Assembly: GCA_002105175.1 (NCBI GenBank)
Contig: MCGE01000008.1
Location: 1,054,001-1,118,000, forward strand
From: Absidia repens
Lineage: Eukaryota; Mucoromycota; Mucoromycetes; Mucorales; Cunninghamellaceae
Direction of reading: 5' to 3'
Length of the DNA stretch: 64,000 nt
Each line of letters opens with the position of its first letter. Within the stretch, counting starts at the first letter, position 1. The position numbers and the translations under genes are program-made. Positions 1 through 64,000 of the stretch are shown piece by piece. The notes below the pieces were generated by a model. The model was given only the letters and a program-made list of their open reading frames with translations, had not been told where the DNA came from and searched no databases.

Positions 1-100
1 ATGAACATCTCCTTTCGCTTTAGTGTCTACCAATATGCTTCAATAAAATATACCTTTTTATTAACCATCCTCTGACCCATCTGATAATGAACAATATCAT
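1..100 (+). repeat. Fragment of the dispersed ~600-bp repeat family (tail end)
   Basis: The stretch around 36-95 contains ATGCTTCAATAAAATATACC followed by CTTTTTATTAACC and a TGATAATGAACA-like end. This resembles the tail of the copy at 24.96-25.6 kb (ATGCTTCAATAATATATATCC, CTTTTTAACTACC, GAATAGTGAACAG). The head and core of the element would lie left of the window. The similarity was judged by eye over a short, AT-rich stretch. Confidence 0.4.
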
Positions 101-480
101 TATGCAGCTCTTTCAGGTTGTTCTACCAAACATTTTCTTTCAAGTTTACCCAATATCACTACTTTTCTTCTCTGCAGATACAGAGATTGTTTGGCAGTAT
201 TGTCAGAAAATCAATATCTCCTTTTCCTGTTTCTCTTTTTTTTCTTTTTTTTTTTCCTTGTGATCATCCAAATGAGTAATGACCAATTTATCTGAGTCAA
301 TCCACCTTCCAATGATTATAATCCCACACTGACATTTTCAAAAACACTTTCTTAAAAAATAATTGAATATACTCTCTATACAAGTATGGCAAAAGACCGA
401 GTAAGACAGATGTGACCCGAAGATATACGAGTAAACATATTTTATTTACATGTAAGACTGCAGAAAACTACCTACTACAT

Positions 481-499
481 ATAGATAGATAGATAGATA
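481..499. repeat. GATA tetranucleotide microsatellite
   Basis: Nearly five perfect ATAG/GATA units lie in the 3' flank of the RIB7 gene. A similar short run follows the KEX2 stop codon near 24,550. No function is implied. The rest of 1-620 holds no convincing gene; TTTATT at 441-446 would be the RIB7 poly(A) signal on the minus strand. Confidence 0.8.
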
Positions 500-623
500 T
501 AATGCGTATATAACAAGAGTACTATAATCTACAAATTCTAATAACAAACTAAGCTAGGCTGAGATAAATAAATTAAAAGCTGCCGCCATCCCCTCCATCC
601 AAAAAAGTCGAATCAAAGTTTGT

Positions 624-1597
624 TCAGGCAGTATGTAAAGGACGAGCAGCCATCACGATATCGCGACCAAAAGTTAGGTAGTGCACATGATCTAGCTCTG
701 TTGTTGCAGAGACATCCACGCCTTGATTCCCCACATAAACAGGAGCAATCGTTACAATCAATTGGTCGACCGAGCCACTTGTCAGGCATGACTGAATAAT
801 CCTGCTTCCTCCTTCCACCATTACACTTTTGATGCCCTGGTGTGATAATAGCGCCAATACATCCTTCCACACGAAACGTCCGGCTGTTGTTGTTGATGAT
901 GATGATGATGATGCTGTTGTTGGTTCATGGATTACGAAGATCTTGGCTCCCGCCTCTTCCAAAGCGACCTAATTGAATAGTGAAAAATAATGACAAGAAC
1001 AACAACAAGAAATGTGAGTAAACCACCTAGCCTCCTAGTTATCTAGTACAGACATACTAACTACTTTACCTTTTTTGCTGTCTCAGCAGCCAATGGCGAC
1101 GTAATGACCCATGGTTGCTTGCCTTGATTCGACGCGTAATTTTTCAGCAATTTACAAGTCAGTGGCAATTCTAATCGGGTATCCAAAATAACAGGTTGAG
1201 GTTGATGGTCCATGTCTTCCTTGGGAATATATCTAGCTACATACAACATGAAAAAGAGAGACAGAGAGGGGAGGTGGGTGAGTGGAGAAGGAGTCAAAGC
1301 TACTGCAAGTTCGTCGGTATCACAGTCAATAGAATAAAATAAAATAAACTTACCGTTGAGTTGGGGGTCATCAATACAGGCAGTTCCACTTCCAATCAGT
1401 ATAGCGTCATGAATGACACGTAAGCGATGAGTCATGGCCATACTTTCTTTCCCACTGAGCATCAATTGTTTTCCTTTGATGGCGATCTTGCTGTCAATAC
1501 TTTGAGCGTAAGTGAGTGTTACAAGAGGACGATCGGGGGGAGGGGGAGGAATGTTGTCATAAAGTGGAAGAAGAAAGGATTTTGCTTTTTCATACAT
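624..1597 (-). CDS. RIB7: 2,5-diamino-6-ribosylamino-4(3H)-pyrimidinone 5'-phosphate reductase
   Basis: RibD C-terminal-type reductase, the NADPH-dependent step of riboflavin synthesis in fungi; probably cytosolic. Three minus-strand exons (1354-1597, 1070-1236, 624-968) join in frame to 251 aa, close to the usual fungal length. The N-terminal half carries LVTLTYAQSIDSKIA, the loop MLSGKES, and DAILIGSGTACIDDPQLNAR, which spans the first splice junction. Exon 3 carries the SVMVEGGSRI core typical of the family. An unusual Ser/Thr-rich insert (TTASSSSSSTTT) sits between two core strands. The first splice restores the conserved LNARYIP sequence, which supports the gene model. The start at 1597 is the only methionine ahead of the conserved block. 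Unlinked here to other riboflavin genes. Confidence 0.93.
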
Positions 1598-2287
1598 TTT
1601 AACTGGAAGAAGGTAGTGAAGTTATTTTCCTATCCGATATATGTATATATGTAATGTTGGTATGTGCGGAGGATGCAAGTGCGTAAAAAAAGAGGAAATT
1701 GAAAGAGCCAAAAACAAAAAACAAAAAAAGGTAATATTTTTAAATCCCCGGTCGACTTGAGTTGACAAAACTTTCATCATCGTTGGACATCCTGCAAACG
1801 CTCGAGAAGTTTTTTTTACGTCAACCAATCATCATCTGCATCAGCAGATAAAGAGATGGTCACTTGGTTACCTAAAAATACCACATTGAGAACAAGCATT
1901 GTCGTCAAAAATAAAAATACAAAGATAACCAGGGCAATGAATTTTGGAGCACCACCCTGCAGGATACATCCTTATCGACCTCCCTTAGGGAAAAGTGGAA
2001 TGATATTTTTTTAAAGGAGTAGAAAAACAAACCAAGAATGATGAGAGAATAATATTATCATACAGACAGACAAGGTTCGTAAGACCAAGGGCGGGGTCCA
2101 AACAAGACGAAAAAGGATGGTGTGTTGCTGATGATGGTGATGATAGGAAAAAACGACAAAGGATCAAAGCGTCATTATCATTCCTGTATAATCAAAATAA
2201 TACAAAATAAATGAATATTATACAAGAAGAGAATGGAGTTCAATGTAAAATGGTGCAATTTATAATACAGAGCAAGTCTACATGACA

Positions 2288-2305
2288 GAACTGTACGTAC
2301 AGTTC
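2288..2305. other. 18-bp perfect palindrome GAACTGTACGTACAGTTC
   Basis: The sequence equals its own reverse complement over all 18 bases. It lies between the divergent RIB7 and 561-aa genes, about 330 bp upstream of the latter's start. It could be a binding site for a dimeric factor shared by the two genes. This is inference only. Confidence 0.6.
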
Positions 2306-2634
2306 AATAAGTTTAAGGTCCCACATTTTTTATGTGCCTTGAGCTGGGCTTGAATTTAGAAAAAAAAAGTGAATCAAAAAGGTGGTTTGCATTTCTTTTT
2401 TCTTTCTCTTTTCTCTTTGTTCTTTTTTATCTCCTCTTTTTTGTTTTTTTGTATCATTATTTTTATAAACACTTTTCTCTTATAAAGTATCTTTGTTAAG
2501 CAAATGGTAAGCAAAACATTGCATCTCTTTTTCTTTTTCTTTTTTTCCTTACTTACAATTTACTTTTTCTTCCTTCCTTTTCTTCTGTTTAGTCGGCACT
2601 CACTTATACCAAACCAACTCGCACGTCAATTGAC

Positions 2635-4320
2635 ATGACTGATCCCGATCAAGATAACTTACCATTGGCATCAACCATTGACAACGACATGACTACTACT
2701 GCTTTGACTGCAATACCAACACTACCAAATTTAGCCTCAGATTGGTCTAGCGCAACTGACACTGCCAGCGGCGGTTGGATCGATCATGGGGACAACAGTG
2801 ATGATGACGATGATAGTGACGATCCGGCTGAACAAGAACAGTTTGACAGAATATCTGGAATTTTATCACAACTCATTCAAGAAGCCAACAATGCCATCAA
2901 CAGCTCTTCTCTTCCAGCAAATTCAACATCAACACCAATGGCGGCTGATAACGATGATGATGATGATTTGATGGACGACACTTCAATCACGGATGGTGAA
3001 GGTGACAATAGTTTCGACTGGTCTGCCTCTACACTAGACGATATTTTTCCAGAAGACATCATTAATTTCAACAACCTGGACGAAACATCTGTACGACCAA
3101 CATCACCACTGCCAATCCAACCGCGCACAAGCAACAGTATCACCATGATGGAGAGAACAACTTCAACATCATCATCAACTACAACAAAGGTTCCACGGCG
3201 TCGATCTCAATTACCACGACCAAAGAAATTATCATTGGATATTCTTCACTACCATCCTCCCTCCACGTTTCACAATAGATCATCCAGCATCATGTCTACT
3301 TCATCATCGGCATCATCATCTCATACGGAATTTGATGACGATTCGTTATTCTCACCTATATCTTCAAGTTTAACTACACCAATGTCACGCACCATCTCAC
3401 CACTTTTGTTTGAAAAAGGACTATACACCCAACTATCACGACAAGGAAGTGCAGTCAACAATGAAGTAGACTTGACCAGCCTCTGTGGCCGTGCCGTGCA
3501 GAATCAACAGCAACAGGATAGCGACATTGAAAGTGAAGAAGAATATATGAGTCATCTCCAAGATAATGATACTCTTACCAATGGCTCTCTGATGGCTTCC
3601 TTTGAACGTTTAGATTCATCTCTTGCTATAGTGGATTCTTTGTCTCGCGATTTGGCAAACTACCGTCGGCAGCATCCTCGACATCGCAACTCAACAAACA
3701 TGCACCCCATGACCACTGCCTCCCGTAACAGCGATATTCTCACCGTCGCCACCCTCGACCCCTCCTCATCAACAACACCAGTGGATGAACCAACGCCGGA
3801 CTCTAATAACAACATCATATATGCTAATCAACACTACGATAGACAATCTTTTAGTGGCGGAAAATGGGCAACAATATTGATTGTGGGACCGATCTTATAT
3901 ATCCCTTACTTACTGATGGCATCACTCTGGGAACAAATGGCCATCTCGATGGGGACATCATCAAACACAACACCTTTTTCTTTACTTTTATCGACGGCTT
4001 CTGCAACGATGTTTGACGATCGACATACATTTGCATCTCTCAAAAGCAACCTCATCGCTACCTCTACTGCTGCGATCGGCAACGGTGGCGGAATTATACC
4101 ACCTTGTGCTGGATTGGCTGTATTTCTTCTGTTTTTGGCGATTCTTCATTTGCTCAAGGACGGAACTACCATGGAACAAGACGATGATGCCTCACCCGAC
4201 AATGATTATCCTCCGTTGATGGACACCCATTCCTACAACGATCAATCCAAGATAATCCGACGATCTTCCCTACCCATGCTGCCCTGCTCCCCTTCCATGT
4301 CTCGACGAAGCTCGTTTTAG
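2635..4320 (+). CDS. Acidic, Ser/Thr-rich protein with C-terminal membrane hairpin (unknown function)
   Basis: Function not recognised. The 561-residue single-exon reading frame has long Asp and Ser/Thr-rich low-complexity stretches, indicating disorder. Two short helical segments stand out: residues ~65-88 (FDRISGILSQLIQEANNAI) and ~321-345 (FERLDSSLAIVDSLSRDLA). Two hydrophobic segments follow, ~411-433 and ~490-508, then a basic Arg/Ser tail. The likely topology is a C-terminal membrane anchor with a large cytosolic N-terminus. The 342-aa protein at 10.4-11.6 kb has the same order of elements. The start at 2635 is the conservative choice. An upstream ATG at 2504 directly followed by a consensus intron (2507-2592) would add SALTYTKPTRTSID plus Met in frame, but a TATAAAG at 2481 makes that ATG very promoter-proximal. 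Confidence 0.75.
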   Translation: MTDPDQDNLPLASTIDNDMTTTALTAIPTLPNLASDWSSATDTASGGWIDHGDNSDDDDDSDDPAEQEQFDRISGILSQLIQEANNAINSSSLPANSTSTPMAADNDDDDDLMDDTSITDGEGDNSFDWSASTLDDIFPEDIINFNNLDETSVRPTSPLPIQPRTSNSITMMERTTSTSSSTTTKVPRRRSQLPRPKKLSLDILHYHPPSTFHNRSSSIMSTSSSASSSHTEFDDDSLFSPISSSLTTPMSRTISPLLFEKGLYTQLSRQGSAVNNEVDLTSLCGRAVQNQQQQDSDIESEEEYMSHLQDNDTLTNGSLMASFERLDSSLAIVDSLSRDLANYRRQHPRHRNSTNMHPMTTASRNSDILTVATLDPSSSTTPVDEPTPDSNNNIIYANQHYDRQSFSGGKWATILIVGPILYIPYLLMASLWEQMAISMGTSSNTTPFSLLLSTASATMFDDRHTFASLKSNLIATSTAAIGNGGGIIPPCAGLAVFLLFLAILHLLKDGTTMEQDDDASPDNDYPPLMDTHSYNDQSKIIRRSSLPMLPCSPSMSRRSSF

Positions 4321-5472
4321 TTTATCATCTCTTTCTCTCTCTCTCTGTCTTTATCTTTTTTGTGATTACTCTAGGTTTACCGTTTTATCCTTTGTTTATT
4401 TATTCTGTTTTTATTTTATTCTATACGTACATACATATTTTTGTCTTCTATCTTTCTAGTTGTGCTTTTTTTTTTGTTTATACTTTATATTCCTGTTACA
4501 AAAATAAAAATAAAACCTTGTTTCCATCTTCTTATTTTGTCTGTATTTGCCTTTATGTGTTTGTATATGTTTGTGTTATCAATTTTGCCCCCTTATGAAT
4601 CCCCCAGCTATGATTTTTTTGTTATTTCAGGAACTTCATTCTTTATGATATTGAGTGTCGCTGACATATAGTACACATATGCATCTGCACGTATGTTTAC
4701 TCATTATTAATTATAATACCTTGTGCCCGTCATGATGTGTATGGATGTTCTGACAGGATATGACTCAACTATGTAATTTTATCTATCTATCTTTTTGAAA
4801 TGAATTAAAAACTGACACAAAAAATAACAATTATGCATAAATTGGATACTTTTTATTTTTGATCATGCATTTCATCCCTTCCCCCAAAAACTCCGCTCTA
4901 CGGTATTCGTTCAGTGCAGGTAAAAAAAGTAAAAATCGTTTCGCTCTAATAAAAGAATGAACTAAAAATATTGCTTTCGTTTTAAAGAAAACTATTATTA
5001 TGCACCGCTAAACTGTCATTGAGAAGCCAAAAATGAGTGAATTGCCAAGTTCAGATAAATTAAATTCATATGCGTTATATATGGGGCCTCACTTTATTCG
5101 AAAGAATTTAGGCAGGAAATAGATTAGAGTTTGTTTTTTTATATTTTTATGTATCTTTCGTTAATATGTACTTATTCGTTTCCAAATTGTCATGGCATGT
5201 GCATCCCGTTGCTATCGTTTTCGCTTGTCTGTGCTTGGCTTTTCTTGTCTTTAGTGAAAACTGAAGTGATATGTACGTTTCTTTTTTCACTGTAATGATC
5301 CAAATACTATTGGCAAGTGTCAATTTTATAATAGTATGTATGATTGGATATTACTAACGCAGTGCCAATAGAGACAAGTAGCCCATGTCATGATATTTGC
5401 CTCACACATCGAACGTCTGAGCGCGATGCTAACGTTAAATGTAAGCAGGACCAGATATAAATATATATCCGC

Positions 5473-5516
<44 letters not shown>

Positions 5517-5744
5517 ATCGTAATTAAGAAAACAGGACGTCCTCGCAAAACCGCCGGTGATCCAATCTCCAATTTATGGGTGGAACATATCAGTTTTCTT
5601 GTGAATTTGAGACAAAATGTGTGTTTCTCGATTACAATTTGAGCGCCAAACATATGTTTAGGCTTTATTTGGGAAGCTTTTGCAAGAAAAAAGAAACTCT
5701 TCACCCTTTTGTGATTGTTGGGCATTCACTTTTTGCCCGGATGC

Positions 5745-5775
<31 letters not shown>

Positions 5776-6129
5776 GGCATAGTAGTAAGGCCAGAACTAC
5801 GGGCAATTTAATTTCCGTGGCAGCAACTTCAATTGGGCAGCTATCGGAAATGGAAATAAAAAAATTGTTTCGCGGCTGAAAATAGTTCAGGATAAATTGA
5901 TTGGACACAGCGATCTATTCATGCTTTTTTTTACGTCATTGTGGGTTTCGAGCAAAATGGGGAAAAACCGAAGACTTTTTTTTTGTTTCCCAAAACGCGT
6001 TTCTTTTCCATTCGTTTTTTATTACTATTACTTCTCACACTTTATCTCCTTCCTTGTTGACTTTTTTCATATTAACATTCTTCTGATATCTCATTCGACC
6101 ATCCCTTACCTCACCATATTACTACTATT
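4321..6129. other. Intergenic region with two long poly-T tracts
   Basis: No gene is supported here. Two T-runs, 5483-5515 (33 nt) and 5747-5775 (29 nt), bracket 231 bp of non-repetitive sequence. On the minus strand this reads as two consecutive segments, each ending in a poly(A) tail, as retroposed sequences would. The plus strand just after the first tract encodes IKKTGRPRKTAGDPISNLW before stops, an AT-hook-like stretch that may be a transposase relic (low confidence). The last 250 bp are pyrimidine-rich and precede the Myb gene. Confidence 0.4.
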
Positions 6130-8406
6130 ATGCAGGCCAGCCGATTCCATGACTCGACAGTAAAAGCACCATCACCTCTGGGTAGAAGACAATCCACCAC
6201 ATTCACCCAAAGTACCGACCACTTGGACCATATACTTCATTCAGTGCGACAGCAGGTAGGAATATCCTGGTGCATACCTTTGTTGGGTTGATAGGAAAAT
6301 TACTAACGGATGTTTTGTAGATTGAAAGTTGGGGCAAAGATGCCAAATGGAAAATCGATCTTGTGTTAACGGAGCCCAGTCGTCAACAGCAGCACCAACC
6401 AATGAAACCATCATCATCATCTTTATTATCGTCACCATTGAAGACCCATAAAATCGAGGACACTGCCGATCGACCCTTGATTAATGCTCTCCAACCCAAA
6501 TCATCCTATTCCTTACCTGTCTCTTCCAATACTCAGTACCCAGTGAGTTGATACTTTTTTAATTATCATAATTATCATTTCTTATTAACGTGATCATTTC
6601 TTCTATTTTTTAGTGGGACTATGTGGCACCTTATCATGACAATTGGAATCACGAATTTAATGATGATCGTGATCAGCAGGTAAAATCAATATGGAGATAA
6701 AGGAAATATATTTTGGTTTTACTAATCTATCTATTGTACCATCATCATTCTATAGTTACGTGAAGCCTTGGAACGAAATCAGTATCTCGAAAGTATTATA
6801 CGCTCACAGGCCGATCAACTTGGACAATCAAGAGAATTACCACCTGACGTGAACAATGTGGTCGAAACAATGAAACAAGTATATCTCATGTCGGTAAGCC
6901 AAAAAAAAAAAAAAAAAAAAAAACAATGGATGGATTTTCGGTCAAACAATAAAAAAATATTTTCTTCTTCTGAAACCACAGGAAAATGAACAACGATTAC
7001 GATACAATACGGAAACCAAAATGTTGCACAAGGATATTCAAACACTGACCAAGCGATTACAAAAGACAACACAACTCTTACATTCAATGGAAAGTTTGGA
7101 ATTATCACCCAAGGTAAATTAAAACATCATACGTGAATTTGATTTTTGGTCGTTTTCTTTTTATTTATTGTGATTTTTTTGTGTTGTTACGATAGGATGT
7201 CGATTTGGACAAGACGGAATTACTCGAAGACAAAAAACGACTCCAGCAAAAACTTCACCTTGGTCAACTAAGGCTCAAAGCACGCGATGCGGAAATAGAA
7301 TTTTTACAACTGAAACAGCACCAAGACGAGCAACCTAATAATCCATTACCACCTTCCTCTCCTCGATTCAAAGATACAACTCACAAAACTCGCCCTTATC
7401 TCTTCCAACAACAATATTCTCCAAAGCTACGAAGTGATATTCAACCGAACACCATTTCTGGATTGGATAGTCTTGGAATGTTAGCAGATCAGATGCTCAG
7501 TGATCCGGACTTTGAATCTCAGCATGCCAGTGACACAGAAAGATCAAGATATACTGCGAATACTCCTCCTCCACCTTCACGCCGAAACAAACTACGAAAA
7601 AGACCTCTCAACAATTTAAAGGAAGAAGAACCCGATCCTACTATCTATTATTACAATCGCCCGGCGTACGGCAGTAGCAATGCACCCGCTTACTATTACA
7701 ATGCCAATGAAAAACGCTCCAAACGTTCCATCGACTCGGCCAATACTCTATTATCAATGTTTCCATCAAAATCACCACCACTTGCTCAAATCTCAGATCA
7801 AGGTAAAATAGATAGATATATAAAAAAAAATCAATGGCGATATAATAATGACATATGTTTTTTTTTTTAACAAAAGAAATGGATAGGTCACCTGCTAGTT
7901 ACAGTCGTCAACAAAAACCCAAATCGAAACTGGCGTATGTCCGGTGGACTCCGGATGAAGATCAACTGCTGCGATCATCGGTGTTCAAAAATGGGACAGG
8001 AAATTGGGACAAGGTAGCACAAATGGTGCCAGACCGAAGTAGTCAACAATGCCGACAACGGTGGAGCAAGTACTTGGATCAAAAGCATGGGCCTCCACCA
8101 CCACACCAACAACAACAACAACAACAACATCCACAGCCGCAACCTCATCCTCAGGCAGCAAGTGGAAGCAAAGATAACAATAATGATGCGAGACATTCAC
8201 CATCCATTGCCTCGTTGTTAAATAAGGATGGCCCTGATCCAGAAGATACGCGAATGACATCCACATCCCCGCTTCAACAACACTCTCCCAATGTCGCTCC
8301 TAACACGTCAAGTCATCCCGTCTCTTCCTTTGGTTATCATCCTCCATCACCCATCTCAACACCAAAAAATTGGAACCGTGATGCTGGCGGCTTCAATAGA
8401 GCATGA
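6130..8406 (+). CDS. Coiled-coil protein with C-terminal Myb/SANT DNA-binding repeat
   Basis: Seven exons (6130-6255, 6321-6542, 6614-6679, 6756-6893, 6982-7113, 7196-7802, 7877-8406) join in frame to 606 aa. The middle, from about residue 139 to 270, is heptad-like and rich in Leu, Glu, Gln and Lys, and probably a coiled coil. The last exon begins with a single Myb repeat: Trp in VRWTPDEDQLL, a second helix around GNWDKVAQMV, and the recognition helix SSQQCRQRWSKYL. A polyQ/HPQ stretch and a Ser/Pro tail follow. One well-formed Myb repeat plus coiled-coil dimerisation suggests a nuclear sequence-specific factor; the target is unknown. A poly(A) signal AATAAA is at 8476-8481. The 3' end is the least certain part, because the following 400 bp contain further open frames. 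Confidence 0.85.
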
Positions 8407-8837
8407 TCGAACAACAACAACAACAGCTACATCCATTGGTATATATATATACATATTTTGCGTTTGTTTATTTTCAATAAAGCTTTTTGAACTTTTTTTT
8501 AAATCACCGCCCCACCTGTTTTTTTTTTGTTTTTTTTTTTTGGTCATATCAAATCCTTTGCGGAAAAATCATGGCTTTTTTTTTCAGTCAATCCATTCAA
8601 CAACATGTTTTGGCAACCATGGGAACATCCCCGCTCCCCCCCCTCAACAGCAGTCACCTCCAACACAGACGAACGCCACTCATCATTGGTCTCTTCTTCC
8701 AGGCGTATGCAACCCCTTTTACTCATGCGAACGCCAACAGCAACAAGCGCCCTGCCATAGTGATCAACAAACCAAGAATCTTCAATTTTTTCACCGTCGA
8801 TCAGCAAAACCCCCCACTTCGTCCCTGTCCTTAATAT

Positions 8838-9489
8838 CTATCTATTCAAGACATTTGTTTCCCTCAACACAATGACACGGCCATCCAATGACGGAGTGAG
8901 GACGGGGTGACCCCTTGACAACAATGCCACATTAGCAAAGCTCGGGATGCTTCCATGTACATATCTCACAGCGATGTTGTCATTGGGCAATCAAATCACC
9001 GTAAGTTCATGGATAGAAAAGACGCCCAAAAAAAAAAAAAAAAATGTAGGCATACATAACAGGTGACCCATCCGTTCCTTTTTTTTTGGTGGGGAGGGGA
9101 GGAAGGGGGTCGTGGGTGGTGGGCATCAACCAACCTCGTGTGATTTGGGTAGAAATAGGAACGTGGAACATCATCCCCACAAAGTTAGTCCATGGATGTG
9201 GTTGGCAACATCTGGAGCACCACTGGAATATAGCAGCGGCGGCGGCGGCGGCGACGACATTTATGCGAGATCCTGACTCGTGTATTGATTCCTTTAAATG
9301 GATGTGTGTGTGTGGAATGTCCCTTCCTGCTTTTTGTCCATGACCGTCGGCAAGCAATCCGAATTCTGGATAGATCTCCTGAACTGTGTGGATGGAGCGT
9401 GAAATTACGTGTGCGACAGCAAGTAAACAAGCAACGGACTCATAGAATGGTGGCATGGTGGTGATGGTGGTGGTGTGGAGAGGACCCAT
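8838..9489 (-). other. Possible minus-strand two-exon gene (weak candidate)
   Basis: This interval is richer in GC than its flanks and carries long open frames on both strands. The best minus reading starts at 9489 and runs ~145 codons, including FYESVACLLAVAHVIS and a seven-Ala run from (GCC)n at 9238-9252. A GTATGC donor near 9054 and an AAG acceptor near 8955 would join it in phase to a second piece containing IPSFANVALLSRGHP, ending at 8838. The acceptor lacks a pyrimidine tract and no family is recognised. The plus strand has competing frames, such as an Arg-rich one after the TATAG at ~9230. It could be a 3' extension of the Myb locus, a small gene, or neither. Confidence 0.2.
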
Positions 9490-10393
9490 CCTCTTTTTAT
9501 AGAATATGCTTTGGTGTTCTTTTTTTTTTTTTTACGTCGTCATCCCTCCGTCCATCCGTAGGATTTTGTTTTAGTTTTAGTCTTGGTATTCGTTTGTAAA
9601 TAGTTGATTTGAAATAAAATGGGGGGGGGAAGGACTAGCTTCCCTTTTTTTTTTTTTTATGTCATATGTTATTTGCTTTGTTTGAAAAAAAAAAAAAATG
9701 ATGATGATGTGTGGGACTCTTTGAAAATAGGATATGGAAAGTAGCCTTGAGGCATTGATACAATCGTGGGGTATTTCATTTGATGTGACACCTTGGATTG
9801 TTTTGCCACGTGTAGGGAATTCCTTAAGGATCGTAGTTTCGGAGCCGACAAAACTAGACAAGAATGGAAGGGATGCCGAAAAAAAAGAGAGAGAGAGGAT
9901 AGTGAGAGAAGAAAAAAAAAAGTGAACGGGTCAGGTCATTATGTCGTTTGATAATAATAGTATTTGTCAACATGGATGCAAAAGTTTGGAAATATGAATA
10001 TGCGGTTATTTTTATTGAAGTTTGACATAAAAAAGAAAAAAGAATATTCTACAGAAGGCCAGTGCACTATTGTGCGTGTGTGGGGGGGAGGAAAAAAAGC
10101 CAGCATAAAATATAATGACAAATGGATATGAGGTAGTACAAATATAGGGATATAATAAGAATTTATGGTGTATGTGGAGAGGAGGTAACAGTGCTTTTGA
10201 ATATTCTAACTTTGATGGGGATCAGTAAATAATGATAATAATAATAATAATAAAAACGGAAGCATATAACTACTATTGTTTTGATAAAAAAAAAGGGGGG
10301 AGGCATAAGGGATATATAGATATAAATGGGAATCAAGATGACATAAACAAAAAGAAAAGCGGAGGTATGTTTGACACAAAGGGGTAAGGATGA
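9490..10393. other. Intergenic, homopolymer- and TA-rich
   Basis: No coding sequence is supported. The region contains several A and T runs of 10-14 nt and a TAA trinucleotide stretch near 10,230-10,252. The 3' end of the minus-strand 342-aa gene must lie here. Confidence 0.5.
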
Positions 10394-11551
10394 TCATTTT
10401 TTTCTAAATAGGGATAGCATAGAGGAATAGCGGGGTGCGAAGGATGATTTGAGATGAGAGTATAAGGTTATAAATGTTGTTGATGAGGTTGAATGTTCAG
10501 CAGGAAGTGTGTGAGATGATGATGGTGATGATGATCTTAGCATGAGGGATTCCAACTTGCTACGACTGATTTTTTTCTTTGCCAATAACATAGTGACTAA
10601 CCAGGCCACACTGAGAATGGATGAGGTTGGTGTCGACCAAGATAAAAGCTGATGAAAAATGCCAAACACCAAGGCTGTCTGGGTCAAAAGGTTTGTCCAT
10701 GAAGGAACCTTTGATTTGTTGGGAACAGCGCGCTGGCGTTTAGTTGAATGGAGTTGATGCATATTGTAATAGTAATGATGATGATGATGGTGGTGGTGGT
10801 GATGGAGATGACGATCAGTTGTATTGTTGTATTCATGATGTTCATATTGGGTATAATTGGAGATAGATGCTTCGTTGTTGATATGCTGGCTGATAGATAG
10901 GTTGAGTTGATCGATTGTTCGAGCCAAACTGACTTGACTTGATTTGAACCGTTCCAATGATTTTTTTCGATTGATTCGCCATTGCTGTTTCTGCTCCCTC
11001 TGCTCTGTGTAAATGTCATCTAGTGAATTTGTTTCAACTTCTTTGTCGTCATTTGTATCGGAATCTTCTAGTGGTGATGATGTCGAAGTGCATGTCAGAC
11101 TTTGGTTTGCGGCGTCGATCATTTGTTGCAGACAGGATGATGCTCGTTCAAGTCGCGCGTCCATTGGGAAATCTTGTTGGCTTTCGTCGTCATGAAGCTT
11201 TTCGATTGGTGATGCAGTAACTGTTTTTCCAATCACAGAAGGCGATATGGGTTTGCTTTCACTGAATAAAAAATAAAGAAAGTGTGAGACGATCACTTTA
11301 TCAAAAGTTACACTTTGACTTACAGGAGCTGAGTCTTCTTGAACACGTCGAAGACGCTATCGTTTTCATAAGATGGTGGTGGTGTTTTCTACAAAACAAA
11401 ACAAAAAGTTAGCACATATGACCAAATTTTGGTGCCTGAAAAATGTCTGACTTACTCTACGCTGAGCTTTGATTTGACCTATCAATTGTTTGAAGTACAC
11501 AGATTCTTCATAAGATGGTGGTTCAATGTCACGTAATAATTCGACTTGCAT
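10394..11551 (-). CDS. Membrane-anchored protein with two PPxY motifs (unknown function)
   Basis: Three minus-strand exons (11456-11551, 11324-11388, 10394-11261) give 342 aa. The N-terminus has two PPSY motifs (IEPPSYEES and TPPPSYEND), classic ligands for WW domains of Nedd4/Rsp5 ubiquitin ligases. An acidic linker follows. Two helical segments, ~90-112 (LERASSCLQQMIDAANQSL) and ~154-178 (LERFKSSQVSLARTIDQLN), come next, then a run of ten His. Two hydrophobic segments at ~244-262 and ~271-288 precede a basic tail. The layout matches the 561-aa protein at 2.6-4.3 kb. A plausible role is an Rsp5 adaptor or substrate on an internal membrane; this is inference from the motifs. The first splice site, after QRR, carries a clean GTAAGT. 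TATA-rich sequence lies at 11,570-11,600, just upstream. Confidence 0.82.
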
Positions 11552-12590
11552 AGGTATAAAAACAAAAGGGTGGTATAATAAGGTATAAAATATATAAAAA
11601 AAATGAAGAGGTATAAGTTTATAAAAGAAGAAGAAAAAATGAAAGATAGAAAGAAAAGAAAGGAAATAAGAGAACGAATATATTTATATTAAAAAAAAAT
11701 CGACTGGGAATTAAAATTCCGTTCAGCGGCCTTTTCACATGTGGGTGCTCAGACAATGACCTTTATGGCAACAGTAACGAGGAAAACGTGTCCTTTATCC
11801 TCTTTCTTGGTTTTTCTTGACTGAAGGTCTCTTTTTACTGTTTTGTAATGTATATTCGGTAAAATATTATTAGCTAAACAAGAATAACTTTCAACAGCAG
11901 TCAGGTTTCTTCTTTTCGTTTTCTTGTATGTTTTATAGTAAAGCTTAATCCCACCGTCGTCAATTTAAAATTTTAAAACAAAAATGATTGGGTCAAACAA
12001 AACTCAATATAAAAGTGAGATTGATAGAGTCAATGTTGAAAAGAATTGCCAACTCAAGAATTGAGAAGACGCACGTGAATCGGTTGATGGAGTTTAGTGA
12101 CGGCTCGTGCGCTCTTTATTGTATTATTTATTTATTTATTTATATACCAGATTGAATGGCGTATTGCCTTTCTTGATGAATACATTGACACTGCTGGTGA
12201 TGACTGAATGAATATGATAGCTGGGTACACTCTTCGCTCGGCTCAATCTACCCGAAATCTTCAATCCCCGATGATTATTTTTTTTGCTGCTGACACCAAC
12301 TATTTGTAACTACATTTTATAGTACTTCCAATGTTTACATTTATGTTTTTAGTCAAGGTAGCAGCACTGTAATGATGAATGATCTGAATATGGTAAGTTC
12401 ATGGAATTTGCTGGCCTTGCCCTTGCAAAACCGCTGTAAAAGCTTGAACGGACAAAATTCACATGTGAGCGGCATTTTTTTTCAAAAAGTGTGGGGAAAT
12501 TGTTTTTAAAAACCTTCCACTTTTTTTGTTCGCCCCTCTTCTCGTTTTCACATACTTTTTTTTTTTTCCTGCTGTCCCTTATATTTGACA
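11552..12590. other. Intergenic between divergent genes; promoter of acyl-CoA oxidase
   Basis: This is a shared upstream region for the minus-strand PPxY protein and the plus-strand acyl-CoA oxidase. A CACGTG-type E-box lies in GCACGTGAATCGG near 12,071, a TTTA tandem stretch at about 12,127-12,142, and a C/T-rich run immediately before the oxidase start. No gene is seen. Confidence 0.5.
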
Positions 12591-15444
12591 ATGACCATTC
12601 CTTTATCTCAATCGACGGACCCTCAAGCGAAGGCAGCCTTGGGACGACTGAATCAACTCAAGCAACAACTCAACCTGACCCCTTCCGCTTCATCAAAGCA
12701 AACTGTCAATGACATGAACAAGGAAAGACAGGCTGCTGAATTCAATATCCAAGCTTTGGCAACTTTCTGGGCTGGTGGTGAAAAAGCTTATACAATGAGG
12801 GTAAGCCAAGCTCTTTTTCCTGGGGGCGATGGGAGCAGTACTCTCATTCATTTAGAACTCATACTCATCGTGCGCTTTTACTTTTCTGTCTATGTATACA
12901 TCTCCTTAGCAAAACGCGTACAATCTTATCAAGAACGACCCTGAATTGGTAGTACAACCACCTCGAAACTTTTTGGAACTTGAACGTACAGAATTTCGGG
13001 AATTGTAAGTGACAAATAGAACCCTCTACCCTCTACGTGTTTTCTTTTTAATGATATATACTTTCTTGCTTTAGCACGATGGGCCAAGTGTTTAGACTGG
13101 CAAAAATAGCTAGCGAACTTGGACCTGAACAAAAAGATTATGCATATGAAATCGGTCATGCCATTGGTATCTATTCGGAAAGCTTCTCTATGCGATTTGG
13201 TGTCCATATTCTCCTTTTCAAAAATGTCATCAACATGCTCTCCAACGATGAACAACGAAATTATTGGTTACCCCTGGTGGAAGAGATGCGCATTATTGGT
13301 TGCTTTGCTATGGTAAGTTCCAATTATGGCGAATGTTTCGTTACCATTGAAGATGCTAATATTAATACGTATATTTTTTTCTTAACAGACAGAACTGGGT
13401 CATAGCTCTGCTTTACGGGGCCTTGAAACAACGGCAACTTACGATATTGATGCAGACGAATTTGTCATTGATTCACCCACTGTGACCTCCTCTAAATTCT
13501 GGATTGGTATGGCTGGTCAGTCTGCTACTCATACTGTTGTTATTGCTCAAACCATCATTAATGGCAAGAACAAGGGTCTCAATTGGTTTGTCGTTCAACT
13601 TCGTGATGTCAAGACTGGTGAATTGATGCCAAACGTTATTGCTGGAGATATTGGTTCCAAAGTGGGTACGTACTTTTTACAGACAAAACATAGCAAAAAG
13701 AAACACGACTAATGCAATTCAAACACGCAATAGGTCACCAAGGTCTTGACAATGGCTGGATTCAATTCCGAAAAACCCGTATTCCCCGGTCTCAGTTATT
13801 GGCAAAGTGGGTTAGTTTAGATCGTGATGGCACTTTCCACCATGCCCCCAACCCAGTGATGATGTATGCGACTTTGATTCCTGAACGTCTCTCTTTGGTC
13901 AATGGTAAAGAAAAGAAAAAAAAGTGAGGCTGCTATTTTAATAGACTGGGCTAATTCTTTAACACCTCAATTTTTAGGTATGACTCTTATGACCACCCAG
14001 GCTCTTACCATCGCCTCAAGATACGGTGTTGTGCGTCGACAAGGTGCCAAAAATCAACAAATCATGGACTATCAATCACATTACGTCAAGTTAGTCCCAG
14101 CGATCACGTTTATGTACATGATTCAAGCTTCCTTCGAAACCCTTGATGCTCAATTCGCTGTTCTCACTGGCGGTGGCGGTATTGACGATGAAATGGTGTA
14201 CCTAAACCACATGGGTGATCTTCATGCTATCTCTGCTTGTCTCAAAGGCTTGGTGGGCTGGTATTGCTCTGACATTTTAGAAACTTGTCGTCGAAGCTGT
14301 GGTGGTCATGCTTATTCTGCCTATAATGCCATTGGCCATATTATGAATGACTGGGGTGTCTTCACTACCGGTGGTGGCGACAACGTGGTCCTGCTTCAAC
14401 AAACAACAAAAATCTTACGTTTCCGATTGGAACAGCAATTAGAACAAGATATTTACCCGGATTTGAAATTCAAGAGCTCCACCCACTATATTCTCAACGC
14501 AAAATCGTACTTGGAAAAGCCTTCATGGAGCCTGGATCCTGAACATTTAAATGATTGTTTGAAGGACTTTAGTTTGATTACTGATGCTCTCTACTCCATC
14601 CTTGTTAAACGAGTAAGTTTGTGTGAAAAAAAAAGAAACTGTCTCTGTTTCTTGGTTTATGTACTTATCTCTTCCTCTCCCTCTCCCTATCTCTTTGTCA
14701 ATTGTAGCTCTATAGTATTCACCAAGCCATCAAAGAAGGAGCAACTGAAAATGATCTGCTCTTAGAAAGTGTCAAGGCTGGTGAACTCCATTGTGCGGCG
14801 TTTTTGTTTGAAGATAATGCTCAACGATTTGGTCGTGTCAAGCCTCATACTCTTGACTCCAGTGTAGTGAACATCATGCATCGATTGACGGGATTGTGGG
14901 GTCTACATGTGCTGCATACATATAGTGACCAAGGCTACAAGGAAGGTTTCTTCACTCCTGCTCATGTTACTGGCATTGAAAAACTTTATCTGAAGGTAAG
15001 TTATTGCCCTATTTTGTTATTATACAAATAGTGACTGTAACAATTTTTATTTTAATAGGCTTGCAAAGATCTCCGTTACCAGATCATTGGATTAACAGGT
15101 ATAAGGCTTACATGTGATCATCTTTGTATTTTCATGCATTTGACTTACGTTTTGTTTTTATTTGGTTTTTATCTATAGACGCTTGGGCCTACCCAGATTT
15201 TGTTCTCAAAGCACCTATCGGAAAATATGATGGGGATATTTACGAAGGTAAAAAAAAAAAAAGTAGTAATCCCAAAATGGAAGAACAACGGTTTGATATA
15301 TTGTTTAATGAAATACTAATATATATATATATCTTTTCCTTTGTAGCGTATTTTGATACCATTCTTCAAGCACCCAACAGTACTGGTGTCCCTGCATATC
15401 ATGACAAATACATCAAACCATTGACGGAAAGACAAGCCAAATAG
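12591..15444 (+). CDS. Peroxisomal acyl-CoA oxidase
   Basis: FAD-dependent first step of peroxisomal fatty-acid beta-oxidation, which makes trans-2-enoyl-CoA and H2O2. Ten exons (12591-12800, 12910-13004, 13075-13312, 13389-13665, 13734-13904, 13978-14612, 14708-14995, 15059-15098, 15179-15247, 15347-15444) join in frame to 706 aa, the usual family size. Family marks are TELGH (182-186), the WIGMAGQSATH region, SCGGHAYSAYNAI, and a GGGDN loop (462-466). Two oddities: the C-terminus (ERQAK) is not a PTS1, but residues 19-27 (RLNQLKQQL) match the PTS2 consensus exactly. Also, Gly463 sits where most oxidases carry the catalytic Glu of an EG(D/E)N motif. The ATG at 12591 is the first in frame. 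A poly(A) signal is at 15538-15543. Confidence 0.95.
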
Positions 15445-16083
15445 ATGTACCTGATTCGTGGTATCTCTTGCTTCGGACGATGTAATTTTAGTGGTAGTTT
15501 TCTAGTATTAGTTTTGTTTTTATGATATTGACTATCAAATAAAGTTGTTTTATTTTACTACGATTATATGTATTGAATCATTTATTAGCGCCACTACTAC
15601 GTTTTCTGTGATCTTTAAGTTTTATTCAAATTTGTTGAATGCTCTATACTTCTGATGGGTTTTTTGGAATCGAGGTTGTTGGTTTTTTTTTTTTTTTTTT
15701 TTTTTTTAGTCAAAGTGGGAATATATTTAGAAACAAGTTGTTAGCGATTCAATTTATTGTATTTAAAAAGCCAACATTAACTCGTCATAAGGCATCAATA
15801 TGTTGTTACATGGGTTTTTGATTCTAGGGTGCCTACCACAAAAAGACAATACAGGTGGGCGTTTGAAAGTCTGTACCTATATCAAGGCTCCTCAGATGGC
15901 GGTCGTGACCTAATTGGATTTGTTTTCCCATGCTCTGCTTCAAGGGTGCAGTAGGGTCCCACAATAGTGATATCAACGGTAAATGAAGAAAAAAAAAAAC
16001 TGAATCGGTATTGTGGATGATATCGTTATTCTGACGTTGTGTAGACATGTAATATCTAAAAAGACAGCGTCCTAAAAAAAAAG
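15445..16083. other. Intergenic, no gene seen
   Basis: Contains the oxidase 3' UTR, a 23-nt-class T-run near 15,685-15,708 and unique AT-rich sequence. No convincing reading frame. Confidence 0.5.
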
Positions 16084-16700
16084 GAATTCAAATCCCGTCC
16101 ATGTGATATTTATATGCTGCCCCTTTTTATTTTTTCGTCTCTCTTTCTTTTTTTCTTTCACAATTGTGGCCCCTATGAGGTTATGACGGACATAGATTAG
16201 TGTTAGGACTAGTGTAGAAGGGGTTTCAGTTCAGGGATTACAACATGCATGGGGAAACCCTTTCATTTTGGATCCAGGATCTGGAGACTCCAGTAGGTGG
16301 CTTTTTGGAGCTTTCATTAGCTTCATTTAGTATTAGTTTGTCCATAGTTTGCATCTACACCTCAATAAAATATGTCTCTTTTTATCTATCTCTATAAAAA
16401 CAGTGTACATTAGCCCCTCTTCATGACTTGCACGAGCGATTCCGTTGTACCGTCGTCCTTTTAGGTTAGTGTTGACCGCTGTTGCGCTTCAATAACAAAC
16501 CGCTCATTAGACTTTCTCATGTCATATATAGTATATTAGATCACTTTCTATAATTGTTTTATTTAGAATAAAGTTGGCCAGTCTTCAGATCCCCTCCCCT
16601 TATAGTCTCTTTCATGCTTCTTCCAATAGATCTTTTGCAGTGTATTTTGATGTGTGTTGCAGGTGTGTGTTGCAGGTGTGTATTACGCCTGAGGATATCT
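16084..16700 (+). repeat. Dispersed repeat family, copy A
   Basis: The head AATTCAAATCCCGTCC (16,085-16,100) resembles a tRNA B box. A C/T-rich stretch follows, then the conserved core at ~16,190-16,300 (GGACTAGTGTAGAAGG, CATGCATGGGGAAACCC, TTTCATTTTGGATCC). After that come CTCAATAAAATATGTC (16,361) and a second module, TGCGCTTCAATAACAAA, at ~16,483. The same order is seen in the copies at 25.0, 40.5 and 52.0 kb. No coding capacity. Ends were set by eye and are approximate. Confidence 0.75.
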
Positions 16701-17394
16701 AGTTAAGTGACTTTATTGTTTTTATTTGTGCTTTAGCAGTATGTAGGGCACTCCCATGACGGTCATTGAAAAGTCGACTTCTCTTGCTTCCGTTTAGTTC
16801 TCTACTACTCCACATACAAGCGCTTCTCTGGCCTATGCAAAGGAGGTTCTGCCCAGATTTGCATCCAAACCCCTCTCACCCAAAATAGATGATGCCTAGG
16901 AGATCCAAAAAAAAAAAAAAAAAAAAAAAAAATCGTTATTCAAATTATGATATTTCACAGGCAGCAATCAATGTTCCCCAGGGAAGTATTGATATTAGTG
17001 TTTCTTATTATTTAATATGTCGCTAATGCGGGTCTTTACTGTATTGTATATATGTACGGTACAATGCTAACGAGATCATGGTGGGAAATATGCTCATGGC
17101 TGAAGCGCAAGCATTATTGCAGGACTGGAATGGCGTCACCAGGATGTATGGAAATGTTCTGTTTACGATTCTCTCTATCCACAACCATGCATCGGCTCCT
17201 CACGGTCTTTTAATTTATGAAGCAGTATTTTTTAGGAGCTTCCTGCAAACCGCGTGTCCAAATAAATTAGCCTCGGTTTGAATTGCAATTTCACGTTGTT
17301 CCCTCCAAAAAAAAAAAAAAAAAAAAAAAATTAATAGGCTCTTGCCCTTTTTTTTTTTTTTTCGCTCCTTGAATATTTTTATAACTCCAATACT
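16701..17394. other. Intergenic with A- and T-homopolymers ahead of DHODH
   Basis: An A-run (~16,908-16,932), a second A-run (~17,309-17,330) and a T-run (~17,349-17,372) lie here. The last two are only ~20 nt apart and could fold into an A:T hairpin just upstream of the DHODH start. A short frame at 17,078-17,281 has no support as a gene. Confidence 0.4.
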
Positions 17395-18360
17395 ATGGTC
17401 GATCTTTCAACCGTTATTGCTGGCGTCCCTCTCTCTAATGTGTTCTTTAATGCGGCTGGGGCATGGTGTCAACGTGAAGATGAACTGCAGGCATTACTGG
17501 ATAGTGGCGCCGGATCGCTGATCACCAAGTCGGCAACCTACGAAGCTCGTGAAGGCAATCCCACTCCCCGCTATGCCCCTTTGGCTGACGGTGTTATTAG
17601 TGGTGGTGGTGGCAGCATCAGTTCCATAGGCCTTGCGAATGAAGGATACAAATATTATTTGAACTATGCTCGTCAATTCGACGTTACTCGTCATGGCAAG
17701 CCTTTATTTATCTCTTTGTCTGGATTGTCGCTAGCTGATAGTGTAAAAATGGTGACGGCATTTGCACAAGCTGAACTCTCTGGCTGTATTTTAGAAATCA
17801 ATTTCTCGTGTCCCAATGTGCCTGGCAAACCCCAGCTTGGTTACGACATGAATGCAATGGATACTACTCTTGCTACGTTGGCACCTTTGATCGAAAAGCC
17901 TTTTGGAATAAAATTACCCCCTTACTTTGATATGGCTCATTTTGACCAAGTGGCGGCGGTGGTGAACAAATACGACAATCTTGCTTTTGTGACCTGTATC
18001 AACTCAGTGGGGAATGGACTGGCCATTGATCTTGACACGGAAAGAGCTATGATCAAACCCAAGAACGGATTCGGTGGTTTGGGAGGACGGATGATTCTCA
18101 ACACAGCTTTGGCAAACGTCAATGCTTTTTACCGTCGCCTTGCCCCTGGAAAACAAGTGATCGGTGTCGGCGGTGTGGTGTCTGGAAAGGAAGCTTTCTT
18201 GCATATCTTGGCTGGTGCATCTGCTATCCAAATTGGTACACAATTAATGGAAGAAGGTCCTCCTGTATTTGATCGAGTCAAGAGGGAGTTGGAAAGCATT
18301 ATGGAAAAGAAAGGATACAATTCGGTGGAAGAATTCCGTGGCAAGGTTAAGACTCTGTAA
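17395..18360 (+). CDS. URA1: Dihydroorotate dehydrogenase, class 1A (fumarate-dependent, cytosolic)
   Basis: Oxidises dihydroorotate to orotate in pyrimidine synthesis. The 321-residue length, absence of a mitochondrial presequence or membrane helix, and the active-site block NFSCPNVPGKP with catalytic Cys139 mark the soluble class 1A enzyme. That class uses fumarate, as in S. cerevisiae Ura1 and lactic acid bacteria, rather than the quinone-linked mitochondrial class 2. FMN-binding segments ITKSAT and GVGGVVSGKEA are present. The gene is intronless among intron-rich neighbours. Class 1A enzymes in yeasts are known to come from bacterial transfer, so a transferred origin is plausible here. 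The start at 17395 gives MVDLSTVIAG, matching the family N-terminus. A poly(A) signal is at 18445-18450. The product would allow pyrimidine synthesis without respiration. Confidence 0.95.
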   Translation: MVDLSTVIAGVPLSNVFFNAAGAWCQREDELQALLDSGAGSLITKSATYEAREGNPTPRYAPLADGVISGGGGSISSIGLANEGYKYYLNYARQFDVTRHGKPLFISLSGLSLADSVKMVTAFAQAELSGCILEINFSCPNVPGKPQLGYDMNAMDTTLATLAPLIEKPFGIKLPPYFDMAHFDQVAAVVNKYDNLAFVTCINSVGNGLAIDLDTERAMIKPKNGFGGLGGRMILNTALANVNAFYRRLAPGKQVIGVGGVVSGKEAFLHILAGASAIQIGTQLMEEGPPVFDRVKRELESIMEKKGYNSVEEFRGKVKTL

Positions 18361-18689
18361 TAGGTTGAAAGTTTAGATTCTATTTTTTTTTATGTATTTA
18401 GCTATTTTTTTTAGTTTACATTACTGCCGTCTTATATTTTACTCAATAAAAAATATTATTAAATTATGGCTATTTGGGATGGTCAAGTGTACAGCACAAT
18501 AGTGAAATTCATCCCAAAACAAGGGATTTGGTATTTGCGGTGTTTGAATTTGGATTGCATTTATTAAATATATCACCGGAATTATTGTGTTTATTTTGTG
18601 TGCACTTCTCTTTTTGTTTTTATTTTTTTATTTTTTTATTAATTTTGATAACGAAGAAAGTTTGTTTCCAAAGTAGTATATATATATAT

Positions 18690-20862
18690 ATGGATCACAA
18701 AGACTTACACCATAAGCAACAGCAATTCACCTATTCTCCTCCACATCATTCCACAGAAGAATTAAATGAACCAGCTATACCCATTCAAGTCCCTACTTTA
18801 ACTCCACCTCACCACCATCTACAGCGTTCCGATTTTCACTCAACTACCAACGATTATGGTGATACTCCGTTAATAGATCCCGTGAAAACTGCCGCTACAA
18901 AAAAACATTCTACTACTTCCCTTGCTACAACGATAAAAGACGATCAGCCTTCCTCCACTCAATATTTGCAGCCAAGGAAACGGATACAGTCGTTGAAGAA
19001 ACAGTTTACGAAACCTAACCTATCAGTACCGGTGCCGTCTCAGTCCCTCATTCACGAGTCCACTGTCGCAGTTCCCGAAGTCACCAAGGAAACATCAACC
19101 TCAAACGCAAACACAGCAACAACTGAACACCAATCATTCTCTATAGCAACAGCAAAGACACTAACAGCTTCAATAACTGATCGAAACCATTTCAGCAACA
19201 ACAGATCCAGGTCACCTTCACCACTTGTGGATATCGAAGATGACAGTGGCGATACTACTGAAACAGACGATGATGATTTGCAGCAACAACGACGGAAAGT
19301 GAGTTCAAGTGAATCGACCACACAGTATGATGATGATACTACAAACAACCTTCCTGGTGGATCAAAACAAGCAGTTATCATACAACAACAGCAACAGCAA
19401 TCTATACCACTCAGCGCCATACCTACTCCGCCTTCTTCAAAACCCTCTCAAAAGCTCAAGGAACCATTAAAAAAACATTGGAATTCAGCGCCACCTCAGG
19501 TAATGCCAATGGTTTTTATTATGTGATTGATAGATCATTACTCATTCTATGTGTTCTTTTTTTGTGATCCCAGTCACCGCAGCGTCCAGCGTCAGATCAA
19601 CACGGCTCTGCAGGATTCGATTCTTCGCCACCATCAGGGACCGCCGACGAAAAGGTAAGTCCATATAAACAAAATATATCATTTTTCTTTTTCTCGCTAA
19701 CCCTTTTTATTTTATACACAATTCATGAACTTAGCTTAGGAAACCCAAGAAGAAAAAGAAGAAAGGACTCACTCTCTCTCAGTCTATCGGTGATGATGAT
19801 GATGATGCTCGTACCACTTTACCTCGACCAAAGATTAGAAAAACAGGCGGACAAGGTCTCAAACCAAGAACTAAAAAATTGGGTGCCCTTTATTGTATTT
19901 GTCAAACACCGTACGACGCCCCAAGATTTATGATTGCATGTGATCGATGTGACCAATGGTTCCATGGCGAATGTATTGGGATTAGCGAAAAAGAAGGGGA
20001 ATTCATTGACCTGTATTTTTGTGATGTTTGTGGAAAAGGTAGGTCTAAATATAGAGATGTATCCCATTTTGATTCTTAGATTCTCATATAATTTATTTTA
20101 TTCACTGTAGAGACAGGCAAGGCAACATCCTGGAAACCAAGGTGTGGTAATCCGGCATGTTCCAAGGCGGCGCGTATCAGCTCACAACAAGGTTACTTAT
20201 CAAAATATTGCTCGCATAATTGTGGTATGCAGGTGGCCAGGGCAAGATTGGAACTCACCGAGATGAAAAGGCGGCAACATTCAGATGCAGCGGCAGACAA
20301 CATCCCCAGTATACCCCAATTGACGATCAACAAACAGCGACAATCTCGACTATCATCCCAAGCAGAAAAAGAAGATCACCACCGACTTGAGCAATTACGG
20401 AAGCAAAAACGGCAGGCTTTGGATGTGATTCGAATGATAGAACAGAAGCAATCGTTTCTTGGAATGACTGAACAGCAATTGCAACACGGTGATATTTGTG
20501 GATTTGATCCCCGATTGGTATGGGATGATCAAATCTGGGTCAAGGTGAAAGGCATGGTGGCAACTAATGACGATTCAATAATTATGCTTCAATATGAGGA
20601 CAACGATGATGATGATACAGTATCCTGGCAGCAATCGACTAATCAACAACCTGAAAAGTGCCAAGTAATACGAAAGGAATGCCGACAGCATCAGCAATGG
20701 CCGAAACTTTTGGAAGTGGAAATGAAACAAGAACGAAATGAACAAATCCAAGTCATCAGGATGCTCGAAAAGGAAAAACAAGAAATTAAGAATAGAATGC
20801 GACAACGAAGAAATGAAGTAGATTTGGCAGATTCATTAGGAAATGGAACTATCATATATTAG
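18690..20862 (+). CDS. SPP1: Set1/COMPASS PHD-finger subunit (Spp1/CXXC1-like)
   Basis: Reads H3K4me3 and stimulates Set1 methylation in the nuclear COMPASS complex. Four exons (18690-19499, 19574-19654, 19735-20038, 20111-20862) give 648 aa. The N-terminal ~300 residues are low-complexity (Ser/Thr, Gln, Asp). A Lys-rich patch (KPKKKKKKG) precedes the PHD finger at ~347-398, with Cys/His ligands in YCICQTP, CDRCDQWFHGEC and FCDVC. Exon 4 encodes a second zinc-binding cluster, CGNPACSKAAR...YCSHNCGM. It is characteristic of Spp1/Cfp1 and separates it from generic PHD proteins. The C-terminal part is helical and charged. No CXXC DNA-binding domain is visible, as in fungal Spp1. The ATG at 18690 follows a TA-repeat and is the first Met of the low-complexity region. 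Confidence 0.88.
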
Positions 20863-21166
20863 ACTTAGTATTTCCACCCCTCTCCCCGCCTCCCGCATCT
20901 CTCTCACTCTCTCTCTCTCTCTCCGACTCCCTTTTTTCCCCTTTTTATATATATTAGACACTTCGGTCTGGGAAATTTATTATTATTTCTTTCACGTCCT
21001 TTTTCTCAATTTCCCCCTTCCCTTCATTCTCTCTTGTAGATATATTATATTATCATAATAAACATATACCACCACCTTATTCATATTATTTATTACCCTT
21101 CGTGACCCACCACCATCTCATTTTCTCTTTACATCCCATTTGCCATAAATCTTCTTTGTGACAAAT

Positions 21167-24100
21167 ATGCGATCTCTATTATTGCGATTTTCCTTCATCA
21201 CCCTCATCAGTTTGCTGTCCACTTCAAGTGTTATAGGCTCATTGTACATACGCGAACCTCATTCAAGATTATACTACACTCTTTATATACCAAATGGCAA
21301 TTCGGATGCCGCTAAATCGGTAGCTCATCAACTGGATGCTCGATACGAAGGCCCTATTGGCGAATTACACCAATATCACGAAATCAGTACTCCCAAACCT
21401 CCTCTACTTCGCCGATCCTTAGACGAACAGTACAATCAGCAACTTGATGAATACAGCGACACACATGGCGACATTATCAAGCGATTTGAATCCCTTAAAC
21501 AAGGTCAACAGCAACCATTCGTAAGGCGGGACAACAGCAACAACGTGGCATATCATTTGATATCGCAGGTCGACTCCTTAAAACCTCAAATCAAAAAACG
21601 GCGCTTAGTCAAGCGCGCGCCATCATCACAGTATTACACTAAGAAGGGGAAACGACAAGAACCAGGTGAATATAGTGACATGGATGATACTACCGGCAGC
21701 TCGGACGAAAACGATACCAACGACAGCGTCAACGATGGCGAGCAAGATGGTGTCGATGATCCTGTTATTGAAAATGCCCCCCAAGAACACTCTCTCGACG
21801 TTATATCCAGCCAGGCCTTTCTCAACCTACCCGATGGTTTCCAAAGCTTGAAACAAACGCTCGCTATTGAAGATCCAGGTTTCGACCAACAATGGCATCT
21901 GGTAACTTTTTTTTTTTCAAGAGAATGACTAGAGTATATGCTTTTTTGAATAGAGAGAACTTATATGATTCTGTTTTTTATATAGGTCAATCAAGTACAA
22001 CGTGGTCATGATGTGAATATTACCGGAGTCTGGAGCCAAGGTACTATATATAAAGAAAAATGAGGTTCTGTGCTTTATGACGTGATTGAATCCACCCAAT
22101 TCTAATTTAATTCATGATTACAATAGGGATTACTGGGAAAAATATTGTTGTTGCTATTTTGGATGATGGGCTCGATATGGACAATGACGATCTGAAAGAC
22201 AATTTTGTAAATCTAGCCCCTGTTTTTTTTTGAAAATGTTATTCGATCGTACTGATATTCCTTTTTTCTTTATTTATTAGTTTGCAGATGGCTCTTATGA
22301 CTTCAATGATCATACAGATTTACCGAAACCAAGACTTTCTGATGATACTCATGGTACTCGGTGTGCTGGTGAAATTGCTGCTGTCAAAAATGGTGTATGC
22401 GGCGTAGGAATGGCCTATGATGCAAAAGTAGCAGGTAACCCCTCTTTTTTTCTATTACATTCATTTGAACAACGTTTGTCTCATCCTTTTTTGCTTATTT
22501 ACATTTTATAGGCATTCGCATTCTTTCGGCTGAGATCACAGATGAAGATGAAGCCCGGGCATTGAACTACAAATATCAAGAAAACCATATATACTCATGC
22601 TCATGGGGTCCTCCTGATTATGGTGAAGTGGCAGAGGCGCCTCAGGGAATTGTACTGGATGCTATCAAAAACGGAATCAACAATGGTCGAAATGGAACTG
22701 GGACTATCTACGTATTTGCTTCGGGGAATGGTGGTGGCAATGATGACAACTGCAACTTTGATGGGTATACAAACAGCATTTACACTATTACAGTGGGGGC
22801 TATCGATCGCATGGGCAATCATCCTTATTATTCTGAAAGATGTTCGGCACAGTTAGTGGTAACTTACTCTAGTGGAAGTGGTGGCAATATTGTAAGTTGA
22901 ATTAAGGAACCAATGGGTGGCTGAATATGAAAACAATCATATTAATCACTTTTCTTTTCTTTTTATAAATCAATCAAGTATACGACGGATATTGGACAGA
23001 ATCAATGTACGGATCGACATGGCGGAACATCAGCAGCAGCGCCATTGGCAGCGGGTGTCTTTGCCTTGGTGTTATCAATACGACCGGATTTGACCTGGCG
23101 GGACATGCAGTACTTGTGTGTGCAAACCGCAGTGCCCCTCTCGTTGGAAGATACCGATTGGACCCTACTACCCTCGGGACGGATGTATAATCACAAATTT
23201 GGATATGGAAAGCTGGACGCCTATGCCATTGTCGAAGCAGCCAAAACATTTGAAAAAGTAGGCCCGCAGACATACCTCCAGGTCTCATCCCCAGAAAACA
23301 AACGCACCATACCTGATCGCACATTGGAATTCAACGACTTGACGGATACGATTTCGGTTACACAGGATATGGTGGACGCCGCTGGACTGGCACGCTTGGA
23401 ACATATCACGGTGATGGTTTACATTGAACATGATCGACGTGGTGATTTGGAGGTCTTGTTGGAAAGTCCGCAGAATATTTCTAGTCAATTGGGTGCACCT
23501 AGGAAATATGACGTTAGCGCTGAGGGACTGATCAATTGGACATTTATGACAGTAAAGCATTGGTAAGAAGTAGTATTGGGGATAAATGGTTAAAAGCGGC
23601 GTAGCGATTGAATGAAGGCGACTTATCCCTTTTTTTATTTTTATACTTTTTTAGGGATGAGGATCCAGTGGGTGACTGGACACTTCGTGTTATCGACTGG
23701 AAACGCTCGCAATTTACTGGAAGCTTCACTAATTGGACAATTACTCTATGGGGCGAAGTGATGGAGGAAATGGAAGGAGACATCATCCATATACCAACAA
23801 CAGAGACAATATCGTCACATCAAACGCCGGACTGGGACAGCATTATTCTTGACGCATCCATTTCTCAAGGAACAACTCCACCAATATCATCAATATCACA
23901 AATGCCTTCAACAACTGACGAGCCTTTTATTGAACATTCGGCAGCAGTAACAATAACAGCATCATCATCATCATCGCCATCATCAACCGTTACGTCCATT
24001 CAGGAATCCACTTCTACAATATCCACTAGTACCACTATCACTACTACTGCGCAGGAAGATCAGGATAGCATCGACCAAGAACCTGATTACAGAGGACTTG

Positions 24101-24552
24101 TGAATGAACAGACCGACTCGGAACCATCAGAATGGCCCAAAAAAGAGAACATATCTTCCTCAGGTTATTACTTTTTTGTCCTTACGGTTGGCATTGTGGC
24201 AGCAGGATTATCGTGGATTTTACGTCGACGCATCAGGGGACCTGGAAGTGCCAAGGATATCACTGCTTATACGAATTTGTCGCAACACCAACGCAATCAG
24301 CATGAATCGGCCTATGTGTACGAATTCGATCATCTCAATCAAGGTCGCCGATTACAGCAACACTTATCCGAAGATGAAGAGGAAGGTGGTGGGCATGAGT
24401 CCAAACCTATGGACAACAGTGGCAACAAAACCAACAAGGACGGCGCTCGTCCGTGTGTGGCACCAATGATAGACAGCATGAATTCTGGTCGACAGTCCAA
24501 TCATCCTATGGTCAAGAGACAATCACCGCCAAATTATGGAAAAGGAAAATAG
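21167..24552 (+). CDS. KEX2: Kexin-type subtilisin proprotein convertase
   Basis: Type I late-Golgi endoprotease cutting after Lys-Arg/Arg-Arg. Seven exons (21167-21901, 21986-22040, 22127-22206, 22281-22434, 22512-22891, 22979-23562, 23655-24552) give 961 aa. The order is: signal peptide (1-~24), prodomain with a likely autocleavage after KR150 (RRLVKR) and another dibasic site ~12 residues on, S8 catalytic domain, P domain ending TNWTITLWGE, Ser/Thr-rich stalk, membrane helix (YYFFVLTVGIVAAGLSWIL) and a ~110-aa cytosolic tail. Catalytic residues: Asp276 (AILDDGLD), His314 (DDTHGTRCAG), Asn414 (ASGNGGG), Ser486 (HGGTSAAAP). All are intact. The prodomain end carries an unusually long acidic insert (DDTTGSSDEND and on). 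A poly(A) signal is at 24637-24642. Confidence 0.96.
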
Positions 24553-24955
24553 ATAGATAGATAGTACTAGAATTATTGGCTATTTGCGCTTTAGTTAGTT
24601 TGATGTTGTTGTTGTCGTTTTTTGCTCAAAATATCCAATAAAAATCATCTTTTGTTTATGTTACATATGTCCTTTTTATTTTGTCCCATGCTGTTGAATA
24701 TTTGTCGTTTATTATATAGTGCAGGCCAACAAGATCGTAAAATAAACTCCAGTTGTTACAATTATCGATAGTTAACTTCAAACACATTTTCACACATGCA
24801 AAGAAAATATATACGGAGAGGGTGTCAAAGGGGAACAGTTGTTGATGTGTGGTTTTAATAAATTTAGAATCCCCAACGGTTTTGTACTGTAATAAGCTCT
24901 ACTGACTTCAGTTGAGCTTCATTTTTTCTATTATTATACTATATACAAAAAAAAA

Positions 24956-25600
24956 TGATTCAAATCCCGCCCACGTGAATATTTATTTACTTCTCGTTCT
25001 ATTTTCTCCCTTTCTTTCTTCTCATTTACTTTTTCTCATTCTTTTTTTTTCTCCTCCATTCAGCTTGTTTTAGGCTATCGCCAATTTAGATTAGTATCAG
25101 GACTAGTTTAGAAGGGTTTTCAGCTCAGGGATTCCAAGATGCATGGGGAAGCCCTTTCATTTTGGATCTAGGATTTGGGACCACCATTAGTTGGATTTTT
25201 TAGATCCTTCATTAGCTTAGTTTAGTATTAGGTTATCTATATTTGTATCTATATCTGAATAAAATACGTCGCTTTTTACCTGCTTTAAAAGAAAAATGTC
25301 CCATAAATCTCCATGTCTTGTGCAGTAGATCTCTTGTTTACAACATCGCCTTTTCTTGATCAGTGTTGGCCGTTTGTTTTACTTCAATAACAAAGGTGCC
25401 CTCATTAGTTTTTCTCTGCCTTGTACATTCCACAATTGCACCTTTATATTAGTGTTAACCATTCTTCAGATATCCTAATAGACTTACTCATGACCCCATT
25501 CACCTCCCAGTTGCTGACCTTTGCAGGCTATGTTTATGCTTCAATAATATATATATCCTCTTTTTAACTACCAACTTTTAGTACTCTACCCATCGAATAG
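24956..25600 (+). repeat. Dispersed repeat family, copy B (most complete plus-strand copy)
   Basis: Starts GATTCAAATCCCGCCCACGTG, then a C/T-rich stretch. The core at ~25,095-25,200 contains GATGCATGGGGAAGCCC and TTTCATTTTGGATCTAGG. Three AATAA-containing modules follow at ~25,256, ~25,385 and ~25,541 (GAATAAAATACGTC, CTTCAATAACAAAGG, CTTCAATAATATATATCC), spaced roughly 130-160 bp. The copy ends near the AT microsatellite at 25,623. No coding capacity. Compared by eye with copies A, C and D. Confidence 0.78.
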
Positions 25601-25620
25601 TGAACAGTATATATAGATAT

Positions 25621-25622
<2 letters not shown>

Positions 25623-25661
<39 letters not shown>
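25623..25661. repeat. (AT)n microsatellite
   Basis: About 19 uninterrupted AT units immediately after repeat copy B, preceded by short GATA/TATA variants. Confidence 0.95.
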
Positions 25662-25664
<3 letters not shown>

Positions 25665-26526
25665 GATAAGATATAAATCTAATATTAAGCAATACACGAC
25701 GATGACTTAGATAACAATTGGAGGAGAATTTCTAAACAATAAGGTTCACTTCGTCAGTTGGTATTCCTCCCGATTACGCCTCAATGTGCCTCCAACATCA
25801 ATCGCGAAAACATCTGATAGTCAACCGCGGAGTATTAGGAATAAGAATATTGCTCGGCAAATATATGTCAATATGTATATTTTTTTAAATTGTTTGACAA
25901 TCAATGGGATACAAATTAGGCAGACGCTTCCAGATTCTTATACCAAGATTTTGTAGAACAAAGATTCATTGTTTTATATTAAGAGTCTACCATTTTTGGA
26001 AAATTACCCTCTCTCATTTCAAGTTAACGGCGCACCAACCAAATTTTCCAAACACCGATTAACTTTGAATGCCTATTGCACGCTGTATTCTAAAATGCAG
26101 ACCTTCAATTAACGTTTTTAAGCATCCTGTAATTGATTATTGCGGTATGTTTTTTTATTATTGATGTCCTTATCAACGCAACAACGTTATGAGGCTTCAA
26201 AGGTGAATTAAAATATTGACGGGGGAAGCTATGTTTGGTGCAGTTCAGAATGGCCTTTTCTTATCTCTAGATTCTGTAATGACAACGATGTTTATAATAC
26301 ATATCTGTGCATCAGATATCATATTGTGATGCAAATTGACAAGATTCTTTCACAACCAAAAAAAAGAAAGGTACTCCACTTCACCAATTCCTACGGAACA
26401 GCTGCTGCAGGTCAAGTTGTTATCTTTTATATTACCATACTCTACTCGCCAACGTAAATACTAAGGATTCAGACTAATTTTAAAAAGACGACGCATGCAT
26501 GGCACAGCACATTCAGGTGTACTTTG

Positions 26527-26565
<39 letters not shown>

Positions 26566-27661
26566 TAAACTTTATTCAAGATTGCTTCACATACTACAGA
26601 AACTATAAATTCCGTCAAAATCAATAAAAAATATTGTGTCCATCATATTATAACAAAATAAATATTTCAAACAGGCCCACGTTTAATCTGAGTTGGCTGT
26701 CAATTCCATGAGTCTGACACAGTGATAATCAGACAGAAGTCAAAGGAGAATTGTTGAGGTTACATTGATTGCACGTATTTTCTCTACCAGATGTCTGGTT
26801 TCTTTGTCACACTTGCACTAGCTGCCATTGTATACCATTGAAGAGAGTTCATTGTGACCTATTGCCGGTGATATATAAGAAAATGGAGAAGAGTAAAAAA
26901 AAGAAAAAATAGTATGAGAAAAAAGAAGTTTTTCCCAATTTCAACCGCTTTGTGCAGTACCAGTATTTTTTTGCACTTACGTAATCTATATTGAAAGAGC
27001 ATATCACGCATTATCGTCTCTTCCCGGAAGAAAAAGATATAGATAAAGAAGGAGGGAATGGCGGCGGTGTTTGAATTTGCACGGAACGTCTTCGCATCCG
27101 GCGTCTCTGTACAACTACCTGGATCAACAATGATCTCTCGGAATATACAGCATACCGATTGATGCTATCGCTCCTTTTTATTTTCTTATTATCATTAGAA
27201 CCATCGAATAATATTAATATATGGCTCACATGCTCTGATTTATAAATAATATGTAGGATGAGCTTTTCTTGTCCTTGCCCCATCAACTCTATGATAAGCC
27301 AAAGTAAAAGGTTCGCCCCACTCTCATCTTTTGATTTGACGACGGGTTAAACGATATTGCCAAGTAGGAATGAAAGAAATAATGGAAAGGTACAAACTTC
27401 CACTATCGTGTGCCGATAATTACAAAGATAGTCTTTGTCATCCAATTTGCCACTTTTTATTGTTGTTTTGGATTTTCGATCTGTCTGTTTCATTCAATTA
27501 TTTTTACCAAGGCCAGTTTTTAATCTCCTCTCTTGGCTTTAACACTTTCACATGTTAGCCAAAAAAAAAAAAAAAAAAAAGGTGATATAAGAACACCGCA
27601 CGTCCCAATTTCCCTTTTTTTTTTCTCTTGTCTTTTTTTTATTTTCCACAAACTCAATACA
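25662..27661. other. Gene-poor 2-kb stretch
   Basis: AT-rich sequence with no supported gene on either strand. It contains a 35-nt A-run (26,529-26,563), a 20-nt A-run (27,560-27,579) and the pyrimidine-rich promoter of the perilipin gene (27,600-27,650). Nothing else is recognised. Confidence 0.5.
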
Positions 27662-28877
27662 ATGACTCAACAAGCACCAACATCAACTGAAGGTAAATAA
27701 TAGCAAGCGAAATATATGTAAATGAATTCATGGCTCACATCATTGCTTTTGTATAGTCACTTCTTTTTGGACTCGGGTCTCATCTTTACCTCTTGTTCAA
27801 GACGGACTTGGCAAAGTACAACATTATGCAAACCAAACGTCTCTCAGCCGATATGCTCTTCAACAAGCTGAAACCACCTTCTCCAAAGCCAATGAATTTG
27901 CTACCCCTTATACCGAACAATACATCAAGAAAGCTGATGCTCTAGGATGCCGCTCGCTCGACATTCTTGAACAACGTTTCCCTGCGGTGACCCAACCTAC
28001 TGGTGAACTGGTACAAGCTGTCCGACAATCCCCTCAACAACTGGTATCTTCGGTCTCAATTCCTGTCAACAAACATATGCTCACTGCTGCTGGAAGTATT
28101 GAAAACTTGGTGGATAAGTGGCTTCCCCCTGCCGCTAACGATGATAGTCAAGAACTACAACAAATGAACGGTACAGGATCACAAGAGCAACAACAACAAC
28201 AACAACGGGATGTCAAGAAGGAAGACGAACAAGTGGCGATTGCCCGGTTTTACCATCTGGCCAACAACATCAAAGATCGACTTCAGCAACGTGTCCATCA
28301 AAGAATTGAACATATCCCTCGCAGCAAAGCGGACGTCGCCCGACTTGCTGAAACCAACCGGTTATTACAAGATACCGTGGCTCATGTCCAAACCATCAAT
28401 ACACAATTACATGGCTGGGTAGCTCACTCGCGCAACGTGGCTGAATCTGGTGTCAAGAATATCAAGGGAGGATACGAAGCAACACAAGCCGCAACACAAC
28501 AACGCATCCATGAATTGACTGTCGAACTTTTCAACCGTTTGGACTTGGCCTCTGAATTTTTGAAGGAACGATCCACCAAGTTGCCTGATTTCGTACAAGT
28601 CCACTTGGAACCCTTAGCTGATTTTGCTGGTCATGAATACAATATCATTCGCACCGAAGTGCTGAAAGAAGACACTGCTCCTCTGCAAAAGGCCACCAAC
28701 ATCTTACGATTGTCCCATGATTATATTGTGCCGCTGCTTCAAACATCCGTGGGTGGTATTCAAGAACAACTCCATCATTACTCTGTTTATGCCCAGTCTT
28801 CCCTCAAAGGATTTAAGATGACCAATGGTGCTGCTCCTGCTGCTACTGAACCTGCTGCTGCTACGGTCAAGGCTTAG
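27662..28877 (+). CDS. Perilipin-family lipid droplet protein
   Basis: Coats lipid droplets and limits lipase access. Two exons (27662-27692, 27757-28877) give 383 aa. Residues ~11-90 look like the PAT region of perilipins, with RVSSLPLVQDGLG followed by tyrosine-rich helix and the ADALGCRSLDILEQRFPAV block, typical of both fungal (MPL1/Pln1) and animal perilipins. The remainder is amphipathic helix: one polyQ insert (~174-181), and an Ala/Pro-rich end. No membrane helix, as expected for droplet-surface binding. The short first exon encodes only MTQQAPTSTE. The next gene downstream on the same strand is a lipid-droplet-type lipase. A poly(A) signal is at 29108-29113. Confidence 0.9.
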
Positions 28878-29040
28878 TTATTTTTTATTTTTTATTTTTT
28901 CAGTCTCATATCATATAGTTATCATTTTTCCACTACCCCACCTATCCCACACACACATCCTTATCTACTTCATTATTTTTTATACTGCATTACTAAAAGA
29001 AACCCCTGTTTTATATTCTCTTATCATTACGCATATCATA

Positions 29041-29043
<3 letters not shown>

Positions 29044-29074
<31 letters not shown>
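29044..29074. repeat. 31-nt poly-T tract in the perilipin 3' UTR
   Basis: Uninterrupted T-run between the perilipin stop codon and its AATAAA signal. Comparable runs of 26-35 nt occur at 5483, 5747, 26529, 39543, 40138, 51136 and 60525. Confidence 0.95.
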
Positions 29075-29078
<4 letters not shown>

Positions 29079-29655
29079 TTCAACCAATACTCTATTCTCT
29101 ATTACCAAATAAAGATGTTATCGATTTTTTATCTTCTTTTTATGCAATGTGTTTTATTTATTATGGAAAATAAAATCAGGATAATCAACAAAAGGACGAT
29201 TGTTATGTAGACGGGCATTTTTGGGCATGTTTTGGACCTAATCAGATTTATTGGGTGTAAAACTTGGGACGGAATTCTCCATATTTGGGATCTTGGGGAG
29301 GGGATGCGCTCTTTTTTAAAAGGGAACGAATCGCATAGGATTTGAAAAAATAGATACTGCAGTGTGTGGAAACTCTGACCAAGGGAATTAGAACGTGGAA
29401 GATCTTTTTTCTTTTCTGTAATATATATTTATATATATTGTAGTCTCAGGCCACAAACACAAACAGAAAAAAAAAGTTGGGCCTATTTTGGTGACACACA
29501 GAATCCTCTCCATCATGTGAATCAGGGCTAATTTAGAAAAGGCAGGGGTTTTGGACGGACAACATCAAAAGATTGGGTATTTGGTGGGAAGATCAGGCTA
29601 AAAATGAAGATTGTCAATAAAAAATAACAATAATCTGGGCTTTATCTGCCTGAGA

Positions 29656-29679
29656 ACAGGTCAGAAAAATCCGACCTGT
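29656..29679. promoter_or_regulatory. Inverted repeat ACAGGTC/GACCTGT upstream of the lipase gene
   Basis: Two 7-bp arms are separated by 10 bp, with a third related half-site (GCGACCTGG) ending about 16 bp later. It lies ~145 bp before the lipase start codon, where an activator could bind. Function is inferred from position only. Confidence 0.35.
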
Positions 29680-29818
29680 ACAAAAGCGCGACCTGGCTTC
29701 CCATCAATGCTGGAACGAAATAATTTTCAATCTCCTCTTTATCTTTTTTTTTTTTTTCTTTTCTCCTTTTAATCTTCTCCCTTTCTTCCCTTTCTTTTCT
29801 CATCCGTCCAACACCAAT

Positions 29819-31886
29819 ATGTATCTTTCTATACCCATTATTGATAGACTGTCCTTCCGCGATTCACAAAAGTAAGTTGATTGAAATATACAAATATTTG
29901 AATGGAGGACCTCTTGACTAACTGGCCGTAACTTTTTTTCTCTTTGTTTGTTTCACGTGTGCTTGTTTCAAAAGTATCGTCTTCACCGTCGTCTTCTTTG
30001 TTTTTGAAGGTTTTATACGTATTATCGTTAGTATTTTACCTCAGTTTGTGATTGATCTCATTGACTCGTTTATTTCAACGTAAGTGTGCAAGACAAAGAA
30101 TCGCAATATGTCACTGGTATTCATTCATTCTCGTCTGCGTTTTCTTTTACTGTAGGTACTTTCCCTGGTTATCAAAACTGGATAAGAAGCCGCATGTCTC
30201 CTCCCTTGAAAAGGCAGAAACATTTGAAAAAATGGTTAATTTTTGGTAAGATCATATGTACACAAGGTGAAAAAGGACAACACTTATCTCACCCATTCTT
30301 CCTTTTTACTTGGAAAGGAATCACTATAACTATGAACAGCACTTGATTCGGACAAAAGACGATTACTTACTATGTGCACACCGGGTTCCTTCTGTCAAAA
30401 CTCAAGGTCGTCAACCTCCTGCCGACATCTATTGTAAACCCATCATCAATGAAAATGGTATGGATATCCTTGACTGTCTTGATCGATTTGCCCCAAGATA
30501 TGATGAAGACAATGACAATGAAAATAATGATGATGATGACAGTGCTACAAGTGGCGATAATGGCAGCAGTGGTGGTGGGAAACCTGTCGTCTTGCTTTAT
30601 CATGGGTTTTTGATGTCATCTGAAATATGGGCCTGCAATACAAGCGAATATCGAAATCTTCCTTTATTACTGGCAAGCCTTGGTTATGATGTCTGGCTAG
30701 GAAACGCACGAGGGAACAAATACAGTCAAGCGCATCAGAAACTCAGTGCAAATGATACCCAATTTTGGAACTTTTCTTTGAATGAGCTAGCTATGTATGA
30801 TTTACCAGATACCATTGATGTAAGTCAAATCGGAATACTGAAGACAAAGGAGGAAGGGGACAGGAGCGGTACAAAACAAAGGAGTACTGATATTATTGTG
30901 TTTATAATTTAAAAAAATAATAGTATATACTTGAAACTACTGGCCGCAAGAATTTGACCTATATTGGATTCTCTCAAGGTACAGCACTCGGATTCTCTTC
31001 ACTCTCTGTCAATAGGGATCTCAACAAAAAGGTCAACCTGTTCATCGCCCTCGCACCTGCAACAACACCTATTGGACTTCATCATCCTCTAATTGATTCT
31101 TTTGTCAAAGCTGCTCCATCGGTGATCTATCTAATCTTTGGTCGAAAAATGCCTCTGAAACTGACTATGTTTTGGCAGCGTATGGTCAGTCCTCCCTTGT
31201 TTGTCCAAATCATCGATGCGTGTGTCCGATTTTTATTTGGGTGGACGGGCAAGAATATTAGCTCTGAACAGAAATTAGTTAGCTACCAGCATTTATATAG
31301 CCCAACAAGTGTTAAAACTTTGGTGGTAAGTACAGGACAGCATAGTACGGCGGAAAAAAAAAAAAAAGTGGGCAAGAGTTTTTAAGCTGATAATTGATTT
31401 ATTTATTTTTGGTGGGACCCTGGGGGGTATTTCTTATTTTAGCACTGGTTTCAAATCATACGCACCGGCCAATTCCAGATGTTTGACGAAATGCATAGTC
31501 GATTGCCTTTTAAACGACCTTCCAGCGTGACTGACCATATTGCACCCAAATTCCCGACCAAACAAATCAAAACACCCATGGCTTTGCTCTATGGCGGATC
31601 GGATTCACTCGTCAACTTTGAAGTCCTATCAGCTGATTTGCCAAGACCTTTGGCCTACATCAAGCGAATCGACACATGGGAACATCTGGACTTTATCTGG
31701 GCAAAGGGGATTGAGAACATTGTCTTCCCAGACATTCTTCATTTGCTGGATCACTTCAACCCGACATCGACACGGATTCAGCAAGGTGACTCCAAGAAGA
31801 AGAAGGAATGGACTATGCGGAATCATCAACAATATCAGCATTATAGCAAGCAACATGAAGCAAGTTCTGATACCCCATCCTCTTAG
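29819..31886 (+). CDS. Acid-lipase family alpha/beta hydrolase (steryl ester/TAG lipase, Tgl1/Yeh-like)
   Basis: Six exons (29819-29871, 29975-30079, 30156-30245, 30318-30819, 30924-31325, 31443-31886) give 531 aa. An N-terminal hydrophobic segment (~18-45, with VFTVVFFVFEGFIRIIV) would anchor it to the ER or lipid droplet, as in yeast Tgl1/Yeh1/Yeh2. The family N-terminal block (HLIRTKDDYLLCAHRVP) precedes the oxyanion motif LLYHGFLMSS and the VWLGNARGNKYS block. The catalytic triad appears intact: Ser267 in GFSQG, Asp438 in YGGSDSLV, His465 in WEHLDF. A ~25-residue Asp/Asn/Gly-rich insert lies just before the oxyanion strand, unusual for the family. It follows the perilipin gene on the same strand. 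Substrate (sterol ester or triacylglycerol) cannot be decided from sequence. A poly(A) signal is at 32038-32043. Confidence 0.92.
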
Positions 31887-32701
31887 ACTAGGCTAATAAT
31901 CGGACCTGGTGTGGGCCTATCCTTTGGTTTTAGCTTAGTTTTATTTTTTATTTTTTTATAGTCAGCCTCTTGAAATTAGTTGCTATGTAGTTTTTTATAT
32001 CGTTATTTCTCGGTCATTGAAATATCAATTGACTCAAAATAAAGAATATATATCTATATATACGTCATTGTTATCATTTTGAAAATATCAACACACATTT
32101 GCAAAATTTAAGTATATTAGCTTTGGGGATGACATACTACTGTAGATATATCACTTCATACATTATGTTATGCCCCTGTTTTTGAATGAAGGGATGTGGA
32201 TGGAGTACAGGAGGTATAGCATTACTGCCAGTTGAGTCTTTGTAAGGATTCATTCAGGTACGACCCTTTCATATGTATATTTTTTGTGACACAAAAGCGC
32301 TCTTATATTCGCGGATAGACTTGTAGTTTAGTGTAGCTTCACATTGGACAAAACGAAAAGACGACAAGTTTTCTGTGGCTATGGTAAACGGTTTCCGCTC
32401 TTCGAGGTACTGCTACATAATTCTTTTCGTAGCGCATTATTGGCAGATCTGTGTATAGTAAAAGATATTGCGGGGTACCAAGGTCGACCTGGATTTTTTT
32501 TTTTTAGCAACTCACCTCCGGTTATTAGAGCCTGGATCGCCCTGAAGGCTCATATCAAATAGGCACCTGCTAAATGCGGAGATTGAATATCACCAAGTAC
32601 CTGCTCTTTTTTTTTTTATCACTTTTATTTTCCAACAACTCTCTCCCTCTTGGCTTTCTCTCTCACTCTCTCTTTTTTATATATACTTTACTTTGGATAC
32701 C
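31887..32701. other. Intergenic, no gene seen
   Basis: Lipase 3' UTR, unique AT-rich sequence and a C/T-rich formin promoter (~32,600-32,690). A short open frame at 32,344-32,562 has no supporting feature. Confidence 0.5.
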
Positions 32702-35700
32702 ATGTCTGATTTCTTCGGAAGTCTGGGGAGAAGAAAGCAAAAAAGGTCAACTTCTCCACCGGCCGATTCTTCTCATCGTCAAAGTTTCTCAAGCAGTAAA
32801 GATTTTTTTCAAGAGAAAAAAAAAGGGGGAGGGCGAATATCCTGCGTAGTAATGCTCATATTCCTTTTATTTGATTAGGTCATAGACAATCTATCGATGG
32901 AAGGCGATCTATCATGTCCAATAGAAGCGCTGGTGATCAAGTTCCTGTAGCTGAAAATTTGCCATCTCCTGAACAAATCAACGAGCTTTTTGAACAGATG
33001 CTGGTAAGATGATAACAAAAAGAAGTAGGCTTTTACAAATACGGGGCTTATACTGAAACTGCTATCTTCACCTTTTTGTATATACATATATTTATTTATA
33101 TCTTTGTGCTGTTTGTATTTTAAAAACATGCAAACCTATAGGCTCGGCGAGGTATTAGAGATGAACAAGTTCGCGAAAGCATGTTAGCATGGGACCCAAC
33201 GAAGAAATGGCTCATGATCAACCAAGACCGACAAGCAGAAATATTGGCGTCAGGGACCTCCTCTAGCGGTGCGGGTGGTGCTGATGACCCTCCTCCCTTG
33301 ATCAACATTTTGGCTGAAAAGGCGGGTGAAATGTGGACGGCAACCGTGGATGCTGGCTCTAGGGCGGTGGAAAAACATTCCCAACGACAAACAATATATC
33401 ACCATCACCATCATCAATCCTCTCGGCCCCTTTCTGGGGAAGTGGTGCCTGGTGCAAGTCTCTCTTCCTCGTCTGCTGGATCTTCTGCTGCAACGGCTAC
33501 GGCAACGGGTGCTAATCCTCTCGACCCAAACGCCCTCTCTTCCGATCGCAACACCCCCGAGTACTATATACGAAAATTTATGGAAGCTGATCTACGTGCT
33601 GTTACTCCTGCCATTGCCTCTCATCTCGAAGTGAGTTTGCGGACACGACCTATCGAGTAAGTGGGATGAATCAATTGCAATTAGAATATACCAATTGACC
33701 TTTTTTTTTCCCTTGTGTGTGTGTAGCTGGATTATCAAATTTATCAACTTGAAAGGGTTCCATGTCTTGATCAATGGTTTATCTTTCGTGAATCACAAGC
33801 CAGACAGGTAAAATGATAAACAAGTGGTGGCAAAGAAGAAACATTGACATCTTTACACTCATCGTCCCCTTATATCACCTTAAAACTATAGGAAAGATCG
33901 GTACTTGGATTTGGAAATTGAAATCATCAAATGTATCAAAGTGATGCTGAACACAAGAGTAAGTAGACAATTCGAAGTTGAATGCGGTTCAACAACAAAA
34001 AAAAAAGAGGGGGTGTGATTTATATTCAAGCTTACGCTGATCTTTTTATTTTTTTTCTTGATGTTCTTGACGTAGTGGGGTATCCGTGAAGCCATTGCTC
34101 ATCCAACATACACACATACACTTGTCTTCTCCTTGGTGTGTCCTCATTGGCAAACACGCAAAATCACTTGTGATATGCTCTTCTTTTTATGTCATTGTGA
34201 AGTACCTGTTGGTCATGGCCATGTCCTGAAGGGATTCGAACTTTTGCAGCAACATCGTGAAAGCCTAGGTATCTTCGATTTATGGTTGAAAGATCTGGAA
34301 CAAACAGTAGATGGTCGTGGTCGCATGGGATCTTTAGTGGGCGCTGCCGATGATCTTAAACGATTGGGTGTTTATAACGCTCCCGATAGTCATTTGATGG
34401 AATATGCCGTAAGTTCAATCCATAAACAAAGAGAGGTGGATATGCGATAGTGATAATGGTACTAAGCTACAATTACTGGGGACCGGGTTATTTATTTATA
34501 TCATCTAGTTATCAAATATGATGTTGGTGAATGTGTTGACCAATGTACCTAGTGAAGTCACAGAACGGGTCTACCTGCGAAATATGCTCAACGCTTCCGG
34601 AATGGCTCGAATTTTACCCAAATTGGAGGCTCTGGATTATCATTTATTGACTGTGCAAATCAACGCTTACAAAAATGCTGCCGAAAACGATCTGGAAGAA
34701 GCATTTGGTGATGAACTATCCATGTACTCGGAAATATCCCAACCCAATGAACTGTTTGAACTTATTATGGACAATCTGGCCGATGCTCCACAAGCAGTAG
34801 AATTCCTTGTTGCCACCTTTAAAAGTATGTTATTGATTAAGGGCGAACCGGATCAAAAGTAAGTATTAGTGGGCATATATATTTATATATCTATATGTGT
34901 GTGTAAAGAATGGTTGATCGTGATATTCGATTAAGATGCTGACTGCAGACACTTATGATACATGTATATATAGGACCCATTATCACCATATGATCAGTGA
35001 ATTAGTGCACCAAATTGTGATGGATCGGCGTAGCAGTGTGGGCACGGAAGCGTTCAGCTCGGCTTATGGTGTATCTGTGGGCAATCTCATTCAAAAATTT
35101 GGGGAACTGGACCGACTTCGACAACTTGAAGAAGAGGAGGCGGAAAACAGGGAACGTTTACTTCGAATGGGTGCTGAAAATAAAGAACTGCGAATGGAAT
35201 TGGAATACATGCGATCCCAACGTGGTAGTGGTGCCAATACCCCTTTGATGAAAGAATCGGAACCTCCGAGACGTAAGTTGATACCTAGCTAGATGGATAG
35301 AGTGTGTAGCTATATATTATTCATTGCTAACATTGGCTTCATACTTATTGTTTAGGGTCTTTGAATCTCAAAATGGAAAACGCATCCTTAAGAGCCCTTT
35401 TACGTACATCCAAAGCGACCATCGCCATGCTCCAACAAGAACTCAAGGATAAGGATTCAACAGATGGGAAATCACCCGGTCTTGTCTTGGGTGAACAATG
35501 GAAATTGACTGCTGGTCCACAAAAACAAAAACAATCGCCGGTAAGAAAAAAATAATAACAATAATAACAATAATAATAATAATCTGAAAGAGAAAGCGAG
35601 GGACTATGTATCTCACCCATGTCATCTGCATTATTCTGCTATTTTTATATTAGAATCAGAATCAAACGCAAAATTCGACCTTCAACATTGGTGCAGGTGG

Positions 35701-38700
35701 ATTTTTCATTCCCGGAATGGAACCGGGCCAAGGACAAAATGCAGCACACGGTACGTATCAACTTGAAAAAAAAAAGTCAGAAGGATAGGGGACCGAAGGA
35801 ATGGTGCTTACATATGTTGTGTGCTATTATATAGATGACAAGGAACCAGTGACTAGTACAGAAGGCCAAGGTAATTTATTAAATGAATCATATTTGACTA
35901 GCTCTTATATTAACCTTTGTGCACATGCATTTTCAGAACAATCAGCTGTGGCACCATCCACTCCGGTACCAGGTATTAGCATAATATAATCAAAAACAAG
36001 AGTATGTTTCTTATTCCTTCTTTTTTAGGTGAATCTCAAGGCATCAACGCCGATATCCCCCCGCCGCCACCTCCCCCTCCTGTCCACGGTAAGTCAAAAG
36101 AAAAAACAATAATTTATCTACAAATACATACAAGAAAAAGCTGACAACTATATTTCAATTATTTTTCAAGGTGATACTATTCCTCCTCCCCCTCCTCGTA
36201 AGTAAAAGCGAAAAATCTATGAAACACATACCGATGATACATTCACAATCTAACAAATATATTTATTTCTCTTCAAAGCACCCGGATCGTCCGATGGTAT
36301 CCCGCCGCCGCCACCTCCTCCTCCTCGTAAGTGAAACGAACATAACAGACTGATTGGCAATAATTTCTGACTACATTTCTGTTTTTCTCTTTTTCGCATA
36401 GCCCCAGGTGGTGCTGGCATTCCTCCTCCACCTCCACCTCCACCTCGTGAGTAAAAGCAATGCAATGCGTTTATCTGGTCACAAATAAAGCAATATACGA
36501 TAGAAAAATACTCACTATAACACTTCTTGTCATTGTATTTATATAGCTCCAGGTGGTGCTGGCATTCCTCCTCCACCTCCTCCTCCACCTCGTAAGTAAA
36601 AGCAATGCAGTGCGTCTATTGACCACAACTAAAACAATATACGATAGAAAAATACTCACTATAACATTTCTTATCATTGTATTTCTATAGCTCCAGGTGG
36701 TGCTGGTATCCCGCCTCCCCCTCCCCCTCCTCCTCGTAAGTATAGAAAATGGGGATAAAACATGGTAGGTTACAGTGATACTTACTCTCCTGACATTCAC
36801 TTTTCTCGTAGCACCCGGAGGCCCTGGAATTCCTCCTCCTCCCCCTCGTAAGTATAAAAAAAGAAGAATACTTTAAGGACTTACCATTATTAATCACTTG
36901 GTATTAATATTTTTTCCGTGTAGCTCCTGGTGGTCCTGGTATCCCTCCCCCTCCTCCTCGTAAGTAACAAAAAAAAAAAAAAAAAAAAAAAGGAAATAGC
37001 GTCATTATTCTCATCTATTTTTCTTCCATTCTTTAGCTCCCGGTGGTCCTGGTATCCCGCCTCCTCCCCCTCCCCCAGGTAAAACGAATGAAAATAGCAA
37101 AAGTTGTACCATGTATTGGTTGCCAATTACTCATGTTCATTTATTTATTCCTTTGTAAAGGTGGTGGTCCCATTGCTCCACCTGTGCCATTGGGACCTTT
37201 GCGCAAAGAATTACGACATTATCCTGAAGTTAAGCTCAAGAATTTACAATGGCAAAAATTAGATGCACGTAACGTGGAAAAAACGGTTTGGGTGGCCAAA
37301 ACAGTGGATGAAGATGCTTTGGAAGATGCTATGGATGAAAACGGTGTGTTTGTCAAGATTCAAGATCTTTTCCCTGCCAAGGTGAATACCTTCTTTGAAA
37401 GACGCTTGGCCAAGAAAACGGAAGAAAAGAAGGACGCTGTTAGATTCTTGGGCAAGGAAAAAGGACGAAGTATCAGTAAGTAATTATGTTTGTTTGCTTT
37501 TATCAGTTATGTTTGTATGATGGGCATTAAATTATTCCTATTTTTCAACACTAGGCATTGCGGTGCTACCAAAGATCAGCAAGTATAGCAGTCTAGAAGA
37601 AGCGAAACAACACATTATGGCGGTTGATGATGCTCTTTGTACCGACACCTTCTTAAGCAATTTGATTACATACGTGCCAGACAAGCAAGATGACCTCAAG
37701 GTCATGGAAAAATATCTCAAGGCTACTCCTGAAGAATGCGAAGAATTGGCGGAACCCGACCATTTTACTGTGGTGGTAAGTTATTATGCCTAGAAAAGCA
37801 GAAACAAAAAGGTTCCCCATATAAGAGACTTACGCTATTTCAATTTACAGATGATGAAAATGTACCGATACGAAGCAAGAATACAATTCATGTTATTCCG
37901 GGCGCAATTCTGGGAACGCTACGACCAATTAACAAAGGTAACAAGAAAAATATCATCCTCCGAAATGTTTCTTGTTTCTTAACCAACATATCTCCTTTTT
38001 TTTTTTAGAACATGACTGTAGTGTTGGATATATCGGATTCGTTAAGAAATTCGAGCAGCTTCAAGGAATTACTATGCGTAAGATTTATATACATCTACAC
38101 TCATATTTGCCAGTGACGGCCCTGACTTCAATTTTTTCTCGTTTAGGTCATCCTTCTACTTGGAAACTACATGAATGCGTCAAGTCTTCAAGGCGGTGCC
38201 TTTGGTATGCGTATCTCAAGTATTAATAAGGTAAGATTTAGAAAAGAAAAAAAAGTAGAATGATGTGCTTACCCTTTCTACTTGATCTATATAGCTGGTC
38301 GACACAAGAGCCTCCAATGTATCCACTTTGACACTTCTGCATGTCCTGACTGGTATTGTACGACGACATTTCCCTCACGTACTCCAATTTATTGAAGATC
38401 TTAAAGAAGCCCCTCAGGCTGCCCGAGGTAAGATGCGCATACATTTCCGAAAAAAAAGGGGGGTGCGAGTTTATGGATTGGCTGCTGATAATAATGGATA
38501 ATTTAATACTTCTTGTTTTGTTGTATATAGTAATGGCCAGTGTCAATGATATGGTCCAACAATATACCGAAATGAGGCAAAGTTTGAAACATTTGGCTTT
38601 GGAATTGGGAACAAATTGGCAACCTGAAGATGTAAAGTTGGAAGAAGGCGATCGATTCCTCCAAGTAATGAACGAGCATTATGAAGCTGCCAGCAACCGA

Positions 38701-39301
38701 TTCGAGGATTTGGAAACGCTTTATATTAATATGGACGCCAAATGGAAGGATGTTATGGTGTTTTATGGTGAAAATCCCAAGGTGATGCGACCCGATGACT
38801 TTTTCAATACTATCTCTCAATTCGTAACCTCGTGGAAGGACGCCAGTATCGCCGAAGAAAAACACAGTCAAAAGGTGGAACGAGACGAAAAACGAAAACA
38901 AGATGAATTGGAACGCAAAGAAAGGCAACTCAAGAAAAAGAAAGAAGCGGAATTGGCTGCTGCGTCTTCTTCACCTTCATCATCACCATCACCATCAGCA
39001 CAGCGCATCACTGCTGTTGATATCAGTGAAGGTAAGTTTATTTTCAAGAGCTGTGAAATTGTCATCACCAACTCACTTTATTATTATTATATTAGGTGCG
39101 ACCACTGGCACTGATGCTGATCGTAATATGATGGATGACTTATTGGCCAAATTACGAGTGGGTGATGTGGAAGTGCGTACCACTCGACAAAAACGATCAA
39201 ATGACAAGCATTCTCCTCGACCAAATATCCGCCCCGTTGAAGATGGTGACGATGCCCTATCTGCTGAAGCCTTGCTCAAGTCTTTACAAACTGCTGAATA
39301 A
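32702..39301 (+). CDS. Diaphanous-type formin (GBD/FH3-FH1-FH2-DAD)
   Basis: Nucleates and elongates actin filaments at growth sites under Rho GTPase control. 29 exons, all in frame, give 1405 aa: 32702-32795, 32879-33003, 33142-33656, 33727-33807, 33892-33958, 34076-34408, 34509-34858, 34974-35272, 35356-35540, 35654-35750, 35835-35870, 35937-35972, 36029-36088, 36171-36197, 36279-36326, 36402-36446, 36547-36591, 36691-36735, 36812-36847, 36924-36959, 37037-37078, 37161-37475, 37555-37775, 37851-37937, 38009-38077, 38147-38230, 38295-38427, 38531-39031, 39096-39301. GBD/FH3 spans ~60-540 (LPSPEQINELFEQML, VCPHWQTRKITC). A coiled coil lies at ~560-610. FH1 is ~716-870, FH2 ~880-1290 (KLKNLQWQKLD, ILLLGNYMNASSLQGGAFG), then a basic linker and DAD (MMDDLLAKLRVG, ~1350). 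FH1 is built from mini-exons. A poly(A) signal is at 39485-39490. Confidence 0.95.
35835..37078 (+). repeat. Tandem array of phase 1-1 mini-exons encoding the formin FH1 polyproline tracks
   Basis: Eleven consecutive exons of 36, 36, 60, 27, 48, 45, 45, 45, 36, 36 and 42 nt. Each begins and ends in phase 1 and is a multiple of three long. From the third on, each encodes one track of 5-8 prolines, mostly preceded by PGG(A/P)GI. Exons 16-18 are near-identical. Introns 16 and 17 (36,447-36,546 and 36,592-36,690) share long blocks such as CAATATACGATAGAAAAATA, showing duplication of a ~145-bp exon-plus-intron unit. Flanking exons 10 and 22 have matching phases, so any subset can be skipped without a frameshift. 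Confidence 0.93.
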
Positions 39302-39542
39302 ACACTAATTTTGATGGAGCCCTATGTTTATCCTAGTTATGTTTTATATTACCATTCCCCACCCCCACCCCTTCGCTTCCCATTCCAATTTAGAACGATA
39401 GTATTTTCCCTTTGTAGTTTAACCGTATTTTTGTTACCTTCTCTTCCCCCCCCCCTTCCACTATATATCTTTATCTTTTGTATCAATAAAAAAATAGCAA
39501 TTAAATAACCAATTATTCATATCATGTCTGCTTGTCTTCTTC

Positions 39543-39569
39543 TTTTTTTTTTTTTTTTTTTTTTTTTTT
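39543..39569. repeat. Poly-T tract followed by (GTC)n
   Basis: A 27-nt T-run and four GTC units downstream of the formin. The sequence AATAAAAACCATTTTAT with ACTTTTGCC ~25 bp on (39,770-39,815) recurs near 52,683-52,728, another shared repeat piece. Confidence 0.7.
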
Positions 39570-39928
39570 GTCGTCGTCGTCGTCCCTTTTTATAGTAACA
39601 CTATCGCATTCCGGGTGCTCAGCTTCTCGGGGTAAACCCTATATTGGTCAGAGTGCCGTCGCCCAAAGGGAATGTTCGCAAATAAAATCACTCGGAGCCG
39701 TTTGGAAAGGGTTTTATTGCATTTTGTAGCTATAGCGATTATTATTATATCGACTTTCATATTTTTCTTAATAAAAACCATTTTATTTTTACCATCCCAT
39801 TTACTTTTGCCATTGTATTCTATCTATATATGTATATTTGATCGTAAGAGAGAGAAAACTCATCGTCGTAGGCAGTCCACACAAAAAAACAACTTCCCCT
39901 TTATCGTCCATAAAAGTTTTCACATTAT

Positions 39929-39930
<2 letters not shown>

Positions 39931-39959
<29 letters not shown>
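39931..39959. repeat. (AC)n microsatellite
   Basis: About 14 uninterrupted AC units in the intergenic region between the formin and repeat copy C. Confidence 0.95.
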
Positions 39960-39961
<2 letters not shown>

Positions 39962-40136
39962 AAAAAAAAGCGACCAGCATGCAAGTGTATAAAAATAAAA
40001 ACAACATCATGGTGGACTTCATCCATGTTGATGGTACATTGACGCATACTCGCAAAGAACGTCAACTAACGTAGTTACGCTGGCTGTTCAGAAATTCTCC
40101 CAAACTCTACCGGAAGCATCATATATTATCACACAC

Positions 40137-40173
<37 letters not shown>

Positions 40174-40224
40174 GGGTACGAGATTGTATGACACCCTATG
40201 AGTCTGGTAGTAGAGGTTTAGCAG

Positions 40225-40875
40225 TGATAAAAGGAAAATATGTTTTATTATAGCATAAGCATAAAAAGTGTGAGGGTCACCAGCAGTCAAGGGATCTAAC
40301 TAGCATGAGGGAGACTAATGGGAGATCTGGAGAATGATCAATACTAATCGAAAAGAGATGACTGTAAAATGGTAACTGTTATACTGTACAGAGCATTATA
40401 ATAATGACTAAAGGGGTATCTTTTATCAAAGCACAATAATAGTCAACGATATTCAAAAAACGGGAGGCTATGGTAGTAATACAGGGATCTATTGCACAAT
40501 GCATGAGAGATACTATTAAGACACTTTTCATTGAAGGATGTAAAAAGTGACATATTTTATTCAAATGTAGATACAAACTAGGAACAAAGGAGCACTAAAC
40601 TAAGACTAAACTAAGATAATGAAGGCATCAAAAAGCCAACTAACGGTGCACTAGATCCTAGATCCAAAATGAAAGGGTTTCCCCCATGCATCTTGTAATC
40701 CCTTATCTGAAACCTCTTCTAAACTAGTCCTAATACTAATCCAAGTCCAACATAACCTCAAAAAAAGTCGAATGATGAAGAAAAAAAAAATGAAAATGAA
40801 AAGAAAGAGAGACAGAGCGAAAGAAAAAAAAAATTGGACGTAAATAATACTTCACGTGGGCGGGATTTGAACTTA
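40225..40875 (-). repeat. Dispersed repeat family, copy C
   Basis: Read on the minus strand, the head AGTTCAAATCCCGCCCACGTG (40,853-40,873) is the best B-box match of the family. A C/T-rich stretch follows, then the core at ~40,565-40,760 (GGACTAGTTTAGAAGAGG, GATGCATGGGGGAAACCC, TTTCATTTTGGATCTAGG). AATAAAATATGTCAC, GTGCTTTGATAAAAGA and GCTATAATAAAACATA modules come next. A 35-nt A-run (40,138-40,172) lies 50 bp beyond the tail. Non-coding. Confidence 0.78.
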
Positions 40876-41616
40876 TTTTTTGCAAGTCTTTTTTTTTTGT
40901 GGATACAAAAAAGGAACAGAGAAAGGAATTCCTTTTTCGTTTGTCAACATTTTTAAAACATTCTTGTCATGACTGAAATATCCGTCGTACAACAGTGTGG
41001 CATATGGAAGCAAGTATATTTTTTTTCTTACAGCAGCCAACATCATTCAACATCGGCAGCAGGGTGGATCTCTTCTCGTGAGGCAATTGCCGCGATGCCT
41101 TGACACTCCTCTGGTCTTTAAAATAGTTTGTCACACACCGTAAAATAGTGCACACCTCCACTATAAAATTACTTACCCTCTTAGTTTATATACGTTATGT
41201 TTATCCTACAATAAAAACCTTTTTCTACTGTATATGTCTTCAATGAATGTCTTCACAAGAGCTTACAGTGCATTATGCAGTGTTTTTAGATAATATAAAG
41301 TGGCTCCTCTCCAGATACTGTGTACGTATACCTGCCTTACTAAACAGTCAAAATTTTGATAACCCGGAAACTGCACCTCAGTGAAGTTTATGCATTAAAG
41401 GTTCTTGTTGTATCAACCTTTGTTGCCAACCTCATGTTATAATCTATACTTGGCTTCCATTATCTACATACACGAGGTTTTATCATCGAGGAAAATGATA
41501 TAGACTTTCAAGAGACTATATTATGAAAACAACCAAAGAATTACCATTTTAGGTTTCACATGACCGCCATTTTACGTTTGTCTTATATATGATATCGAAA
41601 ATTTTTTCGGAGAAAT
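40876..41616. other. Intergenic, no gene seen
   Basis: Unique AT-rich sequence between repeat copy C and tRNA-Ser. It contains one more CAATAAAAACCTTTTTC module (~41,210), possibly a repeat fragment. No supported reading frame. Confidence 0.4.
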
Positions 41617-41698
41617 GTCAGTTTGTCCGAGTGGTTAAGGAGTGTGACTCGAAATCACATAGGCTCTGCCTGCGCAGGTTCAAATCCTGCAGCTGACG
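41617..41698 (+). tRNA. tRNA-Ser(CGA)
   Basis: 82-nt class II tRNA without intron. The acceptor stem GTCAGTT/AGCTGAC has 7 pairs, one of them G-U, with discriminator G41698. The D-arm contains CCGAGTGGTTAAGG. The anticodon stem TGTGA/TCACA encloses loop CTCGAAA with anticodon CGA at 41,650-41,652. A long variable arm follows, and the T-arm carries the B box GGTTCAAATCC. A TTTT terminator follows at ~41,703. Confidence 0.95.
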
Positions 41699-42015
41699 AT
41701 AGCTTTTGCTCTCTGTAAATATGTGGAAATAGCTTTTATTTTTATTTTTTAATTTTGCTATACCAGTTTATAGTTTTAGCTATCTTATTTTCGAAAGTAA
41801 ACTATGTCATATTTGCCTGATTATCGAGATTTGGGGAACTTATTTTGACAGGTACTCCGATCCTCGAAAAATTCCCACGGGAGGTTATCAAAAAATGACG
41901 GCATTTTAAATCTAACGTGTGAAAAATATATCCTGTCCAAAACCCCACATATTTTTTTATTTATTTTTTTCTCCTTTTCCCTTTTGTTTTATCTCCCCAC
42001 TCTTCATCAATTAAT

Positions 42016-43649
42016 ATGCTTCGATCAACTCTTGTAAGTCCATTACACCGACTGTCTCTCAACAAACACACATACATTCCAACTAGTCAAAAGGTAGGTA
42101 AAAACAGATCCGATTACGTCTTTTTCAAATAAGGATATATCTAACGACTCTCTCTTTTTATATCTGTTTAATGACTCTAGCTCTTTTACAGCGTTTTGGC
42201 CAACGTACAATCTGCAGAAGCAAGCAAAGAAAAGGCCAAATCGAAATGGACAAGTGAAGACAAGTTTACAAGCGATATGACCTTTGTACAGAATATTGAA
42301 CCTCTCAAGGCCTATCGAGTAATGGATCATACTGGCACGGTTTTGGACAAGAAACACGAACCCAACTTGTCTGAGGAATTTGCCGTCAATCTCTACAAGA
42401 AAATGTCTCAATTATACACTATGGACGGTATCCTCTATGAAGCACAACGTCAAGGTCGCATCTCCTTTTATATGACACATTATGGTGAAGAAGCAACGAT
42501 GGGTACCGCGGCCGCTTTGAATCCAGAAGATATGATTTTCGGACAGGTAAGGATAACATAAAACATAAGGGGTAGAAAAAAAAAGGGGAGGGGGTGATAG
42601 AGAATGCACAATGATCTTTGAGTCACTAATTGGGTACACCTCCTGGTTTGTTTTATTGGTTTTGATATGGCTACAAAATAGTACCGTGAATCGTTTATGC
42701 TTGTATACCGTGGATTCAGTATCGATGAATTTGTCAACCAATGCTTCTCAAATGAACTGGATTATGGAAGAGGTCGACAAATGCCAATTCATTATGGTAC
42801 CAAAAAATTAGCCTTCCAAACCATCTCTTCTCCTCTTGGCACTCAAATTCCTCAAGCTGCTGGTGCTGCCTATGCTTTCAAATTGGCTGGAAAGGATGCC
42901 TGTAGTATATGTTTCTTTGGTGAAGGTGCTGCTTCGGAAGGTGATTTCCATGCTGGATTAAACATGGCTGCCACTCTCAATAGTCCAACTATTTTCTTCT
43001 GGTAAGACTTTTTTACGATATATATGGATACAAAGTATAATGATACTGATTATGATTTTTCTTCTTTTTTGGGGGCGGATGTTAAAATAGTCGTAACAAC
43101 GGATTTGCCATCTCAACACCAGCATCTGAACAATATCGGGGTGATGGCATTGCTAGTCGTGGTGTCGGTTATGGTATCGATACGATCCGTGTGGATGGCA
43201 ATGATGTATGGGCTGTTTACAATGCTACCAAGGCGGCCAGGGAAATTGCAGTGAAGGAAAAACGACCCATCCTGATTGAATCCATGACTTACCGTATTGG
43301 TCACCACAGTACCTCTGATGACTCTACCAAATATCGTGATCGTAAGGAAGTGGAAGAACGTGCTCAGTTTGACAACCCTATCACTCGATTCCGTCGCTAT
43401 TTGGAACAAAAGCAATGGTGGGATCAAGAACAAGACGATGCCTGGCGCAAGGAAATCAAGCAAACTGTGCTCAAGAGCTTCGCTGCTGCCGAAAAGTTGA
43501 AGAAGCCATCCTTGGATTACCTATTCACTGATGTATATGACGAAATGACGCCAAACTTGGTCCGACAAAAAGAAGAACTGGAACGACTAATGAAGGAGTA
43601 CCCTGAATATTACCCCACCGATGAATTCGCTCCCTCTTCCTCATCTTAG
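42016..43649 (+). CDS. BCKDHA: Branched-chain 2-oxoacid dehydrogenase E1 alpha subunit (mitochondrial)
   Basis: TPP-dependent decarboxylase subunit of the BCKDH complex, degrading the oxoacids of Val, Leu and Ile in the mitochondrial matrix. Four exons (42016-42093, 42181-42546, 42682-43001, 43091-43649) give 440 aa, the family length. The N-terminus ([17 protein letters not shown]) is basic and amphipathic, a mitochondrial presequence. Family blocks: [25 protein letters not shown], the TPP-binding GEGAASEGD...CRNNG motif, and the phosphorylation-loop segment [15 protein letters not shown]. The latter distinguishes BCKDH E1 alpha from pyruvate dehydrogenase E1 alpha. An alternative GTAAGT donor lies within exon 1 at 42,034, inside the presequence. 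A poly(A) signal is at 43747-43752. Confidence 0.95.
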
Positions 43650-43982
43650 ATTAGATTCTTTTGTTTTTTTTCACCTTCTTCCCTCCTTGCATTTTTGCTT
43701 TTATATATATATACATATGCATATATTTAAAACAACATACACAAAGAATAAAAAATCATTGTATACACCCATCTTTACGTCTTTATCTCACCGGAAACAA
43801 TGCAGTGTGTGCGGGACTTTAAATTATCTGGAAATTGGCTATTTTCCTGGACTTCCTGGTTCCTTTTTTTTTTCACGTAGATTTGATACACTGATGTACA
43901 GTACTGTGGAATCAATCCCTACTCCTGAATCTGATTGCTACATTCTTGTGGCCAATATGATGTCAATGTTGTGACTATTTCA

Positions 43983-44532
43983 ATGATAAAATCTGCCCAA
44001 GCTTTGGAGACACTCCTAACAAAATCCGTGATCCAACTGGCATGCTTCTTATTGAACTCATTTCGCTGTAAGTATGGTATGAATACAAATTGCCTCACCT
44101 CAAACTGTTCCTTATCTTTCACATTTTTTTTTTTTGTAGACCCACCAATTCCTCTTACAACTTCCACCAAGAAAATACAGCAGCAAATTCAATTTTCCAG
44201 GCATATGTTACGTCTCGCCTGGCAATCTTTGATGTGCGTGTGTGCCTTATTCGCACAAGGTAAACCATATTCGTCGTCACCCCCGTTTTTTTTTTTTTAT
44301 CATTCAACCGTCTATTTAATATTCTTTATTGCTTCTAGGTAAAGGAACTACGCCGATGATCAAGTCGTACGGTAAGCCACGCAGTGGACTCTTCGTTCAT
44401 ACTATCACCATTGAACCATTGGCTTGGGAATGACAAGACCTGGAACACGATGGCATCGAGCACGAATTTTGGGCCAGTGTAGGACAAGTTGATTTGCGGA
44501 AACAGATCCCAAAAAAAGCCAACCCAAATTAG
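43983..44532 (+). CDS. Small hypothetical protein, spliced (uncertain)
   Basis: Not recognised. Four candidate exons (43983-44067, 44140-44259, 44339-44371, 44438-44532) with consensus GTAAGT/GTAAAC/GTAAGC donors and YAG or AAG acceptors join in frame to 110 aa. The product begins MIKSAQALETLLTKS, has one moderately hydrophobic helix (IQLACFLLNSF) and a second (MLRLAWQSLMCVCALFA). Without the last intron the frame stops at 44,433, giving 99 aa. More open sequence follows to ~44,640 (FTKEGLVVILVDAVG), so the true 3' end may be further on, or the locus may be a decayed larger gene. Several well-formed introns argue that something here is or was transcribed. Confidence 0.4.
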
Positions 44533-45205
44533 AACGTTTACAAAGGAAGGCTTAGTGGTGATATTGGTTGACGCTGTGGGATCAAAACAATGTCGAACAG
44601 CACAGACCATATGCGGAAAATATTTAGCTCCACCAAGCAATCACTAGATCTATTTTTTTGCAAGTCCCACTCCATTCATGATACGAAGGACAAGGTAAAA
44701 TTTTAAAGAAAAAAAGACGTCAACGGAAAAAAGGATATGTATTTTAAAGATTAAACTGTTCTTTACATATACAGGTACCTCTTGATTTGGCAGCTGGAAT
44801 GTAAAACAGACGAATGATGGTAGCATTGCAATTATTTGGAGCGTCTATACCAATTGAATGGTGGATATAGAAATTGTGAACTGGCAACAACATGAGCAAA
44901 AAGACCATGGAATATCGATCATGCCATAATGGCAATACTTAGATTAGATCTTTACCCCTTCCCTTAGTTTAGATAGTTAAAATGTCACCAATAAACAGCC
45001 GCTTTATTTTTTATTCTTTATGCATCTATTATGATTCACGGTTATTTGTGTCTGAAATTTACGTAATTTTTTTGCCTCTTTTGTCAAGGGGGTTTGTCGG
45101 TGATACAATTTTAGATTCTATTTTTTTGATAGATATTTATATATATATATGTATGCAGAACGCCGGACTTTTTTTAAGTTTCATACTATTTTATTTACTG
45201 TAAAA
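44533..45205. other. Intergenic, possible remnant of the preceding locus
   Basis: Short open pieces (44,533-44,640) cannot be tied to a start or splice site. The rest is AT-rich promoter sequence for the methyltransferase. No other feature seen. Confidence 0.35.
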
Positions 45206-46036
45206 ATGTCTGACAAAGTAAACTATGAAGGTGATAACTACTCCAAATTCCGTCCCACCTATTCCGACCGACTGTACTCTCTCATCTACCAATTCCACAA
45301 GGGCTCCTTTGATCAAGCGCTCGATATAGGCACCGGGACTGGGCAAGGCGCCATTGAATTATCGAATCGCTTCAAACATGTGTATGGGGTAGATCGATTG
45401 TCTGAAATGATCAACAATGCTATCCAAAAGGAGAATGTGACGTACAATGTTGGCAGTGCCGAGTTTTTGGATTTCCCTGATCACAGCATGGATTTGATGA
45501 CGGTGGCCACTGCTTTCCATTGGTTTGACCAAGCGAAATTTTTCGACCAAGTGCATCGGGTGCTAAAACCGGATGGAACCCTTGCAGTGTGGGGATATTA
45601 TTTCCCGATGATCAAGAACAATGACAAGGCGAATGAAATCCTCGCTGAAATTACACGTATGGACGGTGCTTTGCAACGCTACAGTGATCCTAATGTCAAA
45701 TATGTCATCAACATGTACCGCGACTTTACCTTCCCCTTCAAGACCGTGGATTATTATATCTCTCCCAGCTCACAAGATACTACTGGTATCAGCAAACCAT
45801 GCGGTGGCTCTCTCATGGAAAAAACAATGTCTCTGGTTGCTTTTGAGAAATATATCAAGACAGCATCCGCTTATGTCAACTACAAAAAGGATTATGAAAA
45901 GGGCGCTGGTGGTAACGTGGATATTGTGGAAGAATGCATTGAAAAAATCGCTAAAGTCATGCAAGCTGAAGACAAGGAAAAAACCACAGTTGATTTAGAA
46001 TGGCCTTTGGTGTTGGTTCTATGCCGTAATGCTTAG
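45206..46036 (+). CDS. SAM-dependent class I methyltransferase (Tmt1/Crg1-like)
   Basis: Single-exon gene of 276 aa. The Rossmann-fold methyltransferase motif I DIGTGTGQG lies at residues 40-48, followed by the acidic strand end (GVDRLSEMI) and the post-II block TVATAFHWFD, then VLKPDGTLAVWGY. This set and length fit the fungal trans-aconitate methyltransferase / Crg1 group; the small-molecule substrate is unknown. The ATG at 45206 (MSDKVNYEGDNYSKFRPTY) matches the family start, and upstream in-frame codons are UTR. It is one of few intronless genes here. A poly(A) signal is at 46076-46081. Confidence 0.88.
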   Translation: MSDKVNYEGDNYSKFRPTYSDRLYSLIYQFHKGSFDQALDIGTGTGQGAIELSNRFKHVYGVDRLSEMINNAIQKENVTYNVGSAEFLDFPDHSMDLMTVATAFHWFDQAKFFDQVHRVLKPDGTLAVWGYYFPMIKNNDKANEILAEITRMDGALQRYSDPNVKYVINMYRDFTFPFKTVDYYISPSSQDTTGISKPCGGSLMEKTMSLVAFEKYIKTASAYVNYKKDYEKGAGGNVDIVEECIEKIAKVMQAEDKEKTTVDLEWPLVLVLCRNA

Positions 46037-46220
46037 AATATATATGCAGTTTATATCTTTTTATGCCTATTTTGTAATAAAAAAAAAGATTTCAGTGATC
46101 AAGTTAAAAAAAAAAGGCAATCGGGATTTGAATTACAGGGAAAGTGGGGGTGGGTTAAAATAGTCATTTCGGTTTTCTTCTTTTTTTTACCTTCCTTTAT
46201 TCTATCATCCCACCGACGCA

Positions 46221-46402
46221 GTAAGTGATGGACCGAAAAGACAAATGATCGATACCAAAATATATGAAACGGAAAACAACGATCAATGAATGGATGGATG
46301 AATGGGTGGATGGAAGATTGGATGGAAGAGTGGATCGGAAATGTATGGATTGGATTAGATTGATTAATCATATAATGCCCCTTTCATTTTACCTATGTAT
46401 AG
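46221..46402 (+). other. Probable 5'-UTR intron of the eL31 gene
   Basis: A GTAAGT donor follows ACCGACGCA at 46,220, and a TATAG acceptor ends exactly one base before the start codon. At 182 nt it is longer than the coding introns nearby. Leader introns are common in ribosomal protein genes and often raise expression. Confidence 0.6.
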
Positions 46403-46927
46403 ATGGCCAAGGATCAAAAGACCACCAAGCGCTCTACTCTTGCTGACGTTGTCACCCGTGAATACACCATTCACATGCACAAGCGTGTCTTCGGCCGGTA
46501 AGAATGATGAAAAAAAAATTCACGAATAAATCTTGACAGACAATGGAGGACACATTTGACTCATCAGCCTTCTCTCCTATTATTCATATTTAGTGCTTTG
46601 AGAAAGCGTGCTCCTCAAGCTGTCAAGGCTGTCAAGGAATTTGCCCAAAAGACTATGGGTACCTCCGATGTCCGTCTCGACCCCTCTTTGAACAAGGCTT
46701 TGTGGTCTCGTGGTGTCAAGCACATCGACCACCGTATCCGTGTCCGTATTGCCCGTAAGCGTAACGATGATGAAGATGCCAAGGAAAAGCTCTACTCTTA
46801 TGTTACCTACGTTCCCGTCGCCTCCTTCAAGGGTAAGTTTTTAGAAGCATTGCTTGTAATTTGTAACGTATGATTAATCGCTTTCTTGTTCATAGGTCTT
46901 GAAACCTCCGTTGTCGATGACGAATAA
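46403..46927 (+). CDS. RPL31: 60S ribosomal protein eL31
   Basis: Component of the large subunit near the polypeptide exit tunnel. Three coding exons (46403-46497, 46594-46832, 46896-46927) give 121 aa, the usual length. Family blocks: [47 protein letters not shown] and the acidic C-terminus. Codon choice is strongly biased (AAG, CGT, GTC, ACC), as expected for high expression. The start codon immediately follows a splice acceptor. A poly(A) signal is at 46986-46991. Confidence 0.97.
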
Positions 46928-46991
46928 ACTGGATGATCTCCCCCTCATTAGTGTAGCTTTTATTATATCTTCTTTATCCTTTAGAAATAAA

Positions 46992-47962
46992 TAAATAAAC
47001 TCTCTATTTATAAATATATATATATATATGTGCGTGTATCTGTGTGTTTTATTGTTTGATACACCTGTTTATTATTCTTTCTTTGTGTTGTGCTCTCAGG
47101 AACACCGTTGTCACAAAAAATAGATGGACTGTTAACTGGAGGAACGTATGTGGTTTAATAGTATTGATGATCTATAGGGATGATAGGTAGATATAAATGT
47201 GATGATTGTAATGTGTGGTAAGTTATAAAGAGTACGGTGATATGGTGCGGTGTGGTATTGACGCAGAGAGACATTATGATACAGCGGGATAAGCGGTTAT
47301 GATGATTATTGGTAAAGGAGGAAAGTATTAGTATTTCAGCTGGGTTAATTGGGTGTTATTCATATATCATAAAGTGTCATGACACTTTTGATACGCAGTG
47401 GCAACTGTCAGTGGATTGAATACTTTTTTAACTTCCTGGTATGGAAATACAAGCATTGTAGACATTTCAAACCCCGGTATAAATGGAGAACGAAGCTATT
47501 GTGACGAAGGAAGAAGCGAGTTATAATGTTTTTTTTTTTAAGGAGGTAAAAAAAGTATTGGGTTTACAATAATAAACCGAGTGCACGGGGTGGCAATTGT
47601 TGGAAAAATGAAATTGATGAAGATAATGCATACATGTTGTTGGCACATTCACGTGGGTCAGCTCAGCCCAGCAAATGATCTCAAAAGTCAGATTTCCTCA
47701 ATAATGTAACGCATAGCTGTATCGGTGAAGGAAAAGTTTATGCTGTAACTAGCTATATACGTGTCCCATTGCTGGTGACAAGAAATTCTTGCTTGAAGTC
47801 GACTTCAACTTGACTCGGGATTTTTTTAAATTTATAACTGTATTCTGCGGGACTTTAAACAGGCAATTACTGGTTTCTTTTTTTGTTTTTTCTGTTCCTC
47901 TATCTCTCTTTCTTTTTATTATTTTATACATATAAAAATACGCTCTCCTTTCATCAATATTT
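46992..47962. other. Intergenic between eL31 and NVJ2-like gene
   Basis: No gene seen. Notable elements are an 18-bp perfect palindrome (47,371-47,388), AACCCCGGTATAAATGG (47,470), which resembles the enolase promoter block, and a CACGTG box at ~47,651. The last 90 bp are pyrimidine-rich. Confidence 0.5.
47371..47388. other. 18-bp perfect palindrome AAAGTGTCATGACACTTT
   Basis: Self-complementary over 18 bases; the centre is TCATGA. It lies about 450 bp downstream of eL31 and 575 bp upstream of the NVJ2-like gene. A dimeric-factor site or a chance palindrome are both possible. Confidence 0.6.
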
Positions 47963-50665
47963 ATGGACTGGATTATTGGTATACTGTGTTATTTTACGGG
48001 GGCATTTACCTTTATTCCTTTGGCGTTATGGATTTTACACTTGTACATGGCCTTTCCCCAAGCACCATCTTCCACAGTACATAGTGTTGCCCAGGAAGTC
48101 GATGTCACAACTTGTCACAACTACGGTACTAAGAAAGGATGGATCCGCCTCTCTTCCAATTATCAACCAAAGTCACCAACCATGGGGAAGAAAAAACAGC
48201 AATCGAAACAAAGTGGGGAAGGTTATGGTGTGCTCAAGCAGGGGATTCTTAAGGTGTACAGCAATGAAATGCAGCAACTCTGTGAATGGATAATCGACTT
48301 GAATCATTATGATGTCTCTATCTATCCTTCTGGACGACAAGAACACACTTTGTTTAGTCGCTCGGTGGCTCTCCGATTACAACGCAAACAATCCGCACCA
48401 ACGAACGACCAAAGCTCCACGACGACAACAACACCAATGACCATTCACGACAACACTATCTACTTCTCTTGTAGTCGATCGGTTGACAAAGAGGACTGGT
48501 ATTTTGCTTTTGTATCGGTGAACAATACCTTTCCCAATGCTCGCCGTGCTATTCCATTTGACCCTATGGCGGTTGCTTCTTTGATCACTTTTGTCAGCAA
48601 AGAAAAGCATGAAGAATCCGATACCACCACCGATCCACCACAGCAACGCATTCCTTGGTTCAACGCTATATTGGGACGCACTTTTTTGGGCATTTACAAG
48701 ACGGAACGGCTGCAGCATTTTGTATTTGAAACCTTGGCCAAGAAGACAAAGAAGATGAAATCTTTTGGTGATATTCAAGTTCGCAGTGTTGATTTGGGTC
48801 ACACCATTCCCTTTTTCACCAACCCTACTCTTGTGGCTCTTCATCCGGATGGTACTCTGGTTTTGGACGCTCAGGTAGAATACAATGGTGGCTTCAAGGT
48901 TGTTGTTGAAGCTAGCGTGGGTGGTACATTCTCTATTCGGGTCCCGTTGCTGCTCTCATTGACTCTGCGATCCTTGTCAGGCACTATCCGCTTCAAAATC
49001 AAACCTCCGCCAAGCAACAGATATTGGATTGGATTCTGCACCATGCCCACAATGAAATGGTCTATTGTCCCCGCTGTTTCCAACTGCAATGTCAAGATAT
49101 CTATGGTGACAAGGATTATTGAACACAAGATTAGACGAATGATGACTGAAAATATGGTGCTACCCAATATGGAAGACATTCCCTTTGCGAAATCGGATGG
49201 CTGGGGTGGGCTATTTCATGGACCGATGGAGGACCCGACAAATAGCGGCGGTGGCAGCAGCAGCAGCTCTGGAATTATCGGTCATTCGCCGATGGACACC
49301 GCTTCTAATGATGACGACATGGACTCAACTTTGCAACAATCCTTTATCATCAACAATTCGAACGACAATGACAGCAGTTCCGCTTCGATCGACTCTCAAT
49401 CAGCATCCTCCTCTTCCGGTCGTTGGTCCAAGTTTTTCACCACTCGCCGAAGAAAGAATACTTCTTCATCAATAACACCATCATTATCAACGTCAACAAG
49501 TGAACATATTATCGACAAAGCAAAGGACAAGTCACAGGTAAATTTCCATCACCACGAAAGAAGAGAAAAGGATAGGTTGTAGAACTGTTACCCCCTCCTG
49601 AACTCACTTTTTTGATTTAACTTATTTTAGCCTTCCAATGATCAACAGACCAACAATACAGGCGCCGAAACGACAAAGATGGATAGCGATCCCGACGATG
49701 TGGGTAGTTACAACAATGATGACACCAAAAAGGATATCGACAAGGACCTCGACAAAAATGGGACTGATGATGTTGAAGACAGCAGGATCAAACACAGCGA
49801 TAGTACTATGGCAGGACCATATCAATTATCACCGCCAGGGACAGCGTCAACTTTGGTACAACTTTCAGCATCGACATCACTCACAACAACAGATTCAGTA
49901 GAAGTCACTGCAGCTGGGGCCAGGGGTGATTTATCAAAAGACGAAGATAACCGGTCAATCACCAGCACGAAATCCAGCAAGCGCAAACGGATCTACAATG
50001 CAGCGGGCTATATATTCTCGAAAGGAAAAGGGTTGGCAAACGACTTTAGGGAACATCGGCAGCAGGATTCTCAGCTCAGCAAAAAACAACCATCCAGCGA
50101 ACCATCTCAAGATCTACGACGGCGATATAATGAAAACACACCACCGCGTCATACATCCACCGTATCCACATTATCGTCACCATCATTGTCAAGTACAACA
50201 GCAGAATATACATTGGCATCCTCCACAGCTACCGCCATCACGTCATCTTCAAGTTTACGCAAAGAATCAATACCGCCACCCCATATGATACACTCCGATG
50301 CTATATCGTTATCAACACAAGCAAATAGTTATTCTGGATCAACAATACCAACAACGCCTTCACAAAATCAACAGCAGCAGGTCGCAGATGATGATAAAAA
50401 ACCTCAGCTACCACCTCGTCCTGGGCGACGATCGATCACACCACCATTATCAACATCAACATCATCATCACAGCAACAACAATCTGAATTGGAAGGATTA
50501 GAAACGATGGCTCATTCTGACTCACCTCGTTCATCAAATGCATCGGATGATCAGGAGCAACCGGAAAAGTCCATGGACGGCGACAATCACAATGGGAATT
50601 CAACATTATCATCCATTTCAAAAACCACTCTCATCAGCAATACACACCATGGATACCAAACATAG
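47963..50665 (+). CDS. NVJ2: PH/SMP-domain lipid-transfer protein (Nvj2/TEX2-like)
   Basis: Synaptotagmin-like SMP-domain protein acting at ER contact sites, where SMP domains move lipids between membranes. Two exons (47963-49537, 49631-50665) give 869 aa. An N-terminal membrane helix (~3-28, IIGILCYFTGAFTFIPLALWIL) comes first. A PH-like domain (~56-200, GVLKQGILKVYS to EDWYFAFVSV) follows, then the SMP domain (~229-405, starting IPWFNAILGRTFLGIYKTE, with GWGG and HGP just after). This order is that of yeast Nvj2 and animal TEX2. The C-terminal ~450 residues are disordered, Ser/Thr/Asp/Gln-rich, with a basic patch (SSKRKRIYNAAGYIFSKGKG) and a proline motif PQLPPRPGRR suited to SH3 binding. 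This tail is much longer than in yeast. A poly(A) signal is at 50758-50763. Confidence 0.9.
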
Positions 50666-51135
50666 ATAGTAGATCACTTAGTAGATTTGTAGTAGTTTTA
50701 GTCTGTATTTACAGTAGCTTTTTTTTTTTTTTTTCTGGTTTGTTTTAATTTAAGTGAAATAAAAGCTTTTTTACATGCACTTTTTTGCCTCTCTTTTATT
50801 TTGCGTGGATACATTCTTTATTTGGAAGTTGAATAATCATTGTGCCCTATTTAGAGCAGTGGAGCGGGAATATTTCCAATACATCGTTTTTTTGAAAGAA
50901 ACAGGATGGATGGGGGTTTATCTCAATATCTATATCCAAATCTCTCTTTTTTTTTTTTTTGTATGTGTTAATAAATATTGAACTATATATCAAGGAGAGA
51001 TTCTGAATCAATTTACGGCAAATCTGATTTACATTTATTTTATCGTGTAGTTCGGCAAAGAGGCGCTTTAGGGACTTGAATTTGGTCGATTTCGTCTGAG
51101 GAATCGCAGAATTGTAACACCAAAGGCGTTCAGCC

Positions 51136-51161
<26 letters not shown>
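51136..51161. repeat. 26-nt poly-A tract
   Basis: Preceded by CAGCC. Five other long A-runs in the window are also preceded by CC (6,901, 16,908, 17,309, 27,560, 40,138). A run of nine or more G follows at ~51,170. Confidence 0.95.
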
Positions 51162-51166
<5 letters not shown>

Positions 51167-51529
51167 TAGGGGGGGGGGAATTTATGTGGATAAAACCAAA
51201 TAACTTCCACTTGAATCATGCCCTCATCGCTACTTATCTTTTTATGTGACCTTCACTCTTTTTTTTCATACTTCCCATCAGCGTCAATTTTTCAACCCCA
51301 TTTAAGAAATTTCTTTACGTTTGTTTTTTAATGTCCAGTGTACAGTAGTGCACAGTAGTTGGATTGCTGTGCACGAAGATTAATCAAAGTCGCCTCATAC
51401 TTCACCTTTTTTTTTATTTGATATAAATGCATAAGCTTTTTTTGTCCCACAGGCACATGCATAGTATTATGTGGGTATACTCATTCAACGAGACGAACAA
51501 ACGTATGAGAAACGATGGAAAGGTAAAAA

Positions 51530-52300
51530 GAAAAGGATATTTTATTGAGATACAAATATAAACAATGATAAATAAACTACACTAGTCTAACAATAATAAT
51601 ATGACACGTATGTCAACATGGATAAGCGAAGAGTGTGTGCTTTGTTGTAGAATAAACATAACGTCACATGAGCTAGTCCAATCAAAAAGTTAAAGTTTTC
51701 TGTAATAAATGACAAACTCTTGTAGAAGTTGACGGTTGAAAAAAGCGATGGTATATTATATGGAAGTCTGTGCATAAACTGTGATGTAAATAGTAACTTA
51801 AAGGAACGCTTGTAAAATGTGGACTATATACTGTACAAGATATGAGAGAGACTAAAGGGACACCTGCCATTGAAACACAACACAACAACAACCGACACTA
51901 ATTAAAGCGGGGTGCTGGTAATAAAGTAGGAATCTATTTCACAAAACCCGAAAGAAACTAGTTAGACATTTCTCATTGAAGGATGTAAAAAAAAAAGGCA
52001 TATTTTATTTAAATGTGTATACAGACTATGGGTGAACTAACGCTAAACTAAAGTAATGAAGGCTTCAGAAAGTCATCTAATAATGGTGCCTTCAGATCCT
52101 AGATCCAAAATGAAAGAGTTCCCCCATGCATCTTGTAATCCCTGAGCTGAAACCCCTTCTAATCTAGTCCTTCCACTAATATAAGATCACTGCAATCTCG
52201 AAGAAGCTGAATGGTGAAGGCAAAAAAGAAAATGAAAAGAAAGAGGGAAGAAAAAATAAAATTTGGACCCAAAATAAATATTCACGTGGGCGGCATTTCA
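51530..52300 (-). repeat. Dispersed repeat family, copy D
   Basis: On the minus strand it starts TTGAAATGCCGCCCACGTG (~52,283-52,301), with the B-box-like head degraded. A C/T stretch follows, then the core at ~52,010-52,190 (GGACTAGATTAGAAGGGG, GATGCATGGGGGAACTC, TTTCATTTTGGATCTAGG). The AAATAAAATATGCC module comes at ~52,000, and the GTGTTTCAATGGCAGGTG module and more diverged sequence extend to ~51,540, where CTCAATAAAATATCC recurs. No coding capacity. Confidence 0.75.
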
Positions 52301-52954
52301 AAAAAAAGTTGAGTCTCTGAGGATGTGGTTTGCGATTATTACATTATTTGGTGAAGAACAAAAAAAGAGCCACCATTTGTTCTTTTTTCCTTTTTACAAC
52401 ATACACAAATGTCTGGTTCATATACTCTACAAAAACATACCCACTAGATCGAAACTAGTGCAAGCTAGTGCTTTCTCTTTGCTTAAATTGCCTTTTGGGC
52501 GGAGATGCCATCGGTGAAGGTTTAAATAGTGTTAACACAGAGTATCTTTTTAACGCTTCTCAACCACCAATTTCTACTGTTACGGCTAGATTTGTTAAGA
52601 ATTTAGACACCGTGATGATGTTTCTGTAGGATTGTTTGGTTATCCTTTTGTCATGGATCTTTTTTTTTTTTTTTTTTTTTTTGAATAAAAACCATTTTAT
52701 AATCACTCGTACATATACTTTTGCCTTTGCTTGATTTTGATTTTCTTTTTTTTGAGAATGAAGAATGCCACTCAGGAAAACTGTTTATGTCGGCCTACCT
52801 GCCAATTTGTATGCTCAAAAGGCGGGATTTCAATTGATTTTTTTTTCTCTTTTTTCTTTCTTTTTTTTTTTCTTCCCCAATTGATGTCCTCCTAGGATCT
52901 GGTGACCATGGAGTGGGATTTTTTTGTTAGATTTAGAGGGTTTTGAATAGGACA

Positions 52955-53004
52955 TGACAAAGGACATGGGGAAGCTCTTCCATTTTGGATCTAGGATTTA
53001 GTAC
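52955..53004 (+). repeat. Core fragment of the dispersed repeat family
   Basis: GACATGGGGAAGCTCTTCC followed by ATTTTGGATCTAGGATTTAG matches the family core. Surrounding sequence is diverged. It lies 650 bp from copy D in the opposite orientation. Confidence 0.55.
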
Positions 53005-54117
53005 ATATCAAAATGTTCAATGGTGAATGGTCAGGTGTGTTTGGTGACTAGAATTTATTTCATGACAAAACTAACTGGTTGAAATATTTCTGGTGTAGGA
53101 TAGTGACATGTCCTTGGGTTCAAGTGGTCATTCAGCGATTTTGGATTTAGAATGGGTTGCATGCTTTTAGCTCCGTGGTACTGTATATACCTCAATTTGA
53201 AACAACTTGCTAGTTTGACTCCTTATGGCCTGTATGGCACTCCACAGAAATAGCACATGCGCGGTAGATTAGATATAGTGATGATGGTTTTATTAGTATA
53301 TAGGATAGCCATTCTATTAAATAAACTGTAATTGTTTTACTATATTTTACTTTTTGTCTCCACCCAGTTTATTCGTTTTTATGCGGTGCATGAAAACCCT
53401 AAAATGGAATTGATGATTTTGAAAAGTGCTGGTTCTGATTCCCAAAAAGAGAGCTGCTGCTATGACAGGTTGGGAAAAGAAAGGGTGCGAAAACAAGAGT
53501 TACTTAAAGTGAGAGATTTGAACGCGGAAGCGTGTTGACTATAGTGGTTGCAGAAATGTGTTGGCTATGATGGATATTGGAAGATGACAACTGTGATGGA
53601 CGCTAAAAAGCGTGATTTAGATTGACTTCTCATTCAAAGAATATTTTTTTTCCTGAACGGGTTCTTATTTTATTGATTACATTATTTCATACACTCGCGA
53701 CCACTCCATCACCTATTTTAAACGTAATGTCAACATGGAAGTTGACGATGGTTTTTTTACTTTGATTATTTCTCATTCAGAAATAATTACCCCTGAGCGG
53801 ACGTCGAAAGTTACCGATCTATTATTTTTCTCAGTACTACACTTAGAAGGTTTTAACTTCAGCCTAGAAGTTGTGGTGCTCACTTACAACAAAGAATATA
53901 AAACCAACAAAGACATTACCCAGTTACTTCAAAATAACAAATGAGGCCGTAACACCAGTTAAACTAAACTAACAAATTTAACCGTAACAGTGGTTGAGGA
54001 GAAGCGTCAAAAAAAAAAAAAGTTAGAGGACCTTGCTTATAAGCACACCATCTAAGCCATCACCAGTTACATCTCCGCAAAACGCAAAAATACAATAAAA
54101 AGCAAAAATAAACTTGC
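53005..54117. other. Intergenic, no supported gene
   Basis: Short open frames occur at 53,332-53,538 and 53,735-53,944; neither has a recognisable domain, splice sites or codon bias. The area may hold decayed mobile DNA. Confidence 0.4.
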
Positions 54118-54189
54118 TAGCTTAATGTGGTTTCGATCCACAGACCTATGGGTTATGGGCCCATCGCTCTTCCCCTGAGCTATTAAGCT
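54118..54189 (-). tRNA. Initiator tRNA-Met(CAT)
   Basis: 72 nt on the minus strand. The acceptor stem AGCTTAA/TTAAGCT starts with A1-T72, the eukaryotic initiator pair. The anticodon stem has the three G-C pairs GGG/CCC around loop CCCATAA, with C33 and anticodon CAT (plus-strand 54,155-54,157). The T-loop region reads GGATCGAAACC, with A54 and A60 in place of the normal TTC. All are initiator hallmarks. No intron; a T-run follows on the minus strand near 54,106. Confidence 0.95.
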
Positions 54190-54524
54190 GCTGATGAAAA
54201 TTTTCAAAAATGCTACATTATGAGGCAAATATCAACTGTTGCTTCATGTGATTATATCATTTATTGCTTGTTTCGTCTATATATACTACTATTGATATTG
54301 AATAGTACAATAATTGCTATATATTTTGCTTTGAATGGGTAGCTTGTTGATCATTTATTGTTTAATTTGCCTTCCAAGGCGATATCTTTGGCTGGTGTGG
54401 GTGGGTGCAAAGCCATCAAAGATTTAAACACCGCCATTGTTGAAATTGCTGATAGCTTTTTTTTTTATTTTTCTTTCACCTCTTGGTATTTTTTTTTTTT
54501 TTTTTTTTTCTATTTGAACGATTG

Positions 54525-55838
54525 ATGCGTGTGGCTCAACACATCAATACACATCTACGACGCTTTCACTTATATTCATCGACCTCTTTTTATTCAACTA
54601 CACGCACCCCAAATTTACAGAAATCATACACAATGCAAACTGAAGTACTGCCTGTCGATCCTTCCCATTTTACATTCAAGCTTCCTGCTGGTGATTTTGC
54701 GGAACAGAATGCAACGTCAGTGATCACGTCAACAAACGACCAACAAGCTATCGACAAAGCAGTGCATTGGTTATCCCGGGGCGAAGCGATCGGTATACCA
54801 ACAGAAACAGTGTATGGACTTGCAGCCAATGCGTTAGATGCGTCCGCCGTAGCCAAGATCTTTGCAGCGAAAAACCGACCTCAAGACAATCCATTGATCG
54901 TGCATGTATCTTCTCTGTCCATGCTGGAAAGCATTTTACTGGATGGCAAGATCCCACCCGTGTACCTTCCTGTCATCAAGCATTGCTGGCCTGGCCCACT
55001 GACGATCATTCTTCCCAAGTCTTCCGTCATTCCTTCCTCTGTGACCTGTGATCACCCTACAGTGGCTGTCCGATTCCCTTCACACCCTGTTGCCCGTGCT
55101 CTGATTGAAGCGTGTGGGTTCCCATTGGCAGCACCTTCCGCCAACTCATCCGGCAAACCCTCACCTACGCTTGCTAGCCATGTCTTTGATGATCTCAACA
55201 AAAAGATTCCGTTGATTTTGGACGGTGGACCTTGTGGTGTTGGTGTGGAAAGTACGGTACTCGATGGACTACGACAGCCTCCTGCTATCTTACGACCCGG
55301 TGGAGCAACTTACGAAACACTACAACATTTGGAAGGGATGGAGGGATTACAAGTATATCGCAAGCATTTTGTGGATCAAGCTTTGGAAATGGCACCCACG
55401 ACGCCTGGAATGAAGTATCGACATTATTCACCTGAAGCAATGGTGGTTTTGGTGGAAGAAAAAGAACCAAGTGATATCAGCAACGGCAACAAGGAGATTT
55501 CGAAAGAACGATTTGAAACGGTATGGCGACATGAATTGGAACAACTGTTGAAAAATGGAATCGGTATACAAAAAGTTGGTATTTTGACGATTGTACCTGA
55601 TGGTGGCAACACGGCATGGCGGGAAACGACAACAGTGGATGCCATTGAATATGTATCGCTACAAATGGGACGACAAGGACATCCTGCTGAAGTGGCACGG
55701 GGGATGTTCAAGGGTTTGCGTGAAATGGATACGATGGCGGTGGACGTTATCTTTGTGCAAGGCGTATCTGAATCCAATGAAGGCATGGCGGTGATGAATC
55801 GCTTACGAAAAGCGGCTACCAAAACCCTACTTATTTAG
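54525..55838 (+). CDS. SUA5: Threonylcarbamoyl-AMP synthase (t6A tRNA modification)
   Basis: Makes threonylcarbamoyl-adenylate from Thr, bicarbonate and ATP for t6A37 in ANN-decoding tRNAs. Intronless, 437 aa from the ATG at 54525. The YrdC domain (~80-275) has GIPTETVYGLAANA, AKNRPQDNPLIVH, WPGPLTIIL and APSANSSGKPSPT. A ~150-aa Sua5 domain follows a conserved linker (PTTPGMKYRHYSPEA), so this is the two-domain Sua5 form. Residues 1-~36 are Arg/Ser/Thr/His-rich without acidic residues, like a mitochondrial presequence. A second in-frame ATG at 54633 would give a 401-aa cytosolic form. A T-run ends 15 bp before the first ATG. A poly(A) signal is at 55972-55977. Confidence 0.95.
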   Translation: MRVAQHINTHLRRFHLYSSTSFYSTTRTPNLQKSYTMQTEVLPVDPSHFTFKLPAGDFAEQNATSVITSTNDQQAIDKAVHWLSRGEAIGIPTETVYGLAANALDASAVAKIFAAKNRPQDNPLIVHVSSLSMLESILLDGKIPPVYLPVIKHCWPGPLTIILPKSSVIPSSVTCDHPTVAVRFPSHPVARALIEACGFPLAAPSANSSGKPSPTLASHVFDDLNKKIPLILDGGPCGVGVESTVLDGLRQPPAILRPGGATYETLQHLEGMEGLQVYRKHFVDQALEMAPTTPGMKYRHYSPEAMVVLVEEKEPSDISNGNKEISKERFETVWRHELEQLLKNGIGIQKVGILTIVPDGGNTAWRETTTVDAIEYVSLQMGRQGHPAEVARGMFKGLREMDTMAVDVIFVQGVSESNEGMAVMNRLRKAATKTLLI

Positions 55839-55977
55839 TGTAGCTAGTTATAGATAGTTAGACATTCTTGCATTTTATATATTCCCCCTCTCTCCCTCTT
55901 GTATTTTTTATTTTTGGTTTTTATCATCCTTCCATTATACTCTGTTATTATTTATATTCTATGTATTGTTCAATAAA

Positions 55978-56642
55978 GCTGTATTAGATATTTCTTTTCT
56001 ATATGTGGATATATGTGTCAATTTTGATGTTTTTCTACCCCGCCCTTTTAGGTACCAACATCGTAACTACCGTCTAGCTACCTACGTCAGCACTTCAGCA
56101 CTAGTCTTTTAGTCTGACTTCGGTATACACAGCAAATCCTTTTGTGGGTCAAAGTCTATGAAGCCTCTTTTGCCTGTGTGGTTTATTCACATGGTCATAA
56201 TATAGGTTTCCCACCTTGTGTCTTACTACATACATTCACATATCTATATATTATACTATTTATTCCTTCCTTTCCCTCCATCACATTGTTTATTATTTAC
56301 GGTTATTTTTTATCGTCACTATACAGAAACTAATAAAAGCTATCAAATTTCTTATCATGCATCCAACATGCTGCTTCCAGTCTTATTATTTTGATCGATT
56401 GCGGGGTTCCGGTCGGTCTATGTGAATATCATACTGTGTTCATGCCAGTATATCAATTGAGCAACAACACGACTCCACTCAGTCAACAGCAAATATCATA
56501 CGATAATGAAATAAGAATAAAATCTACCCTTTTTATTGTATTGTGAATAAAAATAAAGATAAAATAATACTAAATACAATATACTATTCAAGAAAAAGCA
56601 AAAGTAATATCTTATTACTGAGCTAATGCTAATTCTACCAAG
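55978..56642. other. Intergenic between convergent SUA5 and TMA20
   Basis: 3' flanks only; TTTATT at 56,532-56,537 is a likely minus-strand poly(A) signal for TMA20. No gene seen. Confidence 0.5.
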
Positions 56643-57510
56643 CTACACAGGAACAAGTTCTTTCCAAAGTGTATCAGTCAAGTAATGAATATTGTCACAC
56701 CCAATCCCCTTGTTCACTTTTCGTCTATCATCACCACAACCACCACCAAAAAAAAGAAAGAAACATGAGCAACTATTTCTTCACTTTAAAATGACTTTTT
56801 TTTTTTCTTACATGTCATCCGTGCGCATTTTCAATAAACCGACAGCTAGCACGTTTTCTTTTCCTTCAGCCATAATAGATACCACTGCCCCTTCAGGTAA
56901 AGAAGTTTCCATCCGTGCCCCCTTTGACGTTAATCCAGGACACATGATATTGGCACCAGATAGTACAAATTTAATAGCCCCTCGATCGACTTGAATCCTA
57001 GGTAGAGTATCGGGATCTAAAAAAACGAGACAAAATGAGTAATAATAATTCATCGTTGATTGTCCTACATATACTTGCATTTATGAAGGAGGATAAGGGT
57101 AGGGAAGTAAGGCCCATCAAAATGTTGAAAGAAGAGGATTTCTCCATTGACAGATAAAAATGAGATATGTTCATGACTAGAAAAGTGCGCAGAGCATAGA
57201 TGAGTATATAATATATAGAGTTTGAGACTGTGTACCTTATCCAACCCTTTTTACCATGATACTTTACCCCTTGATGAGTACAATGGGAGTCTTCTTTGGC
57301 ATCAGTTCTTCTAAAACAGCTTCCAGCATGGGGTATTGTTCCTGGAGTTTTGCCCTGATCGCGCGTTGCACCGAGGACTTGAGTTGGCTTTGGCCCGCAA
57401 TGTCAGTACTAAAGCTGAACCTGTGACAATAGAAAATAGTAAGAAGAAGAGTATCAGGGTATGTTCCTTTGATATATATTTCTCTGTTTAAGGTCTTACT
57501 TTTTAAACAT
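56643..57510 (-). CDS. TMA20: Translation machinery-associated PUA protein (Tma20/MCTS1)
   Basis: Partner of Tma22/DENR in recycling 40S subunits and in re-initiation. Five minus-strand exons (57500-57510, 57268-57420, 57079-57176, 56812-57016, 56643-56724) give 182 aa, the family length. The first exon encodes only MFKK. The MCT-1 N-terminal domain contains SSVQRAIRAKLQEQYP and LMPKKTPIVLIKG. The PUA domain contains IQVDRGAIKFVLSGANIMCP and VSIMAEGKENVLAVG, and the end reads VNKGIGCDNIHYLTD. The third intron (57,017-57,078) must begin GCAAGT rather than GT to keep HKYPDTLPRIQVDRG in frame, making it a GC-AG intron. Confidence 0.94.
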
Positions 57511-58346
57511 TGGAGTCCCAGGCCAAAAATAAAAAGTGATGCTGACCAGAAAAAGAAAGAAAAAAAAAAAAGGAAAAAGGAAAATCCCAAGTTGAAATAA
57601 ATCCTGCTGGAAATTAAAAAAATTAACAGTCTTCTTCTTGCTCACAATGAGAAAGAAGGAGTTTGAAATTTTGACTCGCTATTGTTTAGCATACAGTAAT
57701 TTTAAGACAAAAGTGCTTTTTTTTTTTTTTAGACCGCAGGAACAGAAAATTAAGGCGAAGTAAATATTCTTTTTAAAATGTCTGTTAAAAATTTTGGGGC
57801 TATACAAGATAAAATGAAGACGTGGGCAGATTTATTTTTAGACCCTCAGAAAAAAAAAAAAAATTGGGTGACATTAGCTGTCATATATTTTAGGTGATTT
57901 AAAATTATGCGTTCCAAGTAAAAACACAAATAATAGATATTGAAATGAACCCAGTTACAATTTTTTTTTCCCATCCAAAATTTATTATACCACCGCCTTA
58001 ATTTATTTTATCTGCATCTCAATTCAAAAGTTAATAAACTGTACCTACTGAACAAAAACCAAGCTCTAGCTGGCCATGTCTGTCATTTTTGCTTTTGGCA
58101 TTTTATTTTTAGAGTTTTACTCATGTACTGTAAATCTTACATCAGCAAAACCAAGTCTCATGTAAACATATGGGAATGATCCACTTTTCCTTTTTTCCTT
58201 GTTTTATCTTTTTTTGAAACAATAACTGAATTATTTAGAGTGACGACGATAGCATGATAGATCAGGCCTAGATAAACCCAATTTGTGCTGAACCGAATCA
58301 CTCCATCAACCACCTCATCCTCCCCGCCGCCCGTCACAAAGTAGGA
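57511..58346. other. Intergenic, no gene seen
   Basis: AT-rich with several short A/T runs. It holds the shared upstream region of TMA20 (minus) and enolase (plus). Confidence 0.5.
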
Positions 58347-60114
<1,768 letters not shown>

Positions 60115-60523
60115 ATATTCAACTCTCTCCCCTCCCCCTCATTATATAGTTTAGTTTCGTCATCCCCCCCTTCATCTCCAATATTATTTTTTTAGTTTAG
60201 TTTATTGTTTTTACATCATTTGAAAAATAGCAAAACTTTTCCGTTTTATATAGTATAAAGTTTGTAATAAAAAATCATTGATCATACAATCACTGTGTTG
60301 AATAGTCCAACTCTCTAGATTATGCATTTTTTTATCGTTTGCAATGATACATGGATTTACCAAAAAATTATTGGCCGATGTGAGCTAGAACTGGTTGTTA
60401 GAGTTGTTGTGCATATAGTGTATGCGTGGAATGCATAGAGAAGGAATTGGTGCTATTTATCGCTTATGAGTGCCTTTGATATGATACGCCCTAGACTGTT
60501 TAATAATGAAACGAAGGAAAAAT

Positions 60524-60556
<33 letters not shown>

Positions 60557-61291
60557 TAGTGGGTCTGTCGCATTTTTTCTCAATTGAAAACTCAATCCGC
60601 TCTTTGCATATGGTATCTCGTTTCATGACTTGAATAATAGTTATTTGGATATCTATAATGAAAAAAGAATGCTCTATTGACTTTGGCACAGTATTTGGAT
60701 AGTGGTACAGTGACTGGTTGCAAAATATCAAAAAAAAGGTGAGGTGAGCGCGGGAAATCGGGTGAGTGGAAAGCTCGATCATTTAGAAGTTCTTTCTTTG
60801 CCGTATGTCCGGCTGATAAAAAAAAGGGGCGGTCCACTGACTTTCACTTGATTGGTTTTCTGTTTGAAATCTGTATGTTTTATTATCAAGAGGTCATTTC
60901 TTTCCTCCTGTGTAAATGTTGTAGTGTATAAAGTGTGTATAACAAATGGAATCAGGTCATGATATATTTCTTACTATCGCTTTGTTTGAACCCTGTTTTT
61001 TATGCCGCAGGGCATCCAGCTAGTGGCCGATATATTCAAGCACCGCTTTCAATCTTTTAATTTTTTTTTTTTTTTTTTTTGGTTTGTGTCTTTTACGCTT
61101 TCTTTTCCTTTTCACTCTCTTGTTTATTTACTTTCTTCTCACGACTTGATTTCATTTAGTGAACATATCACAACATATCTTCCCCTCCTTTATCATTGTC
61201 TTTTGGTACTTTTTATACTTGTGCCTCTGAATTCTATCCCTCTACTCGTTCTCCTTTTGCCTTTTACCTCTTCCGCCGGATACGCCAATCA
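60115..61291. other. Intergenic between enolase and CABLES-like gene
   Basis: Contains T-runs at 60,525-60,555 and ~61,062-61,080 and a C/T-rich leader. An upstream in-frame extension of the next gene back to ~61,196 is open but lacks an upstream ATG, so it is treated as UTR. Confidence 0.5.
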
Positions 61292-63300
61292 ATGGGCACG
61301 ACGAAAAGTCGTAAAACTAGGCGAAATACCTCAAGACCAGCTGCCATTGACTTTCTTACCAATATACCTCTTGGCAATGCAGCAGAAACCAAACAGCCCT
61401 CATCACACAGTACACATGGCAAAAACACCAGGAATAACACTGATACAACCAACAACAACAATAACAATAACAACAATAACAGCGATCTTCTCGCTTCTCA
61501 CGACTATCATACTATCGACAACGAAGACCACCCTTCAGGTATTGCAGGTAAGTAATACGAAGACATGCTTATTGCTTTTTTGATGGAACTAAGGATTGTC
61601 GACTAATCATCTCTCATTTTATATGTAGCCTTATCTTTACACTCAAGTGATAGTTGCTCTACAGATGACGGCCACCATCCCACCACCATACCTATGGAGC
61701 GAACCAGTTCTTCACTACCACTTGCTTCATCCCTCTTGACATCAGGCCTCTTTGACCATGTTATCTCTCAATCAGCAAGAAAAAAACATCAAGATCAACG
61801 ACGACGTAGCTCGAGCGATTCCTCTCACGAACACTATAAACTGACCCGAGAAGACAGTGAGCGACCTATAGCTTCTGAAAAAATCAAAAAGAAATCAGTG
61901 GTACCATCATTAGATGATGATGAACAAGTAAGTTATATGATGTAAAAAGAAGCGGATTATGTGATAAACAATGTTATATGATGAACTCACTTTTCTTGGT
62001 TGTAGCGTGGTTATGGCGGCGGCGGAACAACTATCATGTCTATATTTCGGTATTATAGTGACAAAATCCGACAATCCACATCAAACAAGCGGAAGATGGA
62101 CAGGGATCCCACTGCTCAATTGGGATATGTGTAAGTAATAGACTTGATCAGATGCTCGTTGGTTTTGTTGAAATCGTAACATTTATATATATATATATAT
62201 ATTCTTTCCTTTAATAGACAGCAACAGCAACTTGCAAACCATGGTCAGCGTAGGCGCCGGCCTTGTCTTTCATATGCTCACTTCCTTTCGCCTATTGGTA
62301 CGCTTTTGTAAGTGGTTTAACAATGACAGATTTGATTACTGGACTAACGTTTGTTATTTTATTGCTTTATAGGGACGATACATCAATACAACAACAACTC
62401 GATGATGATGCTTATGATCCCTTCTTTCTGGATAATGAAGCATATTCGTATATAGGCAACCTGTCTAGCTCTTATGTAAGAACAAAGCATATGATGTAAA
62501 TGAATGGTTTAAAACTGATATTTTGACTTCTTGAATCGTAGAATTCCTCATCTCAAAACCTTCGACCCGCAGAGGCACGAAAAGAGATGAACGAGCTATT
62601 CCGGCTTGAACATCCTGATATTCCACAGGAAATCACTCTCTCCAAAATTCGATCTATTAAGGCGCATTTACTAGAAATTGGCAAAGCAGTGGACTTGGAA
62701 GTATCAACTTTGGCCCATGCTTATGTATATTTTGAAAAATTGGTGATCAAGGTAATGGAGAATATAGTTACAGAGAATTTGTACCGCGATATTTATGTTC
62801 ATATTTATTATTTATAATTTAGCATGTTGTCACCAAGAAAAATCGAAAGCTCATTGCTGCCTGTTGCCTATTTTTGGCCTTCAAGATCAATGAAGCGAAA
62901 GGAGCTCAATGCCACGCTCTGCTAGAAGTAAGCCTGACATGGATCAACAACAATATAAAAAATGAAAGAAAAGGCATGCTATGGCATCGTTGATTGACCC
63001 TTTTTCATTATTCTTTAGGCTATCGACGACGAGTTGGATGAAGACACTGAAGATATCCATGAACATGAATTTGCCGTATTTGCTGACCTCCAGTTTAACC
63101 TCTGCATTCCTCGACGTGAATTTATGCCACACTTTGAACAAATATTTACACATCTAGGTAAATTGAAGAAAAAAAAAAAGGGAAACAGCATATTGCTACT
63201 GTTGTACTCATGGAAATATTTTTTATACTCCACAGAAAACATGTCTGTGGAAACCTATCTCGGTGATTCCCATTTTTATGAAGCACCGCTGCATCATTGA
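61292..63300 (+). CDS. CABLES-like cyclin-fold protein
   Basis: Homologous in layout to animal CABLES1/2 (Cdk5 and Abl enzyme substrate), adaptors that link Cdks to tyrosine kinases. Nine exons (61292-61547, 61629-61927, 62006-62130, 62218-62307, 62373-62475, 62542-62751, 62823-62927, 63019-63157, 63236-63300) give 463 aa. The N-terminal motif AAIDFLTNIPLG matches the CABLES signature IDFL(T/N)NI. A disordered stretch with an Asn run follows, then YDPFFLDN. The cyclin-like domain spans ~292-445 (LSKIRSIKAHLLEIG, AHAYVYFEKLVIK, KKNRKLIAACCLFLAFKI, EFAVFADLQFNL). Every exon junction falls in frame. The function in fungi is unknown to me. A Cdk-binding role is inferred from the fold. A poly(A) signal is at 63363-63368. 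Confidence 0.85.
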
Positions 63301-63569
63301 TTTTATGTCCTATATTAGCATCCTAGTTTAGTTTTTTATATTCATATACTTTTACTTCCACAAATAAAAAAAAAACAAAAAAAAAACATACATCACTCAT
63401 ATTTTATGTGATGTCGTTATCGATCCATTTATGGAATTCTCACAAATCAAAGCACTATTATATTTAAAATACCGCCCTTCACCAAAATCACATCCCACTT
63501 GAACCTTTTTTTTTTTTTCTTTTTTCTTTCTCATTTTGTCTTTTTTGTTATTATTTATTATTGGAAGTT

Positions 63570-64000
63570 ATGCCTCCGATGATGGAGCAAGTTAGACGTA
63601 ACTATAGTGATGATGAGGATTTAGATGATCACGATCAAGCAACTGGACTTTTGAGTCACCAACGCACCACTTTGCCCATGCCAAGGCAAGACCAACAACA
63701 ACAACAACACAACTATCAGCAGCAGCAACACATGTATTATCCTGAAGACGAACAAGAAGGCTACGGAGACTTAGAAAATCATAGTGATCTCATGGATTTT
63801 GGTAAACGTAAGAAAAAGGTAAGATAGGAACAATGTACTTGTATTATACATATTTGCACTGGATCACTTGGCTAATTCCTCGTTCTTTTCAAATGAATGA
63901 CTGAAGCTGGTTACCTTTACTTGTATTAGCTTGGTTGCACTGTTAGTGTTTGCTTGGGTTATTTGGTCTTTGGCAATGGGACAAATGTTCCAAAGTAAGT
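63570..64000 (+). CDS. N-terminal part of a single-pass membrane protein (runs off the window)
   Basis: Exon 1 (63570-63818) encodes 83 residues, acidic and Gln-rich with two polyQ runs, ending in a basic KRKKK patch. Exon 2 (63907-63994) encodes a membrane helix (LVTFTCISLVALLVFAWVIWSL), and a GTAAGT donor closes the window. A short cytosolic N-terminus, basic residues, then one helix suggests type II topology, as in vacuolar or Golgi peptidases and glycosyltransferases. The catalytic part lies outside, so no family can be named. Alternative donors inside exon 1 (at GGTAAAC and CGTAAGA, ~63,800-63,810) exist. Confidence 0.65.

Follow-up and report, generated by a model that had tools for sequence, protein, structure and literature searches.

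One polyproline track per phase 1-1 mini-exon in the predicted FH1 region of an Absidia repens formin

Formin tracks and serial small exons in described systems

The FH1 region of formins carries polyproline tracks, which take up profilin-actin and pass it on to the barbed end held by FH2. Formins are presumed to adjust actin delivery through the number and spacing of these tracks. According to the accessible portion of one report, mDia1 has 14 tracks, and with 2 of the 14 it still accelerated elongation and showed lowered dissociation with profilin (PMC5969902). Track number is thus no simple dial, and an earlier note on the present DNA, which held that track number and length set formin speed, put the relationship too strongly. 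The order GBD-FH3-FH1-FH2 was described, in the available part of a comparative paper, as standard in all fungal formins studied by then (PMC2386819). Bni1, SepA and mDia1 share with the formin described here both this order and an FH1 with several polyproline tracks, which in the present gene are tracks of 7-10 prolines preceding FH2; they differ from it in that the present gene devotes one phase 1-1 mini-exon to each track. Within a limited body of open-access literature, partly accessible and including PMC2386819, PMC12263155, PMC3820618 and PMC10797183, no description of a one-track-per-exon FH1 was found, and a whole-word search of the open-access literature returned no paper on Mucorales formins among the matches listed. 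In Drosophila, Fhod isoforms are identical in FH1 and FH2, as stated in the accessible text of that study (PMC10797183). Within the open-access literature searched, the domain order of diaphanous formins and the multi-track FH1 are known, and the arrangement of one phase 1-1 mini-exon per track appears to be new.

The tropoelastin gene is composed of numerous short exons of like phase, with one repeat module to each, and these exons are used alternatively. The present gene resembles it in having small same-phase exons with one repeat module each, and differs in that another protein is encoded and in that alternative exon use is known for tropoelastin. Schistosome micro-exon genes (MEGs) contain runs of very small symmetrical exons, according to the available part of the source (PMC4350168), and the formin gene shares with them its consecutive tiny symmetric exons (11 of 29 exons, 27-60 nt, phase 1-1). 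However, most of the coding region of MEGs lies in such exons, compared with only 456 of 4218 nt here, which leaves the formin outside that class as the accessible text describes it. Furthermore, alternative splicing of MEGs varies secreted proteins (PMC4350168, same portion), whereas splicing variation in the formin gene is hypothetical.

Gene model and mini-exon array

The genome of Absidia repens (Mucorales, Cunninghamellaceae) comprises 47.4 Mb on 79 contigs, and the window, the whole 64,000-nt stretch analysed, is part of contig C78. The predicted exon model, derived from consensus splice sites, an uninterrupted reading frame and matches to domains, places the formin gene on the plus strand at 32702..39301, with 29 exons, a coding sequence of 4218 nt, a spliced product of 1405 aa and GT/AG borders at all 28 introns. 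Pfam searches of this product matched Drf_GBD (PF06371) at residues 60-334 (125.9 bits), Drf_FH3 (PF06367) at 360-541 (104.6 bits) and FH2 (PF02181) at 888-1273 (238 bits), and nine proline runs of 7-10 P end 131 to 21 residues N-terminal of the FH2 match. The resulting layout is Drf_GBD - Drf_FH3 - FH1 - FH2 - C-terminal tail, which bears out the earlier assignment of the prolines to a formin FH1. DAD gave no Pfam match in the product; the C-terminal tail carries an MMDDLLAKL stretch followed by basic residues, which we take to resemble the DAD core. By its predicted GBD, FH3, proline-rich FH1 and FH2, the gene is a diaphanous-related formin, in which the MMDDLLAKL stretch is at most a candidate DAD, and a Bni1/SepA-like identity forms part of the overall reading that we consider probable. 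No public protein of the window locus was present among the matches listed (80; the best 120 of 168; the best 120 of 139). The gene is flanked upstream by an alpha/beta-hydrolase lipase gene (window 30271-30909) and downstream by a dehydrogenase E1 component gene (window 42682-43002).

Exons 11-21 (35835..37078, plus strand) form a series of 11 consecutive mini-exons of 36, 36, 60, 27, 48, 45, 45, 45, 36, 36 and 42 nt, every one of phase 1-1, divisible by three and bordered by AG and GT. The first two, exon 11 (35835..35870) and exon 12 (35937..35972), each of 36 nt, carry no track, and the donor after exon 12 (GTATTA, 2.9 bits) scores lowest in the array. Each of exons 13-21 then encodes a single track: exon 13 (36029..36088) track 1, P8; exon 14 (36171..36197) track 2, P7; exon 15 (36279..36326) track 3, P10; exon 16 (36402..36446), exon 17 (36547..36591) and exon 18 (36691..36735) tracks 4, 5 and 6, each P10; and exon 19 (36812..36847), exon 20 (36924..36959) and exon 21 (37037..37078) tracks 7, 8 and 9, each P7, the last lying closest to FH2. 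These runs of 8, 7, 10, 10, 10, 10, 7, 7 and 7 P were counted in the spliced protein; at most array borders the intron falls within a proline codon, so that a run may draw its final prolines from the following exon. Exon 22 (37161..37475, plus strand), likewise of phase 1-1, contains the FH2 start. The earlier note had described eleven exons of 27-60 nt, of phase 1-1 and divisible by three, spanning 35835..37078, with one track each from the third onward and a flanking exon of matching phase, and the 29-exon model agrees with that description at every point, coordinates included. Across window positions 36279-37078, track length is graded, with P10 in exons 15-18 and P7 in the three FH2-proximal tracks, and the repeat periods are 15 and 12 residues.

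The density of introns in this region is high: 10 interrupt the 456 nt of mini-exon coding sequence, where 2.2 would be expected from the density elsewhere in the gene (Poisson P 9e-5, for a region picked post hoc). A genome-wide search for four proline codons followed by C and GTRAGT reported eight matches, seven of them inside the array. The only other match was a proline-rich stretch on the reverse strand of contig C9 (L019 1480-2100). It was rejected as a second gene with the same layout, being a proline-rich stretch whose adjoining 36-aa piece had no Pfam match; a peptide near it presumably recalls the splicing factor SF1/BBP.

With phase 1 at both borders of every unit, the gain or loss of a unit would change the number of tracks and leave both the reading frame and FH2 untouched, and the one-track-per-exon layout would thereby permit strips to come and go with the protein intact. 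The separable track exons also constitute a ready set of exon deletions. The best explanation of the locus as a whole, and in our judgement a probable one, is a constitutively spliced, modular FH1 that grew by slow unit duplication. Under this explanation, the FH1 of a diaphanous formin, with every polyproline track on its own symmetric phase 1-1 mini-exon, would most likely retain all nine track exons in nearly every mRNA, and the nine-track FH1 would dock profilin-actin and pass it to the FH2 dimer; an effect of the arrangement on actin assembly is presumed.

Growth of the array and related formins

Tandem Repeats Finder reported a 144-bp unit in 2.4 copies with 90% matches at 36398-36742, which corresponds to two exon-plus-intron copies (exons 16 and 17 with introns 16 and 17) and a third exon. 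Intron 16 (36447..36546, 100 nt) and intron 17 (36592..36690, 99 nt), both on the plus strand, are identical at 89 of 99 aligned sites (z 46.7 against dinucleotide shuffles) and differ by 8 transitions and 2 transversions, giving a K2P distance of 0.11. Joint duplication of exon and intron is therefore demonstrated for one unit, with exons 16 and 17 as copies 1 and 2 of this recent event. The similarity does not extend to intron 18, and the other eight of the nine adjacent pairs among introns 12-21 show none beyond dinucleotide shuffles (z -1.0 to 1.6), while pairs 10/11 and 11/12 lie outside the 12 best of 378 pairs in the same test. This test is noisy, as the distant non-array pairs i5/i27 and i1/i27 reach z 7-8 on short local matches that were taken as chance. 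Pairs 13/14, 19/20, 13/16 and 10/20 had appeared alike with mononucleotide shuffles (z 3.3-3.8); under dinucleotide shuffles, the first two fell to z 1.5 and 0.1 and the last two dropped outside the 12 best of 378 pairs. The earlier proposal of near-duplicate units of about 145 bp at 36,402-36,735, introns included, thus holds for introns 16 and 17 and fails at intron 18, and the accompanying proposal of growth by tandem duplication holds for that one unit (89/99 sites) and finds no similarity to support it in the other eight adjacent intron pairs.

The exons themselves have diverged in a constrained manner. Exons 16, 17 and 18 encode an identical peptide, with 2 nucleotide differences between 16 and 17 and 6 between 17 and 18, and pairs 19/20 and 20/21 show 8 and 4 differences. 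Across these four pairs, 20 of 20 differences are synonymous and none nonsynonymous, against about 33% synonymous expected by chance, although pairs 19/20 and 20/21 were chosen for matching peptides and are biased toward a synonymous outcome in this comparison of exons 16-21; in the chain 16-17-18 alone, 8 of 8 differences are synonymous (P 1.4e-4). This pattern indicates that the tracks of exons 16-21 are translated and selected at the protein level, and purifying selection on the predicted peptides of these exons is shown by the comparison.

To place the array among related genes, the other formins of the same genome were considered, which contains 40 FH2 matches on 11 contigs. An FH2 tree with a midpoint root was built from 38 rows, those of A. 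repens being stitched from matches except for the row of the window gene. In it, the window gene groups with Halteromyces radiatus (97/92) within a 20-row clade (100/100) that also contains paralogues C36 and C67. C36 has four tracks: three sit on phase 1 exons measuring 51, 57 and 54 nt, and the fourth opens the exon that runs into FH2. Its public A. repens model, P0008, joins track exon 1 to track exon 4 and omits two, which may reflect a real isoform or a prediction error. C67 has two tracks. The first lies on a 78-nt exon and the second opens the FH2 exon; public model P0086 removes the 60-nt intron between them. The length of this inter-track intron (L012 5776-5835), 60 nt, is divisible by three and its frame contains no stop, so that its retention would keep the protein in frame. 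Outside the 20-row clade, with at least 5 proline codons counted as a track, a single open frame holds 7 tracks in C10, 7 in C37, 6 in C19 and 3 in C58, which begins at a contig end; C79 and C11 carry one track each and C45 none. The two tracks of C7, which is also outside the clade, lie in different frames on either side of a 67-nt intron, and intron-separated tracks are therefore not strictly confined to the clade. C10, C37, C19, C58, C7, C79, C11 and C45 form no single clade in the tree, in which the rows of C79 and C11 cover less than half of the columns and C19 is a long branch.

C10, C37, C19 and C58 share a multi-track FH1 with the window gene but differ from it in their mode of growth, which is by repeats within coding sequence rather than by exon-plus-intron units; C10 and C19 have regular repeats of 51 and 42 bp, and C37 is partly regular. 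The 51-bp coding repeat of C10 has 5 copies with 92% matches in one open frame (L013 5636-5889, gene strand, with the locus reverse-complemented), and it makes a better minisatellite than the window array and a stronger candidate for between-strain differences in length. Taken together, the intron-separated tracks of the window gene, C36 and C67 and the one-frame tracks of C10 and its like indicate two ways of multiplying FH1 tracks in one genome. Frame-neutral one-track exons beside one-frame paralogues offer a natural comparison of two routes to evolving track number.

Among other Mucorales, the public models of kin, in which tracks were counted as runs of at least 4 P, contain 8 in Halteromyces, 8 in Gongronella, 6 in Apophysomyces, 7 in Pilobolus, 9 in Sporodiniella (a partial model outside the tree) and 1 in Spinellus; public models can drop exons, as P0008 does, and P0012, P0081, P0084, P0089 and P0091 show no track. 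An Absidia cylindrospora relative of C36 has four. The Apophysomyces (P0002) and Pilobolus (P0006) proteins both fall within the 7-row set of the window gene in the FH2 tree (95/89), and in both a peptide resembling intron sequence coincides exactly with a track border. It begins with R following the prolines and closes with LA or IA ahead of PGG or PGS. These peptides were first spotted by eye, and in a later pattern search of all proteins collected P0002 and P0006 were the sole matches. Exon borders in other species are thus read indirectly from odd peptides of two protein models, which hint at introns in the same place in the two orthologues. The layout would belong to one clade of Mucorales formins, and we infer its spread to other species.

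How the remaining units arose can be weighed against these observations. A fast coding minisatellite, expanding and contracting within the species, would fit the 144-bp tandem unit and the variable track number in the public models of kin (8, 8, 6, 7, 9, 1), where model errors are possible. However, only one intron pair can be aligned and it already stands at K2P 0.11, the remaining neighbouring exons differ at 4-8 synonymous sites per 12-15 codons, and the C10 array is both longer and more regular. With 1 of 9 adjacent intron pairs alignable, the units are not homogeneous in tandem, and we rejected a fast minisatellite on intron divergence, regarding it as highly improbable; the earlier view that the array behaves as a coding minisatellite finds no support. 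Instead, unit turnover looks slow, given that single alignable pair, its K2P distance and the 6 and 8 synonymous sites at which exons 17/18 and 19/20 differ. A separate gain of introns, in which a C10-like repeat-coding exon was cut by introns inserted at a matching point of every repeat, is a doubtful alternative with several points in its favour: eight of nine adjacent intron pairs lack detectable similarity, many-track formins in one open frame occur in the same genome, and intron positions track the repeat register. Against this, one intron was plainly duplicated together with its exon, paralogue C36 shares the phase, and exons 17 and 18 are already separated by changes at 6 of roughly 15 synonymous sites, so that equally old introns could have lost their similarity anyway. 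Slow enlargement through duplication of exon-plus-intron units thus remains the preferred account, and we infer the same origin for the older units. Synonymous-only divergence, with all but one pair looking old, counts against rapid minisatellite turnover and favours steady translation of the exons compared.

Splicing of the array

The array introns measure 56-100 nt, and 7 of the 9 that follow track exons begin with GTAAGT, which fits constitutive splicing by intron definition. Among the 12 introns 10-21, retention of any one of 11 would bring in an in-frame stop, which for introns 14, 15, 16, 17 and 20 comes within about two codons, and the array must therefore be spliced for FH2 to be translated. 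Scored with a matrix built from just 16 other introns of the same gene, the donors of introns 12 and 16 (2.9 and 4.2 bits) and the acceptors of introns 11, 14 and 18 (2.5, 3.3 and 4.3 bits) are low, making some skipping conceivable. Each of the 2048 exon-skipping patterns leaves the frame intact and free of new stops. The earlier note had counted 2^11 in-frame isoforms, which is accurate for the patterns and too high for the products, because several exons encode an identical peptide and only 768 distinct proteins result.

Regulated inclusion of mini-exons, yielding different track numbers at each growth stage, could make use of this freedom, since every pattern is frame-safe and stop-free, the exons are very short and some sites score low. 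A survey across eukaryotes, in its accessible portion, describes skipped exons as tending to be short, with flanking introns usually longer, and places fungi low in exon skipping (PMC6142364). Public model P0008 of paralogue C36, which lacks two of four track exons, also points toward such regulation. Nevertheless, introns of 56-100 nt favour intron definition, failure of which leads to retention, and retention would meet a stop in 11 of 12 cases. In the available part of a fungal survey, 61% of events were retained introns and 3% were skipped exons as a mean over species, and Rhizopus oryzae, its one member of Mucoromycotina, showed 26 retained introns and 0 skipped exons in a small sample of 41 events (PMC3925392). 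Purifying selection on exons 16-21 fits steady inclusion, and the retained function of mDia1 with its FH1 cut from 14 to 2 tracks, as given in the accessible text (PMC5969902), likewise argues against tuning by track number. We therefore regard regulated inclusion as unlikely. The broader proposal that Mucorales evolved a splice-addressable FH1, with interchangeable one-track exons by means of which either the cell or evolution would adjust how many profilin sites a formin has, independently of its FH2 motor, carries a similarly small probability. If RNA showed skipping, it would represent a new way of regulating actin elongation. Constitutive inclusion of the array exons is favoured and appears reasonably probable from the predicted model, given the 56-100 nt introns and the predominance of retention over skipping in fungal surveys.

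Intron 11 (window 35871-35936, 66 nt) is the only stop-free multiple of three among introns 10-21. Its acceptor and the donor of intron 12, which lie beside the track-less mini-exons 11 and 12, have low scores, and the intron 11 region is a likely place for harmless splice variation.
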